Below are positions 1 through 64,000 of a DNA stretch of 64,000 nucleotides, piece by piece. The DNA lies in the NCBI RefSeq assembly GCF_003860135.1, contig NZ_RQYN01000009.1, positions 1 to 64,000 of the forward strand, given 5' to 3'. This DNA comes from Tannerella forsythia. Lineage in GTDB: Bacteria > Bacteroidota > Bacteroidia > Bacteroidales > Tannerellaceae. Position numbers and translations under genes: made by a program. Position 1 is the stretch's first letter. Each line of letters starts with the position of its first letter. The notes under the pieces were generated by a model that was not told where the DNA came from, searched no databases, and saw only the letters and a program-made list of their open reading frames with translations.

Positions 1-110
1 AAATTTCGCTACATACGGACGCGCGTAAACTTACATACGGATGTAAATTTATTTTCTCCCGTATGTAAATTTTGCTACATACGGACGCAGGTGTTTTTGC
101 TACCGTATGA
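1..110. repeat. CATACGG repeat cluster at left window edge
   Basis: A 22-bp sequence at 1-22 recurs at 67-88 with one difference. The heptamer CATACGG also occurs at 34-40, and its inverse CCGTATG at 59-65 and 103-109. TTACATACGG at 31-40 and CCGTATGTAA at 59-68 form a 10-bp inverted repeat. The cluster is cut by the window edge, so its full extent and its gene context on the left are unknown. The rest of 110-511 shows no supported gene. Confidence 0.6.
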
Positions 111-511
111 GGCTTCGAGAGCAACCGTACGCAATCATTAATATTCCCTAACAGATAAAAGCCAACTTTAGGATCGACGCGGTTTTTCATGATTTTTTCG
201 TGTTCCGAGAACGCGTGTGCATGGAGGGAGATACGCGGAATCCGCCCACATGTCTCGTATACATTATATATATGTATAGCGCGCTTCGTTCTCATTTTGC
301 TTATAACCGGTTAAGCATGTCATGCTAAACGTTGCAAAGATAAAAGGATTCTTTTGGCAATCCAAATCTTTTTTGGTGTTTTTTTTATAAAAGAAATCGC
401 CGGTACATGTCCGACATGTGATCTCCGAACGTACAAATCTTCGTAAGAGCCTTCCGAATGGATGCGAGAAAGACGTTATTTCAGGTCGGATGATGATCCT
501 GAACGAAGAGG

Positions 512-1006
512 TTACGGCAGACCAGAAATCGACACGACAAGGTCTCCGAGGGTGGCCTCCGTCAATGCGATCAGATGATGTGGGGCGATCTTGAGCTGCA
601 AACCTCGTCGGCCGGCACTCACGCAAATCCGATCAAACATCCGGCATGCTTCATGTATAAAAGTGGGAAAACGCTTTTTCATGCCAATGGGTGAGCAGCC
701 GCCGCGTATATACCCGGTTACGGAGAGTAATTCTTTCATAGGAAGCATGGCGACACTTTTATTACCCGAGATTCGGGCGACTTTCTTCAGGTCTACCTCG
801 GCATTACCGGGGATCAGACAGACAAACAAGCCGTTTCGGTCGCCGCGCAGAACGAGCGTTTTGAAGACCTGAGCAGGATCTTGTCCCAATTGCCCGGCAA
901 CATGCAAAGCCGTCAGATCATTTTCATCAACGACATACGACAACGTCTCATAAGGAATCCTCGCCTGCTCCACCAGACGCAAGGCGTTTGTTTTCTGCAT
1001 CTTCAT
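512..1006 (-). CDS. ybaK: YbaK/EbsC-family aminoacyl-tRNA deacylase
   Basis: This 164-residue protein matches the YbaK (Cys-tRNA(Pro) deacylase) family in length and in order of conserved blocks. It has an N-terminal QKTNALRLVEQ-type segment, a VFKTLVLRGD strand, the LDLKKVA-like segment (here VDLKKVARISG), and the GYIRGGCSPIGMKK loop of the substrate pocket. The family hydrolyses cysteine mischarged onto tRNA(Pro) in the cytoplasm. A TAACTTTG -7 box lies about 22 nt upstream, which fits this ATG. The internal ATG two codons later is an alternative start. It appears monocistronic, with the Rpn-type gene behind it on the same strand. Confidence 0.9.
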   Translation of the reverse strand: MKMQKTNALRLVEQARIPYETLSYVVDENDLTALHVAGQLGQDPAQVFKTLVLRGDRNGLFVCLIPGNAEVDLKKVARISGNKSVAMLPMKELLSVTGYIRGGCSPIGMKKRFPTFIHEACRMFDRICVSAGRRGLQLKIAPHHLIALTEATLGDLVVSISGLP

Positions 1007-1027
1007 CTTTCAACTGCATTTGGCGGG

Positions 1028-1035
1028 CAAAGTTA
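1028..1035 (-). promoter_or_regulatory. -7 promoter element for ybaK
   Basis: TAACTTTG on the minus strand matches the Bacteroidetes -7 consensus TAnnTTTG. The expected transcription start is near 1022, leaving a short leader before the ATG at 1006. No clear -33 TTTG is seen. Confidence 0.45.
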
Positions 1036-1082
1036 CACATAAAGAATCGAAAAAATCTTGTCGGGTAACAGGGTATACATAT

Positions 1083-1120
1083 AAAAAGAAATCCCCCCGT
1101 GCGGACATACCGCACAAGGG
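1083..1120 (-). terminator. Probable rho-independent terminator after the Rpn-type gene
   Basis: Read on the minus strand, a GC-rich hairpin (CCC-GTGCGG paired with CCGCACGGG, two-base bulge, 5-nt loop) is followed by a T-rich tract. It lies about 100 nt past the stop of the Rpn-type gene. Confidence 0.5.
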
Positions 1121-1221
1121 AATTTCAAACCCTAAAAACTTGCTATGGCATCAATCCGTTATTTCACAACAACCTTATATACCGAGCCGTGTCTCTAAAC
1201 GCCACAACACCGTATGTCCTT

Positions 1222-2127
1222 CTACAACTTTGCTATTTCTTCGGGAAGCAATCCGGTACAAGCCTCTATGACATCGACGGAGATCCCCGAAGCTTTCATC
1301 TTTTTGGCCGTTTCAAGAATTCCTTCCGCGAGGCCTTCTCTGCGTCCTTCCGCATGACCTTGAGCATGACCTTGAGCATGACCTTCCGCGAGGCCTGTCT
1401 CCCATGCTTTTTTTTGCTGCTCTTTAGCATAGCTTTCTACGGCCAAATTCGTCCGGTAAATATCCAAACTTCGCTGATACATGCGACGCTCTTTTGCCGG
1501 AAGATTCTCCACGTCACATAGCTCTTCGAGACGTTCGAAGAGCATCTTTCGAGCCTTGAATGGCATTCGTTTAAATGTTTCCATATGCTTCAATACAAAA
1601 ATCCAACGTTCGAAATCTGTCGTACACGAGTGTTCGTCTTTTTCGAACAGCGGCATGGTAATAAATATCTGGCGCAGTTTATCGCAAAACATCTTACCCG
1701 TGTCCCTGTCGGACAAAATCACGTCCGTACGAAATTTGGCCTCTTCTCCTTCGAATGTAAAATTCATAAAAAAGACACCATAGACGGCCTTTACAGCATA
1801 TTGCCAACCTCTTCCCTTTTGACCCTGTTCGGATAACGCACGAGAAACGTAATAGAGCGCACGCTCCTTGAAATTGCTCTGTGTCCGGTTCTGCATCTCC
1901 ACGATAATCTGCTCTCCGCTATCGGTCGTACAGTACACATCATAAATAATCGAACGCATGTCTTCGTCTCCGGGAAGACGTTCACTGTTCAGAAATGTCA
2001 GGTCTTTAATCACCCTTTCGCCAAGAAGAAGACTGTTGAGAAAATCAATTAACAATTCTTTACTCACTTCCTGACCGAATATCTTTTTGAACCCGTAGTC
2101 CGTAAACGGATTAATAAACCGCGACAT
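1222..2127 (-). CDS. Rpn/YhgA-family PD-(D/E)XK nuclease (putative transposase family)
   Basis: The 301-residue protein begins SRFINPFTDYGFKKIFG, the typical opening of the Rpn family (recombination-promoting nuclease, formerly called transposase_31). The nuclease core is visible as D in SIIYDVYCT followed by the ExQ motif in IIVEMQNRTQ. The C-terminal third has an alanine/glycine/glutamate tract with tandem GHAQ/GHAEG units, as is common in this family. The start at 2127 is chosen because AGGAGG sits six bases upstream and a -7 box covers 2152-2159. A start at 2154 would fall inside the promoter. Family members nick or cut DNA and promote RecA-independent recombination. The role here is not known. 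Confidence 0.85.
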   Translation of the reverse strand: MSRFINPFTDYGFKKIFGQEVSKELLIDFLNSLLLGERVIKDLTFLNSERLPGDEDMRSIIYDVYCTTDSGEQIIVEMQNRTQSNFKERALYYVSRALSEQGQKGRGWQYAVKAVYGVFFMNFTFEGEEAKFRTDVILSDRDTGKMFCDKLRQIFITMPLFEKDEHSCTTDFERWIFVLKHMETFKRMPFKARKMLFERLEELCDVENLPAKERRMYQRSLDIYRTNLAVESYAKEQQKKAWETGLAEGHAQGHAQGHAEGRREGLAEGILETAKKMKASGISVDVIEACTGLLPEEIAKL

Positions 2128-2151
2128 ACACACCTCCTTTTCGTTTGACAA

Positions 2152-2183
2152 CAAAGATACGTTTTTTTCGGTATATATCCAAT
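2152..2183 (-). promoter_or_regulatory. Promoter of the Rpn-type gene
   Basis: ATTG (2183-2180) is followed after 20 nt by TATCTTTG (2159-2152), close to the Bacteroidetes consensus TTTG-N19-21-TAnnTTTG. It places transcription start near 2146, upstream of the Shine-Dalgarno-supported ATG at 2127. Confidence 0.65.
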
Positions 2184-2359
2184 CTTGGTTTTTTGAATGA
2201 CGTTTTTTACCGTTTTTCTACAATTTGAGGGCCGTTAAGCTTCAGTATAAATTTTGTTGTGAGGTTAGGAGACTTATAGCGCTTATTATCGATCTCGATT
2301 CCCTTCGAAGCAAGATTACGTGTATTCAAATGACCCAAAGCCACCAATAATCTCCAGCA

Positions 2360-3268
2360 TCACCGTTTGATTTCGATACGGCTATGGAGAGGCGCTCTCA
2401 GTCCGGACGCACTTCTGTAATGAATTTCGGCATAGCCGATTTTCAGTTTCGAGCGTATCTTGACGGGGATAAAGTTATCGTCATCGCCTACCCACAACTC
2501 GGCCGCGGCCGTGGTTTGCGTGAAAGCTTTATCGTAAATGTCGACTGAAAAATGGAGAGTCCGGTATTTGACGTTTCCGCGTTGGACGACCGCCTGTCCC
2601 TGATAGCGATAGCTGATTTTCACCAAATCTTTTCCGATAGCCACAGTCATCGGGAACGTATCTCCGGTTTTGAGTTTTTTCCGGTCTATGGTGCGCAAAA
2701 AGAAAGTAGCTCCCAGCATGTCGAACGCGCAACCCGAGCGCACGGTGAGCGTCGTATCGATTTTCGTTTCAGTCGGTGTATAGCGGCGCGAGTGTATCGA
2801 AGTACGTCGGTTCGGATACGAAAAAGTAAGTTCGTCGATCAGGTAATAATGATTCTCGTGCGTACGCTTCGAGCTGAACAGCAACGAATAGTCCGGAGCA
2901 TAATAGCAATCCATCGTATCACGCATCCGATAGACGGATTCGAAGAGATTGACCGTACGGAAATGCAACCGGTAGCGCGAAGCACTCTGCCCTTGATAGG
3001 TGGCCTTCCCGAACGAGAGAGAGGCTTCACCGGCGCGTGACATGAGCAACCCCCATTTAAAATAGATGTCGTAGTTTACCGTCTCGCCATGATTGATTGG
3101 CGGCGTCGAGGGGAGACATTGCGCCCGCGCATTCGCAACAAACAAGAGCGCGCAAATCGCCTTAATAACGATGCGACCGTATTTAAAACGGCAGCCCGAT
3201 GGGGCCGCCCGACGAGCGTCCGGAGGACCGGCCTTCTTCTTTGTAATCACGTTTTCTTCGCGTAACAT
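2360..3268 (-). CDS. DUF3108 domain-containing exported protein
   Basis: This 302-residue protein resembles the DUF3108 family. It has a hydrophobic export segment (IVIKAICALLFVANARAQC, residues about 33-51) followed by a beta-rich domain with the family-like opening GETVNYDIYFKWGLLMSRAGEASL. The only ATG before the signal-like segment lies 86 nt inside the upstream gene, in another frame. Either the genes overlap, or translation starts at a non-ATG codon closer to residue 30. No promoter is visible between them, so the gene is probably co-transcribed with the Ig-like lipoprotein gene. The function of the family is unknown; periplasmic or outer-membrane location is an inference. Confidence 0.8.
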   Translation of the reverse strand: MLREENVITKKKAGPPDARRAAPSGCRFKYGRIVIKAICALLFVANARAQCLPSTPPINHGETVNYDIYFKWGLLMSRAGEASLSFGKATYQGQSASRYRLHFRTVNLFESVYRMRDTMDCYYAPDYSLLFSSKRTHENHYYLIDELTFSYPNRRTSIHSRRYTPTETKIDTTLTVRSGCAFDMLGATFFLRTIDRKKLKTGDTFPMTVAIGKDLVKISYRYQGQAVVQRGNVKYRTLHFSVDIYDKAFTQTTAAAELWVGDDDNFIPVKIRSKLKIGYAEIHYRSASGLRAPLHSRIEIKR

Positions 3269-5096
3269 CTTTAGGCTTGTTTTTTGTAATTTCCGGCAGT
3301 TTCTGTCGAGTGACGGGCGTATCAGTCACGTCCCACGTTTCCTCAATCTCCCAGTTAGCCCGCATCGTATAGATTTTCGGTGAATAATACACCGTTTCGG
3401 GCTGTCGTTTCTCGGTATAATTGCCGGTATCCCACACTCCGTTCTCGTTCGTATCGACAGTCAGCCGGGCATAATATTTCTCGGGCAACAGATTGGAGAA
3501 CAGTACCCCTCCGCCTTTAACCCGGCCTTTCCGCACAGGCTCGTCATTCGCATTCAACAGTTCCACGAAAGCCGGCTCGGCAACTCCTTCGATATTGAGA
3601 TAGAGATGCCCGTACTCCTCCTTTTTCCGGATCTGAAACGATGCTTCGTAAGTTTCGTTATGATGTCCGTAAATGCTTTGCAACTGTGCCGAATCGATGG
3701 TGACGCGATAGTTCGCACCGTATTTCCACGGATGCCGGACGTGATATTTCAGCAGATCAAGGCTGTCTTGCGCCAATCTGAAATCGACAGGCGTCCAGAG
3801 CGTATCGTTTTGCTGTTCGAGAAGGATGGCTTCGCGTCTCGGTTCGATGACCGGCTCGTTGAATACGAACGAAACGGTATCGTGTATCTCAATCGTACCG
3901 GAGGCTTTGGACTGAAGCGTCAGGAAAACTTTCGGCTCGGCCTCGCCTTTCTTCGGTTTCTTCGGCGCGCGTTGCTTACGGAACGTGAGATGAATCGTAT
4001 CCGTTTGCGAACGCAGTCTGTTCGTCGAGTCGCTCTTCAGGTAGTCGACTTGGAGATGCAGCGTATCGCGTTTCCAGACCATCGAATCCGTAATCCAGTA
4101 GTGCAGAGCCGTGTTTCCTTCGGCCGGCTGCATCAGGAACCACGGATCGCGGTTCGGCCGGTCGAGCAGCGTGAGCTGCGGCAACGAGTCGGTCGGAGCG
4201 TTGAATTTGAGCACAAATCGGTTAGCCTGCGGTCGCTCGGGGCGAAGCATATATTGACGGCGGAATTTCTCTTTGAAAAGGAACAGGACGATGTCGTCGG
4301 GCAGAAAGCGGGTATACTCGACCGTACGGATCGTATCGACCGTAACGGAATCTTTCCAGGCCGTATCCTGACGAAGGGCCAGTTCGAAGGTCGGTGTCAC
4401 GAGCGAGTCGAGAAACGCGATCTCTTCGCCCGGCTGATCGAACAGGTAATCACGGTTCGCATCTTTCAGCGCGTAGAGGCGATACGTTCCTTCGGCGATG
4501 TTGCGGATGGTAAAGCGTCCGCGATCGTTCGTTTTCGACGTTCTCAGGAAAGGAGTTGTCGTAAAAGCGGAGTCGGCCGGATCAGCATGCAGTCCGACCA
4601 TGATGCCCGGCATCGGCTCGAGGTTGGCGGCATTAAGCAGGGTACCCGAAATCTCCAGCGAGTCGATCGTTTCGCCCGTCGAAAAAGCAAAGCTGAAATT
4701 TTCGAACACGTTTTTTTCGTTATTGTCCGACACGGAATTCGTAAAATCGATCGTGTACGTCATGTCGGGTTTCAGCGTATCTTTCAGTTCGACGCGAATC
4801 TTTTTACCCATCACCTGTATGCTCGGCAGTTCCTTTTGAGGGGGGGTGATGATGACATTTTCGGAAGGTTTCTCGATCTGAATCAGTTCGTCGAACAGAA
4901 TTTCGACCCGCTTGCCTTTGTAGCCCGTCTGATACGGCGCAGGCGTACTGCTCACGAACTTCGGGGGCTGTTCGTCGTATGGTCCTCCGTTGGGCGAAGC
5001 CATGTTGGCACACGAGACCAGAGCATAGCAGCACCATAACGCCTGCACGATACATCCGATGCGATGCAGCATCTTTTTTTCTCTGTCTTTCAGCAT
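3183..5096 (-). CDS. Ig-like domain lipoprotein (Bacteroidales type)
   Basis: This 637-residue predicted lipoprotein has a signal sequence ending in the lipobox-like ALVSC. It is followed by the ASPNGGPYDEQPPKFVSS opening typical of Bacteroidales Ig-like (Ig_5/SbsA-like) proteins. A first Ig-like domain spans about residues 30-130. A carboxypeptidase-regulatory-like beta segment (GRFTIRNIAEGTYRLYALKD) follows at about 190-225. The C-terminal part has a Pro/Arg-rich tail with RSSGRSSGG. The ATG at 5096 is preferred because the TATCTTTG box at 5132-5139 is just upstream; longer starts would precede the promoter. The function is unknown, probably on the cell surface or in the outer membrane. Confidence 0.8.
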   Translation of the reverse strand: MLKDREKKMLHRIGCIVQALWCCYALVSCANMASPNGGPYDEQPPKFVSSTPAPYQTGYKGKRVEILFDELIQIEKPSENVIITPPQKELPSIQVMGKKIRVELKDTLKPDMTYTIDFTNSVSDNNEKNVFENFSFAFSTGETIDSLEISGTLLNAANLEPMPGIMVGLHADPADSAFTTTPFLRTSKTNDRGRFTIRNIAEGTYRLYALKDANRDYLFDQPGEEIAFLDSLVTPTFELALRQDTAWKDSVTVDTIRTVEYTRFLPDDIVLFLFKEKFRRQYMLRPERPQANRFVLKFNAPTDSLPQLTLLDRPNRDPWFLMQPAEGNTALHYWITDSMVWKRDTLHLQVDYLKSDSTNRLRSQTDTIHLTFRKQRAPKKPKKGEAEPKVFLTLQSKASGTIEIHDTVSFVFNEPVIEPRREAILLEQQNDTLWTPVDFRLAQDSLDLLKYHVRHPWKYGANYRVTIDSAQLQSIYGHHNETYEASFQIRKKEEYGHLYLNIEGVAEPAFVELLNANDEPVRKGRVKGGGVLFSNLLPEKYYARLTVDTNENGVWDTGNYTEKRQPETVYYSPKIYTMRANWEIEETWDVTDTPVTRQKLPEITKNKPKDVTRRKRDYKEEGRSSGRSSGGPIGLPF

Positions 5097-5131
5097 CACC
5101 GTCTTCTCTGTTGTTTCTCTTTTTGCCGCGG

Positions 5132-5163
5132 CAAAGATAACGTAAATGCGGGCAGAAATGAAA
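5132..5163 (-). promoter_or_regulatory. Promoter of the Ig-like lipoprotein gene
   Basis: TTTC (5163-5160), a 20-nt spacer and TATCTTTG (5139-5132) form a near-consensus Bacteroidetes promoter. The predicted start near 5126 gives a leader of about 30 nt before the ATG at 5096. Confidence 0.55.
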
Positions 5164-5164
5164 T

Positions 5165-6439
5165 TTATTTTGCGGCAGTCTTGATCAGCCGGAAACCGAT
5201 ACGACAGTAGAGGCATTTCCGTTTGTCGCAATATTCACGCCGCAGCTGAATCAACGCCTGAGAATCGCAGGCATTCTTGGCCGGTACTCCGGCATCGGTA
5301 AAGACTTTGACGATGCTATTGCGTTCAGGCGGTATCTGTTCGAGCAGACGAAGCGCCTGTTCGCCGTATTCCGGTTGCTGCTTCTGCTTACCGTACGCAA
5401 AGAGGACAGGTGCCACCGTGTTAATCATCACAATATAGGCCGCATGGAGACCGATCGGTTTCTTACGTGCCGGCGACGGGAAATCAAAATGATAATGCGT
5501 ATCCCAATATGTCGACGGAGGAACGTTGAAACATTGCTGCAATTTCTCGATCGACGGATTTTCGAGTATTTCGGAAAAAAGCGTATCGTTGTGCGTCCAA
5601 ACGGAAGCCAGCTGTGCCAATCGCAGATGCGGGAAATTGACCGGGCGCGTGCGCAACCGTTTGAACAGAAAACCATCCACCGGCCTCAGGCCGTATTTCT
5701 TTTGCAGAAAGGCATATTCGAGTCGAAGCGTTTGGTAATATGCGTCCTCTTTCTCGGCGGAGAGCAGTCCCGCCTGACCGAAGAGCAGCGCCTCAACCTG
5801 CATGCTGTTGTCCCGATGTTTCCGGATATATTTAAATGGCAGGCTCACAGCCAGCCATTCGAAAGCGTCGCTATTCGTTCCGAAGCCGAAATTACGGGTC
5901 AGCGTGAGATAAAAAACTTCGTTCCAGTCGTATCTCGTTTGCTGTAACCTCTTGAAGATGTCTTCCGTCTTCCGCTCCAGACGCTCGCCAAGCAACGCGC
6001 TCAACCACCCCGACAAGAAGGGAGGGCTGATTTCACGAAGCCTCGCGGCACACGCTACCGAGCCGTCGCGCGACAGCAACCAGTCGATGCTCTGCTGCAC
6101 CTTTGCAGGCACATGCAATACGACTTGGGGCAACACTTCGCCGTTACTGCGACAAACAGAGGCATCGTTTTCTCCGACGACGTGCAGAATCACCGAGTCG
6201 TACGCGGGATTCCGGTCGTGCCCGTGCCGCACCCAATCGGATGCCTTTCCGTGAATTTCGATATCACCGGCCCAGACCGTTCCGGCGATGCGCAGTTTGG
6301 CGTTGAAGAAATCCGCTCCCGCGTCCGTGTTTGCAAAACCCGGATCGATCACTGCTACCGGATCACCGTCCGTAGTACGCAGATCGGCTTCGTCGTAAAG
6401 CCGGTATTTCCAGAGGTATTGTAAGACTCGTTCTTTCAT
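5165..6439 (-). CDS. DUF2851 family protein
   Basis: This 424-residue soluble protein resembles the DUF2851 family, which is almost confined to Bacteroidetes. Recognisable blocks are the opening KERVLQYLWKYRLY, the DPGFANTDAGADFFNAKLRI segment, GDIEIHGKASDWVRHGHD and ILHVVGENDA. Near the C-terminus there is a cysteine-containing block (CDKRKCLYCRIGFRLIK) that could bind metal. The start at 6439 is chosen over 6469 because a TATATTTG -7 box lies at 6474-6467. The gene is divergent from dapB, and the two promoters overlap. The function is unknown; the GDIEIH-type motif suggests a nuclease-like fold, but that is only a guess. Confidence 0.85.
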   Translation of the reverse strand: MKERVLQYLWKYRLYDEADLRTTDGDPVAVIDPGFANTDAGADFFNAKLRIAGTVWAGDIEIHGKASDWVRHGHDRNPAYDSVILHVVGENDASVCRSNGEVLPQVVLHVPAKVQQSIDWLLSRDGSVACAARLREISPPFLSGWLSALLGERLERKTEDIFKRLQQTRYDWNEVFYLTLTRNFGFGTNSDAFEWLAVSLPFKYIRKHRDNSMQVEALLFGQAGLLSAEKEDAYYQTLRLEYAFLQKKYGLRPVDGFLFKRLRTRPVNFPHLRLAQLASVWTHNDTLFSEILENPSIEKLQQCFNVPPSTYWDTHYHFDFPSPARKKPIGLHAAYIVMINTVAPVLFAYGKQKQQPEYGEQALRLLEQIPPERNSIVKVFTDAGVPAKNACDSQALIQLRREYCDKRKCLYCRIGFRLIKTAAK

Positions 6440-6460
6440 TTTGCAATAGTTTTGGAAAAC

Positions 6461-6494
6461 TTTGCCCAAATATAATACAAAATCCTTATATTTG
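6461..6494 (+). promoter_or_regulatory. Promoter of the dapB operon, overlapping the divergent DUF2851 promoter
   Basis: TTTG at 6461-6464 and TATATTTG at 6487-6494 are separated by 22 nt, one more than usual. Within the same stretch the minus strand carries TATATTTG at 6474-6467, the likely -7 box of the divergent DUF2851 gene. The two promoters therefore share DNA and may compete. Confidence 0.6.
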
Positions 6495-6501
6495 CGCCTT
6501 T

Positions 6502-6546
6502 ATGAGAAAAAAGTTTACGGTAACGATAATCAGTCAGAAGAACTAA
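6502..6546 (+). CDS. Short leader ORF (14 codons) before dapB
   Basis: An ATG at 6502 opens a 14-codon ORF encoding MRKKFTVTIISQKN and ending TAA at 6544-6546, four bases before the dapB ATG. The predicted transcription start is within a few bases of its ATG, so it would be nearly leaderless. dapB itself has no visible Shine-Dalgarno sequence, so coupled translation is plausible. Three of 14 codons are lysine, the end product of the pathway, but they are not in a run and no attenuator pair was seen. Confidence 0.4.
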   Translation: MRKKFTVTIISQKN

Positions 6547-6550
6547 GCAG

Positions 6551-7297
6551 ATGAAAATAGCATTGATAGGCTACGGGAAGATGGGGAAAGCCGTCGAAGA
6601 AGCTGCCCTGAAACGGGGACATGAGATCGTTTCGATTATCGATGTCGACCATCATGACGCCTTCCGTTCGGAGGCTTTTCGAAGCGCCGACGTGGCCATC
6701 GAATTTACAAGACCGGATACCGCGTTCGATAATTACATGCAGTGCTTTGCGGCCGGTGTGCCCGTCGTCAGCGGAACGACCGGATGGCTCGACCGGCTCG
6801 ACGAAGTCAAAGCGATCTGTCGTAACGAAGGACGGACTTTCTTCTATGCATCGAACTTCAGCATCGGCATGAACCTGTTTTTTGCCGTAAATGCTTATCT
6901 GGCCAAACTGATGAACCGCTTCACCGACTACGACGTACAGATCACCGAAACGCATCACATCCATAAGTTAGACGCACCGAGCGGGACCGCCATCACGCTG
7001 GCCGACGATATCCTCAAGGCTATCGACCGCAAGACACACCGTGTATCGGGCAAGGCCGAACATCCCGAAGAGTTGGCCGTGCTGTCCGTCCGCGAAGGAG
7101 AAGTGCCGGGCATCCACGAGGTGGAGTACGATTCGGAGACGGACTTCATCCGTATCTGCCACAGTGCGAAAAGTCGTGCCGGTCTGGCACTGGGCGCCGT
7201 GCTTGCGGCAGAGTTCACCGTGGGAAAAACAGGCTTCCTCGGAATGAACGATTTACTTCAAATCTCTCTCCCTAGAATACAAAAAAATAACGAATAA
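6551..7297 (+). CDS. dapB: 4-hydroxy-tetrahydrodipicolinate reductase
   Basis: DapB reduces 4-hydroxy-tetrahydrodipicolinate with NAD(P)H in the diaminopimelate/lysine pathway, supplying cell-wall precursor in the cytoplasm. The 248-residue protein has the N-terminal dinucleotide-binding GYGKMGKAV (residues 7-15) and the SGTTGW loop (74-79). It also has the active-site signature ETHHIHKLDAPSGTA (133-147), with the catalytic histidine and lysine. It is the first long gene of a tight operon: lepB begins five bases after its stop. Confidence 0.97.
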   Translation: MKIALIGYGKMGKAVEEAALKRGHEIVSIIDVDHHDAFRSEAFRSADVAIEFTRPDTAFDNYMQCFAAGVPVVSGTTGWLDRLDEVKAICRNEGRTFFYASNFSIGMNLFFAVNAYLAKLMNRFTDYDVQITETHHIHKLDAPSGTAITLADDILKAIDRKTHRVSGKAEHPEELAVLSVREGEVPGIHEVEYDSETDFIRICHSAKSRAGLALGAVLAAEFTVGKTGFLGMNDLLQISLPRIQKNNE

Positions 7298-7302
7298 TAA
7301 CA

Positions 7303-8712
7303 ATGAAAAAAATTACAACACGCCAATGGATCAGTTTCGGTATCTGGGCCACCCTCTACACACTGTTCTGCATCTGGATGGAAAACTGGTGGATGCTCTT
7401 CGGTCTGATTGTACTGGTCGATATCTTCCTCACGAAATTCATCCCATGGGGCGCATGGAAACGCTCGAAGAATAAGAGGGTGCGCGAAACGCTTGAATGG
7501 ATCGACGATATTGTGTTCGCGCTCGTAGCGGTCTACCTGATTAATTTGTTTGTCTTTCAGAATTACCAAATCCCGACCCCCTCGCTCGAAAAGACATTAT
7601 TGGTAGGAGATTACTTGTTCGTCAGTAAGCTAAGCTATGGGCCGCGTGTACCGAACACCCCGATTTCGTTCCCACTCGTACAAAATACCTTCCCGATACT
7701 GAACTGCAAGTCGTACCTCGACTGGCCGCGATGGGGGTATAAACGTGTAAAAGGCTTCGGACAAGTGAAACGCAACGATATCGTCGTGTTTAACTTCCCC
7801 GCCGGCGATACGGTGGCGCTCAAATGGCAAAATCCCGACTATTACTGGCTGGTAAACGAGGCCGGACGGGAAGCGGTACACACGAATAAAGATTACTATG
7901 GCGACATCATCTATCGTCCCGTAGATAAACGAGAAAATTACGTAAAACGTTGTGTCGGAATGCCGGGCGACTCACTCGCAATCCGTAACAATGCACTGTA
8001 CATTAACGGAGAAAAACAGAAAGACCCGGCCCGGATGCAGCTCTGCTACTTTGTCGAAACAGACGGAGCGATGCTCACCGAAGAGCAGTTCCGCAAGATG
8101 GATATCAGCAAGAGTGACCGCAAATTCGTTTCCGTCCCGACATCGGACGAAGAAAAGTTCTATTACGAATATCTGCCGTTTCTCGGCTTCACTTCGACGG
8201 ACGGACGATACAACCCGATCTATCGCCTGCCGCTGACGCAGGAGGCGCTGGAGATTATGAAGAAAATCCGGTCGGTGAAGCAGATTAAAGTAGAGCCCGA
8301 ACAACTGGGAGGTACGACTTATCCCGCCGGTTACCGCACAGGGTGGACGCGCGACAATTACGGCCCCATCTGGATTCCGAAGAAAGGCGCGACGATCGAG
8401 CTGAACGAGCGCAACCTCGCGCTCTACAGCCGTTGCATCGGCAGTTATGAAGAGAATACATTGGACGTACGGGGCGGCCAGGTATTCATTAACGGACAGC
8501 CGGTTACGACCTATACGTTCAAATACGACTACTACTGGATGATGGGCGACAATCGGCACAACAGCGCCGACAGCCGTTCGTGGGGCTTCGTGCCCGAAGA
8601 TCATATCGTCGGGAAGCCGATCCTCATCTGGCTCTCGCTCGATAAAGATCGCAGCCTCTTCAATGGCGGCATCCGCTGGAGCCGGATGTTCCGTACGGTA
8701 CGCGCCGACTGA
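7303..8712 (+). CDS. lepB: Signal peptidase I (S26 family), catalytic form
   Basis: This inner-membrane protease cleaves signal peptides from exported precursors with a Ser/Lys dyad. The 469-residue protein has N-terminal membrane segments (about 10-45 and 67-86). Box B is QIPTPSLEKTLLVGD with the likely nucleophile Ser94. Box D is YVKRCVGMPGDSL with the general-base Lys215, and box E is YWMMGDNRHNSADSR. It is much longer than the roughly 324-residue E. coli enzyme because of insertions between the boxes (about 105-210 and 235-375), as seen in Bacteroidales. It lies between dapB and a second S26 homologue. Confidence 0.95.
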   Translation: MKKITTRQWISFGIWATLYTLFCIWMENWWMLFGLIVLVDIFLTKFIPWGAWKRSKNKRVRETLEWIDDIVFALVAVYLINLFVFQNYQIPTPSLEKTLLVGDYLFVSKLSYGPRVPNTPISFPLVQNTFPILNCKSYLDWPRWGYKRVKGFGQVKRNDIVVFNFPAGDTVALKWQNPDYYWLVNEAGREAVHTNKDYYGDIIYRPVDKRENYVKRCVGMPGDSLAIRNNALYINGEKQKDPARMQLCYFVETDGAMLTEEQFRKMDISKSDRKFVSVPTSDEEKFYYEYLPFLGFTSTDGRYNPIYRLPLTQEALEIMKKIRSVKQIKVEPEQLGGTTYPAGYRTGWTRDNYGPIWIPKKGATIELNERNLALYSRCIGSYEENTLDVRGGQVFINGQPVTTYTFKYDYYWMMGDNRHNSADSRSWGFVPEDHIVGKPILIWLSLDKDRSLFNGGIRWSRMFRTVRAD

Positions 8713-8736
8713 TCCAAAACGCTGCACGTTGAAACA

Positions 8737-9579
8737 ATGGCACGCCGGCTGATACGATACTTGACAGGCTTAGTGATCGCCGCCCTGATCGCATTAGGGC
8801 TGCATCTCTTCTGCGTCGGATCGTACAGCATCTCGACCCGTTCGATGAGCGACGTGCTACAAGAAGGCGACCGGGTGCTGGTGAATAAAATCCGCACCGC
8901 CTCGAACCCCGGACGCGGCCGGATCGTCCTGTTCAGAGGTCATCGGACACAAGGCCGTCAAGCGCCTCTCTTCTTGAGTCGCTGCGTGGGGATGCCGGGC
9001 GACACCGTCATCGTCGGCGAAGACGGCTTTCGCATCGCCGGACGTCTGTACCCGAATCTTCCGACAGCCGAAAATATGTTTCGCATCCGCAAAAATATCA
9101 AGGAACCGTTGATGGAATTGATGCGCGATCTGAACATCCCCTACCGTAGTGCCGGAGAAGATTCGCTAAGCCTGACCTTTCGCCTGACAAGCCGCGAAGA
9201 ACTTCTTCTTCGTGACAAACTCCCGCAGTTGCCGGATATCGAATGGCTTCCCGGCGAGCGTCGCCGCCACACGTTCGTGATTCCGGGCAAAGACCTCCTT
9301 TACCGAATCGATTCGATTTCCCTGCTCATGTGTCGTGAGGCCATCCTCGCAGAATACGGTAACCGGGTATCGATTCGGAATGGAGAGCTTTATGTAGACG
9401 GGAAATATACCCGTTACCTCTTCTTCCGAAAGAACTACTATTGGATGTTATCGGATAATGAAGCTGAGGCGGTCGATTCGCGACACTTCGGGCTGATTCC
9501 GGAAACCCGAATCGAGGGCAACGTATGGTTCCGCTGGTACAGCAACGACCGGAAGCGCCTGTTTAAACGCATCGAATAA
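8737..9579 (+). CDS. Second S26 signal-peptidase homologue lacking the catalytic lysine
   Basis: This 280-residue paralogue follows lepB directly. It has one N-terminal membrane segment (about 7-27), a box B with Ser36 in ISTRSMSDVLQEGDRVLV, and a box D reading FLSRCVGMPGDTV. The residue aligned with the catalytic lysine is Ser81 (codon agt, with cgc tgc gtg following). Box E is also weakened: YWMLSDNEAEAVDSRHFG, with serine for glycine in the usual GDN. The fold seems preserved, but a standard Ser/Lys dyad is not possible. It may be a non-catalytic partner of LepB, a protease using another base, or a decaying copy. The intact 280-codon frame argues against decay. Confidence 0.85.
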   Translation: MARRLIRYLTGLVIAALIALGLHLFCVGSYSISTRSMSDVLQEGDRVLVNKIRTASNPGRGRIVLFRGHRTQGRQAPLFLSRCVGMPGDTVIVGEDGFRIAGRLYPNLPTAENMFRIRKNIKEPLMELMRDLNIPYRSAGEDSLSLTFRLTSREELLLRDKLPQLPDIEWLPGERRRHTFVIPGKDLLYRIDSISLLMCREAILAEYGNRVSIRNGELYVDGKYTRYLFFRKNYYWMLSDNEAEAVDSRHFGLIPETRIEGNVWFRWYSNDRKRLFKRIE

Positions 9580-9582
9580 GCG

Positions 9583-10257
9583 ATGAGCGCCGTCTGCCTT
9601 TCCACCGCCTATTTGGCGCCTGTCAGCTACTATTGCAAACTGTATGCCTTCGATACCGTACGACTCGAAGCCTGCGAGAACTACCAGAAGCAGACCTACC
9701 GCAACCGCTGCCGGATCGCTACGGCCAACGGCATCCAAGAGTTGACCGTACCCGTCGAAAAATCGCCGACACCGAAAATCCTGACACGCGATGTCCGTAT
9801 CTCCGACCATGGGAACTGGCGCCATCTGCATTGGAACGCATTCGTCTCCGCCTATAACATGAGTCCTTTCTTCGAATATTATGCCGACGACTTCGCACCG
9901 TTTTACGAGAAGAAGTACACTTTTCTGATCGATTATAACGAGGCCTTGCAACACCTCATCTGCGACCTGATCGACCTGCGACCGCAAATCATCCGTACCG
10001 AAACGTACGAGACCAATCTCCCGAACGATTTCCGAAATGCCTTCCATCCGCGCCATCCGCACGACGATCCTTCTTTTCACCCTCAATCCTACTATCAGGT
10101 GTTCCGCGAAAAATACGGGTTCCTGCCCGACCTGAGCATCGTAGACCTGCTGTTTAACATGGGGCCCGAAGCGCTGCCGGTGCTCAGCGACTCATGCCGG
10201 CAGACCGATAATGCAGATCGGCCACTCTCTCCCCAAAAACAAGCGGCTTCCCGTTGA
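9583..10257 (+). CDS. WbqC family protein
   Basis: This 224-residue protein resembles the WbqC family, whose members are found in polysaccharide-biosynthesis loci and elsewhere. Family-like features are the opening STAYLAPVSYYCKLYAFD, the central NYQKQTYRNRCRIATANGIQELTVPVEK block, and the HWNAFVSAYNMSPFFEYYADDF segment. It begins three bases after the stop of the second signal-peptidase gene and ends the operon. It converges on porN across the 41-bp repeat array. The biochemical activity is not established for the family. Confidence 0.88.
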   Translation: MSAVCLSTAYLAPVSYYCKLYAFDTVRLEACENYQKQTYRNRCRIATANGIQELTVPVEKSPTPKILTRDVRISDHGNWRHLHWNAFVSAYNMSPFFEYYADDFAPFYEKKYTFLIDYNEALQHLICDLIDLRPQIIRTETYETNLPNDFRNAFHPRHPHDDPSFHPQSYYQVFREKYGFLPDLSIVDLLFNMGPEALPVLSDSCRQTDNADRPLSPQKQAASR

Positions 10258-10272
10258 ATTGACCGGAGAAAA

Positions 10273-10570
10273 GTTAAAATTCCTGAACGGATTTATTAGC
10301 CGCGTCGATGATTGGTTAAAATTCCTTTCGGAATTTATTCGGCACAAATTGCTTCGTTAAAATTCCTGAACGGATTTATCTCCTGCAAATTGAGTCGTTA
10401 AAATTCCTGAAGGGATTTATTTCCCGCAAACTGGGTGGTTAAAATTCCTGAAGAGATTTATCTCCCACAAATTGGGTGTAATAAATCACAGTTGTGATTT
10501 ATCTCCCGCAAATTGGGTGTAATAAATCACAGTTGTGATTTATCTCCCACAAATTGGGTGTAATAAATCT
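10273..10570. repeat. 41-bp hairpin tandem array between wbqC and porN
   Basis: Seven units and a partial eighth start at 10273, 10315, 10356, 10397, 10438, 10479, 10520 and 10561, with a 41-bp period (the first is 42). Each unit has a short inverted repeat and a linker like TCTCCCGCAAATTGGGTG. The arms differ between units but stay complementary. AAATTCC/GGAATTT is perfect in unit 2 and AAATCAC/GTGATTT in units 6 and 7; other units have one or two mismatches or G-U pairs. The array fills the gap between convergent genes, so it could end transcription from either side. There are no unique spacers, so it is not CRISPR. Confidence 0.9.
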
Positions 10571-10596
10571 GCGTGCGGAAAGATGAAGAGGATGCC

Positions 10597-11709
10597 TTAT
10601 CTTCTTCGCCGCACGCTGCGTGTTGCAGCCGGCTTTTCTGCTTTTGTCTTAGGCGCTTTGGCCACCTTTTGCTTCGGTGCTGCTTTTGCCTTTTTCGTCT
10701 CTTTTTCTTTCTCGTTGGTCGCTTTTTCCTTTACAGACGACCGACGTCCTGCTTTTCCGGCTTTCTTCTTACCGGTTGCCGCCTTTGCCTGCGTGGTCGT
10801 ATCGGGTTGAAACCACAACGCTTTGTTGAACGCGACCAGCTCGCCCTCGATTTTCTTTTGCTCGCGTTCCAGCGAGTCGGGCGTAGGACAATAAGCCTGC
10901 AACGGAATATTCAGCAGATTCTCGGTCTTGATAATCTTGCCGTCGAACATGCGGCGACGGAAATAATCGTCGATCGTAAACGTCTTCGCGTTGTTTGTGT
11001 TCGACGTCATGATATACGTGTTCGATACGTAAGGACGGACATCTTCGTAAACGACCCAGAACATCGGCGAACGCTCCGTACCCATATCGCCTTCGTAGAA
11101 GATAATCGGACTGATGGCCAATGTCTTTACATCGTACAGAGAATTATTCTGATCAAAATACCATGCTTCTTTCACGTAGAAAGCTTTGACTTCGCCCGAA
11201 GGAACGTCGCTTTCGTTGATGACGAAACGCTGCCGCCCATCCCGCCCGGGCACCGTCTCATACATGATCGAGAAACGGTCGAGAACGGATTTGAAATCGA
11301 CGAGATGATCTTCGTCGAACGCTTCGTAACCGTCCAGATATTCATAAGCTTTCAGCTTTCCCTCGCTCACCAGTTGGAATATCGTAGAGAAGAGATTCAT
11401 CGAACCGTTCCTCGGATTCACCGGATAATAGAGGGGGGCATTTTTCTCTTCCAGCATGTTCAGCTCGCGGTATATCACACGCATCCATCGCGCGTTGCCG
11501 ATATTCTGCGTCAGTTGCTCGTTAAGATGCTGCGCACGTACGGTAAGCTCCGGCAAGCCACTTTCGTTCTGGTTTTGCCGGTTACGATCGCCGCCCCGGC
11601 TCATCTGCGGTGTACGACGCGTATTGCCCCCATCCTGCGCTTGCAGCATGACGCCCGACAAGAGCGTCAGCACACTTATTATAACCGTAAAAAAAACAAT
11701 CCGTTTCAT
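10597..11709 (-). CDS. porN: Type IX secretion protein PorN/GldN
   Basis: PorN/GldN is a periplasmic protein that associates with the PorK lipoprotein rings of the T9SS. The 370-residue protein has a signal peptide (cleavage near VMLQAQ) and the family core with ARWMRVIYRELNMLEEKNAPLYYP and NLFSTIFQLVSEGKLKAYEYLDGYEAF. The last 65 or so residues are a low-complexity tail very rich in Lys, Ala and Arg, ending RSVRRRR. It is the last gene of the porPKLMN cluster, and the order supports the identification. Confidence 0.95.
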   Translation of the reverse strand: MKRIVFFTVIISVLTLLSGVMLQAQDGGNTRRTPQMSRGGDRNRQNQNESGLPELTVRAQHLNEQLTQNIGNARWMRVIYRELNMLEEKNAPLYYPVNPRNGSMNLFSTIFQLVSEGKLKAYEYLDGYEAFDEDHLVDFKSVLDRFSIMYETVPGRDGRQRFVINESDVPSGEVKAFYVKEAWYFDQNNSLYDVKTLAISPIIFYEGDMGTERSPMFWVVYEDVRPYVSNTYIMTSNTNNAKTFTIDDYFRRRMFDGKIIKTENLLNIPLQAYCPTPDSLEREQKKIEGELVAFNKALWFQPDTTTQAKAATGKKKAGKAGRRSSVKEKATNEKEKETKKAKAAPKQKVAKAPKTKAEKPAATRSVRRRR

Positions 11710-11739
11710 CTCTTATCTTTACTTGTTATGCTCTACAAT

Positions 11740-13305
11740 TTATTGAATGATTACATCGAAAACGACCGGGTCTTGCTCCACTCCCTCGGGAGTAACGGAA
11801 ACCGACTTGATATAAAACTGTTTTCCGCGTTGCAGATTGCGGATATAGCTCTTTTGTCGGTCGGTAAACGAGTTGTTCTGCGATACCTCGATCAGCGAGT
11901 TCCCCATCGAATCGGAATATGTCAATGTAAAATTCTTCACCCGGCATTCGATGTCGAGGATGCCGTCGTCGATAGCCGACATGATACCGGTCGCTTCGAC
12001 GAGGGCACGTTTCGAAATACGGCCTCCGGTAAACTTCTTCGTCACTCCGTTGGCGTCCGTATATAAAATGTACGGTTGCGCCTTGGGCAACTGACGCACC
12101 TTGAACGGATAATCACCGATCTTGGTCTGCACGCCTCCGATACGGGCCGTTACGGAAATCACGGCTTCCTTGGCATTCATATTCGGAACGGCATATCTTT
12201 TCCCGTTCTCCGTACGGATCTGTCCGTTCGTCATCGTGGCTGTCACATCGCCGCTGGCCACGCCGGGTACGGCAATATCGATCTCGTTCTCGCGCACACG
12301 TCCGGCATACAGCACACGCATCAGCGCCGATGCTACCGTCGCACTTTTGGCCGATACGGAATATTCGCTGTCGAAGTAGTACGGATCTTTGCCCGGCACC
12401 TTCAGATAACCCTGAATAGGGAATGTTCCGGTCGAACCCGTTCCGACCGTATAGATGCCTTCGTAGTCGCTCACCTCTTTTTCACTCCCTCTGGGGCCGA
12501 TAAAAAGCTGCGGACGTTGCGTCGAATCGACAGCTGACAGTACGATATTCGCCTGATAAGGAGTTCCGCTCATCACGATCTGACTCTTGGGAACGACTTG
12601 CGCTACGATCTTATTCACGCGGTAATCGCCCACATCGACACTTTTCGCAATATCTGCCAACACTTCGCCTTCTACATAACGAATATCATTTTGATATTTC
12701 GTCAAGATCGTAACGGCAGCTGCCACAGGAATATTTTCAAACATAATCGACTCCCACGAACGAATTTCTACTCCCGTCTTAGACGGCACCTTCGTGTTCA
12801 GTGCACGCTGCAACATATTGCGCAAATCGGGATCGTCGACTAAGGCGACCACATTCGCACGATACGTTTCCAAGCGCTCTCTCAACTTTTTCCCTTCCCC
12901 GACAATAGGCGCCGTCATCACTTCCGACGAGGCATCCATGTTCTCCTTATTCTCAATCTCATTGACATCGCCTTCTTTTCCGTCGGCTTCCTGTACAATC
13001 CTGATTTTAAGATTCTGTAAGTAGTCGACCAGTTCGTCCGATTGTCGTTTGACATCGATCGCCTTACGGTACCATTCTCCCACTTTCGTAGGATTTTCCG
13101 CATTGGCAGCCTCCATGGTTTCCAACGCTTTTTTGTTCCGTACAGACGCTATCGTAGCGGATTCACGCAGTCCTCTTTCCACCAAATCAAATCCGTTCAG
13201 TACCTCCGATGAATAATTTAATGCCATCATGGCGATGAACACCAAATACATCAGGTTGATCATTTTCTGACGCGGTGAATTGGGATTATTTGCTATTCCT
13301 GCCAT
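11740..13305 (-). CDS. porM: Type IX secretion protein PorM/GldM
   Basis: GldM/PorM is anchored in the inner membrane by one N-terminal helix and spans the periplasm as a dimer. It links the PorL motor to the PorKN ring. The 521-residue protein opens with the family signature AGIANNPNSPRQKMINLMYLVFIAMMALN (helix about residues 17-35), then long helical and beta domains. It lies 30 nt upstream of porN and downstream of porL, as in other T9SS clusters. Confidence 0.96.
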   Translation of the reverse strand: MAGIANNPNSPRQKMINLMYLVFIAMMALNYSSEVLNGFDLVERGLRESATIASVRNKKALETMEAANAENPTKVGEWYRKAIDVKRQSDELVDYLQNLKIRIVQEADGKEGDVNEIENKENMDASSEVMTAPIVGEGKKLRERLETYRANVVALVDDPDLRNMLQRALNTKVPSKTGVEIRSWESIMFENIPVAAAVTILTKYQNDIRYVEGEVLADIAKSVDVGDYRVNKIVAQVVPKSQIVMSGTPYQANIVLSAVDSTQRPQLFIGPRGSEKEVSDYEGIYTVGTGSTGTFPIQGYLKVPGKDPYYFDSEYSVSAKSATVASALMRVLYAGRVRENEIDIAVPGVASGDVTATMTNGQIRTENGKRYAVPNMNAKEAVISVTARIGGVQTKIGDYPFKVRQLPKAQPYILYTDANGVTKKFTGGRISKRALVEATGIMSAIDDGILDIECRVKNFTLTYSDSMGNSLIEVSQNNSFTDRQKSYIRNLQRGKQFYIKSVSVTPEGVEQDPVVFDVIIQ

Positions 13306-13361
13306 TTAATCATTCTTATCAATGGTTATATCGTTGTTCAAATCAATCAACATTTCGTTAT

Positions 13362-14450
13362 TTATCGCTGATTGGGATAAGGAGGTTGTTGCGCGTAGCC
13401 TTGCGGCGGATAACCACCCTGATACGGCGGTTGCTGAGGCGGATACATCGTCGCTCCGCCCGGCATATTAACCGTCATGGCTTGTAACAGACGTCCGTAA
13501 ACCTGATTCAGCTGTGCCAAGAGCTGTGCCATCCGTTCGTTCTCGTTACGGAAAGCCGTGCTGTCCATCACGGAATTGTCGTACATGTCGCGGATACGGC
13601 TCAATCCCGCGTTGATCTGCTGGATCGTATCCATCTGCGAGCGCAGACCGCTCAAATGCACGGAATAAAATTCGTTTAATCCCGAAAGACTCTGGTTCAA
13701 CTGCTCCATCTGCTGCACATATCCGATGGTCTGTTTTTCCGAATGTTCATTCTTCGATCCGGCAATCATCTCGCACGAATGAACGAGCGAGTCGGAGACT
13801 TCACTCAACGAATTCGTCACGACATTGAAACGTTCCAGATTGGCTGTAACACTCGATATTTGTTCGATATAGGTCTTTGTCGCATCCGTCAGATCGGCCA
13901 TACGGGAAATCTGCTCGGCCGCATCGCCCAATTTCTGGATGCTGTTGGCCAAGTTCTTCGTATCTTCTTCCGATACATTCAATCCCATCGCCGCCATACC
14001 GAGTTCGGCATTCTGAGCCGCCGCACGGGCATTCCCCGTCAGCGCACCGCCACCGGACTGAGCCCCGGACAAATCACCTAACACAATGGTTCCGCCTCCC
14101 AAGTGTCCTCCACTACCTCCGATGATCACCTGCCCTTCACCGTTCCCGGCACCTCCGCTACTGAAGTCAGGGCGGTCTAACGGATTCTTCGACTTCAAGA
14201 CCGGAAAGACTTCTTCCCAATGATATTCGTTGGCAGGACGCTCAAAACCGGACACAAAGAATACAATGGCTTCAACAATCATCGCCACCGTAAGTATTTC
14301 GTTGCCATATTGCAAGTGCAGAATCTTGAACAACGCCCCGATGATCACAATCGAAGCTCCCCAGCTATACACGAAATTCAGTGTCCGCTTTCCGTTCTCG
14401 GACGAAAGAAACATTTCGATCCGGTTCTTATATCTTCTATATTTTCCCAT
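13362..14450 (-). CDS. porL: Type IX secretion motor protein PorL/GldL
   Basis: PorL/GldL forms the proton-driven inner-membrane motor with PorM. The 362-residue protein has two membrane helices near its N-terminus. The first contains lysine (GASIVIIGALFKILHLQYG). The second contains glutamate (TVAMIVEAIVFFVSGFE), the acidic residue thought to carry protons. A Gly-rich stretch (about 90-130) leads to a long coiled-coil-like cytoplasmic region (150-330) and a Pro/Gln/Tyr-rich tail. It lies between porK and porM. Confidence 0.95.
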   Translation of the reverse strand: MGKYRRYKNRIEMFLSSENGKRTLNFVYSWGASIVIIGALFKILHLQYGNEILTVAMIVEAIVFFVSGFERPANEYHWEEVFPVLKSKNPLDRPDFSSGGAGNGEGQVIIGGSGGHLGGGTIVLGDLSGAQSGGGALTGNARAAAQNAELGMAAMGLNVSEEDTKNLANSIQKLGDAAEQISRMADLTDATKTYIEQISSVTANLERFNVVTNSLSEVSDSLVHSCEMIAGSKNEHSEKQTIGYVQQMEQLNQSLSGLNEFYSVHLSGLRSQMDTIQQINAGLSRIRDMYDNSVMDSTAFRNENERMAQLLAQLNQVYGRLLQAMTVNMPGGATMYPPQQPPYQGGYPPQGYAQQPPYPNQR

Positions 14451-14482
14451 AATTCTTTCTGATGTATTGTTGTCGTTGGAGT

Positions 14483-15925
14483 TTATTTCTTTTTGTTTTT
14501 CCCTTTCGCGTTAGAGAATCCGATTTGCGTACGCACACAGCGGAAGCCGATGTAGGAGCGTGTTTCATTTTGATATTCGAAGGTACGCCGGTCGGAGCGG
14601 ATAAATTGAGCCACATCTTTCCATGAGCCGCCCCGCACTACTTTCTTTTTCATCGCATACGGGTCTTCTTTCGCCGCGTTATAGTGAAGATCGGGATTAA
14701 GGTCGCTCGTCTGGTTCTGTCCCGATTCGGTATAAACGGACGAAGTCCATTCGGCCACGTTTCCGGCCATATCATACAATCCGAACTCATTCGGCGCAAA
14801 CGTTGCCACACGCGAGGTAATAAGGTGACCGTCTTCCGTATAATTTCCGTCTCCGGGTTTGAAGTTGGCCATGAAACAGCCTTTTCCATTCTGGAGTTCA
14901 TTCGTCGACCACGGATATTTGTTTTCGTTTTTGCCCGCGCGGGCTGCATATTCCCATTCGCCCTCCGTAGGTAAACGGAACGGTTCAATCACTTGTCCGG
15001 GTGGCAAGTTGGCCGATTTCTTGTAATATTCGGTTCGCCACACACAGAAAGCATTCGCCTGCTCCCACGAGACACCGACTACCGGATAATCATCGTAGCC
15101 CGGATGTGTAAAATACATTTTCAGATACGGTTCGTTGTAAGCGTTTTTGAAATCGTTCACCCAGCTCGTTTCATCAGGGTAGATATTGATAATATGTGTA
15201 TGCAGGAAATCAAACAGACTGCTTAACGGACGTGTGATCGTTTGATTAACAGGGCGTCCATCCGTATCGAGGTAGGCCGTATCTTTCGAAATCATAACGA
15301 CGGCATTGGGATCCGGTTCGATATCGGTATTACGTTCGCGCTCGGCCGGATCGAGACGGTTACGGCGCAAAGCGGCAGTGGTATAGTCGAACCATTCGTA
15401 TTTATAATTCATCTGTCGTCCGTCGAGACCGCGTTCACCCGTCACGGGATGAGTATAGAACACACTTTCGATAGCACGCTGCTCGTCTTCGTTGGCACGT
15501 TTCCAAGGAATGGGACGGGTCCAGTCGAGATGCGGAGTGACCGGCTCCCCGTATTTGTCTTCCGTAATCATAAACAGCTCGTTGCCACCGTATGCAGGGT
15601 CGGCCAGACGGGTACGAATGATCGAGTCACGCACCCAATAAACGAACTGTCGGTATTTCGCATTCGTAATTTCCGTCTCATCCATCCAGAATGCTTCGAA
15701 GGAAACTCCTTTCGTTTCGGCATCGAAGCCCCAGAGGCTATCCTTATCCGATGGCCCCATCTCGAAGGAACCTCTTTTAATCAAGACCATCCCGTAAGGA
15801 TTCGGCTCGTTGAACGAAGCCATCTTGACGCCAACCAATTCGCCGCCGTCGCCGGAAAGCAATTTTCCGCACGAGGTCGTCAGCAACATCATGGCGATCG
15901 ATATGAATGCTAATTTCTTCATCAT
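14483..15925 (-). CDS. porK: Type IX secretion lipoprotein PorK/GldK
   Basis: PorK/GldK is an outer-membrane lipoprotein that builds the periplasmic ring of the T9SS with PorN. The 480-residue protein has a signal sequence ending in the lipobox LLTTSC. It then has a formylglycine-generating-enzyme-like (FGE/SUMF1) fold: GMVLIKRGSFEMGPSD, EAFWMDETEITNAKYRQFV, YPVVGVSWEQANAFCVWR, FRLPTEGEWEYAARAG, EFGLYDMAGNVAEWTSS, VVRGGSW and SYIGFRCVR. In this family the fold is structural, not enzymatic. It follows porP and precedes porL. Confidence 0.95.
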   Translation of the reverse strand: MMKKLAFISIAMMLLTTSCGKLLSGDGGELVGVKMASFNEPNPYGMVLIKRGSFEMGPSDKDSLWGFDAETKGVSFEAFWMDETEITNAKYRQFVYWVRDSIIRTRLADPAYGGNELFMITEDKYGEPVTPHLDWTRPIPWKRANEDEQRAIESVFYTHPVTGERGLDGRQMNYKYEWFDYTTAALRRNRLDPAERERNTDIEPDPNAVVMISKDTAYLDTDGRPVNQTITRPLSSLFDFLHTHIINIYPDETSWVNDFKNAYNEPYLKMYFTHPGYDDYPVVGVSWEQANAFCVWRTEYYKKSANLPPGQVIEPFRLPTEGEWEYAARAGKNENKYPWSTNELQNGKGCFMANFKPGDGNYTEDGHLITSRVATFAPNEFGLYDMAGNVAEWTSSVYTESGQNQTSDLNPDLHYNAAKEDPYAMKKKVVRGGSWKDVAQFIRSDRRTFEYQNETRSYIGFRCVRTQIGFSNAKGKNKKK

Positions 15926-15955
15926 CTTCCTGATTGTCTATTGTCTGTTCTTATC

Positions 15956-16948
15956 TTACAATATTCTGATACTCTTATGTCTGTTCCTCCCGCCTTTGGG
16001 TTTGTTCAGGGTCAGCCGATATGTTGCCATGGCCTCATGGCTGCCCGTACTCACCTTCGACAAAGCGGAAAACGGATATTCATAGGCATAGCTTACACGG
16101 AATTTACCGATATTCGCTCCCAAATAAAGGATACCGTTCATCCGCACACCTTGATAACTATCACCGATCCGGACGCCTAATCCTCCGTTAAACATCGTCT
16201 TGTAAACCGCTCTTACGGTCACATCGCCCATGTACATCTGCAAGTCCGTTTGCATAAATACAGAAGGCTGTAACTCAATCAACGGATTTTTCAGTTTAAT
16301 ATTGTACCCGGCTGTTAAATTATATCCCCGATTGACTTTCAGCGTAAAATTTTCATCCAACTCCATCTCCGGAGCAAGTACGTGTGTGGAAGCAATACCG
16401 ACATAATATTTGTCTGTCGAGTAGAGCAATCCAACGGCTACATCCAGCCCCTTCGCATCGACGTCGGATTTGGGCAAAGCCTCATCTTCTTTCGAATGGT
16501 CAGAACTTCCATCAATCCCTTCGGGAACAGGCTCTGCCTTAGAGCCTAAATACGACTTGCTGATCATTCCACCTTGAAGTCCGATACTCAATACTCCTTT
16601 ACCCAGCTTATGTTTATACGCATATTGAAGCGAAGTGTACACATCTTTATATAACGTACTTTTATCGTCGCTAAAAAACATCACTCCTACCCCATGCCGT
16701 GTTTTTCCGAACGTGAAAGGCATATCGGCTGCAACGAAAGCCGACTGCGGCATTCCTCTGTCGAGTCCAAGCCATTGCAGCCGGTAGAGCGCCGTTACCG
16801 CGAGTTCGTTCTTCATCCCGACCGAGGCAGGGTTATATGCCCCCATTGCCATAAAATAATGGTTCAGTGATGCGTCGATCTGCGCCCAAGCAGAAGCTAT
16901 CCCCATGTTTAAAAGGAGAAATACTGTCCAGAATCGTTTGATCGTCAT
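15956..16948 (-). CDS. porP: Type IX secretion outer-membrane protein PorP/SprF
   Basis: PorP/SprF proteins are outer-membrane beta-barrels of the T9SS. The 330-residue protein has a signal peptide ending near ASAWAQ. The family opening follows: IDASLNHYFMAMGAYNPASVGMKNELAVTALYRLQWLG, then alternating beta-strand segments to the C-terminus (RVSYAYEYPFSAL). It is the first gene of the cluster, with porK 30 nt behind. No consensus promoter is obvious, but a large dyad sits immediately upstream of the ATG. Confidence 0.93.
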   Translation of the reverse strand: MTIKRFWTVFLLLNMGIASAWAQIDASLNHYFMAMGAYNPASVGMKNELAVTALYRLQWLGLDRGMPQSAFVAADMPFTFGKTRHGVGVMFFSDDKSTLYKDVYTSLQYAYKHKLGKGVLSIGLQGGMISKSYLGSKAEPVPEGIDGSSDHSKEDEALPKSDVDAKGLDVAVGLLYSTDKYYVGIASTHVLAPEMELDENFTLKVNRGYNLTAGYNIKLKNPLIELQPSVFMQTDLQMYMGDVTVRAVYKTMFNGGLGVRIGDSYQGVRMNGILYLGANIGKFRVSYAYEYPFSALSKVSTGSHEAMATYRLTLNKPKGGRNRHKSIRIL

Positions 16949-16953
16949 TCGAA

Positions 16954-16982
16954 AGAGTTACATCTATAGATATGATAACTCT
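16954..16982. promoter_or_regulatory. Dyad directly upstream of porP
   Basis: AGAGTTA (16954-16960) and TAACTCT (16976-16982) flank a perfect 10-bp palindrome, ATCTATAGAT (16962-16971). The structure ends six bases before the porP ATG and would cover its ribosome-binding region. It could be an operator or an mRNA hairpin; the sequence alone does not decide. Confidence 0.45.
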
Positions 16983-17010
16983 GAAAAACTCGTAAAATTG
17001 TGTATGAAAT

Positions 17011-17044
17011 AAAAAAGAGTTGCAAGCACTGCCCGCAACTCTTT
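17011..17044 (-). terminator. Rho-independent terminator after the DUF2795 gene
   Basis: On the minus strand, a 10-bp perfect stem (AAAGAGTTGC with GCAACTCTTT, 11-nt loop) runs into a T tract. It begins six bases past the DUF2795 stop and separates that gene from the porP cluster. Confidence 0.8.
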
Positions 17045-17050
17045 CATTTT

Positions 17051-17272
17051 TCAGTATTCTTCTTCATTAAAGAAAAAGTCTTCCTTACTGGGATAATCCG
17101 GCCAGAGATCTTCTATACTCTCATATATTTCACCTTCATCTTCCATCTCTTGTAGATTTTCAATGACTTCGAGCGGAGCACCGGAACGTTGAGCGTAATC
17201 AATCAGTTCGTCTTTGGTTGCAGGCCAAGGTGCATCTTCCAATTTGGATGCCAATTCTAATGTCCAGTACAT
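17051..17272 (-). CDS. DUF2795 domain-containing small acidic protein
   Basis: The 73-residue protein resembles DUF2795 proteins of Bacteroidetes: YWTLELASKLEDAPWPATKDELIDYAQRSGAP, then an acidic tail (QEMEDEGEIYESIEDLWPDYP). It is strongly acidic and has no signal or membrane segment, so it is cytoplasmic. It has a probable promoter upstream and a clear terminator downstream, so it appears to be a single-gene unit. The function is unknown. Confidence 0.9.
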   Translation of the reverse strand: MYWTLELASKLEDAPWPATKDELIDYAQRSGAPLEVIENLQEMEDEGEIYESIEDLWPDYPSKEDFFFNEEEY

Positions 17273-17335
17273 AAAAATTCTATTTTACAGTTATTTACCT
17301 TTAAAGCCATCCCAAAAATGGGCTGAAATTTTCGG

Positions 17336-17366
17336 CAAAAATAAACCTTTATTTGTTAGGTACAAG
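17336..17366 (-). promoter_or_regulatory. Probable promoter of the DUF2795 gene
   Basis: CTTG (17366-17363), a 19-nt spacer and TATTTTTG (17343-17336) match the Bacteroidetes promoter form with one change in the -33 box. It partly overlaps the 3' end of the adenosyltransferase gene. The predicted leader is about 58 nt. Confidence 0.45.
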
Positions 17367-17928
17367 CGCTATCCCAAAGAATTTCGTCATTATTTTTACG
17401 GACACACTCATTCCGACCGATAACAAACAGAAGATCAGAGAGTCGATTCATAAAAATCAGCACAGGTTCTTCGACGGTTGCCGACTCGGTGAGACGATAT
17501 ATGCGTCGTTCGGCACGGCGACACACCGTACGGCATACATGCGCCAAGGCCGACGTGCGGTTTCCTCCGGGCAAAACAAATCCGCGCATGCGCGGCAACT
17601 GCGAATCGTAACGGTCGATCGCTTCTTCAAGTCGACGAATACTCTCGGGAGTCACATTACTTTCGATGCGCAGATCAGTTTGCGTCATATCGGTTGCGAG
17701 ATAAGAGCCCACGGTAAACAACTTGTGCTGAACAAAGCGAAGCAGATCGGCCGTTTCCTGATCATCCGTTTCGGCAATCAACAACCCTATTTGCGAATTC
17801 AATTCGTCGATCGTGCCGTAAGCTTCAAGGCGGGGATGTGTTTTGGAGACACGTACACCTCCTACGAGAGAGGTCGTTCCCTTATCACCGCCACCGGTAT
17901 ATAGTAAACTTTTTTTCATCTCTTTCAT
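17356..17928 (-). CDS. Cob(I)alamin adenosyltransferase, PduO type
   Basis: The enzyme transfers an adenosyl group from ATP to cob(I)alamin, making coenzyme B12 in the cytoplasm. The 190-residue protein has the PduO-type N-terminal ATP-binding motif YTGGGDKGTTSL and the EAYGTIDELNSQIGL helix. The C-terminal helices contain RTSALAHVCRTVCRRAERRIYRL and the FMNRLSDLLFVIGR active-site segment. The first ATG immediately follows the stop of the DUF5106 gene; an ATG three codons later is equally possible. The two genes are surely co-transcribed. Confidence 0.95.
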   Translation of the reverse strand: MKEMKKSLLYTGGGDKGTTSLVGGVRVSKTHPRLEAYGTIDELNSQIGLLIAETDDQETADLLRFVQHKLFTVGSYLATDMTQTDLRIESNVTPESIRRLEEAIDRYDSQLPRMRGFVLPGGNRTSALAHVCRTVCRRAERRIYRLTESATVEEPVLIFMNRLSDLLFVIGRNECVRKNNDEILWDSACT

Positions 17929-18891
17929 TTATTTAGAAGATTCTGTTTCTTGTTGCGCGGGAGCATGGAGAATGCTGTTCAGGTAAAGTTCGATGTATGA
18001 GAATGCAACATCTTTCATTACGACCTTATGCTCTTTATCAAGCAGATAAAGCGTCGGAAGAACACGCAATACATACGTCTGTTGCTGCTGGATATCAAGC
18101 TCCTTATCATAACCGTGTATCCACGCTTGAGGCATCTGAGGCAAGTATTTCTTCCATTGCTCTTCAGCCATATCGGGATATATGGAGAGAATCGTGAGCT
18201 TTTTCTGCGCGATCATCTGCTTAACAGGTTGCGACGCGTCAATCATCCGAATTAGCTCCAGAGCATTCCCCAAATCGAGACCATGAAAAAAGACGAGTAC
18301 AAAATCGGTCTTCAAGTTATATAGCGATCCTTGAGAACCGTTCTCCGTCGTATATCGGATGTCAGCCGCCCGCGTGCCCGGACGGTTTTTCCGCACTTGT
18401 TCCAGCATGACCAGAGGACGCCCTTTGCGGTAGGTATCCAGACTGTCTGACGCAACCATGTGCTCGAGTACGGGGATGAAAAATTCTTCATTTCGCATCG
18501 GAGAAGCGGGATGAAAAAGATATTGCTCCATCTTCGAGGTAAAGAAAGCGTACAAAGCACGGTTTTTCTGCGCTTGATCAAGTAAGCGCTTGATTCCTTC
18601 GCACGAGGTCTGATACGGCGCATAGGGAAAAATCGAAAAGAAGTCGACAAGGGCCTGCTCAGTAATATGCGCGGCACTACCCACGAAAGCGGTATCGGCG
18701 AAGTCGAAATGATCCCAATAATGCATCGCCAGATACTCGGCACGCAGTCTCGGTTCAGTGTAAACTGCCGGGACTTCGGCCTGTTTGAACGTTTTCTGCC
18801 CCGATACATCCGTCGACGTTCCACAGCCCCAAAACAACATCAAGCCTGCCAAACCACAGCCGAACAGGAGCAATTGTTTTTTCATCATCAT
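17929..18891 (-). CDS. DUF5106 domain lipoprotein
   Basis: The 320-residue predicted lipoprotein has a signal sequence MKKQLLLFGCGLAGLMLFWGC ending in a lipobox cysteine. The body resembles DUF5106 (YLAMHYWDHFDFADTAFVGSAAHITEQALVDFFSIFPYAP). It is followed by a thioredoxin-like half (DFVLVFFHGLDLGNALELIRMID; VLRVLPTLYLLDKEHKVVMKD) that lacks a CXXC pair. The ATG cluster at 18891-18885 is chosen because the -7 box at 18935-18928 predicts transcription start downstream of the ATG at 18930. Its link to the adenosyltransferase is only by operon. Confidence 0.82.
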   Translation of the reverse strand: MMMKKQLLLFGCGLAGLMLFWGCGTSTDVSGQKTFKQAEVPAVYTEPRLRAEYLAMHYWDHFDFADTAFVGSAAHITEQALVDFFSIFPYAPYQTSCEGIKRLLDQAQKNRALYAFFTSKMEQYLFHPASPMRNEEFFIPVLEHMVASDSLDTYRKGRPLVMLEQVRKNRPGTRAADIRYTTENGSQGSLYNLKTDFVLVFFHGLDLGNALELIRMIDASQPVKQMIAQKKLTILSIYPDMAEEQWKKYLPQMPQAWIHGYDKELDIQQQQTYVLRVLPTLYLLDKEHKVVMKDVAFSYIELYLNSILHAPAQQETESSK

Positions 18892-18927
18892 GCTATTTAA
18901 TACCTTTATAATTTTGTGTTTCGGGCA

Positions 18928-18935
18928 CAAATGTA
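18928..18935 (-). promoter_or_regulatory. -7 element for the DUF5106-adenosyltransferase operon
   Basis: TACATTTG on the minus strand matches TAnnTTTG. The predicted start near 18922 leaves about 30 nt before the ATG at 18891. No good -33 element is seen. The remainder of 18936-19288 is AT-rich and shows no gene. Confidence 0.45.
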
Positions 18936-19288
18936 CGGGATAAATTCCAATATTTATATCGTAAAATAAAATGTTTTTTAATTTCCGACTTTACTTAAAG
19001 ATACGCTTTACGATCGCTTTGATTTTTTTCGTGCGTGGGAAGGGCATCGATCAATAAAACATAAAACACAATTTATCAACTAATTTAGTCGATTTCAAAA
19101 TACTCCAAAAGGAGTCAAACACACGTAGAAAGGATGAGCCAGACATAAAAAGCCCTCCCCCTCTTTCTTTAGTTTTTCTTCACACATCATACAAGCCGCC
19201 AAAACGCTTCAAAAGCCCCTGATTACCTCATCGGTATGCTAACAATTACAAAATAATAGCAGAAAACACAAAATCTTACAAAAAAACA

Positions 19289-19319
19289 TTTGCCCGACAA
19301 AAAAAACACCATATTTTTG
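19289..19319 (+). promoter_or_regulatory. Strong promoter of the large CTD protein gene
   Basis: TTTG (19289-19292), exactly 19 nt, then TATTTTTG (19312-19319) is a full match to the Bacteroidetes promoter. The predicted start near 19325 gives a leader of about 95 nt that is AT-rich. Confidence 0.75.
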
Positions 19320-19419
19320 CAATTTATTCTTTACAGACAACAAACTCTAAACAAATACTCTTTTCGACAAATAAATAAAGTAAATGAGATATTAACGTCA
19401 ATTTAAAGATAAGATAGAT

Positions 19420-22400
19420 ATGAAAAGAAAACCTACTCATCATTTGCATGCACTCCCTTTTTGTCTATGGAGAAAAAGAAGCAGAACACTCATGCTGCTT
19501 TGTACGCTATTAGTCTCAACGATCGTAGCAGAGGCCCAAAAAGTAAACTGGACATCAGGCTATCCGAAACTGGACGAAGTTCCTTTGGTGATGCTGGAAG
19601 ACGAACACACTTTATTGCTACGATTTACTCCGCTGAGCGCAGACATTAACAACGCGATTATTGAGGTGGCACTGCCCCCACAAGTAGACTTCGGCGCCAT
19701 CAGTGGGAGTACCGTATTGACCTCAAACCCTTTGAGCATGTCAAGCACGTTTGGAGGCACATTAGCCACAGGCAAGACGGCAGCCATAGCTGTCACCTCG
19801 AATGGCAATAAACTGCTTCGCAATACGGAAGTAGAAATCCATGTCAAAGTAAAAGCCGTTTCGTGCGGCACGCCCGGAGCGGCGAATTTCGGCATTCAGA
19901 TTAAGTCGGGAGCAACCAATGTGACAGACGGACAGAATTCCGTAACGACCAATATTGTAAAACCAAGTATTGCCTTAATATCAAACGACGGAACGATTAA
20001 TTTCCCGACCCAGACAAGTGTCAATACCGTAACATATTATCTTAAAACGAATACAACGAATAAGGCTTCTTCCGCGAAAGTTACGTTTACGACAGATCTT
20101 GTAACCACTCTTTCGGATTTCAAGCTCAAAGGCGTAGCTTTCACACCAACCGAGGCTACTGTCGGCGGCAAAAAGACCTACACGTTTGCCTTCACTCCGG
20201 CCTTATTAGGCAGTAAAATCGACAACACTAACGATAAAGTCATCACTTTTCAAGGCGCTTCGACCGGCTGTGGCTCCCATTTGGTAGAAGCCAGTGTGCA
20301 ATACCCGCACGATTCGGACTGTGCCACTACAACGGGCTCGTCCGTGACATTAGCTTTCCCGTCTCCTCCCCTGCCCAACATGGAACATGTTAACACGCAT
20401 TACGTCAACCATGCCGATGCTCCCATCACCACTATCCAAGTGAATATGGACGGGACTACCCCCACCATCGTGAAAACAATTTTCCGGAATACAGGTGGAC
20501 TCGCACAGAACATTCAATTACACTTCCGCAACTATGGGTCGTATAATTATCTTGACATCTCCGATATTTACATGCAAGTAGAAGGAACCCCCAAACGCAA
20601 GATTACAGCCGGAGAAATTACCGTAGTAAGGACTACAAGAAACACGTCTGTTTATGGCTATCTTAAACCAAGTGCCCTCGGAAAACCGTACGCCATTGAT
20701 ATCCTTATTCCGGAAGAAGTCCCGGCCGGCAAAACGATTACATTCTGGGTACCGACCATTAACGGAGATATTTATGATAACACGACTCGCGATGTGTACC
20801 ATAATTACGGAACAAATACCATCAACGGAATAACGAGCAACATCACTCAAGTCAAAAGTCCTTGTGGCGATGACGGTGTCGCTGTATCCGCGCCTCATCG
20901 TCATACTTATCTCAATGTTGCGCACTACCGTGAGTTGCCTCCGAGTTTAAGCATAAAAGGAGGCCAGATAAAGAAGCAGACTGTTTTCATCGCACCCGGT
21001 TCTACGAATGAGACCGTAGCAGAATTCCACGTTAAGGCCCCTGCATGGCTTACGATTCAGAGCATGAAAATAACAGCCAACAGCGATGGCACCGGCACGT
21101 TTTATGGACAAGCAACCGTGTCTCCGGGTGCTAATCAGGCATTCGTATCAGTTCAAAACAAGGGTAATCAAGGAACTGCTTACTTACATATAGAGTACAA
21201 AGCAGCACCCTGTGGATCATCCTCTAATCAAACGGAGAAAATACATTACTGGGTAAACCAGAAGTGGGCTACCAAGAACCTCGAAAGAGTAAGCCAGGTC
21301 TTTCAGGAAGCCATTCATACTTGCGATATCACGGGCATATCGTTCGATGAGTTTTATTCTCGCAGAACCAGTAAAGGACTGAAAGATACCGACAACAACA
21401 GGATACCGGACAATGGTTCCGCAGCTCCCGACGATGAAATACGGCATGATCTCTTCGTCACTGAAGACGAAGGCTATTTCTATTGGAAAGGAACCGTTCA
21501 GGCACCGGGCGGGTATAGATACATCGATATGCCGGTCAAATCCGTAGGCTTCCGGTTCGATTCGCACGTCGTACCTACCCCCCAAAATGCGACAGTCACC
21601 CTCAACGGTACCCCGGCTGCCGGTCAGGTTACCTTTACAAGACCGACAGGTAATACGGGTTATTTCCGCTTTCATTATCCCGGCGGTTTAGCCGCCAATA
21701 CGGTAGTTGAAATCAAGGTTCCTTTTAAAGTCCAAGCGGGCACTAACAACCCCAACAGCATGGATTCGGAATTATATGTAAGCGCAACTCCTGTGGGTAA
21801 TCCGTTAAACAGCGCAAGCGATCCGGCGCGTAAAGGTAAAGAAAAAGCATCGCTACCCATCGGCACATACAACATTGATCGGTTGAATTGGTGGAATAAC
21901 GATGCAAAGGAAGAATCCTTCCCTGATAACAGTCCGAAAAACAATCTTCACATGGGATATACCGATATTTTTCACAGCGGAAGATTCCCATATCCATACT
22001 TTCCGAAAGAAGTACGTTTCCACGAGTATCTCGAGAAGCTCGAATTCAAACTGCCTAAAGGGTACCGTATAATCGATCCTTTAACCATACAATACAACAA
22101 AATCAGCGCTCCGCTCGAAAATGCCATATTAGCCGCTGAAAGTTCGACGGACGGACATATGATTTATGATGTCAAAAGTTTGTATGACCTAACGTATGAT
22201 GGATCCGGCACGTTGCAAAGCGGTAAATGGCAACTACCCGATGATTTCTGGCGACTTACGACATACGGAAAAATCAAGGCGTTACCCTCGGCCAAGCGCG
22301 ATGCAAGCATCATGCAACGTATCTCGACGTGGAAGAATCCGAAAACCGGAAAAATCCATACCGATGTGCTTGACGTTACATTCAAATATAGCGGGCCGGG

Positions 22401-25083
22401 CAATTCGCTCGAAGTATCGGTACCGGAAGTACCGGCTTACGGTCCCACCGTCAGCAGTCCGGCGCTCACCATAACAAACCAGACAAGCAAACCGATACAG
22501 GATATGTGGTTTTATTTCGAAGGAGATATCAGTGACGTCAAACTCAAAGATGCCGATGCGGGAACGGTCTATACCGGCACCGGACTGGGAAATCGTTGGG
22601 TAAAAGTTGCGAACGTACCCGGCACTGCTTCCAAAACCTTTGAGATGAGTTATACCTATAATTTTAACGACTGTAGTGGCGATAAAGTGAAGGTGTATAC
22701 CGGCGCCGGATTCAACAATTCATGGGCCCCCAATACAAATGCTCCGCTCGATCCGGACGGTGACAATTTTTCAGCGATCGACTCGTTCGTCATCAAGCCT
22801 TCAGCCAATGCTACGGTAGCAGGAAGCATCACGGCTGCCAAAGATACCTTTAAACACGAATCGGTAGAGCCGTACACAATCAAAGTGAATTTTACGACAG
22901 TCACTTCGACGGGAGCACTCAAAAACCCCGAGATGAAAGACTTTACAGTTCCTGCCGGACAAGTCTATAAAGCTGGAAGTGCCCGGCTGGAATATCCCGT
23001 AGGTACACTGACTCCAGTTCCCGCTACGATGGAGGCTGCACTCGTTGCAGCATTCGGGGCGGGAGAAGACGCGGCACGGACAATCGCTTCGATTAAACTC
23101 GCCGATGCCAAAGGTAGTGATATCATCCTCCCGGGCAACCTCGATACAGAAGCAACAGACGCCAACCGGACAGCTAGTGTCGTCATGGAATTTAATGCCA
23201 AGTGTAATACCGATTTTACGGGAATACAATATAAAGGACAGATTGCCGGCATGTCGCCCTGCGGAACGGTTGCAGCCGGAAGCGGCATCCATATCGTTTC
23301 ACGTAAACTGTATCCGAACGTAACGTACAACTATCTGTTTGAAGACATCAGAATCGCACCAGTATCAGGCACCCATGCGTTTAACGAGATTCAAACACAG
23401 GATACGCTCAAGCTAACGATCAAAAAGATCACCGGAACCGTCAATAACATGGTGCCGACGGATCATTTGATGCTCCAGATGCCCAAAGAGTTGAACGTTG
23501 ATGGGGAATCGGTCTTCTACAAGGGCTCCGGTTCGATGAGCGGGCTGGATAAGTCTGATCAGATTATCTTTAAGGACAGCATCGACGTTAAAGGTGTACG
23601 TTATGTCAAACTGCCGATGCCAATCGATGAATACAATGCGGCAGCCAACAAGGGGGTAGGTGCTGAAATAACCTGCCATGTACCTGTTAAGTACACCCCC
23701 AACGGGCACACACGCAAAGATAACCCTGTCGATTCCATTATCGCTTCCGTCAATATCTACGCCATATTCGGAAGCTGTCCGCCCATCGTCGTACCTGTCG
23801 GTACCGGCAAAGACAGCATCGGGCTCTTTACAGCCAAAGAAATCCCGGCACGTCTGTATGTAGGCGAACTCGATACGATCGAAATACTCAGTGCCGGATT
23901 CGGAGGAAGCTGGTATCTCGAAAAGACAGGCGGAACGCTGCAACATACCGGAGCCAAATGGCCGCATGCCCCGATCGACTCGACCAAGCTCGGAGAACTG
24001 ATGTACTATTTCACTCCCGTGATTAACGGACATCATTTCGGCGGACGACTGCCTTATCCGGTAAAGATATGGATTCACCCATGGTTTATCCGCAATCTCG
24101 ATCCGATGAAGTATATCTGTGAAGATCATGATACCCTATTCGTCAAGGGAGGAGGAATGGATATTAAGTACCAGTGGTTCCACGAAGGCAATGCGATCGC
24201 AGGTGCTACAGACACCAGCCTGATTGTGCGTAAACCCGGAAGATATCATGTAGAAATCACGGATACGGTTCCCGAAACCGTCAGCTCAGACACGATGGAG
24301 GTATACTTTCGCGAAATCCCCACGTTCATCAAAAATCTGCCTCTCCGTGCACGCGAATGCGATGACTGGCGATACCTGCTGAGCGTTGAAACGACCGGAA
24401 AATTCATGACCTATCAATGGTACAGAAACGGACTGCCCATACCGGGAGCGACCAAGAGCAGCTACTACGCGCTGGCCAAAGACTCGTCGGCGTTCTTCCG
24501 TGTCTCGGTCAAGAATCCTTGCGGCGACAGCATTGTAAGTAATCAGTGCTACCTCAGTTTCTGCGACGAGAAAGTACATGGGATCAATCGCTTGATCGAA
24601 CTAATCGTTCCGGCATCGGCCGAGACCGACCCGAGACCGGGACAGCTGATCTTCGTAAAAAGTCAACAAAACTTCAAGTTCACGATCAAGGCGAAAGACG
24701 GATACAGTCTGAAATACGCTACGGTTACGACCGACAGTCCGATCTGGAACGAACAAGGCGGTATCAAACGAACGATGCTTTCGGACAGTGTCATGGAAGT
24801 AACGATCCTTACCGTTACCCGAAACCTGAAAGTAACGGTATCGGGAGTCAGTCCGGTAAGCAATCAGGAGATCATCGGCAAGGCATCGAGAGCCTGGGCT
24901 TATGAAGGGAAAATCTACGTGGAGAGCGATCGTCCCGCCACGGTTTATGTCTTCACCTCCATGGGTCATCTCTACCGACGTGAGACGGTACATGCGGGAC
25001 TGACGACGTTCGACGCACCGCAAGCGGGTGTTTACTTTATCAAATTCGATAACGGATACTCCGGCAAGATTCTAGTCGAATAA
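19420..25083 (+). CDS. Very large secreted surface protein with T9SS C-terminal sorting domain
   Basis: The 1887-residue protein has a long N-region and a hydrophobic signal (TLMLLCTLLVSTIVAEAQ, about residues 24-41). The body is Thr/Asn/Gly-rich and beta-rich, with many DUF11-like or Ig-like segments. Two Ig-like domains precede the end: one has YQWFHEGNAIAGATDTSLIV (about 1580-1610), the other TYQWYRNGLPIPGATKSSYY (about 1660-1690). The last 70 or so residues (YEGKIYVESDRPATVYVFTSMG ... GVYFIKFDNGYSGKILVE) look like a type A T9SS sorting domain. The protein is probably exported by the nearby PorKLMNP system and anchored on the cell surface. It stands alone between its own promoter and terminator. 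The specific function is unknown; adhesin or surface-layer roles are possible. Confidence 0.88.
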   Translation: MKRKPTHHLHALPFCLWRKRSRTLMLLCTLLVSTIVAEAQKVNWTSGYPKLDEVPLVMLEDEHTLLLRFTPLSADINNAIIEVALPPQVDFGAISGSTVLTSNPLSMSSTFGGTLATGKTAAIAVTSNGNKLLRNTEVEIHVKVKAVSCGTPGAANFGIQIKSGATNVTDGQNSVTTNIVKPSIALISNDGTINFPTQTSVNTVTYYLKTNTTNKASSAKVTFTTDLVTTLSDFKLKGVAFTPTEATVGGKKTYTFAFTPALLGSKIDNTNDKVITFQGASTGCGSHLVEASVQYPHDSDCATTTGSSVTLAFPSPPLPNMEHVNTHYVNHADAPITTIQVNMDGTTPTIVKTIFRNTGGLAQNIQLHFRNYGSYNYLDISDIYMQVEGTPKRKITAGEITVVRTTRNTSVYGYLKPSALGKPYAIDILIPEEVPAGKTITFWVPTINGDIYDNTTRDVYHNYGTNTINGITSNITQVKSPCGDDGVAVSAPHRHTYLNVAHYRELPPSLSIKGGQIKKQTVFIAPGSTNETVAEFHVKAPAWLTIQSMKITANSDGTGTFYGQATVSPGANQAFVSVQNKGNQGTAYLHIEYKAAPCGSSSNQTEKIHYWVNQKWATKNLERVSQVFQEAIHTCDITGISFDEFYSRRTSKGLKDTDNNRIPDNGSAAPDDEIRHDLFVTEDEGYFYWKGTVQAPGGYRYIDMPVKSVGFRFDSHVVPTPQNATVTLNGTPAAGQVTFTRPTGNTGYFRFHYPGGLAANTVVEIKVPFKVQAGTNNPNSMDSELYVSATPVGNPLNSASDPARKGKEKASLPIGTYNIDRLNWWNNDAKEESFPDNSPKNNLHMGYTDIFHSGRFPYPYFPKEVRFHEYLEKLEFKLPKGYRIIDPLTIQYNKISAPLENAILAAESSTDGHMIYDVKSLYDLTYDGSGTLQSGKWQLPDDFWRLTTYGKIKALPSAKRDASIMQRISTWKNPKTGKIHTDVLDVTFKYSGPGNSLEVSVPEVPAYGPTVSSPALTITNQTSKPIQDMWFYFEGDISDVKLKDADAGTVYTGTGLGNRWVKVANVPGTASKTFEMSYTYNFNDCSGDKVKVYTGAGFNNSWAPNTNAPLDPDGDNFSAIDSFVIKPSANATVAGSITAAKDTFKHESVEPYTIKVNFTTVTSTGALKNPEMKDFTVPAGQVYKAGSARLEYPVGTLTPVPATMEAALVAAFGAGEDAARTIASIKLADAKGSDIILPGNLDTEATDANRTASVVMEFNAKCNTDFTGIQYKGQIAGMSPCGTVAAGSGIHIVSRKLYPNVTYNYLFEDIRIAPVSGTHAFNEIQTQDTLKLTIKKITGTVNNMVPTDHLMLQMPKELNVDGESVFYKGSGSMSGLDKSDQIIFKDSIDVKGVRYVKLPMPIDEYNAAANKGVGAEITCHVPVKYTPNGHTRKDNPVDSIIASVNIYAIFGSCPPIVVPVGTGKDSIGLFTAKEIPARLYVGELDTIEILSAGFGGSWYLEKTGGTLQHTGAKWPHAPIDSTKLGELMYYFTPVINGHHFGGRLPYPVKIWIHPWFIRNLDPMKYICEDHDTLFVKGGGMDIKYQWFHEGNAIAGATDTSLIVRKPGRYHVEITDTVPETVSSDTMEVYFREIPTFIKNLPLRARECDDWRYLLSVETTGKFMTYQWYRNGLPIPGATKSSYYALAKDSSAFFRVSVKNPCGDSIVSNQCYLSFCDEKVHGINRLIELIVPASAETDPRPGQLIFVKSQQNFKFTIKAKDGYSLKYATVTTDSPIWNEQGGIKRTMLSDSVMEVTILTVTRNLKVTVSGVSPVSNQEIIGKASRAWAYEGKIYVESDRPATVYVFTSMGHLYRRETVHAGLTTFDAPQAGVYFIKFDNGYSGKILVE

Positions 25084-25137
25084 CGATGGCGATACCTTTT
25101 TTCCCACACAAGCTTTAGATGCTTTATCGGGATAAGA

Positions 25138-25186
25138 TTTTAAGAGGGGGTGTCTAAACGCAATGTTTGGGCGCACCCTCTTAAAA
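25138..25186 (+). terminator. Hairpin terminator after the large CTD protein gene
   Basis: TTTTAAGAGGG (25138-25148) pairs perfectly over 11 bp with CCCTCTTAAAA (25176-25186). It starts about 55 nt after the stop codon. The A/T ends of the stem supply the T tract, so it may act in both directions. Confidence 0.6.
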
Positions 25187-25221
25187 TATATAAGAAAAGG
25201 TTATATTTCGGTCTTCGAATG

Positions 25222-25640
25222 TTTAACCCAAATTACGCGATACACTGTTCAGTATTTACCATTAATCATGGACGTACGAATGTACGACGATGATTATGTC
25301 AGGCTTACAGCCCTCCGCCGAGATGCGATGCCTTTTCCCCCAACGCTTCGCATTGGGCTGAATTAAGGCGCCCTTTCAGGGCTTTTACAGCAATCAGCGT
25401 TCAGCCGGCCAACAACTCAACAAATAAACATTTCAACAACTCAACGCCCGCAAGGCATACAAGGGCTGAAAGCCCGATGCAATCAACAACCAACCCTTAT
25501 TTATCAGATACACAGAAGATTAATTAACTATTGACAATAAACCATTAACTATGTACCTCTACATCCGTATCAACAAATCTCAAACAGATGTGAAGGTGAT
25601 TTTTGTTTTACAAAAAATCTTTCTCGCGGAATTTTGAAGG
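25222..25640 (+). repeat. Dispersed mosaic intergenic element, copy A
   Basis: The element begins TTTAACCCAAATTACGCGAT and matches copy B at 56795-57245 for most of its length. The order of parts is the same: a TACGAATGTACGAC region, GTCAGGCTTACAGCC, the CCCAACGCTTCGCATTGGG hairpin, GCCCTTTCAGGGC, a low-complexity CAACTCAACAAATAAAC tract, AAGGGCTGAAAGCCCG, and finally TTTTGTTTTACAAAAAATC with a GCGGAAT end. It consists largely of short palindromes with 5-bp arms and carries no ORF of note. It explains most of the gap 25187-25764. Confidence 0.7.
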
Positions 25641-25659
25641 AAAAACAGGAAAAACAGAA

Positions 25660-25711
25660 GAGTGAAAAACGATAAGAGCATCTCTGCCAAGAAACTTTTC
25701 GTTTTTCACTC
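25660..25711. repeat. Long inverted repeat downstream of the epimerase gene
   Basis: GAGTGAAAAACG (25660-25671) and CGTTTTTCACTC (25700-25711) form a 12-bp perfect stem around 28 nt. It lies about 50 nt beyond the epimerase stop and may terminate or stabilise that transcript, though there is no clear T run. The same GTGAAAAACGA motif recurs many times at 37490-37860. Confidence 0.6.
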
Positions 25712-25764
25712 CTCATAACAGCTTCCGAAGTGGATAATTCACAAACGCCCGAAGAAGAACCGAG

Positions 25765-26919
25765 CTACTTCTTACGAACCTCAATGCCGATGCCCGGTCT
25801 ATCGGTAGGCTTCATGATACCATCCTGCAATGTTGCGCCGCGACACCAGTCCGATTCGGGTTTGATAAGCAGGCTGCCGTCAAGGTCGCAGAAATCGACG
25901 ACCGGAGCAAGCTGGGTTGCCGCCGAGATGGCGCATGAGCTTTCGGTCATGCAGCCGATCATCACCCGCATGTCGAGCGAGCGGGTCAGGTTAGCCATTT
26001 TCCATGCCTCACGTAATCCGGTACATTTCATCAGCTTGATGTTAATACCGCTGTAAGCACCTTTGAGTCGCGGGATGTCCGTCAGCCGCTGCACGGCCTC
26101 ATCGGCAAAAACAGGTAGCGGGCTATGCTCCGTGACCCACGCATTATCGTCGAGTTTTTTCTTCGACATGGGCTGTTCAACCATTACGATCCCCTTTTCT
26201 TTCAGCCACAAAATCATATCGAGTGCCTGATGCTTGTCTGTCCAGCCCTGATTGGCATCGACGGCGAGCGGGATATCAGTCACTTCACGAATCGTCTCGA
26301 TCATCGTTTTATCATGCTCCGTCCCAAGCTTGACTTTCAGGATGCGGAAATCGTTGAGGTACTCTTTCGTCTTTTTGCGAACGACATCGGGCTCGTCAAT
26401 ACCGATCGTGTACGTCGTCGGAGGAATGTGATCCAGATTCAGTCCCCAGATTTTGTACCACGGCTGCCCCATAAGCTTGCCCACGAGGTCGTGCAGTGCA
26501 ATGTCGACGGCGGCTTTCGCGGCCGTATTATTTTCGCCGAGACGATCGACATACGTCAGAATATCCTCCATCTCGAACGGACTGTGGAAACGGTCTAACT
26601 TCACCCGCTCCAGAAAAGCGCATACGGAAGCCTGCGATTCGCCCAGATATTGGGGCATGGAGGCTTCGCCGTATCCCGTCACACCGTCGTATTCGATTTT
26701 TGTGCGGACGGTCGGTGTCATGGTGCGCGAATAAGTAGATACGGTGAATGTATATCTCAGCTGTAAATCGACCGGCTCGAATGTCAATTTCATTTTGCCG
26801 TCGAGAGCAGCCGACTTCATCAGGGTGAACGGTGCGGCATGCGATGAGTCGAGAGACAGGCTGCCTGCCGCCGCTGCGAACGCTGCCGTTTTTAGAAAAT
26901 TCCTGCGATTCTGTTTCAT
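25765..26919 (-). CDS. Dipeptide epimerase (enolase superfamily) with Tat-like signal
   Basis: The 384-residue protein is a muconate-lactonizing/mandelate-racemase-type enzyme, most like L-Ala-D/L-Glu epimerases. Catalytic and metal-binding blocks are visible: LKVKLG (KxK acid/base pair), PLAVDANQGW (metal Asp), GIVMVEQPM (metal Glu), PVFADEAVQ (metal Asp) and NIKLMKCTGL (second base). The N-terminus reads MKQNRRNFLKTAAFAAAAG, a twin-arginine-type signal, so periplasmic export is likely if a Tat system exists. Its ATG overlaps the stop of the NlpC/P60 gene as ATGA, indicating coupled translation. The pair suggests that murein peptides are cut to L-Ala-D-Glu and then epimerised. Confidence 0.9.
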   Translation of the reverse strand: MKQNRRNFLKTAAFAAAAGSLSLDSSHAAPFTLMKSAALDGKMKLTFEPVDLQLRYTFTVSTYSRTMTPTVRTKIEYDGVTGYGEASMPQYLGESQASVCAFLERVKLDRFHSPFEMEDILTYVDRLGENNTAAKAAVDIALHDLVGKLMGQPWYKIWGLNLDHIPPTTYTIGIDEPDVVRKKTKEYLNDFRILKVKLGTEHDKTMIETIREVTDIPLAVDANQGWTDKHQALDMILWLKEKGIVMVEQPMSKKKLDDNAWVTEHSPLPVFADEAVQRLTDIPRLKGAYSGINIKLMKCTGLREAWKMANLTRSLDMRVMIGCMTESSCAISAATQLAPVVDFCDLDGSLLIKPESDWCRGATLQDGIMKPTDRPGIGIEVRKK

Positions 26920-27992
26920 TGTTTGTTCCATGTGTTTTGGTAATACGGATTATTTTTAATCGTGCTGATTCCGGGCCATTCGCGAGCGCCGATGATACGA
27001 CAGGCACGTACAAACTCCGACGCGTTCAGCGCATCGTAGTTCGGAGCAGACGGGTTAAGGCTGCCGACCTTTACCTGTGTTGCCTCATGGATAAATTCAT
27101 CGTTGCCCATATAAATCCCGACATGACGGATGCGGTCTCGGTTCTTCCCGAAGAAAAGCAAATCACCCGGACGAAGATTCCCGTATCCGTTCGCGATATC
27201 GATCTGTTCGCCGGTGACGCACTGCTGCGACGCATCCCGTTGCAGAATCAGTCCGTGAAGGAAGAAAACCGTCTTGACGAGGCCGCTGCAATCCATCGCT
27301 TTCGACGATGTGCCGCCCCAGAGGTAAGGCACACCCATAAATGACTGTGCGGTAGCAAGAATACTTTCTGCGGTCAGGTCGATACGTTTCAGCCATTCGT
27401 CGATTGGCCGCGCTTCGGCCTTCAGGACAAAAGCCTTTCGCCCGTCGGGATACGAAACGCGGTAGAACGCTCCCTTTTTACCTTCGAGGCGAAGGATATT
27501 ACCCGCCACCAAGTCCGAAACAGGAGGAGACTTCCGGTCGGCAAGCGAATAAGCAAAGCCGTGATGAGCCAGAAAAATGATTTTCGGAGCATCTGTCCAT
27601 GCCGTAAATGTAGCGGCATTCATCTCGGTCACATTGCCGGACTTCGTATATCCCGTATAATTGTCGGGCGTTTGAATACGCAACCAGCCGTCGTGCCGCT
27701 CCAAAATACGAACAGGGGTGCCCAGTAGCGCCTGTGTCGCCATTTCGGCAGGATACCTGCCCTGCGTACGAATGCTGGCGACCGAAAGCGTTACCACGCC
27801 ATACGTCCGTTCGCCCATCGCGGCGGAAGGCTCGAGCGGAACAGGCAACGTTTGAAGGCTTAGTCGGCGTACGGGAACCGTGTCTTGAGGCGTTGACCGT
27901 ACCGTATCTTTTGTTGCGAGAGGACTTCCCTCCACTGTTGTCAGCGAAGCGAAGCATAAAAGCACGAGAGCAAAATATCGAAATCGTTTCAT
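26916..27992 (-). CDS. NlpC/P60 family murein endopeptidase with SH3-like domains
   Basis: The 358-residue exported protein (signal peptide MKRFRYFALVLLCFASLTTVEG) resembles YkfC-type gamma-D-glutamyl-diamino-acid endopeptidases. Two bacterial SH3-like regions occur at about 60-115 (TPVRILERHDGWLRIQTPDNYTGY) and 140-195. The C-terminal NlpC/P60 domain has the catalytic Cys in AMDCSGLVKTVFF, the His in RIRHVGIYMGND, and the following FIHEATQV segment. The start at 27992 is chosen because it opens the signal peptide; a longer frame extends upstream without good features. It forms a two-gene operon with the epimerase. Confidence 0.92.
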   Translation of the reverse strand: MKRFRYFALVLLCFASLTTVEGSPLATKDTVRSTPQDTVPVRRLSLQTLPVPLEPSAAMGERTYGVVTLSVASIRTQGRYPAEMATQALLGTPVRILERHDGWLRIQTPDNYTGYTKSGNVTEMNAATFTAWTDAPKIIFLAHHGFAYSLADRKSPPVSDLVAGNILRLEGKKGAFYRVSYPDGRKAFVLKAEARPIDEWLKRIDLTAESILATAQSFMGVPYLWGGTSSKAMDCSGLVKTVFFLHGLILQRDASQQCVTGEQIDIANGYGNLRPGDLLFFGKNRDRIRHVGIYMGNDEFIHEATQVKVGSLNPSAPNYDALNASEFVRACRIIGAREWPGISTIKNNPYYQNTWNKQ

Positions 27993-28015
27993 GATATAAT
28001 CCCTAAAAAAACGCC

Positions 28016-28023
28016 TAAAGATA
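28016..28023 (-). promoter_or_regulatory. Weak -7 element for the NlpC/P60-epimerase operon
   Basis: TATCTTTA on the minus strand differs from TAnnTTTG at one position, and TTTT lies 20 nt upstream. It sits 24 nt before the chosen ATG at 27992. Confidence 0.35.
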
Positions 28024-28281
28024 AGACATATTTTACGAATATAAAAAATGAAACTCAGTCCCTCTTTTGACCATATAATCGCAAATAAATGGCTAAGAAA
28101 AGATAACAAATATTCAGAAAAGCGATTATTTTCTACGGATCCCGAAAGAGAACTAGACACAGGATACGATATTCATTCCATCATAACCCATCTTTTTTTA
28201 CTCGTGATGCAGCGTTTGGGATCTTTTTCGCATCATGCTTTATGTAAAGATTAGAACACAGTGTTTAAAAACAATTGTATC

Positions 28282-29085
28282 ATGAAAAAAAAGCTACTCT
28301 TATTATTTGTTATGTCCGCACTGACCGGAGCGATGCACCTCCTGCAGGCACAACCGGATTACAGGCCCAAAAAGGGTTACGTGCATCTGAAGAACGGAAC
28401 CGTACTAAAAGGAAAGTACATCTATGCCCCGACCCTCGATAGAGTCAGGGTGATGAGTGGCGGAGAGTCACTCGTCTTCTCCACGGACGAAATCGAAAAA
28501 ATATCGAACGGAAAAGGAGCAAACATTGTCAGGACGGAAGAAAGTAAACCGTTTTCCTACAAGTCTCGGCATTTGTTCAGTCTGAATGAACTGGGAATTC
28601 TGATCGGCAATGCGGACAACGAACTGAAAGCACCTTTTATTTTCAACACTTCTCTTCATTACCGGCTTTGGAGAGGACTGTCCGCCGGAGCGGGTACGGG
28701 CGTGGAGATTTATAAAGAAGCCTATTTACCCGTCTTCGCGCATGTGATGTATACGTTTGGGGACAATCAGCGCGTTTCGCCTTTTGTATCGTTACAGGGA
28801 GGATATGAGATTCCGCTCGAAGGCTCTCGTCTGAAGTATGTGGATATCCGACCGCCGAGGCATGATTGGATCGGGCCTCCACCGGAAGTCACCGATACGA
28901 AAGCTAAAGGAGGCTGGCTTATTCATCCGTCCGTCGGATTTATTTATCAACTGAGCGAAGGGTTTGCCATGGGGCTTTCGGTAGGCTACCGTCATCATTC
29001 GTTACGCTACAGAGCTAACGAAGATTATTCGATGGACGTAAAATATGATCGTCTCTCTGTGAAATTAGGATTTATCTTCAATTAA
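28282..29085 (+). CDS. Exported outer-membrane beta-barrel-like protein, unknown function
   Basis: The 267-residue protein has a signal peptide (MKKKLLLLFVMSALTGAMHLLQAQ). A small N-terminal domain follows (GYVHLKNGTVLKGKYIYAP ... LVFSTDEIEKISNGK), resembling the 'NG.VlkGki' motif of exported Bacteroidetes proteins. The rest has alternating amphipathic strands with aromatic ends up to LSVKLGFIFN, typical of small outer-membrane barrels. The ATG at 28282 is used because the upstream GTG adds only non-signal residues. A LVIVD-repeat lipoprotein gene follows 12 nt later, probably in the same operon. Confidence 0.75.
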   Translation: MKKKLLLLFVMSALTGAMHLLQAQPDYRPKKGYVHLKNGTVLKGKYIYAPTLDRVRVMSGGESLVFSTDEIEKISNGKGANIVRTEESKPFSYKSRHLFSLNELGILIGNADNELKAPFIFNTSLHYRLWRGLSAGAGTGVEIYKEAYLPVFAHVMYTFGDNQRVSPFVSLQGGYEIPLEGSRLKYVDIRPPRHDWIGPPPEVTDTKAKGGWLIHPSVGFIYQLSEGFAMGLSVGYRHHSLRYRANEDYSMDVKYDRLSVKLGFIFN

Positions 29086-29097
29086 AAAAACTGCTTT

Positions 29098-30408
29098 ATG
29101 AAACGTTTTCATCTTATTTTATCTGCAATTTGTTCGATATTGCTGCTATCAGCATGTGTCGACGAATATTCCGAAACGTACACGGCCTATACTCCGGTGT
29201 ATCTGTCGTACGGCGATTTGCGAAGCGCCGTCAAGCCCTCCTCTCCCCGTTCGATCGAGAAACCCGGGAAGATTTACTTTAAGGGAGAGATGTTATATAT
29301 CGTCGAGCGTCTAAAAGGTATTCACATGGTCGATGTGTCCGATCGTTCCCATCCGCAAAACGTGCGGTTTGTAGAACTTCCGGGCTGTGTAGACCTGGCA
29401 GTCAAGAACAACACGCTTTATGCCGACAGTTACGTCGATCTCGTAGCGCTCGATATTTCCGATCCGAAGCAAGTGAAAGAAATCGCGCGCCTCAAGGATG
29501 CTTTTCCCTACACCATACCTCCGACCGAACGGCCGCTACGCGTCGATCGTGTCGATCGAGAAAAAGGAGTTGTGATCGACTGGACAGAGCAAAAAATCAC
29601 CCGTAAGATCGAAGAAAGACCCCGCATTTACTATCCCATGCGCCCGTGGGACAACTGGCACAAAAGAAACGATTTCTTGAGCCTCGGAGGGAATTCCGGT
29701 TCTCCGGGTTCGACCGGTCCGACCTTCGGAAAAGCCGGATCTATGGCACGCTTCGGGTTGTACGACTCATACCTGTATGCCGTCGACAACACGAGCGTTC
29801 AACGGTTCGATGTTTCGGAAGAGCGCTCACCGAAGAAACACGGTAGCCCCCAACATGTCGGAGGCAGCATCGAAACGATGTTTATTTACGACAAGCATAT
29901 CTTTTTCGGAACCCGCTCGGGCATGCTGGTCTATTCGCTTGAAAATCCCGTCATGTTGCAACATAAAGCGAGTTACTGGCACATCACCGCCTGCGATCCC
30001 GTGGTGGTCGAAAACGGATACGCCTATGTTACGCTCCGAGCAGGAGTGCAATGCCGGAATCAAAGTATCAACCGGTTAGATGTGCTCAAACTGTCGGACG
30101 ACTACCGGACAATTACCCCCGTAAACATGGTCAATATGAGCGAGCCTTACGGCTTGGGCATCGATAAAGAGATGTTGTTTATCTGTGACGGAAAAGCCGG
30201 TTTGAAGGTATTCGATGTCACCGACAAAAAGAAAATCGAAAACCACCTGATCGCCGAATTTCCGTCGATTCAGGCTTTCGACGTCATCCCCGTCAACGGT
30301 TACCTGTTTATGATCGGCGACGACGGCTTCTATCTCTACGACTATTCAAACCCGAAGCAAATTAAGCTGACCGGAAAAATCCCGGTCGTCAAAAAAGGAG
30401 AAAAGTAA
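29098..30408 (+). CDS. LVIVD-repeat beta-propeller lipoprotein
   Basis: The 436-residue protein has a lipoprotein signal (LILSAICSILLLSAC, cysteine near residue 20). The repeat blocks of the LVIVD family follow: GIHMVDVSDRSHPQNVRFVELPG, LVALDISDPKQVKEIARL, GLKVFDVTDKKKIENHLIAEF and GFYLYDYSNPKQIKLTGKIP. These repeats predict a beta-propeller on the outer membrane or cell surface. The ligand is unknown. It lies 12 nt after the barrel-like protein gene, so the two may act together in the envelope. Confidence 0.85.
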   Translation: MKRFHLILSAICSILLLSACVDEYSETYTAYTPVYLSYGDLRSAVKPSSPRSIEKPGKIYFKGEMLYIVERLKGIHMVDVSDRSHPQNVRFVELPGCVDLAVKNNTLYADSYVDLVALDISDPKQVKEIARLKDAFPYTIPPTERPLRVDRVDREKGVVIDWTEQKITRKIEERPRIYYPMRPWDNWHKRNDFLSLGGNSGSPGSTGPTFGKAGSMARFGLYDSYLYAVDNTSVQRFDVSEERSPKKHGSPQHVGGSIETMFIYDKHIFFGTRSGMLVYSLENPVMLQHKASYWHITACDPVVVENGYAYVTLRAGVQCRNQSINRLDVLKLSDDYRTITPVNMVNMSEPYGLGIDKEMLFICDGKAGLKVFDVTDKKKIENHLIAEFPSIQAFDVIPVNGYLFMIGDDGFYLYDYSNPKQIKLTGKIPVVKKGEK

Positions 30409-30478
30409 ATAGTTCGAAAAAAGACAGAGTCTGAAAAGAAAAATCCCTGCACAAACATCCCAAACCGGATTTTCTATG

Positions 30479-30486
30479 TAAATTTG
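30479..30486 (+). promoter_or_regulatory. -7 element for the DUF4301 gene
   Basis: TAAATTTG matches TAnnTTTG and predicts a start near 30492, about 22 nt before the ATG at 30514. No clear -33 box is visible. Confidence 0.4.
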
Positions 30487-30513
30487 TGAGCGAATCATAT
30501 AGCAAGAAGAAAT

Positions 30514-32034
30514 ATGTTAACATCTAATGACCTTCAGCTATTGGCTGAAAAGAAGATTACGGAAACCGGTTTACAGGAGCAACTGGATCGTTTTGTGAAG
30601 GGATTTCCATTTCTGGAGATCAAAGCATCGGCGTCGGTCGCGAAAGGAATCCGCGCGATATCGGACGAGGAGCGCCCAAAATACATCGACCGCTGGAAAA
30701 CGTATCTGGCGCAGAATAAGAAAATAATCAAATTCGTGCCGGCTTCGGGGGCAGCCAGTCGCATGTTTAAAGACTTGTTCAGCTTCCTGTCGGCCTCGTA
30801 CGAGGTTCCCACAACACCCTTTGAGAAGAAATTTTTCGACGAAATCGGGCGATTCGCCTTTTATCAATCACTCGATGCTTGTTGCCAACAAAACGAAGGG
30901 CAGGATATTCCATCGCTGCTGGTTGCGGGTCAATACAAGGCGATCGTCAGTAATCTGCTCGAAGAAAAAGGTCTGAATTACGGAGCACTGCCGAAAGGCT
31001 TGCTACAATTTCATACGTATGCGGACGGTGTGCGGACGGCGCTTGAAGAACATCTCGTCGAAGGAGCGCTATATGCGAAAAACCATGCAGGCGAGGTGAA
31101 TATTCATCTGACCGTTTCGCCCGAACATCAGCCGTTGTTTGAGCAATTAGTCAAGGAAACGACGCCAGCTTACGAAAAAGCGTTCGGAGTGCGTTATTCG
31201 GTATCGTTCAGCACGCAGCAGTCCAGCACCGACACCGTGGCCGTGGATACGAAAAACGAGCTGTTCCGCGATGCCGACGGACAGCTTGTATTCCGTCCGG
31301 GAGGGCACGGGGCACTCATCGGCAATCTGAATGCGATGGATGCCGATATCGTATTTATCAAAAACATCGACAACGTAGTGCCCGACCATTTCAAAGACGC
31401 TACGGTCACGTACAAGCAGCTTTTGGCCGGAATACTCGTCGACCTGCAATCACGGATCGCCGACTACCTGAAACTGATCGACAGCGGCCGCTATACGCCG
31501 GAGCAGGTGACCGAGATGATCCGCTTCGTCGAAGATGAACTGTGCATCGAAAATCCGGAGCTGGAGTACCTCGAAGATGTCGAAGTGATTCTTTACATCA
31601 AACGGAAGTTACTGCGCCCGCTGCGCGTGTGCGGCATGGTGAAAAATGTGGGAGAACCGGGCGGAGGGCCTTTCTTTGCCGTCAACCCCGATAGGACTGT
31701 TTCGTTGCAGATTCTCGAAAGCTCACAGATTGACATGGAGAAACCCGAAGCTCGTCAATTCTTCGAGCAGGGAACGCACTTTAATCCGGTCGACCTTGTT
31801 TGCGCCCTGAAAAGCCCAGACGGAACGAAATACAACCTGCCGGATTTCGTCGACAAGAATACGGGTTTTATCTCGCAGAAGAGCAAAGACGGACGCGAGC
31901 TGAAAGCGCTTGAGCTACCGGGTTTGTGGAACGGCGCCATGAGCGATTGGAATACGGTATTTGTCGAAGTGCCGATCGAAACGTTCAATCCGGTCAAAAC
32001 CGTCAACGACTTGCTGCGTCCGCAACATCAGTAA
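30514..32034 (+). CDS. DUF4301 family protein
   Basis: The 506-residue cytoplasmic protein resembles DUF4301, a family common in Bacteroidetes. Conserved-looking segments are KFVPASGAASRMFKDLF, PKGLLQFHTY, RPGGHGALIGNLNAMDADIVFIKNIDNVVPD and RVCGMVKNVGEPGGGPFF. The GHGALIGNL and DADIVFIKNIDN blocks resemble nucleotidyltransferase-type sugar-nucleotide enzymes, but that resemblance is an inference. It appears to be a single-gene unit. Confidence 0.88.
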   Translation: MLTSNDLQLLAEKKITETGLQEQLDRFVKGFPFLEIKASASVAKGIRAISDEERPKYIDRWKTYLAQNKKIIKFVPASGAASRMFKDLFSFLSASYEVPTTPFEKKFFDEIGRFAFYQSLDACCQQNEGQDIPSLLVAGQYKAIVSNLLEEKGLNYGALPKGLLQFHTYADGVRTALEEHLVEGALYAKNHAGEVNIHLTVSPEHQPLFEQLVKETTPAYEKAFGVRYSVSFSTQQSSTDTVAVDTKNELFRDADGQLVFRPGGHGALIGNLNAMDADIVFIKNIDNVVPDHFKDATVTYKQLLAGILVDLQSRIADYLKLIDSGRYTPEQVTEMIRFVEDELCIENPELEYLEDVEVILYIKRKLLRPLRVCGMVKNVGEPGGGPFFAVNPDRTVSLQILESSQIDMEKPEARQFFEQGTHFNPVDLVCALKSPDGTKYNLPDFVDKNTGFISQKSKDGRELKALELPGLWNGAMSDWNTVFVEVPIETFNPVKTVNDLLRPQHQ

Positions 32035-32088
32035 AGGCGGACGGGCAGTTTTTTTACGGGCAGCCGTATGGCTTTCAAACTTTTTATG

Positions 32089-32096
32089 TATGTTTG
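32089..32096 (+). promoter_or_regulatory. -7 element for the collagen-like lipoprotein gene
   Basis: TATGTTTG matches TAnnTTTG and predicts a start near 32102, about 20 nt before the ATG at 32123. The -33 element is unclear. Confidence 0.4.
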
Positions 32097-32122
32097 CAAC
32101 ACAAATTTTAAAATAAAGAACG

Positions 32123-32590
32123 ATGAAAAAGATTGGGTTATTGATATGTGTGCTGGCCATGGCGCTTACCTCGTGCGAAGGTCCGATGGGCCCTCCCGGA
32201 CCTCCGGGAGCATCGGGAGAAAAGCTGAACTGGAAAATCGTATATTATACGGTGAAGGCCGAAGACTGGAAACTCCTCGGGAAGCAAGATGCAATCGGCT
32301 CACATTTTATGTATGAGTTCAAGGAAAATGCCCTGACCAAAACGATTTATAAGGATGGCAAAATTGTCGGTTATCTGATACAGGACGAAGGAAAGAGTTC
32401 GGAAGTACAGACTCCGTTGCCTTATACCATCCCGCTGGGAAAAGAAGCGAACGGCAAAACGGAATTATGGTCTGAAATCTATACGTTCGATTTTATGCCC
32501 GGCTCCATTGCTTTCCACTTATTCTACAGTGATTTTTACACCGGAAATCCTCCGCCGACATGCACGTTCCGCATCGTCATGAACTGGTAA
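32123..32590 (+). CDS. Small lipoprotein with short collagen-like stretch
   Basis: The 155-residue protein has a lipoprotein signal (MKKIGLLICVLAMALTSC). The sequence after the cysteine includes GPMGPPGPPGASG, four Gly-X-Y triplets. The remaining 120 or so residues look like a compact beta domain (NWKIVYYTVKAEDWKLLG ... TCTFRIVMNW). Similar 'lipobox plus GPxGPxG' proteins occur in Bacteroidetes, where the short collagen-like part acts as a spacer. The function is unknown. The methyltransferase gene starts four bases after its stop, so the two are co-transcribed. Confidence 0.8.
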   Translation: MKKIGLLICVLAMALTSCEGPMGPPGPPGASGEKLNWKIVYYTVKAEDWKLLGKQDAIGSHFMYEFKENALTKTIYKDGKIVGYLIQDEGKSSEVQTPLPYTIPLGKEANGKTELWSEIYTFDFMPGSIAFHLFYSDFYTGNPPPTCTFRIVMNW

Positions 32591-32594
32591 GACG

Positions 32595-34028
32595 ATGACG
32601 GACGGATCATTCGAGATGATAGCCAAGACACTCTACGGGTTAGAGGATGTCTTGGCCGAAGAATTGACGGCGCTCGGCGCCGGGAACGTGCAGACGGGGC
32701 GACGCATGGTATCGTTCACGGGCGACAAAGCCATGCTCTATAAGGCGAACTTTCATTGTCGTACGGCGTTGCGTATTCTGGTGCCGATCGCGCGGTTTCG
32801 GGCGAACAACGCCGACACGGTATATCAGGAAGTGAAACGGATCGAATGGGAGAAGTATCTCTCACCCGAGAAGACATTTTCGGTCGATGCCGTAATCTAT
32901 TCCGAAGACTTCCACCACTCCAAGTTTGTCGCTTACCGCACCAAAGACGCGATTGCCGACTACTTCAACGAGCGCGTGGGAGAACGGCCGTCGGTGCGTT
33001 TGAGCAACCCGGACCTGTGCATCAACATTCACATCTCACACAAAGATTGCACACTGTCCATCGACAGTTCGGGCGAGAGCCTTCACAAGCGCGGCTATCG
33101 AACGGCACAGGGCGAAGCGCCCCTCAACGAAGTGCTTGCCGCCGGTATGATCCTGAAAACAGGATGGCGTGGCGAGTCGCATTTCGTCGATCCCATGTGC
33201 GGATCGGGCACCCTGCTGATCGAAGCGACCATGATCGCCCTGAACATCGCCCCGGGTATCTACCGAAAGGGCTTTGCCTTTGAACGATGGCCGGATTTCG
33301 ACCGCGACCTGTTCGACGAGATTTACAACGACGACTCCTCCGAACGCGAATTTTCGTTCAAATGCTACGGGTCGGATATCTCGCCGGTAACCGTCCAAAA
33401 AGCCGAAAAAAATATCCGGAGCGCGGGCCTGACGAAATACATCGAATTGCAAACGCTGCCTTTTCAACAATTCACCGAAGCGCCGCAGCCGGGCATCCTC
33501 ATCACGAATCCGCCTTATGGCGAACGTATCACGCCCGATAATATCAGCGAATTGTACAGTATGATCGGCGAACGGCTGAAGCACGTATTCACCGGATACA
33601 GCGCATGGATACTCAGCTACAAAGACGAGTGTTTCGATCGTATCGGATTGCGTCCCAAACACAAAATAAAATTAAGGAACGGCGACCTCGAATGCGAGTA
33701 CCGATGCTACGAACTGTTTGCCGGAACGAATAAAGCCTACAAGAAGGCTGAGGGCGAAAGAAAAAAGGCAGCGCCTCGGGCAATCGCCGAAAAGCAAAAC
33801 CGAAAGGAAATGGCTTCGGGCAATTACCCGAAAGGTGAAAACAAAGTGAAACGGCCTTCGGGCGATTACCCGAAAGCAGAAAACAAATGGAAACGGTCTT
33901 CGGGCAGTTACCCGAAGGGAGAAAACAAACTGAAACAGCCTTCGGGCGGTTACCCGAAAGGTGAAAACAAAGTGAAACGGCCTTCGGGCAGTTACCCGAA
34001 GGGCTACCGAAATATCTCGGAGCCGTAA
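32595..34028 (+). CDS. RlmL-like THUMP/class I methyltransferase with repetitive tail
   Basis: The protein resembles the RlmL/YpsC-type 23S rRNA (guanine-N2)-methyltransferases. A THUMP domain lies at about 40-160 (KTFSVDAVIYSEDFHHSKFVAYRTKDAIADYF). A UPF0020 methyltransferase domain follows, with the SAM motif FVDPMCGSGTLLIEA (about 196-210) and the catalytic NPPYGERI (about 306-313). The 477-residue protein ends in a tail (about 390-475) that is very basic. The tail contains five 14-residue repeats of the form SGxYPKGENKxKRP. These come from 42-bp DNA repeats with palindromic ends. An internal ATG at codon 8 is an alternative start. Confidence 0.9.
   Translation: MTDGSFEMIAKTLYGLEDVLAEELTALGAGNVQTGRRMVSFTGDKAMLYKANFHCRTALRILVPIARFRANNADTVYQEVKRIEWEKYLSPEKTFSVDAVIYSEDFHHSKFVAYRTKDAIADYFNERVGERPSVRLSNPDLCINIHISHKDCTLSIDSSGESLHKRGYRTAQGEAPLNEVLAAGMILKTGWRGESHFVDPMCGSGTLLIEATMIALNIAPGIYRKGFAFERWPDFDRDLFDEIYNDDSSEREFSFKCYGSDISPVTVQKAEKNIRSAGLTKYIELQTLPFQQFTEAPQPGILITNPPYGERITPDNISELYSMIGERLKHVFTGYSAWILSYKDECFDRIGLRPKHKIKLRNGDLECEYRCYELFAGTNKAYKKAEGERKKAAPRAIAEKQNRKEMASGNYPKGENKVKRPSGDYPKAENKWKRSSGSYPKGENKLKQPSGGYPKGENKVKRPSGSYPKGYRNISEP
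33772..34003 (+). repeat. 42-bp palindromic tandem repeat inside the methyltransferase gene
   Basis: Five units begin at 33814, 33856, 33898, 33940 and 33982, each opening with CTTCGGG-N6-CCCGAA (6-8 bp arms) followed by a GAAAACAAA-type segment. A degenerate unit precedes them near 33772. The 42-bp period keeps the reading frame. Confidence 0.9.
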
Positions 34029-34064
34029 AAACCGTACAGCGACGTCAGAAAAAAGACGAACGAC

Positions 34065-36269
34065 ATGAACTCAATCAGAAAAAACAAACCGATGAAAAAG
34101 ATTTACGTATTGCTTTGTCTCGCATTACTCGCAACGCAAATGAGCGCACAGGAAAAAACATTAACATTTCAAGACCTGATACCGGGGGGTAGAAACAACC
34201 ATCGATTCGTGCCGAAAAACATCCGGCAACTTCAATGGTGCGGTGATTTTTATACGTATGTAAAAGGGGACAGCCTGCTGATGGCAAAACCGACAGACGG
34301 CTCGGAGCAAGTCGCTTTCACACGTGCCGCCCTAAGCGACCGGCTCATTGCAGCCGGTCTGCCCGAGATTTCGTCCATGCCGGCGTTCTTCGTGCCGGAT
34401 GCTTCCGTGCCCGTGATCGCTTTCCAGTACAAAGGGAATCGGGTGCATTACGACCTGCGAAAAGGAGACATCGTAGCGAAGTATAAACCGGATCCGACAG
34501 GCAGCCGTTGGGAATATGACAAGGCGAACGGACGTATCGCGTTCACACGCGAAAATAATATCTGCATTCTTTCGCCCGACGGTACGACCGAGACGGTGAC
34601 GAATGAGACGGATAAAGGCATTGTCTGCGGTACAGCCGTGCACCAAAACGAGTTCGGTATTTACAAAGGGCTCTTCTGGTCGCCCGAAGGTACGGCGTTG
34701 GCTTTCTACCGGATGGACGAAACCATGGTCGCGGATTATCCGATCGTACATGTCGATGCACGCATCGCCCGGGCCGAACCGTTCAAATATCCGATGGCCG
34801 GGATGAAGAGCCACGAAGTGACGGTCGGCGTCTATCATCTCTCCACGAAACAAACCGTTTGGCTGAAAACAGGTTTGCCGAAAGAGAAATTCTTGACAAA
34901 CATCGCCTGGAGTCCCGACGCGAAAAGCATTTATCTGGCCGAACTGAACCGCGGACAAGATACCTGCCGACTGGTGCGCTACGACGCCCATACCGGACAA
35001 CGTGAGGCGGAGCTTTTTGTCGAAACGAACGCACGTTACGTCGAGCCGCAAGCGCCGGTGCTCTTTCGTCCCGGCAACCCGCGTCAGTTCGTCTGGCAAA
35101 GTCAGCGCGACGGATTTAATCACCTCTATCTCTACGATACCGACGGTAAACTGCTCAAACAACTGACGTCGGGACGATGGCTCGTGAAAGAAGTCCTCGG
35201 TTTCGATGCCAAGGGAGAGAATCTGTTCTTTACCGCCACGGCACCGCGCGATGCTCATTCGCAGGAAGACGGCAGCGCGCTTGAAACCTACGCGTGGCGA
35301 CTGCACGTGAAAACCGGCAAACGTGATTGCCTGACCGAAAAGAAAGGCATGCACAGTGTTTCAGCCAACGCGACATATACTTACCTGATCGACCGGGTTT
35401 CGTCGCCGGAGATACCGCGCGACATCGACCTCGTGCGCGTCAATGACCGACGGACAGTGAAATCCCTCCTGTCAGCCAAAAATCCTTTCGCAAGCTACGA
35501 CATGCCGACGATCCGCACCGGCACGCTCACGGCGGCCGATGGTAAGACGCCGCTGCATTATCGCCTCGTAACGCCTCCGGGCATGGACGAGACGAAGAAG
35601 CACCCGGCCATTATCTACGTCTACGGAGGCCCTCACGCGCAGCTCGTCACCGGCGGATGGATGAACGGCGTCGGCGGTTGGGATCTTTATATGGCACGCC
35701 AAGGATACGTGATGCTGACGATCGACGGACGCGGATCGGCAAATCGCGGCTTCGAGTTCGAGAGCGTCATTCACCGGAACCTCGGCGAAGCGGAAATGGC
35801 CGACCAGATGAAAGGGGTCGAACTGCTCCGATCGTTACCCTATGTAGACCGCGAACGTCTCGGTGTACACGGCTGGAGCTACGGCGGATTCATGACGACC
35901 AACCTGATGCTGACGCATCCCGACGTGTTCAAAGCAGGTGTAGCCGGAGGCCCGGTGATCGACTGGCACCGCTACGAAATCATGTACGGTGAGCGGTATA
36001 TGGATCATCCGAAAGAGAATCCCGAAGGATATGAGAAGGCGAACCTGCTACGCAAAGCCGGTAACTTAAAAGGACGTCTGCTGCTTATTCACGGCACCAC
36101 CGACCCGGTTGTCGTTTGGCAACATAGCCAGCTCTTTCTGAAAGCCTGCATCGATGCCGGCACATTCCCCGACTACTTCGTCTACCCCGGTCATCCGCAC
36201 AATGTCATCGGCAAAGACCGCCCGCATCTTTACGAAAAGATAACACGGTATTTCGAAGATCATCTTTAA
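34065..36269 (+). CDS. Dipeptidyl peptidase IV (S9 family)
   Basis: The enzyme removes Xaa-Pro dipeptides from peptide N-termini in the periplasm or on the surface, feeding peptide use. The 734-residue protein has a signal peptide (MKKIYVLLCLALLATQMSAQ from codon 10, an equally likely start at 34092). A DPPIV N-terminal beta-propeller spans about 40-480, and an alpha/beta hydrolase domain follows. The catalytic residues are Ser605 in HGWSYGGFMTT, Asp680 in HGTTDPVV and His712 in PGHPHNV. The spacing of 75 and 32 residues agrees with what I recall of the Porphyromonas gingivalis enzyme. It also has the propeller motif DETMVADYPIVHVDAR with the acidic pair region. Confidence 0.95.
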   Translation: MNSIRKNKPMKKIYVLLCLALLATQMSAQEKTLTFQDLIPGGRNNHRFVPKNIRQLQWCGDFYTYVKGDSLLMAKPTDGSEQVAFTRAALSDRLIAAGLPEISSMPAFFVPDASVPVIAFQYKGNRVHYDLRKGDIVAKYKPDPTGSRWEYDKANGRIAFTRENNICILSPDGTTETVTNETDKGIVCGTAVHQNEFGIYKGLFWSPEGTALAFYRMDETMVADYPIVHVDARIARAEPFKYPMAGMKSHEVTVGVYHLSTKQTVWLKTGLPKEKFLTNIAWSPDAKSIYLAELNRGQDTCRLVRYDAHTGQREAELFVETNARYVEPQAPVLFRPGNPRQFVWQSQRDGFNHLYLYDTDGKLLKQLTSGRWLVKEVLGFDAKGENLFFTATAPRDAHSQEDGSALETYAWRLHVKTGKRDCLTEKKGMHSVSANATYTYLIDRVSSPEIPRDIDLVRVNDRRTVKSLLSAKNPFASYDMPTIRTGTLTAADGKTPLHYRLVTPPGMDETKKHPAIIYVYGGPHAQLVTGGWMNGVGGWDLYMARQGYVMLTIDGRGSANRGFEFESVIHRNLGEAEMADQMKGVELLRSLPYVDRERLGVHGWSYGGFMTTNLMLTHPDVFKAGVAGGPVIDWHRYEIMYGERYMDHPKENPEGYEKANLLRKAGNLKGRLLLIHGTTDPVVVWQHSQLFLKACIDAGTFPDYFVYPGHPHNVIGKDRPHLYEKITRYFEDHL

Positions 36270-36374
36270 AAGTGAATGATGAAGCCATTTCGGGCGTTTA
36301 GTTGTTGGTTGATTTGATTGTTTAGACAAAAATTCATCGTTGTCCGATAAAACTTTTTTCGCAAGATAAAAATA

Positions 36375-36405
36375 AGGGCTGATTCTACCTTCCGGAATCA
36401 GCCCT
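36375..36405. terminator. 11-bp hairpin between DPPIV and the pseudogene
   Basis: AGGGCTGATTC (36375-36385) pairs perfectly with GAATCAGCCCT (36395-36405) around a 9-nt loop. On the minus strand it is followed by TTATTTTTATC, which suits termination of transcripts from the lipoprotein side. It may also stop DPPIV transcripts. Confidence 0.55.
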
Positions 36406-36469
36406 GTATCGTTGTTTCCTTGTCTCCAAACAAAACGCAAGCAACGATGAGTATAGAAATCCGCCTCTC

Positions 36470-36728
36470 CTCGGACGCATATTATTTGTGACTCCTAAAA
36501 TCAGCTAATGCACAATCCACCGTAACATGGTCCTTAATATCTTGAAGAGACAGGGTTAACTTTTCTTTCCCTCCATAAGTGATCTCTTTAGATTAACCAT
36601 ACGCTAGTTCGAAGACCTCGACCACATCCCCGATCTGCCGTTGATCGGTTGATGTACCTGTCTCTTTCTCACACCCCGCTACGCCTAACAACAGAAGCAA
36701 AGCGCTTGTCCATAGACTTTACACCCTG
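36470..36728 (-). pseudogene. Truncated, mutated copy of the adjacent lipoprotein gene
   Basis: This stretch is about 90% identical to the 5' part of the lipoprotein gene at 36738-37331. It reads LLLLLGVAGCEKETGTSTDQRQIGDVVEVFELAYG and then a stop where the intact gene has Gln (CAA to TAA, 36595-36593). A second in-frame stop lies at 36484-36482, and an in-frame TAA replaces the start region (36721-36719). The 3' half is absent. It is a decaying tandem duplication, located directly downstream of the intact copy. Confidence 0.88.
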
Positions 36729-36737
36729 CTCCTACTG

Positions 36738-37331
36738 TCATTTACTGTTTGAAGTTAAAATAAAGACCAGTTTATAATCTTCCACACGAGCTTCGGGCGA
36801 TGCATATTTACAGAGGGAAGCCTTACCGATAAAGATTCTGAAAGCTCCTTGCTTTATCGGTGTACCTTCACCAAAAAGACTCCGGAAGCGATCAGAGTAA
36901 TAGGAACGATCTTTGGCATTGGCCGGAGCGGCGTTGATTTCTTCGATTAAGCGAGTCATATCTTTTACCTCGTCTCCTTTTCCCGCGTAGGGTAATGCCC
37001 CGCAAGGTTTGGAAGAAACTTCGATCCGTTTTTTCTCATTGTTTATTTGCAGATAAGCATCGATTTTGACGGACGCGTATTCTTCGCGATTCTTAAAATC
37101 AGCTAATGCGCAATTCACCGTAACATGGTCCTTAATATCTTGAAGAGACAGGGTAAACTTTTCTTTCCCACCATAAGTGATCTCTTTAGATTGACCATAC
37201 GCCAATTCGAAGACCTCGACCACATCCCCGATTTGCCGTTGATCGGTTGATGTACCGGTCTCTTTCTCACACCCCGCTACGCCTAACAGCAGAAGCAGGG
37301 TACTCATCCATACAATCCTTTTCTGTCTCAT
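36738..37331 (-). CDS. Predicted lipoprotein, unknown function
   Basis: The 197-residue protein has a lipoprotein signal (IVWMSTLLLLLGVAGC) followed by EKETGTSTDQRQIGDVVEVF. The body contains a beta-type domain (GGKEKFTLSLQDIKDHVTVNCALADFK) and a C-terminal part (IKQGAFRIFIGKASLCKYASPEARVEDYKLVFILTS). I do not recognise the family. A broken partial copy follows downstream. The region upstream (37332-38221) is repeat-rich and has no identified promoter. Confidence 0.75.
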   Translation of the reverse strand: MRQKRIVWMSTLLLLLGVAGCEKETGTSTDQRQIGDVVEVFELAYGQSKEITYGGKEKFTLSLQDIKDHVTVNCALADFKNREEYASVKIDAYLQINNEKKRIEVSSKPCGALPYAGKGDEVKDMTRLIEEINAAPANAKDRSYYSDRFRSLFGEGTPIKQGAFRIFIGKASLCKYASPEARVEDYKLVFILTSNSK

Positions 37332-37489
37332 ATTCTTCCGATTTTAAATGTTAATATTTCGTTTCGTGTTCCGGCTATTCTTTGTGTTACCTGCCCTATA
37401 TGATGCAAAAAAGAGCAAAAACGTGGCATCGCGAAATGTTAAAATGACAAGAGAATGAAGAATCACGAATGACAAATTACGAACACAAG

Positions 37490-37870
37490 TAAGTGAAAAG
37501 TGAAAAACGAAGAGTGAAAAGTGGAGCAAAGTAGTCAAGTAGCAAAGTAGTTAAAGGTAGTCAGAGTAGTAAAGAATAACCATTGACAAATGACAATTGA
37601 CAATTAATTTACGCTGACCGCTGAAAGAGCCCTGAAAGGGCGCGTTAATTCAGCCCAATGCGCAGCGTTGGGAAAAAACAGCACCCTCGGCAGAGGGCTG
37701 AAAGCCTGATATAACAATGGTTTTTGGTTTGATTATTTATCCGAATGCAAACGAAACTTGATCGTGAAAAGTGGAAAAACGAATAGTGAATAGTGAAAAG
37801 TGAAAAACGAATAGTGAAAAGTGAATAGTGAAAAGTGAAAAACGAATAGTGAAAAGTGACGGATGACCGA
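37490..37870. repeat. Low-complexity GTGAAAA tracts and partial dispersed-element copy C
   Basis: Two tracts (about 37493-37525 and 37763-37860) are made of AGTGAAAAGTG and GTGAAAAACGAATA units. Between them, 37612-37710 is an inverted partial copy of the dispersed element: on this strand GAGCCCTGAAAGGGCG, then TTAATTCAGCCCAATGCG and AGGGCTGAAAGCCTG. No gene is supported in 37332-37938. Confidence 0.65.
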
Positions 37871-37938
37871 CTGATCGCTAAATTATTTTTGGCGTTTATC
37901 AATCTCTATCCATTTTTATTCCCCGTATCGTTGATTAT

Positions 37939-38170
37939 AATCAATCTCAGTTGTGATTCATCTCCCGCAAATTGTTTCTAACAAATCACAAGTGTGATTG
38001 ATCTCCTGCAAATTGTTTCTAATAAATCACAAGTGTGATTTATCCCCCGCAAATTGTTTCTAATAAATCACAAGTGTGATTTATCTCCTACAAATTGATT
38101 GTAACAAATCACAAGTGTGATTGATCTCCCACAAATTGTTTCTAACAAATCACAAGTGTGATTCATTTGC
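37939..38170. repeat. 41-bp hairpin tandem array downstream of mutL
   Basis: Units start at 37939, 37980, 38021, 38062, 38103 and 38144, a constant 41-bp period. Each carries AAATCAC-AAGT-GTGATT (the first unit diverges) followed by a linker like ATCTCCCGCAAATTGTTTCT. The repeat is clearly related to the array at 10273-10570: same period, same ATCTCCCGCAAATTG core and same stem arms as its units 6-7. It lies just past the mutL stop. Confidence 0.9.
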
Positions 38171-38221
38171 CGCAAGGCGTTTTTCATCGATTCGCGCGAG
38201 GGATTGAGCGTCTTTGCACAG

Positions 38222-40048
38222 TCAGCTCCTGAAGCGCGAGGCAAGTTCGTCGTCCGTGAGGATAAAGAGGATCGGTTTTCCATCGGGCGTGAGGCGGTTC
38301 GATTCGGACGAGAACAGGGCGGCCATCATCGCTTCCATTTCTTCGACGGTGAGCGGTTTACCCGGACGTATGGCGGCCGACTGAGCCAGCGAGAGCGCAA
38401 GAGCTTCGGCCATCTCGTCGCCGATCGCGCCGCACAATTCGGCCGCACAATGGACGAGGTCTTTGAGCAGTTCGGCGGGATTGTTCTCTTCCACTCCGGC
38501 CGGAAGCGCCGTGATCGAGTAACTGTTGTTGCCCATCGGATTAAGGTCGAAGCCCAGCCGGCGCAAGTCGTCCATCAAGCTCGGAACCAAAGCGGCTTCG
38601 GCGGGTGTAAGCTCGACAAGCTCGGGGAAGAGCATCTGCTGTGAGGCCGCTTTCTGCTGTCTGACGTTGCGGATGTATTGATTGTACAGAATCCGCACAT
38701 GCGCCCGATGTTGGTCGATCAGTACCAGCCCCGATTTCAGCGAAGTGATGATATAACGGTTCTTATACTGGAAGCAGGGAGAGGAAACGTCGGGGAAGAG
38801 CGTTTCCGACTTCGGCTCGCACGAAGGAATATCGGCCGTCAGTCCGCTCTCTTCCGAAGGGTCTCTGCGTCCTTTTTCGAAATCCTGATACAGCATTTCC
38901 CAATTTCGTTCGGGATAAGACGGCCGATGCGACGTCTGAAACGGATTGTATTTCGTATCGACCTGCACGACGGGGGGGCGGATACTTCCCTGCGTCGAAG
39001 GATTATATACCGGAATATCGATCGCGCCTTCGGTATCGAAGTCGATGCTCGGCACGGAATTCGATTTGCCCAGCGCTTCGCGCACGGCCGACGAAAGAAT
39101 CTGCCAAATGGGCTGTTCGTTCTCGAACTTGATTTCCGTTTTGGTAGGATGGATATTCACGTCGATTTCGGACGGGTCTAACGTCATATAAATAAAATAA
39201 TCCGGCCATTCGCCCGCCGGTATCAACGGCTCGTAAGCGTGCATGACGGCTTTGTGGAAATACGGATGCCGCATATATCGTCCGTTGACGAAGAAATAGT
39301 TCTGATACCCGCGCCGACGCACGGTATCCGTCCGTCCGATGAATCCTTCGATTTTCACGAGCGAAGTCGCGCTTTCGAGCGGGAGGAGTTTTTGATGGAA
39401 ACTTTTTCCGAATACGTTCACGATGCGTTGGCGCAGCGCCGATGCCGGCAAGTTCATCACCTCCGCATCGTTGTGATAGAGCTTGAAAGCAATCTGCGGA
39501 TGTACGAGTGCGACCCGCTCGAACTCGGTCATGATGTTGCGAAATTCCGTTTCGTTCGATTTGAGAAACTTACGGCGCACGGGCACATTGTAGAACAGGT
39601 TTTTAATCGAGAAAATCGCTCCTTCGATGCAGGCATCGGCTTCGATCGATTCGAGCACGGAGCCGGAAATCGAGAGCTTCGTCCCCAGCTCGGCGCCTCT
39701 TGCCCGCGTGCGCAGCTCGACTTGCGCCACCGCCGCAATCGAAGCCAGCGCCTCGCCGCGAAAACCCATCGTGCGCAAAGCATAGAGGTCTTTCGCATCC
39801 GAAATCTTCGAGGTAGCGTGACGCTCGAATGCCATGCGGGCATCGGTCTCCGACATACCTTTGCCGTTGTCTACCACCTGTACGAGCGTGCGTCCCGCGT
39901 CCTTGACATGGACGGTGATCTCCGTCGCTTCCGCGTCGACGGCGTTCTCCATCAATTCTTTTACGACCGAGGCAGGCCGCTGAATGACTTCGCCGGCTGC
40001 GATCTGGTTGGCAATGTGGTCGGGTAATAAATGAATGATGTCGCTCAT
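38222..40048 (-). CDS. mutL: DNA mismatch repair protein MutL
   Basis: MutL couples mismatch recognition by MutS to strand incision. The 608-residue protein has the GHKL ATPase motifs near its N-terminus: ELMENAVDAEATEI, QVVDNGKGM, RHATSKI and LRTMGFRGEALASI. The C-terminal dimerisation domain includes QQMLFPELVELTPAEAALV and ACRP-like (SAAIRPGKPLTVEEMEAMMAALF) segments. I see no clear DQHA(X)2E(X)4E endonuclease motif; the equivalent stretch reads LVLIDQHRAHVRILYNQY. Its ATG overlaps the stop of the upstream small gene. It is the last gene of the ten-gene run. Confidence 0.96.
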   Translation of the reverse strand: MSDIIHLLPDHIANQIAAGEVIQRPASVVKELMENAVDAEATEITVHVKDAGRTLVQVVDNGKGMSETDARMAFERHATSKISDAKDLYALRTMGFRGEALASIAAVAQVELRTRARGAELGTKLSISGSVLESIEADACIEGAIFSIKNLFYNVPVRRKFLKSNETEFRNIMTEFERVALVHPQIAFKLYHNDAEVMNLPASALRQRIVNVFGKSFHQKLLPLESATSLVKIEGFIGRTDTVRRRGYQNYFFVNGRYMRHPYFHKAVMHAYEPLIPAGEWPDYFIYMTLDPSEIDVNIHPTKTEIKFENEQPIWQILSSAVREALGKSNSVPSIDFDTEGAIDIPVYNPSTQGSIRPPVVQVDTKYNPFQTSHRPSYPERNWEMLYQDFEKGRRDPSEESGLTADIPSCEPKSETLFPDVSSPCFQYKNRYIITSLKSGLVLIDQHRAHVRILYNQYIRNVRQQKAASQQMLFPELVELTPAEAALVPSLMDDLRRLGFDLNPMGNNSYSITALPAGVEENNPAELLKDLVHCAAELCGAIGDEMAEALALSLAQSAAIRPGKPLTVEEMEAMMAALFSSESNRLTPDGKPILFILTDDELASRFRS

Positions 40049-40356
40049 TAACGAATGTAGAAGAACCAGTAAATGACGGCGAGAATGGCGAGGATAAGCA
40101 GTAAACGCATATTCTTGTAGATGCGGTCGCGCACGTCGTCGCCTTTTGCTTTGCTTCTCTTCAGGTGCGTCGTTCCTTCGACGAAACTGCCCCTGATGGC
40201 CTCTTTGTATTGCTCGTAATCGGTTTCTTCGACGCCCATTTCCATTTTTACCCGATGAATTCGCTTCTCGAGATTCTCCTTACGGGGATCCCAATAAATC
40301 GGTTTGTGCTCGAACTGCCGAGGCTTGCGCACGTTATAAAAAGAAAACATTCCCAT
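40048..40356 (-). CDS. Small conserved membrane protein
   Basis: The 102-residue protein opens MGMFSFYNVRKPRQFEHKPIYWDPRKENLE. It continues with a charged helical middle and ends in one membrane helix (LLLILAILAVIYWFFYI). The type is familiar from Bacteroidales genomes next to mutL, but its function is not known. A tail-anchored inner-membrane location with the bulk in the cytoplasm is an inference from topology. Stop and mutL start overlap by one base, so translation is probably coupled. Confidence 0.8.
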   Translation of the reverse strand: MGMFSFYNVRKPRQFEHKPIYWDPRKENLEKRIHRVKMEMGVEETDYEQYKEAIRGSFVEGTTHLKRSKAKGDDVRDRIYKNMRLLLILAILAVIYWFFYIR

Positions 40357-40373
40357 GATTGTCCCTATCGATT

Positions 40374-41978
40374 TTATTCGGGTGCTAAATTACGAAATTT
40401 ATCGCTTCGTTTCGGTATGTCCTGCGTTTTTCTTCGTATCGGCTTGTAAATGTCGTCTTTATCGAGAGGACGCATATAGTCGTACCAATAAAAATCTTTG
40501 AGCGTTTTCTGCTCGGAGTTGAGCTGCGGGATAGGCGTCAAGCTTCCTTGTGGCGACGGCCAGATAAGGAGCTTGTCGATTTTGTTTTCTTTCAGCCAGA
40601 TGGTCATGTAACTGCTCTTCGTCTCGTTCATCCCCACCATGCTCCCGTCTTTTTCCAACGGATAGAAAATCGACTCGGCATTGCCGTCGATATGAATCTT
40701 ACGGACCGACCGGCCCTCGAAGAAGGCTTTCAGGTCACTCCCCTTCAATTGATTGTAATACGAGGAATCGAGTTGCTGAATCGAAAACGCGAAACGGATC
40801 ACATGCACATAGTCGACCGTCGTGTCTTTCATATACACGGCAATCGTATCGCCATACAACTGATACTCTCCGCTCCACAGTACGGGGTCGGTGTACATAT
40901 ATAACACCGAATCTTTCGTGCTGAACTGCATCGAGTCGCAGACTCCCTGCAAATCGACACGGAAGAAACGCACGCCGTGATACGCCTTGACGATGCGCGC
41001 CGTTGAATCGACCGTCATCATTTCGAACGTATCGGCGTGCATATACAACGTATCGCCCTGCGAATATTCGAGGCAGCGGGCGCTGTCGGTCGCGAACGCG
41101 TATTCGTTCTTCTCGTCGTAAAATCCGTACTGCCCTTCGAAAATAATTTTCTGCGCCGTGTCCTGCAGGAAGATATTGCCGAACGCCTCGCCGAAGCCGA
41201 CCTCCCGCTTATAGGAGATTGAGTCGCCCGTCAGCAGACGATTACCGGAGACGATTTGCGAACGGTCTAAAAGCAGCGCGGTATTCTCGACCGTGTTGTA
41301 CCAGCCTTTCGAAGTGTAGATATTGCCGCTGTCCGACACGATAACCGACGGCCCCAGAATCGTCGCGATCTTCGTTTCCGTGCTGTATTGCAAGGTGTCG
41401 GAATATAACGTAAACTTTTCGTTCTGAAGTCGCACGCTATCGTTAAAGACAGCGATCTTCGTGCCCGGAGAATATTGTCCGTAGAAAGAGGACAATTCGT
41501 TCTGAGCGTCTACAATCGTTCCGCCCTCGAAATAATAACCGATATTGGCGGCGCGGTCGTAGTTCAGGCTGTCGGTAAAAAGCGTTACGACCGAGCTGTC
41601 GGCCTGAACATTTTCCATGCGCACGTTTTCGCGCATCTTGGCCAATTGTATATTCCCGTCGTAAAAAAGGTAATCTCCGTACACGAACAGCGTATCGCCC
41701 TGTTCCATCCGTACCGACCCGAACGCTTCCAACGAACTGCTTTGCTCGTAGAAGTAAGCGCTGTCGCAATACATATACGAACTGTCATGACGAAAACTGA
41801 CATTACCGCTCAAGACCTGCCGGTCGGCGTTCACCTCTTTGTCGAACAACTGCACATCGGCATGTTCCAGATAAACTTTCGTTTTTTTCGGAACGGACTT
41901 CTCCGGTTGCTGCGCGGCAAGCAAAAGACAGAAAAGCAACAGAGAATTCAGCAAGAGGTATCTGCCGGCGGTCTTCAT
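40374..41978 (-). CDS. OstA-like (LptA/LptD N-domain) periplasmic protein
   Basis: The 534-residue exported protein (signal ending near LLLAAQ) consists of OstA-type beta-jellyroll repeats: VLSGNVSFRHDSSYMYCDSAYFYEQSSSLEAFGSVRMEQGDTLFVYGDYLFYDG, described here from residues about 55-108. Similar blocks occur near 150-215 and 230-330. OstA/LptA-type proteins carry lipopolysaccharide across the periplasm or shape its outer-membrane translocon. Its ATG overlaps the SurA stop. The placement among periplasmic PPIases supports a role in outer-membrane biogenesis. Confidence 0.88.
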   Translation of the reverse strand: MKTAGRYLLLNSLLLFCLLLAAQQPEKSVPKKTKVYLEHADVQLFDKEVNADRQVLSGNVSFRHDSSYMYCDSAYFYEQSSSLEAFGSVRMEQGDTLFVYGDYLFYDGNIQLAKMRENVRMENVQADSSVVTLFTDSLNYDRAANIGYYFEGGTIVDAQNELSSFYGQYSPGTKIAVFNDSVRLQNEKFTLYSDTLQYSTETKIATILGPSVIVSDSGNIYTSKGWYNTVENTALLLDRSQIVSGNRLLTGDSISYKREVGFGEAFGNIFLQDTAQKIIFEGQYGFYDEKNEYAFATDSARCLEYSQGDTLYMHADTFEMMTVDSTARIVKAYHGVRFFRVDLQGVCDSMQFSTKDSVLYMYTDPVLWSGEYQLYGDTIAVYMKDTTVDYVHVIRFAFSIQQLDSSYYNQLKGSDLKAFFEGRSVRKIHIDGNAESIFYPLEKDGSMVGMNETKSSYMTIWLKENKIDKLLIWPSPQGSLTPIPQLNSEQKTLKDFYWYDYMRPLDKDDIYKPIRRKTQDIPKRSDKFRNLAPE

Positions 41979-43333
41979 TCTTTAATCCAGCCCGGATAAC
42001 GGAAGTCGCAGTTACGCCATCCTTCGGCAATCCGCACGTATGTGGTCTTCTGTTGCTTGATGATCCAGTCTTTCAGCAAGTCTTCACGCTTACGGTTTTC
42101 GACGAGCGTTTTCAATACCTGATAATCGTCGGTGATGTTGGCGCGATGACTCTCGGTACGCGATTTGAGCTTAACGATGGCAATCACCTCTTTCTGTTTG
42201 TCCGTAAGCATCCGGAAAGGTTTGGAGATTTCTCCCACCTTCATTCCATAGACCACCTTGCTGACGTCCTGCGGCAACTCCTGCATCTCGAATTTCGGGG
42301 TTCCGGAATGACTGCTCTCATAATTCTGGTTCACCATCAAACCTTTGTTGTTACGGGTGTCCTTGTCGAACGAAAGATACGTGGCCGCCTCTTCGAACGT
42401 CAGCTTATTGCTCTGGATGTCGGTATAAAGCGAATCCATACGGGCGGTTGCTTCGTTCAACTCCTTGTCCGATACCCTCGGGCGCAGCAGAATATGCCGG
42501 CAATTGATACGGTCGCCTCGTTTCTCGATCAGCTGGATGATATGATAGCCGTATTCTGTTTCAACAATGTTCGAAACACGCTTCGGATCGGAGAGGTTAA
42601 ATGCCACGTTAGCAAATTCGGGCAGCAGGCTTGTCTTGCCCAGAAAACCCATCTCGCCCCCGCGGGAAGCCGATCCGGGGTCTTCGGAATACAGACGCGC
42701 CAACGTCGAAAATTCCATCTTTCCGTTGTTGACCTGCTCGGTGAATTCGCGCAAACGTGCCTTGATGGCATCCGTTTCTTCGAAAGGTATTTTAGGCTCC
42801 ATCGTGATAATCTGTACTTCGACGGTCGTGGGGATCATCGGCAGACTGTCTTCCGGGATATGCTGAAAATAACGGCGCACATCCGATGGAGTGAGTTTGA
42901 TTCTTCCGACCAGTTTCTTTTGCATCTCCTGCACAATCTGCTGCTCCCGTATCATCGCCTTCCGCTCTTCCTTGATTTGCGACAGCTTCTTGTTGAAGTA
43001 CTCCTCCAACTTCTCCTGCCCAATCTGATTGATGGCCATGTTGACCCACTGGTCGACGGCACGGATCACCTGACTCTCGCTCACATCCACACTGTCTATT
43101 TTGGCCTGATTCAAATAGAGCTTCTGGATCGCAATCTGTTCCGGGATAATACAGTAAGGATCGCCGTCGAAGCGTTGTCCTTCGTTCTGCATATACAGCC
43201 GCTGAGACTCTACGTCCGAAAGGAGTATGGCCTCGTCGCCCACCACCCAGACAATCTCATCTATCACGTTCTTCTGTCCGTAAGCCATGCCCAAATGACA
43301 GGCCAACAAGAAGCATATCCAACTTTTTTTCAT
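41975..43333 (-). CDS. surA: SurA-like periplasmic peptidyl-prolyl isomerase/chaperone
   Basis: The 452-residue exported protein (signal MKKSWICFLLACHLGMAYG) has a SurA N-terminal chaperone domain (NVIDEIVWVVGDEAILLSDVESQRLYMQNEGQRF). A first parvulin domain spans about 170-275 (ARLYSEDPGSASRGGEMGFLGKTSLLPEFANVAFNLSDP, then ETEYGYHIIQLIEKRGD). A second, more diverged one spans about 280-385 (INCRHILLRPRVSD). SurA escorts outer-membrane proteins through the periplasm. The ATG at 43333 opens the signal peptide and is preferred over 43396, which lies within the preceding gene. Confidence 0.93.
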   Translation of the reverse strand: MKKSWICFLLACHLGMAYGQKNVIDEIVWVVGDEAILLSDVESQRLYMQNEGQRFDGDPYCIIPEQIAIQKLYLNQAKIDSVDVSESQVIRAVDQWVNMAINQIGQEKLEEYFNKKLSQIKEERKAMIREQQIVQEMQKKLVGRIKLTPSDVRRYFQHIPEDSLPMIPTTVEVQIITMEPKIPFEETDAIKARLREFTEQVNNGKMEFSTLARLYSEDPGSASRGGEMGFLGKTSLLPEFANVAFNLSDPKRVSNIVETEYGYHIIQLIEKRGDRINCRHILLRPRVSDKELNEATARMDSLYTDIQSNKLTFEEAATYLSFDKDTRNNKGLMVNQNYESSHSGTPKFEMQELPQDVSKVVYGMKVGEISKPFRMLTDKQKEVIAIVKLKSRTESHRANITDDYQVLKTLVENRKREDLLKDWIIKQQKTTYVRIAEGWRNCDFRYPGWIKE

Positions 43334-43346
43334 CTTACTCTGTATT

Positions 43347-44216
43347 TTATGGTTTTGCGTTATAAAAGATGACGTCTCCTTTTCGTACGGCATCACGGTA
43401 AAGCTCTTCTTCGAAATTCCGTAGAAATTCGACTTTGCGTTTGTTGATCATCACCTCTTCGATCTGAGGTTGCGCATATTCATACGGTGCCACATGACCC
43501 GCCAGCAGATATTCGGATATATTGAGGAAATAACAATATGTGCTGTCGGTAAATTCAAAGGATCGGTTTGTTTTTAGGAACTGTGTCTTATCCGATATGC
43601 GAGCCGGTATTTTAGCCAGCGCTTCATCCAAGTCGACCCAATGGTCGTAAAAATAGTCATAAATAGAAGCATTTTGGATGCTGTATTTCTCGATATTCTC
43701 AACGGCGTCCAATTTCTCCGACTTATACCATTTTCGTACGTTTTCCAAGCCGGGCGCATCGACCGGTACCTTGATAAAAAGTCCTTTGATCAAATGTTTA
43801 TCCAAGGTGAATTTCCGGGCGTTCTCGTCGTAATACATTCGTTTGTCGCTCTCTTGAATTTCGGCAGAGAGTTTCGTATGTATCATCCCTTCGAGATAAC
43901 GATGCCGAAGTAATGCCCGACGATATTCTTCGACGAGGCGATTCACTTCCGCCTCGTCTCTGCCCAAATTGTCTTCGGCGACTTCGTAAATCAATATGTC
44001 CGTGATCCACTTCTTGATGTAGTTTTCGGCCATCAGTAAACTGTCGGCCGGCGTGCTCCCCAGCGGGATGATCTTCTCTACTTCACTGCGGGTCAACGAA
44101 AGTCCATCTACTTGTACGAGGATGTCTGCATCTTCCCTCATGCCCGAAGGACGACAGGCCCCGAGGATATAAACTCCGGCCCACAGACACCACAGGTACA
44201 ACATCTTTCGTTTCAT
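43347..44216 (-). CDS. SurA-type lipoprotein, probable folding factor
   Basis: The 289-residue predicted lipoprotein (signal MLYLWCLWAGVYILGAC) has a SurA N-domain-like start: ADILVQVDGLSLTRSEVEKIIPLG and IKKWITDILIYEVAEDNLG. The C-terminal half resembles a degenerate PPIase region, but I see no clear parvulin signature such as GYHII. The start at 44216 is used because it opens the signal and sits 23 nt after the upstream stop. It lies between two genes with full parvulin domains, so a chaperone role is likely but not proved. Confidence 0.82.
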   Translation of the reverse strand: MKRKMLYLWCLWAGVYILGACRPSGMREDADILVQVDGLSLTRSEVEKIIPLGSTPADSLLMAENYIKKWITDILIYEVAEDNLGRDEAEVNRLVEEYRRALLRHRYLEGMIHTKLSAEIQESDKRMYYDENARKFTLDKHLIKGLFIKVPVDAPGLENVRKWYKSEKLDAVENIEKYSIQNASIYDYFYDHWVDLDEALAKIPARISDKTQFLKTNRSFEFTDSTYCYFLNISEYLLAGHVAPYEYAQPQIEEVMINKRKVEFLRNFEEELYRDAVRKGDVIFYNAKP

Positions 44217-44239
44217 CGCACAGCCTCCTTCCCCAAAGA

Positions 44240-45835
44240 TTACGGAATATACTTTTTCAGGTTTTTCAACACCTTCCAATTGATTTTCACGTCATATTTA
44301 CCGTTCAGCTCTTTGATCCATTCTTCTTCGAGGCGAGCCTGCTCTTCAATCGGTTTGCTCCAAACCCGCTCGTTACTGATTTCAAACAGCAGAATGCCGT
44401 CACGATACTCTTTCAACAGCTGTTGAAATTCCGGATGATCTCCGTTCAGGCTTCTCCGTCCCAACTCGTTGATGATATCACGAACAAAAAGACGGTATAC
44501 CTCGTTCATAAAATCGCCCGAATACGTTTTCGTAGAGAACGGGTAACGACGAAGATATTCGGCGAACTCCTTTTGCGGGAAATCCATATTATTCATGTGC
44601 ATCAGCACTTTGTCCATTTTGCTGGCACGGTTATAAAACGCTGTATCGGTAGGGAAATAGTCATCGCACAAACGTTGCAGTTCGTCGTATGCTTCCTGAT
44701 TCAGTTTATAACCCAACTTCTTCTTTTCGCGCTCGTCATAGCTGTAAAAGAGTTCAAAGTTGTAATCGCCCCGTCTCATCGTCGTATAATATGCCTCTTG
44801 CACTTCTTCATAAGGCGCTTGAGGTTTCTTGCCCAGCAACTTAATGATATGATAACCGTAACGCGTTTTAACCGGCTCGGAGATATCGTTGACTTCCTTC
44901 AACGCAAACGCGGCTTGCTCAAAAGGTTTAACCATTTCACCCAATCCGAAGTAAGGTATGGCCCCTCCCGTAGCATGCGTTCTTCCGTCAATGGAATAAG
45001 TAAAAACCAAATCCTCAAACTTCTCTCCGCTCTTCGCTTTCTCGTAAACCTCTTTGGCCTTTTGAGCGTAAACGAGAGTGTCGAATGCTTCGCCTGTTAG
45101 TTGATCGGGACCGACTAAGATATGTGCCACACGGACTTTACCCGGATTCGGAATCTTCCGGTCGATACGGATAATATGGAAGCCTAACGGCGTACGCACG
45201 GGTTCAGAGATATCTCCTACATTCATACGGAATACAGCGTTTTCGAATGCTTTCATCGTTTGCAGCGGAAAGAGATATTCGATTTGTTCGTAAACAACCG
45301 AATCCTTGTTGGGGGCTTCAATTAATTCTTTTCCTACTTTATCGAAATCTTCTCCGTTACGAATACGGTCATACGCTGCTTTTGCTCGTTGATAAACCGG
45401 CACCGTATCTTTGGATACCGTCTGTCCTGGCAACGGAAAGAAAATATGTGTAAGGGTCGGAATCTCTTTACTCCTGTTATATATCTGGCGAATCGCTAAA
45501 GCCTCACCGGGTTTATCCGAGAGGAAACTGGCCCGTAACTGTGATTCATAATTTGTCAACTCTTCCTGAAAGGCTCTCGTTTGGTCTATGCCCGCTGCCT
45601 CAGCATCCGCCACTTTCAGCTTGAAGTTCTTAAATAACGTCACATAGTTTTCCAGAGATTTTTTATTCGTCAAATCTACCCCACTGTCTTTCTGTGCGAT
45701 AAAAAGGAATTCCGATAATGGAATGTCTTTTCCTGCGATCGTCATCACGGTAGGATCTTCAGCCGCTTTTTTCTGCGCAAATGTCGGCATACATATCGCC
45801 GCGGCTAACGCGGTACATAAAATAATCTTCTTCAT
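44240..45835 (-). CDS. Periplasmic parvulin-type peptidyl-prolyl isomerase (two PPIase domains)
   Basis: The 531-residue exported protein (signal MKKIILCTALAAAICMPTFAQ) has an N-terminal helical chaperone region. Two parvulin domains are marked by EIPTLTHIFFPLPGQ ... SEPVRTPLGFHIIRIDRK (about 115-225) and VRVAHILVGPDQ ... SEPVKTRYGYHIIKLLGKK (about 235-345). The C-terminal 180 residues are helical. It probably assists folding of exported and outer-membrane proteins. It is the first of three consecutive folding-factor genes. Confidence 0.93.
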   Translation of the reverse strand: MKKIILCTALAAAICMPTFAQKKAAEDPTVMTIAGKDIPLSEFLFIAQKDSGVDLTNKKSLENYVTLFKNFKLKVADAEAAGIDQTRAFQEELTNYESQLRASFLSDKPGEALAIRQIYNRSKEIPTLTHIFFPLPGQTVSKDTVPVYQRAKAAYDRIRNGEDFDKVGKELIEAPNKDSVVYEQIEYLFPLQTMKAFENAVFRMNVGDISEPVRTPLGFHIIRIDRKIPNPGKVRVAHILVGPDQLTGEAFDTLVYAQKAKEVYEKAKSGEKFEDLVFTYSIDGRTHATGGAIPYFGLGEMVKPFEQAAFALKEVNDISEPVKTRYGYHIIKLLGKKPQAPYEEVQEAYYTTMRRGDYNFELFYSYDEREKKKLGYKLNQEAYDELQRLCDDYFPTDTAFYNRASKMDKVLMHMNNMDFPQKEFAEYLRRYPFSTKTYSGDFMNEVYRLFVRDIINELGRRSLNGDHPEFQQLLKEYRDGILLFEISNERVWSKPIEEQARLEEEWIKELNGKYDVKINWKVLKNLKKYIP

Positions 45836-45872
45836 TACCTTTTCTTTATTTTATGATGTTTGTTGTCATGTT

Positions 45873-48233
45873 TTAATTGGCCATTTCGGAAAGGAATTTA
45901 ATACGGATCAGGCGAATCTCCTCTTCCGTATAATCGCTTCCCAACTCTTCGATCGCTTCTTCCAGATCATCGGTATTCGCCTCTTTGAAATACTCGTAGA
46001 TTTCATCAATATGATCCTCGTCCATCGCTTCATCGATAAAATAGTCGATATTGATCCGTGTACCCGAATATACAATCGATTCGATTTCATCCAACAGTTC
46101 ATTGAATTCCAATCCTTTCGAGACGGCAATATCATCAAGAGCGACCTTCCGGTCGATACTCTGAACAATCCAGACTTTTAGCTTCGACTTATTCGCAACC
46201 GTGCGCACGCGCATGTCTTCGGGACGTTCAATCTCATTCTCGTCGACGTACTTTTTGATGAGTGCTACAAATTCCGTCCCGTACCGTTTCGCTTTTCCGG
46301 CACCTACACCCGGAATATTCTGCAATTCATCTAACGTAACGGGATAAGTCGTCGCCATCGCTTCCAATGACGGATCCTGAAAGATGACGAACGGAGGCAC
46401 ATCCAACTGCTTCGATAATTTTTTTCGCAAATCTTTCATGATCGAGAACAAGGCCGGGTCTACGGCACTCGACCCTCCCCCGCGCAGAGCGGTTTCCGGA
46501 GTATCGTCTTCTTCAAATTCATTGTCTTTAACGATCTTAAACGAAACAGGATGTTTCATATAGCCTCTTCCTTGTGGTGTAATCTTCAGCAGTCCGTAAT
46601 TCTCGATATCTTTGGCAAGATAACCGGCAATCTGAGCTTGACGGATTACGGCATTCCATGTCTTTTCGTCTTCATCCTGACCGGCACCGAACAACTCCAG
46701 CTCGTTTTGTTTATACGACAAAATATCCGCCGTCTCATTCCCCAACAAGAAGCTGATCACATAATCCGTCTTATATTTTTCTTTTAACGAATCGACAGCT
46801 TCCAGAACGGTGAGCAATAATTCTTTGGCCTCCATCAGTGTTTTCGGATCGAGACAATTATCGCAGCAACCGCAATTTTCTTCCATATATTCTTCTCCAA
46901 AATAATGTAACAATACTTTACGACGGCATACAGCCGTTTCGGCATAAGCTGCCGTTTCGAGCAATAACTGCTTGCCGATCTCCTGTTCTACGATCGGCTT
47001 GCCTTGCAAGAATTTTTCTAACTTCTGCAAGTCTTTGTTCGCATAAAAAGCGACACATTGTCCCTCACCTCCGTCACGACCGGCACGTCCCGTTTCCTGA
47101 TAATACCCTTCGAGGCTCTTCGGGATATCGTAGTGTATCACATAGCGCACATCGGGCTTATCGATTCCCATACCGAAAGCGATCGTAGCCACAATCACGT
47201 CCGTTTCTTCCATCAGAAAAGCATCCTGATTGGCCGAGCGTTGCTGCGAATCCATACCGGCATGATAAGGAAGGGCTTTGATGCCGTTTGCACACAGGAT
47301 ATCGGCAAACTCTTCGACTTTTTTACGACTCAGGCAGTAGATAATACCGGATTTGCCTTCGTTCGCCTTGATGTATTTGATGATTTCGCGATCGATATCC
47401 TTCCCTTTCGGACGTACTTCGTAGTACAGATTAGCCCGGTTAAATGAGGATTTGAACACCTTCGCCTCCGTCATCCCGAGGTTCTTCTGGATATCGTGTT
47501 GCACTTTCGGAGTAGCCGTAGCTGTCAGTGCAATCAAAGGACGCTTCCCGATCTCATTGATAATGGGACGAATCCGACGGTATTCCGGACGAAAATCATG
47601 TCCCCACTCCGAAATACAATGCGCTTCGTCTACCGCATAAAATGATATTTTAACTTGACGCAAAAATCCGATATTTTCTTCTTTGGTCAGCGATTCGGGG
47701 GCTACATAGAGCAACTTCGTCTTACCGGACAAAATATCCTGCTTGACCTGTTCGATGGCTGCGCGATTCAAGGAAGAATTGATAAAATGAGCTACTCCGT
47801 CTTCCTCGCTGAAGTTGCGCATGGCATCCACCTGATTCTTCATCAAAGCGATCAGAGGCGAGATCACTAAGGCCGTCCCTTCCATAATCAGCGACGGCAA
47901 CTGATAGCAAAGCGACTTTCCACCACCGGTCGGCATCAGCACAAATGTATCTTTTCCGGCTAATACATTTTCGATAATTTCTTTCTGGTTGCCTTTAAAC
48001 GAAGAGAATCCGAAATGAAATTGCAGCGCCTCCGCTAAATCAACACCAGCAAGATTTTTCTTCGTCCGAGCCGTAGAGACTTTTTTAGTAGTTCGCACAG
48101 CCGCTTCGCCCGACTTTTTTTTGTCCGACTTGGCCGCCGATGTCTTCTTCTCTACAGATTTACTTTTCTCTGCCGACGTTTTTTTCTTTTTTACTTTCGA
48201 TTCGTCCTCCGTGATGTCTTTTTTCTTTGCCAT
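45873..48233 (-). CDS. recQ: ATP-dependent DNA helicase RecQ with lysine-rich N-terminal extension
   Basis: RecQ is a 3'-5' DNA helicase acting in recombination and fork repair. The 786-residue protein has helicase motifs MPTGGGKSLCY (about 100-110), YAVDEAHCISEWGHDFRPEY and the C-terminal helicase lobe (VIVATIAFGMGIDKPDVR, GRAGRDG). The RQC zinc site is CRRKVLLHYFGEEYMEENCGCCDNC. An HRDC domain lies near 590-680 (PPFVIFQDPSLEAMA, NIPGVGAGKAKRYG). The first 60 residues are extremely rich in Lys/Ser/Ala and are absent from typical RecQ. The acidic C-terminal extension is also longer than in the E. coli protein. Confidence 0.96.
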   Translation of the reverse strand: MAKKKDITEDESKVKKKKTSAEKSKSVEKKTSAAKSDKKKSGEAAVRTTKKVSTARTKKNLAGVDLAEALQFHFGFSSFKGNQKEIIENVLAGKDTFVLMPTGGGKSLCYQLPSLIMEGTALVISPLIALMKNQVDAMRNFSEEDGVAHFINSSLNRAAIEQVKQDILSGKTKLLYVAPESLTKEENIGFLRQVKISFYAVDEAHCISEWGHDFRPEYRRIRPIINEIGKRPLIALTATATPKVQHDIQKNLGMTEAKVFKSSFNRANLYYEVRPKGKDIDREIIKYIKANEGKSGIIYCLSRKKVEEFADILCANGIKALPYHAGMDSQQRSANQDAFLMEETDVIVATIAFGMGIDKPDVRYVIHYDIPKSLEGYYQETGRAGRDGGEGQCVAFYANKDLQKLEKFLQGKPIVEQEIGKQLLLETAAYAETAVCRRKVLLHYFGEEYMEENCGCCDNCLDPKTLMEAKELLLTVLEAVDSLKEKYKTDYVISFLLGNETADILSYKQNELELFGAGQDEDEKTWNAVIRQAQIAGYLAKDIENYGLLKITPQGRGYMKHPVSFKIVKDNEFEEDDTPETALRGGGSSAVDPALFSIMKDLRKKLSKQLDVPPFVIFQDPSLEAMATTYPVTLDELQNIPGVGAGKAKRYGTEFVALIKKYVDENEIERPEDMRVRTVANKSKLKVWIVQSIDRKVALDDIAVSKGLEFNELLDEIESIVYSGTRINIDYFIDEAMDEDHIDEIYEYFKEANTDDLEEAIEELGSDYTEEEIRLIRIKFLSEMAN

Positions 48234-48262
48234 ATTTACTTTTGTACGATATTCCGATAGCT

Positions 48263-49492
48263 TTATGCCCTTTGCAAACGGCTGACATCTGTCTTTTCGA
48301 ACTGCTCTTTCGCATAATTCAAAGAGACAGCCAGTTTCTTCCTGTTCTGGGAAGGCATTTGATACATGGCATCCATCATGATAGCTTCCACGATGGAACG
48401 CAGACCACGTGCCCCCAGTTTAAATTCAATGGCTTTATCGACCACATATTCATAGACTGCCTCATCAAAGGAGAGTTTGATACCGTCCATTTCGAACAGT
48501 TTAACATACTGCTTGATGATAGAGTTCTTCGGTTCGGTTAAAATCTGTCGCAGAGCCGACCGGTCTAATGGCTCCAAATACGTCAGGATCGGCAGACGAC
48601 CGATAATTTCCGGAATCATGCCGAACGATTTCAAGTCGGTTGGGGTGATATATTGCATCAAATTGTTCCGGTCAACGACTGCCGTTTCTCTGCTGGCTGC
48701 GTAGCCAACCACACGTGTATTAAGCCGCTGTGCGATCTTTTTTTCGATACCGTCGAAAGCTCCTCCGCAAATAAACAGGATATTGCGGGTATCTACGGCA
48801 ATCATGCGCTGTTCGGGATGCTTGCGTCCTCCCTGCGGCGGGACATTCACAATCGATCCTTCCAGCAGTTTCAGCAAGCCTTGCTGTACCCCTTCGCCGC
48901 TGACATCGCGTGTAATCGACGGGTTGTCGCTCTTGCGGGCAATCTTGTCAATCTCGTCGATAAAGACAATTCCACGTTGAGCCGCCTCTACATTATAGTC
49001 GGCCGCCTGCAACAGACGCGTCAGGATACTTTCGATATCCTCTCCGACATAGCCGGCTTCGGTGAGGACAGTGGCATCGACAATACAAAACGGCACATGC
49101 AGTTTGCGAGCGACCGTACGTGCCAGCAATGTTTTTCCCGTTCCTGTCGCACCCACCATGATGATATTCGATTTTTCAATCTCCACATCGTCCGGAGTCA
49201 CTTTCTGCATCAGTCGCTTATAATGGTTATAGACAGCCACCGAAAGGTAACGTTTGGCCGGATCCTGACCGATTACATATTGATCGAGGAACGCTTTTAG
49301 TTCCTGAGGTTTAGGCACCTCCTCTCCTTTAGGCATAAACCCTTGACTTTTCGGTTTTGCTTCGCGTACAATGTCGTATGCCTGCATAACGCAGTCGTCG
49401 CAGATTGCGCCGGTCAGACCGGTAATCAACAACGTAGCGTCTCTGCGGCTTTTCCCGCAGAAAGAACAAGAGCCGTCTATTGTCTTTGCCAT
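48263..49492 (-). CDS. clpX: ATP-dependent protease ATP-binding subunit ClpX
   Basis: ClpX unfolds substrates and feeds them to ClpP in the cytoplasm. The 409-residue protein has the N-terminal zinc site (Cys9, Cys12, Cys31, Cys34), Walker A GATGTGKT (114-121), Walker [12 protein letters not shown] and the sensor region [14 protein letters not shown]. The C-terminal small domain includes [14 protein letters not shown]. It begins 16 nt after the clpP stop, in the usual tig-clpP-clpX order. Confidence 0.98.
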
Positions 49493-49508
49493 ATTGCTTT
49501 TCCGTTGT

Positions 49509-50174
49509 TTATTTACGCGTCATAATTTCGTCAACCATGCCGTACTCCTGCGCTTCCTGCGCGTTCATCCAGTAATCACGATCACTATCGCGGGAAATCA
49601 CGTCGTATGGTTTACCCGAATGTTCGGAGATGATGCGATAGAGCTCATCTTTTACCCTCAAGACTTCACGAACGGCGATCTCCATGTCCGAAGCTTGTCC
49701 CTGGACTCCACTGAGCGGTTGATGAATCAGCACGCGCGAGTGTGGCAGACAATAACGTTTCCCTTTCGCACCGGCTACGAGCAACACCGATGCCATCGAT
49801 GCGGCAATCCCCGTGCAGATCGTTGTCACCTGACTGCCGATAAACTGCATCGTATCATAAATCCCTAATCCGGCATACACCGAGCCACCAGGTGAATTGA
49901 TATAAATCGAAATATCTTTGCCCGGATCGCTCGAGTCCAAATAAAGCAACTGGGCTTGTATCACGTTAGCCGTATAATCGTCGATCTGTGTACCCAGAAA
50001 AATGATACGATCCATCATCAGACGTGAGAAAACATCCATCTGAGCAACGTTCAACTGTCGCTCTTCGATGATAGTAGGCGAGATATAGCTGCTCGAGATA
50101 TTCATATAGCTCTCAAGCGCAGTAGTACTCATCCCCAGATGCTTGGTTGCATATTTCTTAAATTCGTTTCCCAT
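49509..50174 (-). CDS. clpP: ATP-dependent Clp protease proteolytic subunit
   Basis: ClpP is the serine peptidase barrel of ClpXP. The 221-residue protein has the nucleophile Ser126 in [12 protein letters not shown], the catalytic His151 in SRVLIHQPL, and an Asp in the [19 protein letters not shown] segment. The [22 protein letters not shown] oxyanion region is also clear. It is encoded between tig and clpX with short gaps. Confidence 0.98.
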
Positions 50175-50195
50175 TCGTGTCTTTTTCTATTTTAT

Positions 50196-51557
50196 TTATT
50201 TCTGTTTTTCTGTCAGCAGTTTTTCAAACTCGTCGAGCGAGACGGTCTTCGTCTCTACCTTAACCTGCTCTTTGAGCCATTCCGCAAGCTTCTCGTCAAT
50301 TACACGATCAACCAGATTTCTTACGGTTTCTTCTTTCTTCATCATATCTTTGGCATAGTTGTCAAGCACATCGTCAGGCACGGAGAGCATGCCGTACTGC
50401 GCAAACTGCGCCTGAGCGACCCGTTTAGCGAGCGACTCGATATCAGCGTCCTCCACTTTAATATCATGGGCGCGTACAAGTTGTTCTTTTGCCAGATGCG
50501 CTTTCAGATCTTCTACCACATGCGGATAATCCTTCTCTACCATCTCCGGCGTATTCTTCTCGTCCGATTTGAGCAACCAGCGCTTCAGGATATCGTCGGC
50601 AAAGGTTACGTCAGCCGTCTTCTTCAACATCAAAGCACGTACATCGGCAAAAAACTTATAATCGCTCTGCGGACGGAACTGCTCTTGCAATGACTCTTTC
50701 ACCCGATCACGAAACTCAGCTTCACTCTTTACGACACCTTCGCCGAAAATCTTGTCGAACAGCTCCTGATTCAAGTCGGAAGGTTTATGACGTGTGATTT
50801 CTTTGATCTCGAAACGAAAATCGCGGGTAATCCCCGCCACTTCTTCTTTCTTCACTTTCAAGAAGGATGCGATCTCTGCTTCGGCCCCTTCGTATGCCTT
50901 GTTCGGATTGAAAACAACCTTGTCGTTCAGTTTAGCTCCAAGGAATTTATTGCGCTCTCCTTCATCTTTGATGTACTTCGGCATGAGCATGGCCTCTTCG
51001 ACCCAAATACCGCCGGGCAATTGCTCGCCATCTTCCATCTCTACCACTGTACCTTTTACAAGGTCTGTCTCCTCAACATCCTCCACACTATCATACGAGC
51101 CGAAACTTCTCCGGTACGAGTCAACTTGTTTATCTATCAAAACATCGTCCACCTCTACCTCATACCGCGTTAACTTATCGCGTTTCGTCAATTTAATATC
51201 GAGCGTAGGCGCCAATGCAATGTCAAACCGAAACTCAAAGCTTTCCTGCGTCTCGAAGTCAATCGTCGGATGATCGGTGCATGGCACAGGCTGTCCGAGA
51301 ACGGCTATGTTATTCTCACGAATATAATTAAACAGACTCTCTGAAGCGATCCGGTTAATTTCTTCGGCCAATACGTATTTGCCATACATTTTTTTAATCA
51401 TGCCCAACGGGACCATCCCTTTCCGGAAACCCGGCATATTGGCTTTCTGACGATACTGACGCAAGCTCTTCTCGATCTGCGCTTCGTAATCTTTCTTTTC
51501 TATCGCTACTGTTACAACGCCACTGACGGAGTCGTTGCTTTTTAATGAAACATTCAT
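50196..51557 (-). CDS. tig: Trigger factor (ribosome-associated chaperone)
   Basis: Trigger factor binds the ribosome exit tunnel and shields nascent chains. The 453-residue protein has the N-terminal ribosome-binding segment MPGFRKGMVPLGMIKKMYG (a variant of GFRxGxxP). A central region is reduced relative to a full FKBP domain, and a long helical C-terminal arm domain follows. A consensus promoter lies 56-87 nt upstream, and clpP starts 21 nt after the stop. It is the first gene of the 13-kb minus-strand run. Confidence 0.95.
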   Translation of the reverse strand: MNVSLKSNDSVSGVVTVAIEKKDYEAQIEKSLRQYRQKANMPGFRKGMVPLGMIKKMYGKYVLAEEINRIASESLFNYIRENNIAVLGQPVPCTDHPTIDFETQESFEFRFDIALAPTLDIKLTKRDKLTRYEVEVDDVLIDKQVDSYRRSFGSYDSVEDVEETDLVKGTVVEMEDGEQLPGGIWVEEAMLMPKYIKDEGERNKFLGAKLNDKVVFNPNKAYEGAEAEIASFLKVKKEEVAGITRDFRFEIKEITRHKPSDLNQELFDKIFGEGVVKSEAEFRDRVKESLQEQFRPQSDYKFFADVRALMLKKTADVTFADDILKRWLLKSDEKNTPEMVEKDYPHVVEDLKAHLAKEQLVRAHDIKVEDADIESLAKRVAQAQFAQYGMLSVPDDVLDNYAKDMMKKEETVRNLVDRVIDEKLAEWLKEQVKVETKTVSLDEFEKLLTEKQK

Positions 51558-51612
51558 TCCGTTCTGTTTAATATTTAACCTTTTAAATCTGTTTTTTCTT
51601 TTATGCAGGGTG

Positions 51613-51644
51613 CAAAATTAGACTTATAATTTTAATCTCGCAAA
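51613..51644 (-). promoter_or_regulatory. Promoter of the tig-clpP-clpX run
   Basis: TTTG (51644-51641), exactly 20 nt, then TAATTTTG (51620-51613) is a full match to the Bacteroidetes consensus. The predicted start near 51607 gives a leader of about 50 nt. Confidence 0.75.
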
Positions 51645-51711
51645 TATAAAACATGCAATAAACAATAATTTTCGCTATAAAACACTTGTTTATTCCGATT
51701 TTATCTGTTTC

Positions 51712-51743
51712 TTTGCGGCGTGGAAGGAGTGATTATACTTTCG
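51712..51743 (+). promoter_or_regulatory. Promoter of the RRM protein gene
   Basis: TTTG (51712-51715), 20 nt, then TACTTTCG (51736-51743) differs from consensus at one position. The predicted start near 51749 would leave a leader of about 115 nt, long for this window. It is divergent from the tig promoter. Confidence 0.55.
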
Positions 51744-51865
51744 AACGTACTTAACAATCGGTTTTTATCTCTGTCAGTTGCTGATGATTTATTTTTCATT
51801 GTTTTGAACTTCCGGTTTTCTTACACTTTTCATTAGTAACGACGAGTATTTTTAATTTTATATTT

Positions 51866-52111
51866 ATGAACATTTACATTGGAAACCTGAACTATCGTGT
51901 TCGGGAGAATGAGTTACAACAACGATTGGAAGAGTACGGTGCGGTAGATTCCGTCAAGGTAATCAAAGACCGTGAAACAGGCCGATCGAAAGGTTATGCT
52001 TTTGCCGAAATGCCGAATGCAGCTGATGCGCAGCGGGCAATCTCGGAGATGAACGAGACGGAATTTGAAGGCCGTCAGATGGTCGTTAAAGAAGCGCTTC
52101 CGAGAGTCTGA
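51866..52111 (+). CDS. RRM-domain RNA-binding protein
   Basis: The 81-residue protein is a single RNA-recognition motif. RNP2 is NIYIGNLNY (residues 2-10) and RNP1 is SKGYAFAEM (41-49), with the usual beta-alpha-beta spacing and no extra tail. Small single-RRM proteins are abundant in Bacteroidetes, which lack Hfq in many lineages, and have been linked to post-transcriptional control. A strong terminator follows, so it is expressed alone. Confidence 0.95.
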   Translation: MNIYIGNLNYRVRENELQQRLEEYGAVDSVKVIKDRETGRSKGYAFAEMPNAADAQRAISEMNETEFEGRQMVVKEALPRV

Positions 52112-52140
52112 GTTATTACTCCTCTTTGAACGAATGAATG

Positions 52141-52188
52141 GATAACTTCCGTTGCTCGTCGAAAAGACGGGGGCGGAAGTTATTTTTT
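52141..52188 (+). terminator. Rho-independent terminator of the RRM gene
   Basis: ATAACTTCCG pairs with CGGAAGTTAT over 10 bp, with a smaller nested CGTC/GACG stem. The hairpin is followed directly by a run of seven Ts. It lies about 30 nt past the RRM stop. Confidence 0.88.
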
Positions 52189-52190
52189 TA

Positions 52191-52198
52191 TACTTTTG
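52191..52198 (+). promoter_or_regulatory. -7 element immediately before the CPBP protease ATG
   Basis: TACTTTTG matches TAnnTTTG and ends five bases before the ATG at 52204. Transcription would start at or next to the start codon, giving a leaderless mRNA. No clear -33 box is seen, because the T run of the terminator overlaps that space. Confidence 0.4.
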
Positions 52199-52203
52199 TA
52201 TCG

Positions 52204-53094
52204 ATGAAAGGGATTTTTGCCGATCGAGGGGCCGGATTTCAGGCCGGTGTGTTGCTCATCACCATGATGGTCGGATATCTGCTTGCCTCCTTGTTTTATG
52301 CAAGTATCCTGTTGATAATGGGAGAAGATGACAAAACACATCTGCCGCCGGGCATCCTGTTAGAGATGCAGTTCGTTGGCTCCGTCACAGCCTTCTTGAT
52401 ACCGGCACTTGTTACGGCCTTTCTTTGCAGCGACGATCCCCGTCGTTTTCTGCACATAAAAAGCATCCCCAACATACGTATTTGGTATCTGGTGGGCGGT
52501 ATGACCATGCTCTTGTTACCGTTCGTTTCGCTCATCAGCATCTTGAACGCGCAGATGGAATTACCTGATGCGCTTGCCCCCATCGAAAACCGCATGCGCG
52601 AGACACAGCAAGCAGCCGACGCCCTCGTGCGGCAGATGCTTTCCGGCTCCAACACATTATTGCCATTCAGCCTATTGGTGATGGCCGTAGGAGCCAGCGT
52701 AACGGAAGAATTCTTTTTCCGTGGGACTCTCTTCTCTCTCCTGCGAAAGAAAATCAGCAATCCTCATGTGCTAATCTGGATTGTCGCCGCACTCTTCAGC
52801 GCCCTCCATTTCCAGTTTTACGGATTTCTGCCACGTATGCTGCTTGGTGCATACCTTGGTTATCTGATCTACTGGTGTCGCAGCATCTGGATGCCTGTCT
52901 TCGCCCACATCATAAACAACGCGTTTGCCATCATTGGCATATCCGGCGGCGGAAAATCGGAAAACACTCTTACGCCGGATGTTTCGCCCGAGAGAGTTCG
53001 GATGTTGGCCATCAGCTCTATCGTGGGACTTGCCTTATTCGTCGTCTTGACGATACGAATGAAACGCCTGCTACGAAAGCAGAGAGAAACGTAA
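52204..53094 (+). CDS. CPBP-family intramembrane glutamic endopeptidase
   Basis: The 296-residue polytopic membrane protein has the CPBP (Abi/Rce1-like) motifs: EEFFFRGTLFSLL (the EExxxR motif), SALHFQFYGFLPRMLLGAYLG, and FAHIINNAFAIIG near the C-terminus. About seven hydrophobic segments are visible. Family members cleave membrane-linked substrates, and some confer bacteriocin self-immunity; the target here is unknown. The start at 52204 is preferred because the upstream frame runs through the terminator hairpin. Confidence 0.9.
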   Translation: MKGIFADRGAGFQAGVLLITMMVGYLLASLFYASILLIMGEDDKTHLPPGILLEMQFVGSVTAFLIPALVTAFLCSDDPRRFLHIKSIPNIRIWYLVGGMTMLLLPFVSLISILNAQMELPDALAPIENRMRETQQAADALVRQMLSGSNTLLPFSLLVMAVGASVTEEFFFRGTLFSLLRKKISNPHVLIWIVAALFSALHFQFYGFLPRMLLGAYLGYLIYWCRSIWMPVFAHIINNAFAIIGISGGGKSENTLTPDVSPERVRMLAISSIVGLALFVVLTIRMKRLLRKQRET

Positions 53095-53099
53095 TGTTT

Positions 53100-53573
53100 C
53101 TATGGTTTTCCCCCATGCCGTCCTCCATGCACATGTCCTCGTTCCTGCATAAATTCACGCATAAACCGGGCTTCCGCTTCCTGATATTTATATAACTTCT
53201 CCACCGACAGTATCTGCTTGAATTTCTCGTGGTATTCTTTTTCCAGTTCGGCTTCTTTCAACCGTGTTTCGGTCGTGCAATCGACCAGCTTCTGCTGCTC
53301 TTCTTCCGTCAGCCCTTCTTTCGAACGACTCTTGCGCGCTAATTTCCGGCAATCCCGTCCAATCTCGAACTTCTTTCGTTGCATTTCATTCTCGATCGGG
53401 ATGAAAGCCGCGGCTTCATCGGCTGTCAATCCGGCTGATGTCGTAATATACGCATTTCGTTTCGCCATAAAAGCCTCACGATCAAACTTCCCTTTGTCAT
53501 GCTGCGCTATAACCGTAGAAAAAGCACCTGCTACAGCGATCATAATCAATATAAAAAATATACGCTTCTTCAT
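53100..53573 (-). CDS. Exported helical protein linked to the sigma/anti-sigma module
   Basis: The 157-residue protein has a signal peptide (MKKRIFFILIMIAVAGAFSTVIAQ) and a charged helical body. The body includes RNAYITTSAGLTADEAAAFIPIENEMQRKKFEIGRDCRKLARK and EEEQQKLVDC, and the tail is His/Gly-rich (RGHVHGGRHGGKP). The layout resembles periplasmic sensor proteins of the Spy/CpxP or heavy-metal-sensing type, and the tail could bind metal; both points are inference. It starts four bases after the anti-sigma gene. Confidence 0.8.
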   Translation of the reverse strand: MKKRIFFILIMIAVAGAFSTVIAQHDKGKFDREAFMAKRNAYITTSAGLTADEAAAFIPIENEMQRKKFEIGRDCRKLARKSRSKEGLTEEEQQKLVDCTTETRLKEAELEKEYHEKFKQILSVEKLYKYQEAEARFMREFMQERGHVHGGRHGGKP

Positions 53574-53577
53574 ATTT

Positions 53578-53967
53578 TTACTCCATTGCTTCGATTTCTT
53601 CTAAAAACAGCTCGTCTTCATATTGGGCTTCCAAATATTCCAAAAACTCCCGATCCTCGTCAGAGATCGCATTCAACGAAACTTCGGGCACTTCCGTTTT
53701 CACAAACAACGGATCAGTCGTATCATTTTTTTTCACCCGATATCCCGATATCCCTTTGAAGATTATGAGCAATCCGATAAAACTTGCCGCCAAATAAAGC
53801 CACGGACGCATCTTGTCGGCCATCGAGACGACTTTGGTCTCTTTCTGTTGGGGACGCTCCGGTAGACGGGCCATAATCTGATCCGTCAGCCCTTCCATAT
53901 ACCCTTCAGGCACACGAAACGGATTTTTCTTCTTCTCCTCCTCTATCTTGAATTGCTGCATCTTCAT
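53578..53967 (-). CDS. Probable anti-sigma factor (single membrane helix)
   Basis: The 129-residue protein has a basic cytoplasmic-side N-terminal part (PFRVPEGYMEGLTDQIMARLPE). One membrane helix follows (PWLYLAASFIGLLIIFKGISGY, about 70-92), then an acidic C-terminal part. The PEGYFEGL-type motif is typical of small membrane proteins encoded beside ECF sigma genes in Bacteroidales. Its position directly after the sigma gene supports an anti-sigma role, but no zinc motif is present. Confidence 0.8.
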   Translation of the reverse strand: MKMQQFKIEEEKKKNPFRVPEGYMEGLTDQIMARLPERPQQKETKVVSMADKMRPWLYLAASFIGLLIIFKGISGYRVKKNDTTDPLFVKTEVPEVSLNAISDEDREFLEYLEAQYEDELFLEEIEAME

Positions 53968-54019
53968 AACTGTCTAATCAGGGATTGCGTATCTTTTGAC
54001 GTGTTAAAATTGAGAAGGT

Positions 54020-54577
54020 TTAACCGTCTTTTGTTAAAAACGCCTCAATTTTTTTGACGGCATGATGGTAAGAAGCTTTTAACGCTCCGACAGAGGTACC
54101 AAGCACCTCGGACATCTCCTCGTATTTCATGTCTGTACCGTACTTCATCGTGAAAACGAGTCGCTGCTTTTCGGGCAGTCGGAGAATCGCCTCCTGAAAT
54201 TTCAGTTCCAATTCATCCCCATCAAAATAGTCATCGCTTTTGAGGGTTTCCAGTAAGAAGACATCCGTGTCATCGAGCGAAATATTACGACTGGCTCGTT
54301 GTCGGTTCAGAAAGGTGATGCATTCGTTCGTGGCGATCTTATACAACCAAGTCGAGACCTTGGCTTCACCCCGAAAATAGTCAAGGTTCGACCATGCTTT
54401 CAGGAAGGTATTTTGCAGAATATCATTGGCATCCTCGTGCGAAAGCACCATCTTACGGATCTGCCAATACAACTTTTCGCCGTATGCCTCAACCACCTCG
54501 GCAAACGCATCCCGCTGGGTCTCCCGATTGCGAAGACGCTCCGTTACCTCTTCTTCCTTATACAGTCTGATCGACAT
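54020..54577 (-). CDS. ECF-type RNA polymerase sigma factor
   Basis: The 185-residue protein has sigma region 2 (DILQNTFLKAWSNLDYFRGEAKVSTWLYKIATNECITFLNRQR, about 55-100). Region 4 follows (LPEKQRLVFTMKYGTDMKYEEMSEVLGTSVGALKASYHHAVKKIE, about 132-177). The start at 54577 is chosen because it gives the usual family length; the longer frame has no sigma features. It heads a three-gene unit with the anti-sigma and exported sensor-like genes, and is divergent from the TonB receptor gene. Confidence 0.93.
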   Translation of the reverse strand: MSIRLYKEEEVTERLRNRETQRDAFAEVVEAYGEKLYWQIRKMVLSHEDANDILQNTFLKAWSNLDYFRGEAKVSTWLYKIATNECITFLNRQRASRNISLDDTDVFLLETLKSDDYFDGDELELKFQEAILRLPEKQRLVFTMKYGTDMKYEEMSEVLGTSVGALKASYHHAVKKIEAFLTKDG

Positions 54578-54683
54578 CTTTTTCACGGCGTAAATATACA
54601 TATTTTCGTTCGTACAAGAGGACTTAAGGGAAATGAGTTCGTTAAGAATTGATAATTCCAGAAGCAGGTAATCAGGGTTTCCG

Positions 54684-54691
54684 TATCTTTG
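54684..54691 (+). promoter_or_regulatory. -7 element of the TonB receptor gene
   Basis: TATCTTTG matches the -7 consensus, with a predicted start near 54697 and a leader of about 25 nt. No -33 TTTG is found at the expected distance, which would fit use of another sigma factor or an activator. Confidence 0.45.
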
Positions 54692-54721
54692 CCCCGCATT
54701 TTTTAACATTAAATAATTCAT

Positions 54722-56740
54722 ATGAGAACAAAAAAACGATTGAATGATCAACAAGCTTTCCGTTTCAGACGATTTGTGCGGAGAGCTTACAGTGCATTTA
54801 ACAGTATGCACAAGGTAGTGAACATCGGGGTGCTGACAAGCAGTATGCTGGCTTTTGCACATCTGTCGCCGGTATCGGCACAGCAGGGAGCAGGTACAGT
54901 GGCCGACAAGATGCCGGAAGAAGAACTAGATGAGGTCACGGTGACGGCCGCACGTGTCGAGACTCCTCTTGCACAGTCGGCACGGTTGGTAACGGTCATC
55001 ATGAGAGCGCAAATTGAACAGGCGCCTGTCCAAAGTCTACAGGAACTACTGGCCTATGCAGCTCACATCGACGTGATTCAACGAGGCGGGCACGGCGTTC
55101 AGGCCGACATCTCCATCCGCGGCGGATCAGCCGATCAGACCGCTATCCTACTAAACGGGATCAACCTGACCAATCCACACACCGGACATTACAACCTCGA
55201 CCTTCCGGTCAATCTCTCCGACATCGAACGTATTGAAATCATCCACGGCCCTTCGGCACTGATTTACGGCTCAGGCGCTTTTTCCGGAGGGATCAATATC
55301 ATCACAAAGAAAGAAATCGACGCACGCGTATATGCCAATGCGGAGGCAGGGATGCATAACCTATGGCGAGGCGATGTACGCGGAGCATCCGAGATCGGGC
55401 GGACGAGAAATAGTCTTTCGGCAGGCTACCAGTCGTCCGACGGATATATTCCACACAGCGACTACCGGATGTATAACCTGCTCTGGCAAACACGCTGGAA
55501 GGCGCGCGAAAACGCATATCTGGATATGCAACTGGGCTACAACAACAAACACTATGGTGCCAATACGTTTTATTCGGCCAAGTTCCCGAATCAATATGAA
55601 CGGACAAGCGCTTACATGGCAACATTAAAAGGTGCCTTTGGTCAAACGCTACGCGTAATTCCCATCCTCTACTGGAGCCGCCATTACGACCAGTTCGACC
55701 TGATTAAAGATACCCCTAAAGGACGTAATTTCCATCGCGGCGACACGTATGGCGCCAACCTGATTTTTCAATATATTTCGCGCATCGGTACGACGACATT
55801 AGGAGGTGAAGTGCGACGCGAAGACATCGTCAGCAGTAAGCTGGGCAAGCCACGTGCGCATCCGGAAGGAGATTATACGAAATATGACGACCGCACGACG
55901 AGCAGCGTAACACTCGAGCACACGTATGCGACAAGCCGTTTCTCGCTTTCGGCAGGAGCATTGGTAAACTACAACACCTTGACGGATGCCATTCGTTTCT
56001 ATCCCTCGGTCAGCGCGGCATACCGTCCGGCAGAAGGGCTGAAGATTGCCACGACATGGAGCCAGTCGATCCGCATGCCGACATTTACCGATTTGTATTA
56101 CACGCAGGAGACGCATCATGCCAATGAGCACTTGAAACCTGAACGATCGGAGTCGGTCGACTTGGGAGTGACGTACGACCGTCCGCTCGTAAGCGCTTAC
56201 GTAAAAGGCTTCCTGATGTGGGGACGCGATATGATTGACTGGGTACGGACATCGGGCGACGCTAAATGGGCGTCATGGAACCTGACGGAGGTAGATAAGC
56301 AGGGCGTGGAAATAGGTGCCACATTACGACCGGGACAGCAATGGCCGACGCTCGGACACTCGGAACTTTCGATCAGCTACGCGCGAATGAATCAGACTGC
56401 CGATTCGAAAGGATTGGAGTCAAAATATCTGCTGAACTATTTGCGCGACAAGCTGACCGTGCAATTACGGCATCCGGTGTACCGGAATTTTTCGGCCGCA
56501 TGGCATTTCCGGCTTCAGAAACGGATGGGAAACTACCGCCGGTTTGAGGGTGGCACCGATGCGGGACTGCATCCCTATCCGGCATTTTCGGTACTCGACC
56601 TGAAACTCAACTATAAACTTCGAAACGTCGACTTGCATGTGAATCTGAACAATCTTTACGATACGCAGTATTACGACGTGGGTAACGTGCCTCAGGCTGG
56701 CTTCTGGCTGATGGGAGGCGTAACGTACCGGTTGAAGTAA
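54722..56740 (+). CDS. TonB-dependent outer-membrane receptor, BtuB-like
   Basis: The 672-residue protein has an N-terminal signal (VVNIGVLTSSMLAFAHLSPVSAQ), a TonB-box-like ELDEVTVTA, and a plug domain (SLQELLAYAAHIDVIQRGGHGVQADISIRGGSADQTAILLNG, GPSALIYGSGAFSGGINIITKK). A 22-strand-type barrel with aromatic C-terminus follows (GFWLMGGVTYRLK). Size and plug resemble BtuB/CirA-type receptors, not the SusC class. The ligand is unknown; cobalamin or iron complexes are options. No cobalamin riboswitch was recognised upstream. Confidence 0.92.
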   Translation: MRTKKRLNDQQAFRFRRFVRRAYSAFNSMHKVVNIGVLTSSMLAFAHLSPVSAQQGAGTVADKMPEEELDEVTVTAARVETPLAQSARLVTVIMRAQIEQAPVQSLQELLAYAAHIDVIQRGGHGVQADISIRGGSADQTAILLNGINLTNPHTGHYNLDLPVNLSDIERIEIIHGPSALIYGSGAFSGGINIITKKEIDARVYANAEAGMHNLWRGDVRGASEIGRTRNSLSAGYQSSDGYIPHSDYRMYNLLWQTRWKARENAYLDMQLGYNNKHYGANTFYSAKFPNQYERTSAYMATLKGAFGQTLRVIPILYWSRHYDQFDLIKDTPKGRNFHRGDTYGANLIFQYISRIGTTTLGGEVRREDIVSSKLGKPRAHPEGDYTKYDDRTTSSVTLEHTYATSRFSLSAGALVNYNTLTDAIRFYPSVSAAYRPAEGLKIATTWSQSIRMPTFTDLYYTQETHHANEHLKPERSESVDLGVTYDRPLVSAYVKGFLMWGRDMIDWVRTSGDAKWASWNLTEVDKQGVEIGATLRPGQQWPTLGHSELSISYARMNQTADSKGLESKYLLNYLRDKLTVQLRHPVYRNFSAAWHFRLQKRMGNYRRFEGGTDAGLHPYPAFSVLDLKLNYKLRNVDLHVNLNNLYDTQYYDVGNVPQAGFWLMGGVTYRLK

Positions 56741-56794
56741 AAACCAAAGCAGCTATCCTCTGCATCAGATGATGGAGGGTAGCTGCTTCTATCA

Positions 56795-57245
56795 TTTAAC
56801 CCAAATTACGCGATACACAGTTCGGCGTTTACCATGAATAATGGACGAACGAATGTACGACAATAATGGCTACGTCAGGCTTACAGCCTTCCGACGAAAC
56901 ACAATGCCTTTTTCCCCAACGCTTCGCATTGGGCTGAATTATTACGCCCTTTCAGGGCTCTTTCAGCAATCAACGGAGCCAACAAATCAACGAATCAATA
57001 ACTAAACAAATAAACATCTCAACAATTCAACAACTCACCACCTCTGCGGGGTTTATAAGGGCTGAAAGCCCGAATTATTTCAGCCCCATCCCGCAAGGGT
57101 GGGGTATATCAACATCCGGGCCTTGTTCGCAGGGCTGAAGACCTGAATGAAATTCATTATGATTTGTTCTATTGCGGAATCAGGGATAAATGGATGGGAA
57201 CGTATTTTTTGTTTTACCAAAAAATCTTTACAGCGGAATATCATT
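56795..57245 (+). repeat. Dispersed mosaic intergenic element, copy B
   Basis: The copy begins TTTAACCCAAATTACGCGAT and ends near TTTTGTTTTACCAAAAAATC plus GCGGAAT, as copy A at 25222-25640 does. Relative to A it has an extra segment near 57080-57150 with GCCCCATCCCGCAAGGGTGGGG and another GGGCTGAAG block. It fills the gap between the TonB receptor gene and dgt. Confidence 0.7.
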
Positions 57246-57291
57246 TTCAGCCTTCCCGTGTGCGAAAGTATTGTTTTCCGAACAATATCTG

Positions 57292-57322
57292 TCTGAAAAT
57301 AGTTCGGATTATGTTATTTTTG
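57292..57322 (+). promoter_or_regulatory. Promoter of dgt
   Basis: TCTG (57292-57295), 19 nt, then TATTTTTG (57315-57322) fits the Bacteroidetes promoter with one change in the -33 box. The leader to the ATG is about 50 nt. Confidence 0.5.
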
Positions 57323-57378
57323 CATGCTCGAAGCAAAGAAGTAAAAACAACTTTCGGAGCGATTAAACCAGAACAAAT

Positions 57379-58704
57379 ATGCAGTGGAACGAGTTAATAT
57401 CCGGTAAGCGCCTCGGCATCGAAGCTTACCACGAACGAAAGCATGAACGGACAAACTTTCAGCGCGATTACGATCGACTGATCTTCTCCTCCCCTTTTCG
57501 GCGGTTGCAGAACAAGACGCAGGTCTTCCCCTTGCCCGGCAGCATCTTTGTGCACAACCGATTGACGCATAGCTTAGAAGTATCGTGCGTCGGGCGATCG
57601 CTCGGCACGAACGTAGCGACACGTCTGATGCAGAAATACGGAGACGAGGCCGCCAACCTGCAAGAAATCGGTTCGATCGTCTCGGCAGCCTGTCTGGCGC
57701 ACGACATGGGGAATCCTCCCTTCGGGCATTCGGGAGAACGGGCGATCTCGGCGTTCTTCTCCGAAGGCGCGGGCCGGCAGCTCGAAGCCCGCGTACGTTC
57801 CGAAGGCGGCCGATGGGAAGACTTTGTACACTTCGAAGGTAACGCCAACGCCATACGTTTGCTTACGCACCAGTTTATCGGGCGTCGAAAAGGCGGGTTT
57901 GCCCTAACATACAGCACACTCGCTTCCATCGTCAAATATCCCTACGCCTCGACACACGCTTCCGCAAAGAAAAAATTCGGTTTCTTCCAGACCGAAGAAG
58001 AAACGTATTGCCGCATCGCCGACGAGCTGGGCATTCCCAAACAGTCCGACGCTTCCGACGCCTATGTCCGTTATCCGTTGGTCTATCTGGTCGAAGCCGC
58101 CGACGATATTTGCTATCAGATCATGGATATCGAAGACGCCCACAAGCTACGTTTACTGACAAGCGAAGAGGCCATCGGGCTCCTGCTTGGCTTTTTCGAA
58201 GGAAAACGTCTGAATGATATTCAACATACGATGGCCATGGTAGACGACACGAACGAGCAGATCGCCTACCTCCGTTCGTGCATCATCGGACTGCTGGTCG
58301 ACGAGTGCACGCAGGTATTTATCGAGAACGAAGAAGGATTGCTCGACGGTAGTTTCCATGCGCCGCTGATCGACTGCATCAACGAGCAGGCTCGTCAGGC
58401 GTATAAAGCGTGTTCGGAGATGGCTTACCGGAAAATTTACGTCGCCAACGAAGTGGTCGACGTGGAACTGGCAGGTTATCATATCTTCGGATACCTGCTC
58501 GAAACCGTCATCGACGCCGTGCTCCATCCCGAACACGCGTACAGCCAATTACTCCTCAGCCGCGTGCCGGGTCAGTACGACATCAAAGCGCCTACCACGT
58601 ACGGGAAGATACAGTGCTCGCTCGATTATATTTCAGGCATGACGGACGTCTACGCCCTCGACCTCTATCGCAAGATTACGGGCATGAGTCTGCCGGCCGT
58701 CTGA
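57379..58704 (+). CDS. dgt: Deoxyguanosinetriphosphate triphosphohydrolase (HD domain)
   Basis: The enzyme hydrolyses dGTP, and often other dNTPs, to nucleoside and triphosphate, setting nucleotide pools and sometimes limiting phage replication. The 441-residue protein has the HD metal motif: RLTHSLEV (His64) and ACLAHDMGNPPFGHSGE (His108, Asp109), with a further Asp in VEAADDICYQIMDIEDA. The N-terminal FQRDYDRLIFSSPFRRLQNKTQVFP is the typical opening. It is convergent with rsgA. Confidence 0.96.
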   Translation: MQWNELISGKRLGIEAYHERKHERTNFQRDYDRLIFSSPFRRLQNKTQVFPLPGSIFVHNRLTHSLEVSCVGRSLGTNVATRLMQKYGDEAANLQEIGSIVSAACLAHDMGNPPFGHSGERAISAFFSEGAGRQLEARVRSEGGRWEDFVHFEGNANAIRLLTHQFIGRRKGGFALTYSTLASIVKYPYASTHASAKKKFGFFQTEEETYCRIADELGIPKQSDASDAYVRYPLVYLVEAADDICYQIMDIEDAHKLRLLTSEEAIGLLLGFFEGKRLNDIQHTMAMVDDTNEQIAYLRSCIIGLLVDECTQVFIENEEGLLDGSFHAPLIDCINEQARQAYKACSEMAYRKIYVANEVVDVELAGYHIFGYLLETVIDAVLHPEHAYSQLLLSRVPGQYDIKAPTTYGKIQCSLDYISGMTDVYALDLYRKITGMSLPAV

Positions 58705-58714
58705 GTAACAACGC

Positions 58715-59650
58715 TTAATAGGCCTCGCGGTACTTCGTGCCGTCCTTGTCTTCGAGAATATTGAGGTAACTTTTATAGCGCGACTGGCTGATGTAATGCG
58801 CTTCGACGGCCTCGCGCACCGCGCAGCCCGGCTCATTCGTATGCGTGCAGTTGCTAAACCGGCAGTCGGCCGAATGTTTGAATATCTCGGGGAAATAATG
58901 CGCCACTTCTACCCCCTGCATCTCAATCGTCCCGAAACCTTTGATGCCGGGCGTATCAATCAGATACCCTCCGTTCGGTAGCGGAATCATTTCGGAGAAC
59001 GTCGTGGTGTGAACACCCGCTTTGTGATATTCGGAGATATCTTTCGTTCGGAGCTTGGCATGCGGCAACAGCTTGTTGATAATCGTCGATTTCCCAACGC
59101 CCGAATGGCCGGACAGCAACGTAATCTTGTTGCTGATCTTGTCCGACAGCGCGTCGATTCCTTCGCCCGACGTAGCACAAAGCTTCATGCAGTCGTATCC
59201 GATGATACAATAAAGCGTCATCAGCCCTTCCAGATATTCAAGCTCGTCGGCGTCATATCGGTCTATTTTATTGAAGACGAGTAAAGCCGGAATCCCGTAA
59301 GCCTCGGCGGTGGCGAGGAAGCGATCGATAAAAGTCGTCGTCGTCTGCGGATAATGAATCGTAACGACGAGCAAGGCCAAGTCGATATTCGCCGCAAGAA
59401 TATGCGACTGCTTCGACAGGTTCGATGCCCGCCGGATCATATAGTTTCGGCGGTCGCCGATTGCCGTAATAAATGCGCTGCCTTCGCGGTTCTCTTCGAT
59501 TTCGACCCGGTCGCCGATGGTGATCGGATTCGTACTTCGAATGCCTTTCAGCCGGAACGAGCCTTTAATCTTACAATCGACCGACCGACCGTCGTCGGTA
59601 TGCACCGTATACCAACTACCGGTATTCTTTACGACAAGGCCGTGCATCAA
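58715..59650 (-). CDS. rsgA: Ribosome small-subunit-dependent GTPase A
   Basis: RsgA helps mature the 30S subunit. The 311-residue protein has an N-terminal OB fold (about 1-70) and the circularly permuted GTPase order: G4 NKID (127-130), then G1 GHSGVGKST (181-189), then DTPGIKGFG. The C-terminal zinc site is [16 protein letters not shown]. Its ATG overlaps the stop of frr by four bases, so the two ribosome-related genes are translationally coupled. Confidence 0.97.
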
Positions 59651-60210
59651 ACGGTCATGATTTCTTTTTCTTTCGCCGCGTACAGCTCGTCCACTTGCTT
59701 GATGTACTTATCGTGAATCTTCTGCACGGTCGCTTCGGCGTCTTTCCCCGCGTCTTCGGGCACTCCTTCTTTAACGGCTTTCTTGAGGTGCTCGATCACA
59801 TCCCTACGCGTATTACGAATGCTGATCTTTGCCGTTTCGGCATGTTGTTTGGCGCCCTTCGCGAGTGAGCGGCGGCGTTCTTCGGTGAGCGGCGGGATGC
59901 CGAGGCGGATCACTTCGCCGTTGTTCTCGGGCGTAATGCCTACTTCGGACGTAAGAATAGCCTTCTCAATCTCCTTCAACATCTGTTTTTCCCACGGGGT
60001 GATAATGATCGTTTTGGCGTCGGGTGTCGTGATGGACGACACATTAGCGAGCGGCGCCATGCTGCCGTAATAAGAGACTTTGACATTGTCCAGAATACGC
60101 GGACTTGCCTTGCCGGCGCGAATGCGTGCCAGCTCATCGTCTAAATAGCGAATCGCCGACGACATCTTCGTTTCGGCATCTTTGATGATTTGGTTGGTGT
60201 CTGCTAACAT
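59647..60210 (-). CDS. frr: Ribosome recycling factor
   Basis: Frr splits post-termination ribosomes together with EF-G. The 187-residue length and sequence are typical: [55 protein letters not shown], given here as residues about 19-73. [32 protein letters not shown] follows. It has a full consensus promoter just upstream and is followed by rsgA. Confidence 0.98.
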
Positions 60211-60233
60211 AACTTTTCATTTTTTATTTTTCA

Positions 60234-60264
60234 CAAAGATAATTCCTTTTTGTATATATGCAAA
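60234..60264 (-). promoter_or_regulatory. Promoter of frr-rsgA
   Basis: TTTG (60264-60261), 19 nt, then TATCTTTG (60241-60234) is a full match to the Bacteroidetes consensus. The leader to the frr ATG is about 18 nt. Confidence 0.75.
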
Positions 60265-60429
60265 ATGTGTGTAAGATAGTAATCGCGATGAAGTCAGACG
60301 AAAATGAAAGATCCGGGCTCGCTCTATTAGAAAGGAAAGATGATGACAAGGCCGGACAGCCGTAACTTGACTCCTCCGAGGCATCTCACACCGCGTGCAA
60401 GCTATCACCTTTCCTTCTAAACACTAAAA

Positions 60430-60462
60430 AAGCTGCCTCATAGCGATTCAGCTTCTTTTTTT
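60430..60462. terminator. Bidirectional hairpin terminator
   Basis: AAGCTG (60430-60435) pairs with CAGCTT (60449-60454), with seven Ts after it on the plus strand and a T-rich tract on the minus strand. The lactonase gene ends 350 nt away on the minus strand and is the only gene it could serve. No other feature is seen in 60265-60811. Confidence 0.45.
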
Positions 60463-60811
60463 ATTTCTGCAGCCGACCTGTACATTTCTTGTCTTGGTCA
60501 CAAGTTCTGATTTGGGGAATGGTGTCTGTTTTGATAAGTATCAACAAAAACAACTAAACGGAGAATTTTCTCTGCGATTCGGACGGTTTTTACCTCATGC
60601 GATAGCCTTTCCGATATAGTTTGAGTATATTAAAGACAAAAGCAAGAGGGTGTGTAAAGAATGGGTAAAATGCAAGGCGCTAAGGATGAGAGCCAGGGAG
60701 CACACTAACGTATATGACCGAGCTCACATTCAGCAAGCAACGCAGCAGTTCGCCCGTTATGACACACCCTCCACAATGTCTTTTTAGAATACGGAATAGC
60801 CCCAGCGCAAG

Positions 60812-61945
60812 CTATCTTGCTCCGAATCGAAGACACACCGGCCGATGCACGAGAATATCTTGCCGTGTATCGGTTAATAGGCCATTTTCCGGATTACGTC
60901 GGAAAACTTGTATCTTGTGTTCATCACGACAGGCTACGAGCAGATACCGTCCGTCGGGAGTAAGCGCGAAATGGCGCGGATGCTTTCCGGTAGGCTGGTA
61001 ACCTGCCTTCGTAAGCGTTCCGTCCGTCGGAGAAACGGAGAAGATCGCGATTCCGTCTCCCTGTAAGCGGTTCGAAGCATAGAGGAACTGTCCATCAGGC
61101 GATATTTTGATGTGAGCGCTCCCACGTGCTCCCATACTGTCGGCTACGATCCCTTGCTTCGCTTCCATATCTCCCTTGCGATCATGATATACGACCACCT
61201 GTCCCGACAATTCTCCAAGTAGATACAGATATTGCCCATTGGGATGGAAATCGAAGTGACGCGGGCCTGTTCCGGGAGGGGTTTGAATTACTTTTACCGA
61301 GTTTTTATCGAACGGTATCGAGTCGGGAGTTATCTCGTATCGATAAAGATGATCCGTACCTAAGTCCGACGCGAACAAATAGCGGCCGTCGGGCGAAAAA
61401 CGTACCGAATGCAGGTGCGGCTGTTTCTGACGCTCCGGATCGAGTCCTTCGCCCTTGAAAGAAAGCAATTGTGTGAGAGGCCGCAGGCTGCCGTCCGTAT
61501 GAGTGGGAAAGACGGAAATGCTTCCTCCGCCGTAATTAGCAGTTACGACCCGCTGCCCCATCGGATCGAGCTCGATATAGCAAGGAGAGCTTCCGCCCGC
61601 TTTCTGCGAGTTGAGAAGCGTAAGACTGCCTTCTGTGGAGTCGAAAGAGAGAGCATGCACGTAGCTGTCGTCAGTGCCGTTCTCACTTACGGTGTAGATT
61701 CGTGTCAGGTCTGCATTCAGAGTCAGAAACGAAGGATTCGAGACTTCTGCCATGGTAACAGAATCAGCTGTTCCGGTAGCCTCATCGAAACGATACACAT
61801 AAATTCCGCGGCTTTCTCCCGGAGAGGTATATGTACCGACGAACAGATAAAGGCTCTCTTCGGGTATCGATTGCTTCGTATCATTCTTTTTCCCGGAGCA
61901 AGCAACGATCAACGGGCACATCCATAAGAGGGTGAAAAATTTCAT
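60812..61945 (-). CDS. Lactonase-family beta-propeller lipoprotein (6-phosphogluconolactonase-like)
   Basis: The 377-residue protein resembles the YbhE/Pgl lactonase family, a seven-bladed propeller. Visible blocks are YLFVGTYTSPGESRGIYVYRFDEATG, NPSFLTLNADLTRIYTVSE, CYIELDPMGQRVVTANYGGGSISVF, PHLHSVRFSPDGRYLFASDLGTD and GPRHFDFHPNGQYLYLLGE. The N-terminus (FFTLLWMCPLIVAC) is a lipoprotein signal, so the protein is exported and a role in the cytoplasmic pentose-phosphate pathway is unlikely. The ATG at 61945 is preferred over an upstream TTG. Confidence 0.88.
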   Translation of the reverse strand: MKFFTLLWMCPLIVACSGKKNDTKQSIPEESLYLFVGTYTSPGESRGIYVYRFDEATGTADSVTMAEVSNPSFLTLNADLTRIYTVSENGTDDSYVHALSFDSTEGSLTLLNSQKAGGSSPCYIELDPMGQRVVTANYGGGSISVFPTHTDGSLRPLTQLLSFKGEGLDPERQKQPHLHSVRFSPDGRYLFASDLGTDHLYRYEITPDSIPFDKNSVKVIQTPPGTGPRHFDFHPNGQYLYLLGELSGQVVVYHDRKGDMEAKQGIVADSMGARGSAHIKISPDGQFLYASNRLQGDGIAIFSVSPTDGTLTKAGYQPTGKHPRHFALTPDGRYLLVACRDEHKIQVFRRNPENGLLTDTRQDILVHRPVCLRFGAR

Positions 61946-62059
61946 CAGATATTTTTTGTTTTTTTTATTCAAACGGTAAAACCTGTCGTTTCTTGTACTG
62001 TCATCCGTATTTTACGATGCCATTTGTTCGGATGATCGTTTGACCGAAGGCCTCACGTC

Positions 62060-62091
62060 GTTGCGGGATCCGGAAATTATCGTTACTTTCG
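62060..62091 (+). promoter_or_regulatory. Probable promoter of the ICMT-like gene
   Basis: GTTG (62060-62063), 20 nt, then TACTTTCG (62084-62091) resembles the Bacteroidetes promoter with one change in each box. The leader would be about 58 nt. Confidence 0.4.
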
Positions 62092-62154
62092 CAGCCCGAA
62101 TGAGAGAGACAACGTCCTTCTGAATTCCGAGTCAACTAAAATTTTAATCATATT

Positions 62155-62679
62155 ATGTTGTATATCATTATTACATTCGCATTCTTTTTTGCTCTTCGAC
62201 TTGTTTCATTATCGTACTCTATCCGTAACGAGAAACGTATCCTTCAATTGGGCGCTGTACAGCATGGAGCCTTCAATTCGCTTATGCTTACCCTCGTGCA
62301 TATCGTGTATTATTTCTCCGCACTTTACGAAGCATATCGATCAGGTATCGGCTTCAATCATTATTCGGCTTGGGGAACGGCAGTGATGGCATTTTCCTAT
62401 ATCATGCTGTTTTACGTGATCTATAAACTCCGTGATGTGTGGACGGTGAAGGTCTATATTGTTCCGAACCAACGCATCGAAAAGAGTTTCCTGTTTCGCG
62501 TCGTTAGACATCCGAATTACTTCCTGAATATTATTCCCGAATTGATCGGTGTCGGCCTGCTTTGTAACGCATGGTATACGATGATGATCGGACTGCCGGT
62601 TTACGGTTGTTTCCTCGCCATACGTATCCGGCAGGAAGAAAAAGCCATGAAAGGGATGTGGAGCTCTACCAAGCTCTGA
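62155..62679 (+). CDS. Isoprenylcysteine carboxyl methyltransferase-family membrane protein
   Basis: The 174-residue protein has four to five membrane helices and the C-terminal ICMT/PEMT-type signature RVVRHPNYFLNIIPELIGVGLL ... YTMMIGLPVYGCFLAIRIRQEEKAM, in which the RHPNY block binds S-adenosylmethionine. Bacterial members are mostly uncharacterised, so the substrate is unknown. It is a single-gene unit between the lactonase and SusC-like genes. Confidence 0.88.
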   Translation: MLYIIITFAFFFALRLVSLSYSIRNEKRILQLGAVQHGAFNSLMLTLVHIVYYFSALYEAYRSGIGFNHYSAWGTAVMAFSYIMLFYVIYKLRDVWTVKVYIVPNQRIEKSFLFRVVRHPNYFLNIIPELIGVGLLCNAWYTMMIGLPVYGCFLAIRIRQEEKAMKGMWSSTKL

Positions 62680-62880
62680 TGTTGCTTTTGATAAAAAATC
62701 AATCGCATTGATATAAAAGAGTATAAAGCTCTTTGCCGTAGTGATGCCGTAAGGTTATAGCGTATGTTTTATAACATGGCGTAACGTTGCAGCAGGTTGT
62801 TTTTTGGGTAGTAGGAGGATTATCGGGTTTTTTGTGGAAAAAAATCCGATTTTTGCAGTAACATTAAAAAAAGAATACCC

Positions 62881-64000
62881 ATGAAATGTAAATCGCTACT
62901 TGTTTTTAGTTTTCTGCTGATGCCGTTATGGCTTTTTGCCCAGCAACGCATAACCGTTTCGGGTGTGGTAACGGAGCAAGCCACCGGCGAGCCCGCCATT
63001 GGTGTCAGCATTCTGGTAAAAGGTACGACGAATGGGACCGTGACCGGCCTCGATGGTTCGTACACGTTATCCGACGTTCCGGTTCAGGCAACGTTGGTAT
63101 TCAGTTATATCGGTATGACGACAGTGGAGCAGGCCGTGAACGGACGCTCACGTATCGATGTGATGATGTCGGAAGATCAGCAGGTATTGGATGAAGTTGT
63201 GGTTATCGGTTACGGTAGCGCCAAGAAGCGTGATCTGACCGGGTCGATCGTCAGCATCAAAGCCGCCGAGTTTGCCGATCGTCCGTCGACGAACCCATTG
63301 GCCTCCATACAAGGGAAGCTTGCGGGGGTGCAGGTTGTCAATGCCGGACATGCCGGACAAGATCCGGAGATTCGTATCCGCGGTACAAATTCTATCAACG
63401 GATATGCGCCGTTGTATGTTGTGGACGGTCTGTTTTCTGACAACATCAATTATTTGAACCCCGCCGATATCGAGTCGATGGAAGTATTGAAAGACCCTTC
63501 ATCGCTCGCGATTTTTGGCGTTCGCGGTGCCAACGGAGTGATTATCGTGAACACGAAACGCGCCAAATCGGGACAGACCGTCGTGAATGTCAACTCGTCT
63601 CTCGGATTCAGAAACGTCGCCGACCGGATGTCGATGACTAACGCCGCCCAATTTCGCGAGCTATACGATGAACAGCGCGTCAATCAGGGTCTGGGCGCAT
63701 ACGACTACACGAAATGGAATGCCGATACCGACTGGCAGGATGTGATCTTCCAGCAGGGTTTTATGACGAACCACAATGTGAGCATCACAGGCGCCAGCGA
63801 GAAGAATCGTTTTTATTTAGGTCTCGGTTACACATCGGAGGAAGGCAATATTCTGCATGAAAAGTACTCGAAAGTAACGGCAAACCTGAACAGCGATTAT
63901 CAGGTGACTGATTTTTTGCGCTTCGGATTTCAGGTGAACGGTTCGCGTACATGGCCGTCCGATGCCAAAGGTGTATCGGGAGCCATCCGAGCCGCACCGA
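62881..64000 (+). CDS. SusC/RagA-family TonB-linked outer-membrane protein (5' part)
   Basis: The first 373 codons are present and the frame runs off the right edge. A signal peptide (MKCKSLLVFSFLLMPLWLFAQ) is followed by a carboxypeptidase-regulatory-like domain (ITVSGVVTEQATGEPAIGVSILVKGTTNG ... LVFSYIGM). Next come the TonB box and SusC signature (LDEVVVIGYGSAKKRDLTGSI), then the plug domain (IRIRGTNSINGYAPLYVVDG, IFGVRGANGVIIVNTK). These proteins import glycans or peptides with a SusD-type lipoprotein partner, whose gene is expected beyond the window. The gap 62680-62880 has no clear promoter. Confidence 0.95.
   Translation, partial: MKCKSLLVFSFLLMPLWLFAQQRITVSGVVTEQATGEPAIGVSILVKGTTNGTVTGLDGSYTLSDVPVQATLVFSYIGMTTVEQAVNGRSRIDVMMSEDQQVLDEVVVIGYGSAKKRDLTGSIVSIKAAEFADRPSTNPLASIQGKLAGVQVVNAGHAGQDPEIRIRGTNSINGYAPLYVVDGLFSDNINYLNPADIESMEVLKDPSSLAIFGVRGANGVIIVNTKRAKSGQTVVNVNSSLGFRNVADRMSMTNAAQFRELYDEQRVNQGLGAYDYTKWNADTDWQDVIFQQGFMTNHNVSITGASEKNRFYLGLGYTSEEGNILHEKYSKVTANLNSDYQVTDFLRFGFQVNGSRTWPSDAKGVSGAIRAAP

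What the first reader, a model, noticed from the sequence alone, without database searches (positions are those of the whole stretch)
8737..9579. Signal peptidase paralogue with serine in place of the catalytic lysine
Box D reads FLSRCVGMPGD where the adjacent LepB has YVKRCVGMPGD, and box E has SDN instead of GDN. The nucleophile region (Ser36) is kept and the frame is intact. Type I signal peptidases of bacteria need the lysine, while eukaryotic ER enzymes use histidine. This suggests a non-catalytic partner for LepB or a new catalytic arrangement.
Basis: partly seen in the sequence, partly recalled or inferred. Interest (0 to 1): 0.6.

Follow-up and report, generated by a model that had tools for sequence, protein, structure and literature searches.

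The report
Dead signal-peptidase copy beside lepB
Next to its working signal peptidase, this Tannerella-like bacterium keeps a second copy that lost its cutting residues long ago but has been preserved as an intact protein across much of the order Bacteroidales, so it probably does a non-cutting job in protein export.

Summary
ORF 8737-9579 (280 aa) is an S26 protein directly downstream of an intact lepB. Ser81 sits where E. coli LepB has its catalytic Lys, Ser36 aligns with the nucleophile, box E reads SDN, and the Lys-supporting Ser is Ala245. The genome has only these two S26 genes.

It is not a one-off and not a new catalytic dyad. In 65 aligned relatives (nearly all Tannerellaceae) the Lys column is S, G or N, never K or H. 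The nucleophile column needs about 15 changes between Ser and not-Ser. Across 316 Bacteroidales S26 proteins, 202 keep the dyad (box E Gly in 201) and 113 do not (Gly in 7). Degenerate copies sit beside lepB in 22 of 81 sampled Bacteroidales families and in 0 of 19 same-class loci outside the order. Fold residues and cleft hydrophobics are kept, and dN/dS is 0.09-0.13, so it is a maintained pseudoenzyme.

Best reading: an ancient lepB paralogue that became a membrane-anchored, non-cleaving, peptide-binding protein, probably working alongside LepB. The LepB partnership is inferred from position only; a rate-covariation signal vanished with envelope controls. Closest known: Streptococcus SipA.

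The parts
6551..7297 (+). dapB (4-hydroxy-tetrahydrodipicolinate reductase), start of the conserved gene string
   Evidence: Pfam DapB_C 119.5 bits, DapB_N 62.1 bits
7303..8712 (+). lepB, the only other S26 gene in the genome, dyad intact (S, K, GDN, S)
   Evidence: PF10502 140.2 bits, TIGR02227 131.5 bits; motifs; whole-genome PF10502 search
8737..9579 (+). S26b: catalytically degenerate signal-peptidase paralogue, 280 aa
8740..8811 (+). single N-terminal membrane-anchor helix, residues 2-25
   Evidence: helix 2-25 in the AlphaFold2 model, block pLDDT 89-94; hydrophobic by sequence
8824..8862 (+). box B, residues 30-42, YSISTRSMSDVLQ; Ser36 aligns with the E. coli nucleophile
   Evidence: column is S 26, A 25, K 5 and seven other letters among 65 relatives
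8971..9003 (+). box D, residues 79-89, FLSRCVGMPGD; Ser81 (AGT) in place of the catalytic Lys
9451..9486 (+). box E, residues 239-250, SDNEAEAVDSRH; Gly to Ser239, supporting Ser to Ala245; structural D247, S248, R249 kept
9583..10257 (+). wbqC-like gene, last of the dapB-lepB-S26b-wbqC string
   Evidence: PF08889 122 bits; same order in 77 of 79 loci

Best explanation
8737-9579 encodes a pseudo-signal-peptidase. An early tandem copy of lepB in Bacteroidales lost the Ser-Lys dyad but kept the S26 fold, the hydrophobic residues that line the peptide cleft, and one membrane anchor. The protein most likely sits in the inner membrane facing the periplasm and binds signal peptides or nascent exported chains without cutting them. 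It probably works next to LepB, as a substrate-presenting or tuning partner. Shown here: no Lys or His at the base position, an unconserved nucleophile, kept fold and cleft residues, purifying selection, strict position beside an intact lepB. Inferred: peptide binding. Least certain: physical partnership with LepB.
For: Dyad loss across relatives. Box E Gly is lost together with Lys: Gly in 201 of 202 dyad-intact proteins and 7 of 113 degenerate ones; in SPase-I this Gly leaves room for the Lys side chain (PMC4049620). The S36 column needs 15 Ser/non-Ser changes on the tree of 65. Fold residues are kept in 113 degenerate proteins: R147 in 112, D281 in 109, R283 in 108. Cleft residues are kept: M92 in 105, L96 in 95, I87 as I or V in 105, I145 as L, I or V in 105. 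dN/dS is 0.085 and 0.129 against the two nearest species. The AlphaFold2 model, pLDDT 84.8, matches signal peptidases in Foldseek ranks 1-20 and SipA at rank 21. Gene order dapB-lepB-S26b-wbqC in 77 of 79 loci. Degenerate copies separate from LepB on a 115-row tree.
Against: Nothing tests peptide binding or a LepB complex directly. Rate covariation with LepB (partial r 0.71) fell to 0.19, interval across zero, once Gld envelope proteins were added. Adjacency can simply be left over from tandem duplication. Four Tannerella genomes have dapB-lepB-wbqC with no S26b, so it is dispensable at least there. Ser36 is kept in this species.
Confidence: 0.6

Rival explanations
1. S26b is a non-cleaving peptide-binding scaffold for a separate envelope process (SipA-like), not a LepB partner.
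For: SipA has the same kind of dyad loss, a kept cleft, and a role in pilus assembly rather than in signal-peptide cleavage (PMC4049620); the profile of the family matches SipA in the PDB (E 4e-07). Rates do not tie S26b to LepB specifically.
Against: Position is beside lepB in nearly every locus read, with wbqC on the other side in the Tannerellaceae and related families. No sortase or pilus gene was among the immediate neighbours identified in the window.
Confidence: 0.25
2. S26b is a regulator or inhibitor that limits LepB, for example by sequestering signal peptides or capping LepB.
For: Same genomic evidence as the partner model; many pseudoproteases regulate active relatives (general knowledge).
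Against: No specific evidence; the direction of effect cannot be read from sequence.
Confidence: 0.12
3. S26b is an active protease with a new catalytic arrangement, for example Ser36 alone or with His250.
For: Ser36 is kept in this species and in 26 of the 65 aligned sequences; His250 is present in 57 of 65.
Against: Ser36 is replaced by A, K, T, G, N, Q, I, H or R in 39 of 65 with about 15 switches on the tree; the supporting Ser and box E Gly are gone too. No conserved Lys except Lys51, which active enzymes share. His250 is kept in proteins whose Ser36 is Ala or Lys, so it is not there to activate a Ser.
Confidence: 0.05
4. It is a decaying pseudogene of a duplicated lepB.
For: Catalytic residues lost; it evolves faster than LepB (mean distance 1.02 against 0.38); absent in some relatives.
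Against: Intact frames in the same-genus copies, dN/dS 0.085-0.13, deep conservation across families.
Confidence: 0.03

Closest known systems
Streptococcus pyogenes SipA (PDB 4n31; PMC4049620)
   Same: Signal-peptidase fold, membrane anchor, dyad lost, box E Gly and supporting Ser replaced, cleft kept; no detectable protease activity reported for SipA.
   Different: SipA is in a Gram-positive sortase-pilus cluster and has Asp and Gly at the dyad; S26b is beside lepB in Bacteroidales, has mostly Ser or Gly for Lys and a variable nucleophile position, and carries a larger middle region.
Bacteroidales LepB (type I signal peptidase, S26A), here 7303-8712
   Same: Homologous S26 core, box D and E frame, neighbouring gene.
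   Different: LepB is about 470 aa with a longer N-terminus and an intact dyad; S26b is 280 aa with one anchor helix, no Lys and no supporting Ser.
Eukaryotic ER signal peptidase SEC11 (Ser-His type)
   Same: S26 family with the Lys replaced.
   Different: SEC11 has His at the base position (established knowledge); none of 65 aligned relatives has His there.
Paralogous non-catalytic subunits of processing proteases, such as mitochondrial MPP-alpha (from memory, a lead only)
   Same: An inactive paralogue kept beside an active processing protease.
   Different: Unrelated protein family; complex formation is known there and untested here.

Membership tests
Type I signal peptidase (S26A), as an active peptidase | S26 homology and fold | tested here: met
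   PF10502 94 bits, TIGR02227 99.9 bits; Foldseek ranks 1-20 are signal peptidases
Type I signal peptidase (S26A), as an active peptidase | Nucleophile Ser in box B | tested here: inconclusive
   Ser36 is present in the window, but only 26 of 65 aligned sequences keep it
Type I signal peptidase (S26A), as an active peptidase | General-base Lys in box D | tested here: not met
   Ser81; K or H in 0 of 65
Type I signal peptidase (S26A), as an active peptidase | Box E Gly and Lys-supporting Ser | tested here: not met
   Ser239 and Ala245; each of Gly and Ser is kept in 201 of 202 dyad-intact proteins
Type I signal peptidase (S26A), as an active peptidase | N-terminal membrane anchor | tested here: met
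   Helix 2-25 in the model, hydrophobic by sequence
Type I signal peptidase (S26A), as an active peptidase | Cleaves signal peptides | not testable with these tools
   needs an assay
ER-type Ser-His signal peptidase (S26B, SEC11) | His at the Lys position | tested here: not met
   S 47, G 17, N 1 of 65
SipA-type pseudo-signal-peptidase | S26 fold without a working Ser-Lys dyad, cleft kept | tested here: met
   SipA 4n31 matched by profile, E 4e-07
SipA-type pseudo-signal-peptidase | Encoded in a sortase-pilus cluster | tested here: not met
   Neighbours are dapB, lepB and wbqC
SipA-type pseudo-signal-peptidase | Common descent with SipA as an already inactive protein | not tested
   SipA was not put on the tree; the phyla differ and Bacteroidales lepB is a plausible local source

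The most novel reading that the evidence does not exclude
Many Bacteroidales have a two-protein signal peptidase: catalytic LepB plus a paralogous non-catalytic subunit that binds and presents signal peptides, a bacterial counterpart of paired active/inactive processing proteases.
Probability: 0.33. Interest if true: 0.75.

Novelty: new variant of a known kind. Interest (0 to 1): 0.52.

Why it matters
Type I signal peptidase is an antibiotic target and is usually thought of as a single-protein enzyme in bacteria. A widespread, selectively maintained inactive paralogue beside lepB would mean that export processing in gut and oral Bacteroidales has an unrecognised component. It also passes the NCBIfam 'signal peptidase I' equivalog cut-off, so genomes are likely to annotate it as an active enzyme. 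The phylum has an unusual rule for what follows the signal peptide (Gln at the new N-terminus, PMC10653852), which gives a concrete thing to test.

Tried and rejected
New catalytic dyad: rejected on the variable nucleophile column. Lys51 as replacement base: rejected because all 202 intact enzymes have it. Pseudogene: rejected on dN/dS and intact frames. Mirror-tree evidence for LepB partnership: partial r 0.71 with DapB and WbqC as controls, not specific once GldL, GldM and GldN were added. Phylum-wide occurrence: 19 same-class loci outside the order show lepB without a degenerate copy, and one more distant genome has two intact S26 genes. Literature: no paper found in the held library on Bacteroidales pseudo-signal-peptidases; subscription papers and supplements could not be searched. 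A first family tally mislabelled some rows as intact because of de-duplication; it was redone.

Full report
WHAT IS THERE. The ORF 8737-9579 on the + strand is 280 aa from ATG to stop. It is an S26 protein: PF10502 94 bits and TIGR02227 99.9 bits against cut-offs of 22.9 and 47. It lies 24 bases after lepB (7303-8712) and 3 bases before a wbqC-like gene, with dapB upstream. A whole-genome PF10502 search of the source genome (3.3 Mb, 99.98% complete) finds only these two S26 genes, so LepB is the only protein of this family there with a dyad.

ACTIVE SITE. Aligned with E. coli LepB (Met-1 numbering), Ser36 matches S91, Ser81 matches K146, Ser239 matches G273 and Ala245 matches S279. So the base, the Gly that leaves room for it and the Ser that supports it are all gone. 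Asp247, Ser248 and Arg249, which active enzymes also keep, remain.

WHOSE GENOME. The nearest named relatives are Tannerella sp. S17M_Sa_42 (93% identity) and Tannerella forsythia ATCC 43037 (89%). The window is therefore from a Tannerella species close to T. forsythia (inference from identity; the genome itself is unnamed).

CLOSE RELATIVES. In the 28 same-genus sequences (window included) the Lys column is Ser in 10, Gly in 17 and Asn in 1; Ser36 is kept in 10. In an alignment of 65, nearly all Tannerellaceae, the Lys column is S 47, G 17, N 1 and the Ser36 column is S 26, A 25, K 5 and seven other letters; parsimony needs about 15 changes between Ser and not-Ser. A residue that switches this often while its surroundings stay fixed is not acting as a nucleophile (inference).

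THE WHOLE ORDER. I took lepB positions from 247 Bacteroidales genomes and read the surroundings of about 110 loci. With the named loci this gave 316 distinct S26 proteins: 202 with Ser and Lys, 113 without one or both, 1 not scorable. Box E Gly is present in 201 of 202 intact and 7 of 113 degenerate proteins; the supporting Ser in 201 and 12. R147, D281 and R283 stay in 108-112 of the degenerate set. In that set the nucleophile column ranks about 146th of 226 for conservation, while R147, D281 and R283 are within the first seven. Six degenerate proteins keep the Lys but lost the Ser, so the dyad has decayed in different ways. Many of the 113 are close relatives (mostly Tannerellaceae), so they are not independent events. 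At family level, 22 of 81 sampled families have a degenerate copy beside lepB, 5 have only an intact second copy and 54 have none. Families are anonymous codes, and some contigs end early, so the 22 is a lower bound.

HISTORY. On a 115-row tree built without the trait columns, degenerate copies stand apart from the LepB clade (3 changes of label; shuffled mean 32.7). Most fall in two groups; one small group (family f23) derives from a separate lepB duplicate. Several rows have long branches and the tree is a quick one, so a single origin is neither shown nor excluded. Outside the order, 19 same-class loci have lepB with no degenerate neighbour. This fits an insertion by duplication between lepB and wbqC within Bacteroidales, followed by losses: four Tannerella genomes have dapB-lepB-wbqC directly.

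IS IT FUNCTIONAL. dN/dS is 0.085 and 0.129 to the two nearest species, like wbqC (0.107, 0.129) and above lepB (about 0.035). Frames are intact in the same-genus copies found. The AlphaFold2 model (65 sequences, mean pLDDT 84.8, pTM 0.72) has one N-terminal helix (2-25) and a beta-rich body. Foldseek ranks E. coli and Staphylococcus signal peptidases 1-20 and SipA 21; whole-chain TM-scores are modest (0.35-0.39 by query), so the fold assignment leans on the sequence evidence as well.

HOW IT MOST LIKELY WORKS. Residues that line the peptide cleft in E. coli (M92, L96, I87, I145 and the aromatic at 85; placement from established knowledge of the E. coli enzyme) keep their character in the degenerate set, as in SipA, where the authors drew the same inference of peptide binding from a kept cleft and a lost dyad but could not detect binding in vitro (PMC4049620). 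I infer a membrane-anchored protein that binds signal peptides or exported chains without cutting. The position beside lepB suggests it acts with LepB. I tried to test this by rate covariation. With DapB and WbqC as controls the partial correlation S26b-LepB was 0.71. Adding GldL, GldM and GldN from the same genomes reduced it to 0.19 with an interval across zero, and GldN scored higher (0.45). So that line gives no specific support, and the LepB partnership rests on gene order alone.

KNOWN OR NEW. Inactive signal-peptidase-like proteins are known from Gram-positive bacteria (SipA; PMC4049620). I found no paper in the held library on such proteins in Bacteroidales, which is a limited search. 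I rate it a new variant of a known kind: same type of pseudoenzyme, different lineage, gene context and residue pattern.

CONFIDENCE BY STEP (my estimates). Not a Ser-Lys protease: 0.95. Not a protease at all: 0.9. Maintained by selection: 0.95. Binds peptides: 0.6. Acts with LepB: 0.5. Forms a stable complex with LepB: 0.33.

Noticed in passing
window 10273-10560: Tandem array of about six 41-bp units (GTTAAAATTCCTGAAGGGATTTATCTCCC...) just downstream of the wbqC-like gene.
   Followed up: no
window 8737-9579: The inactive copy passes the NCBIfam TIGR02227 'signal peptidase I' equivalog cut-off (99.9 against 47 bits), so automatic annotation is likely to call it an active enzyme.
   Followed up: yes
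L057, L061, L062, L063: Four same-genus genomes have dapB-lepB-wbqC with no S26b between.
   Followed up: partly
L088:2735-3781, L089:5198-6319, L125:1257-2231, L150:1880-3001, L090:4874-5776: Second S26 copies in other Bacteroidales families that keep the Lys but have lost the nucleophile Ser (K, R, M, R, G).
   Followed up: partly
L049, L055, L111, L120, L134: Families f8, f15 and f39 carry two full-length lepB-like genes in tandem, both with intact dyads.
   Followed up: no
L058, L059, L060, L064: Some same-genus genomes carry extra short S26 proteins (282-347 aa) away from lepB with the dyad intact.
   Followed up: no
L045, L124: Family f23 has three S26 genes at the lepB locus, one active between two degenerate ones.
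   Followed up: no
window 10597-14450, minus strand: ORFs that look like GldN, GldM and GldL (gliding / type IX secretion) lie next to the operon; named from sequence and order, not from a family search. GldN-like rates covary with S26b (partial r 0.45).
   Followed up: partly
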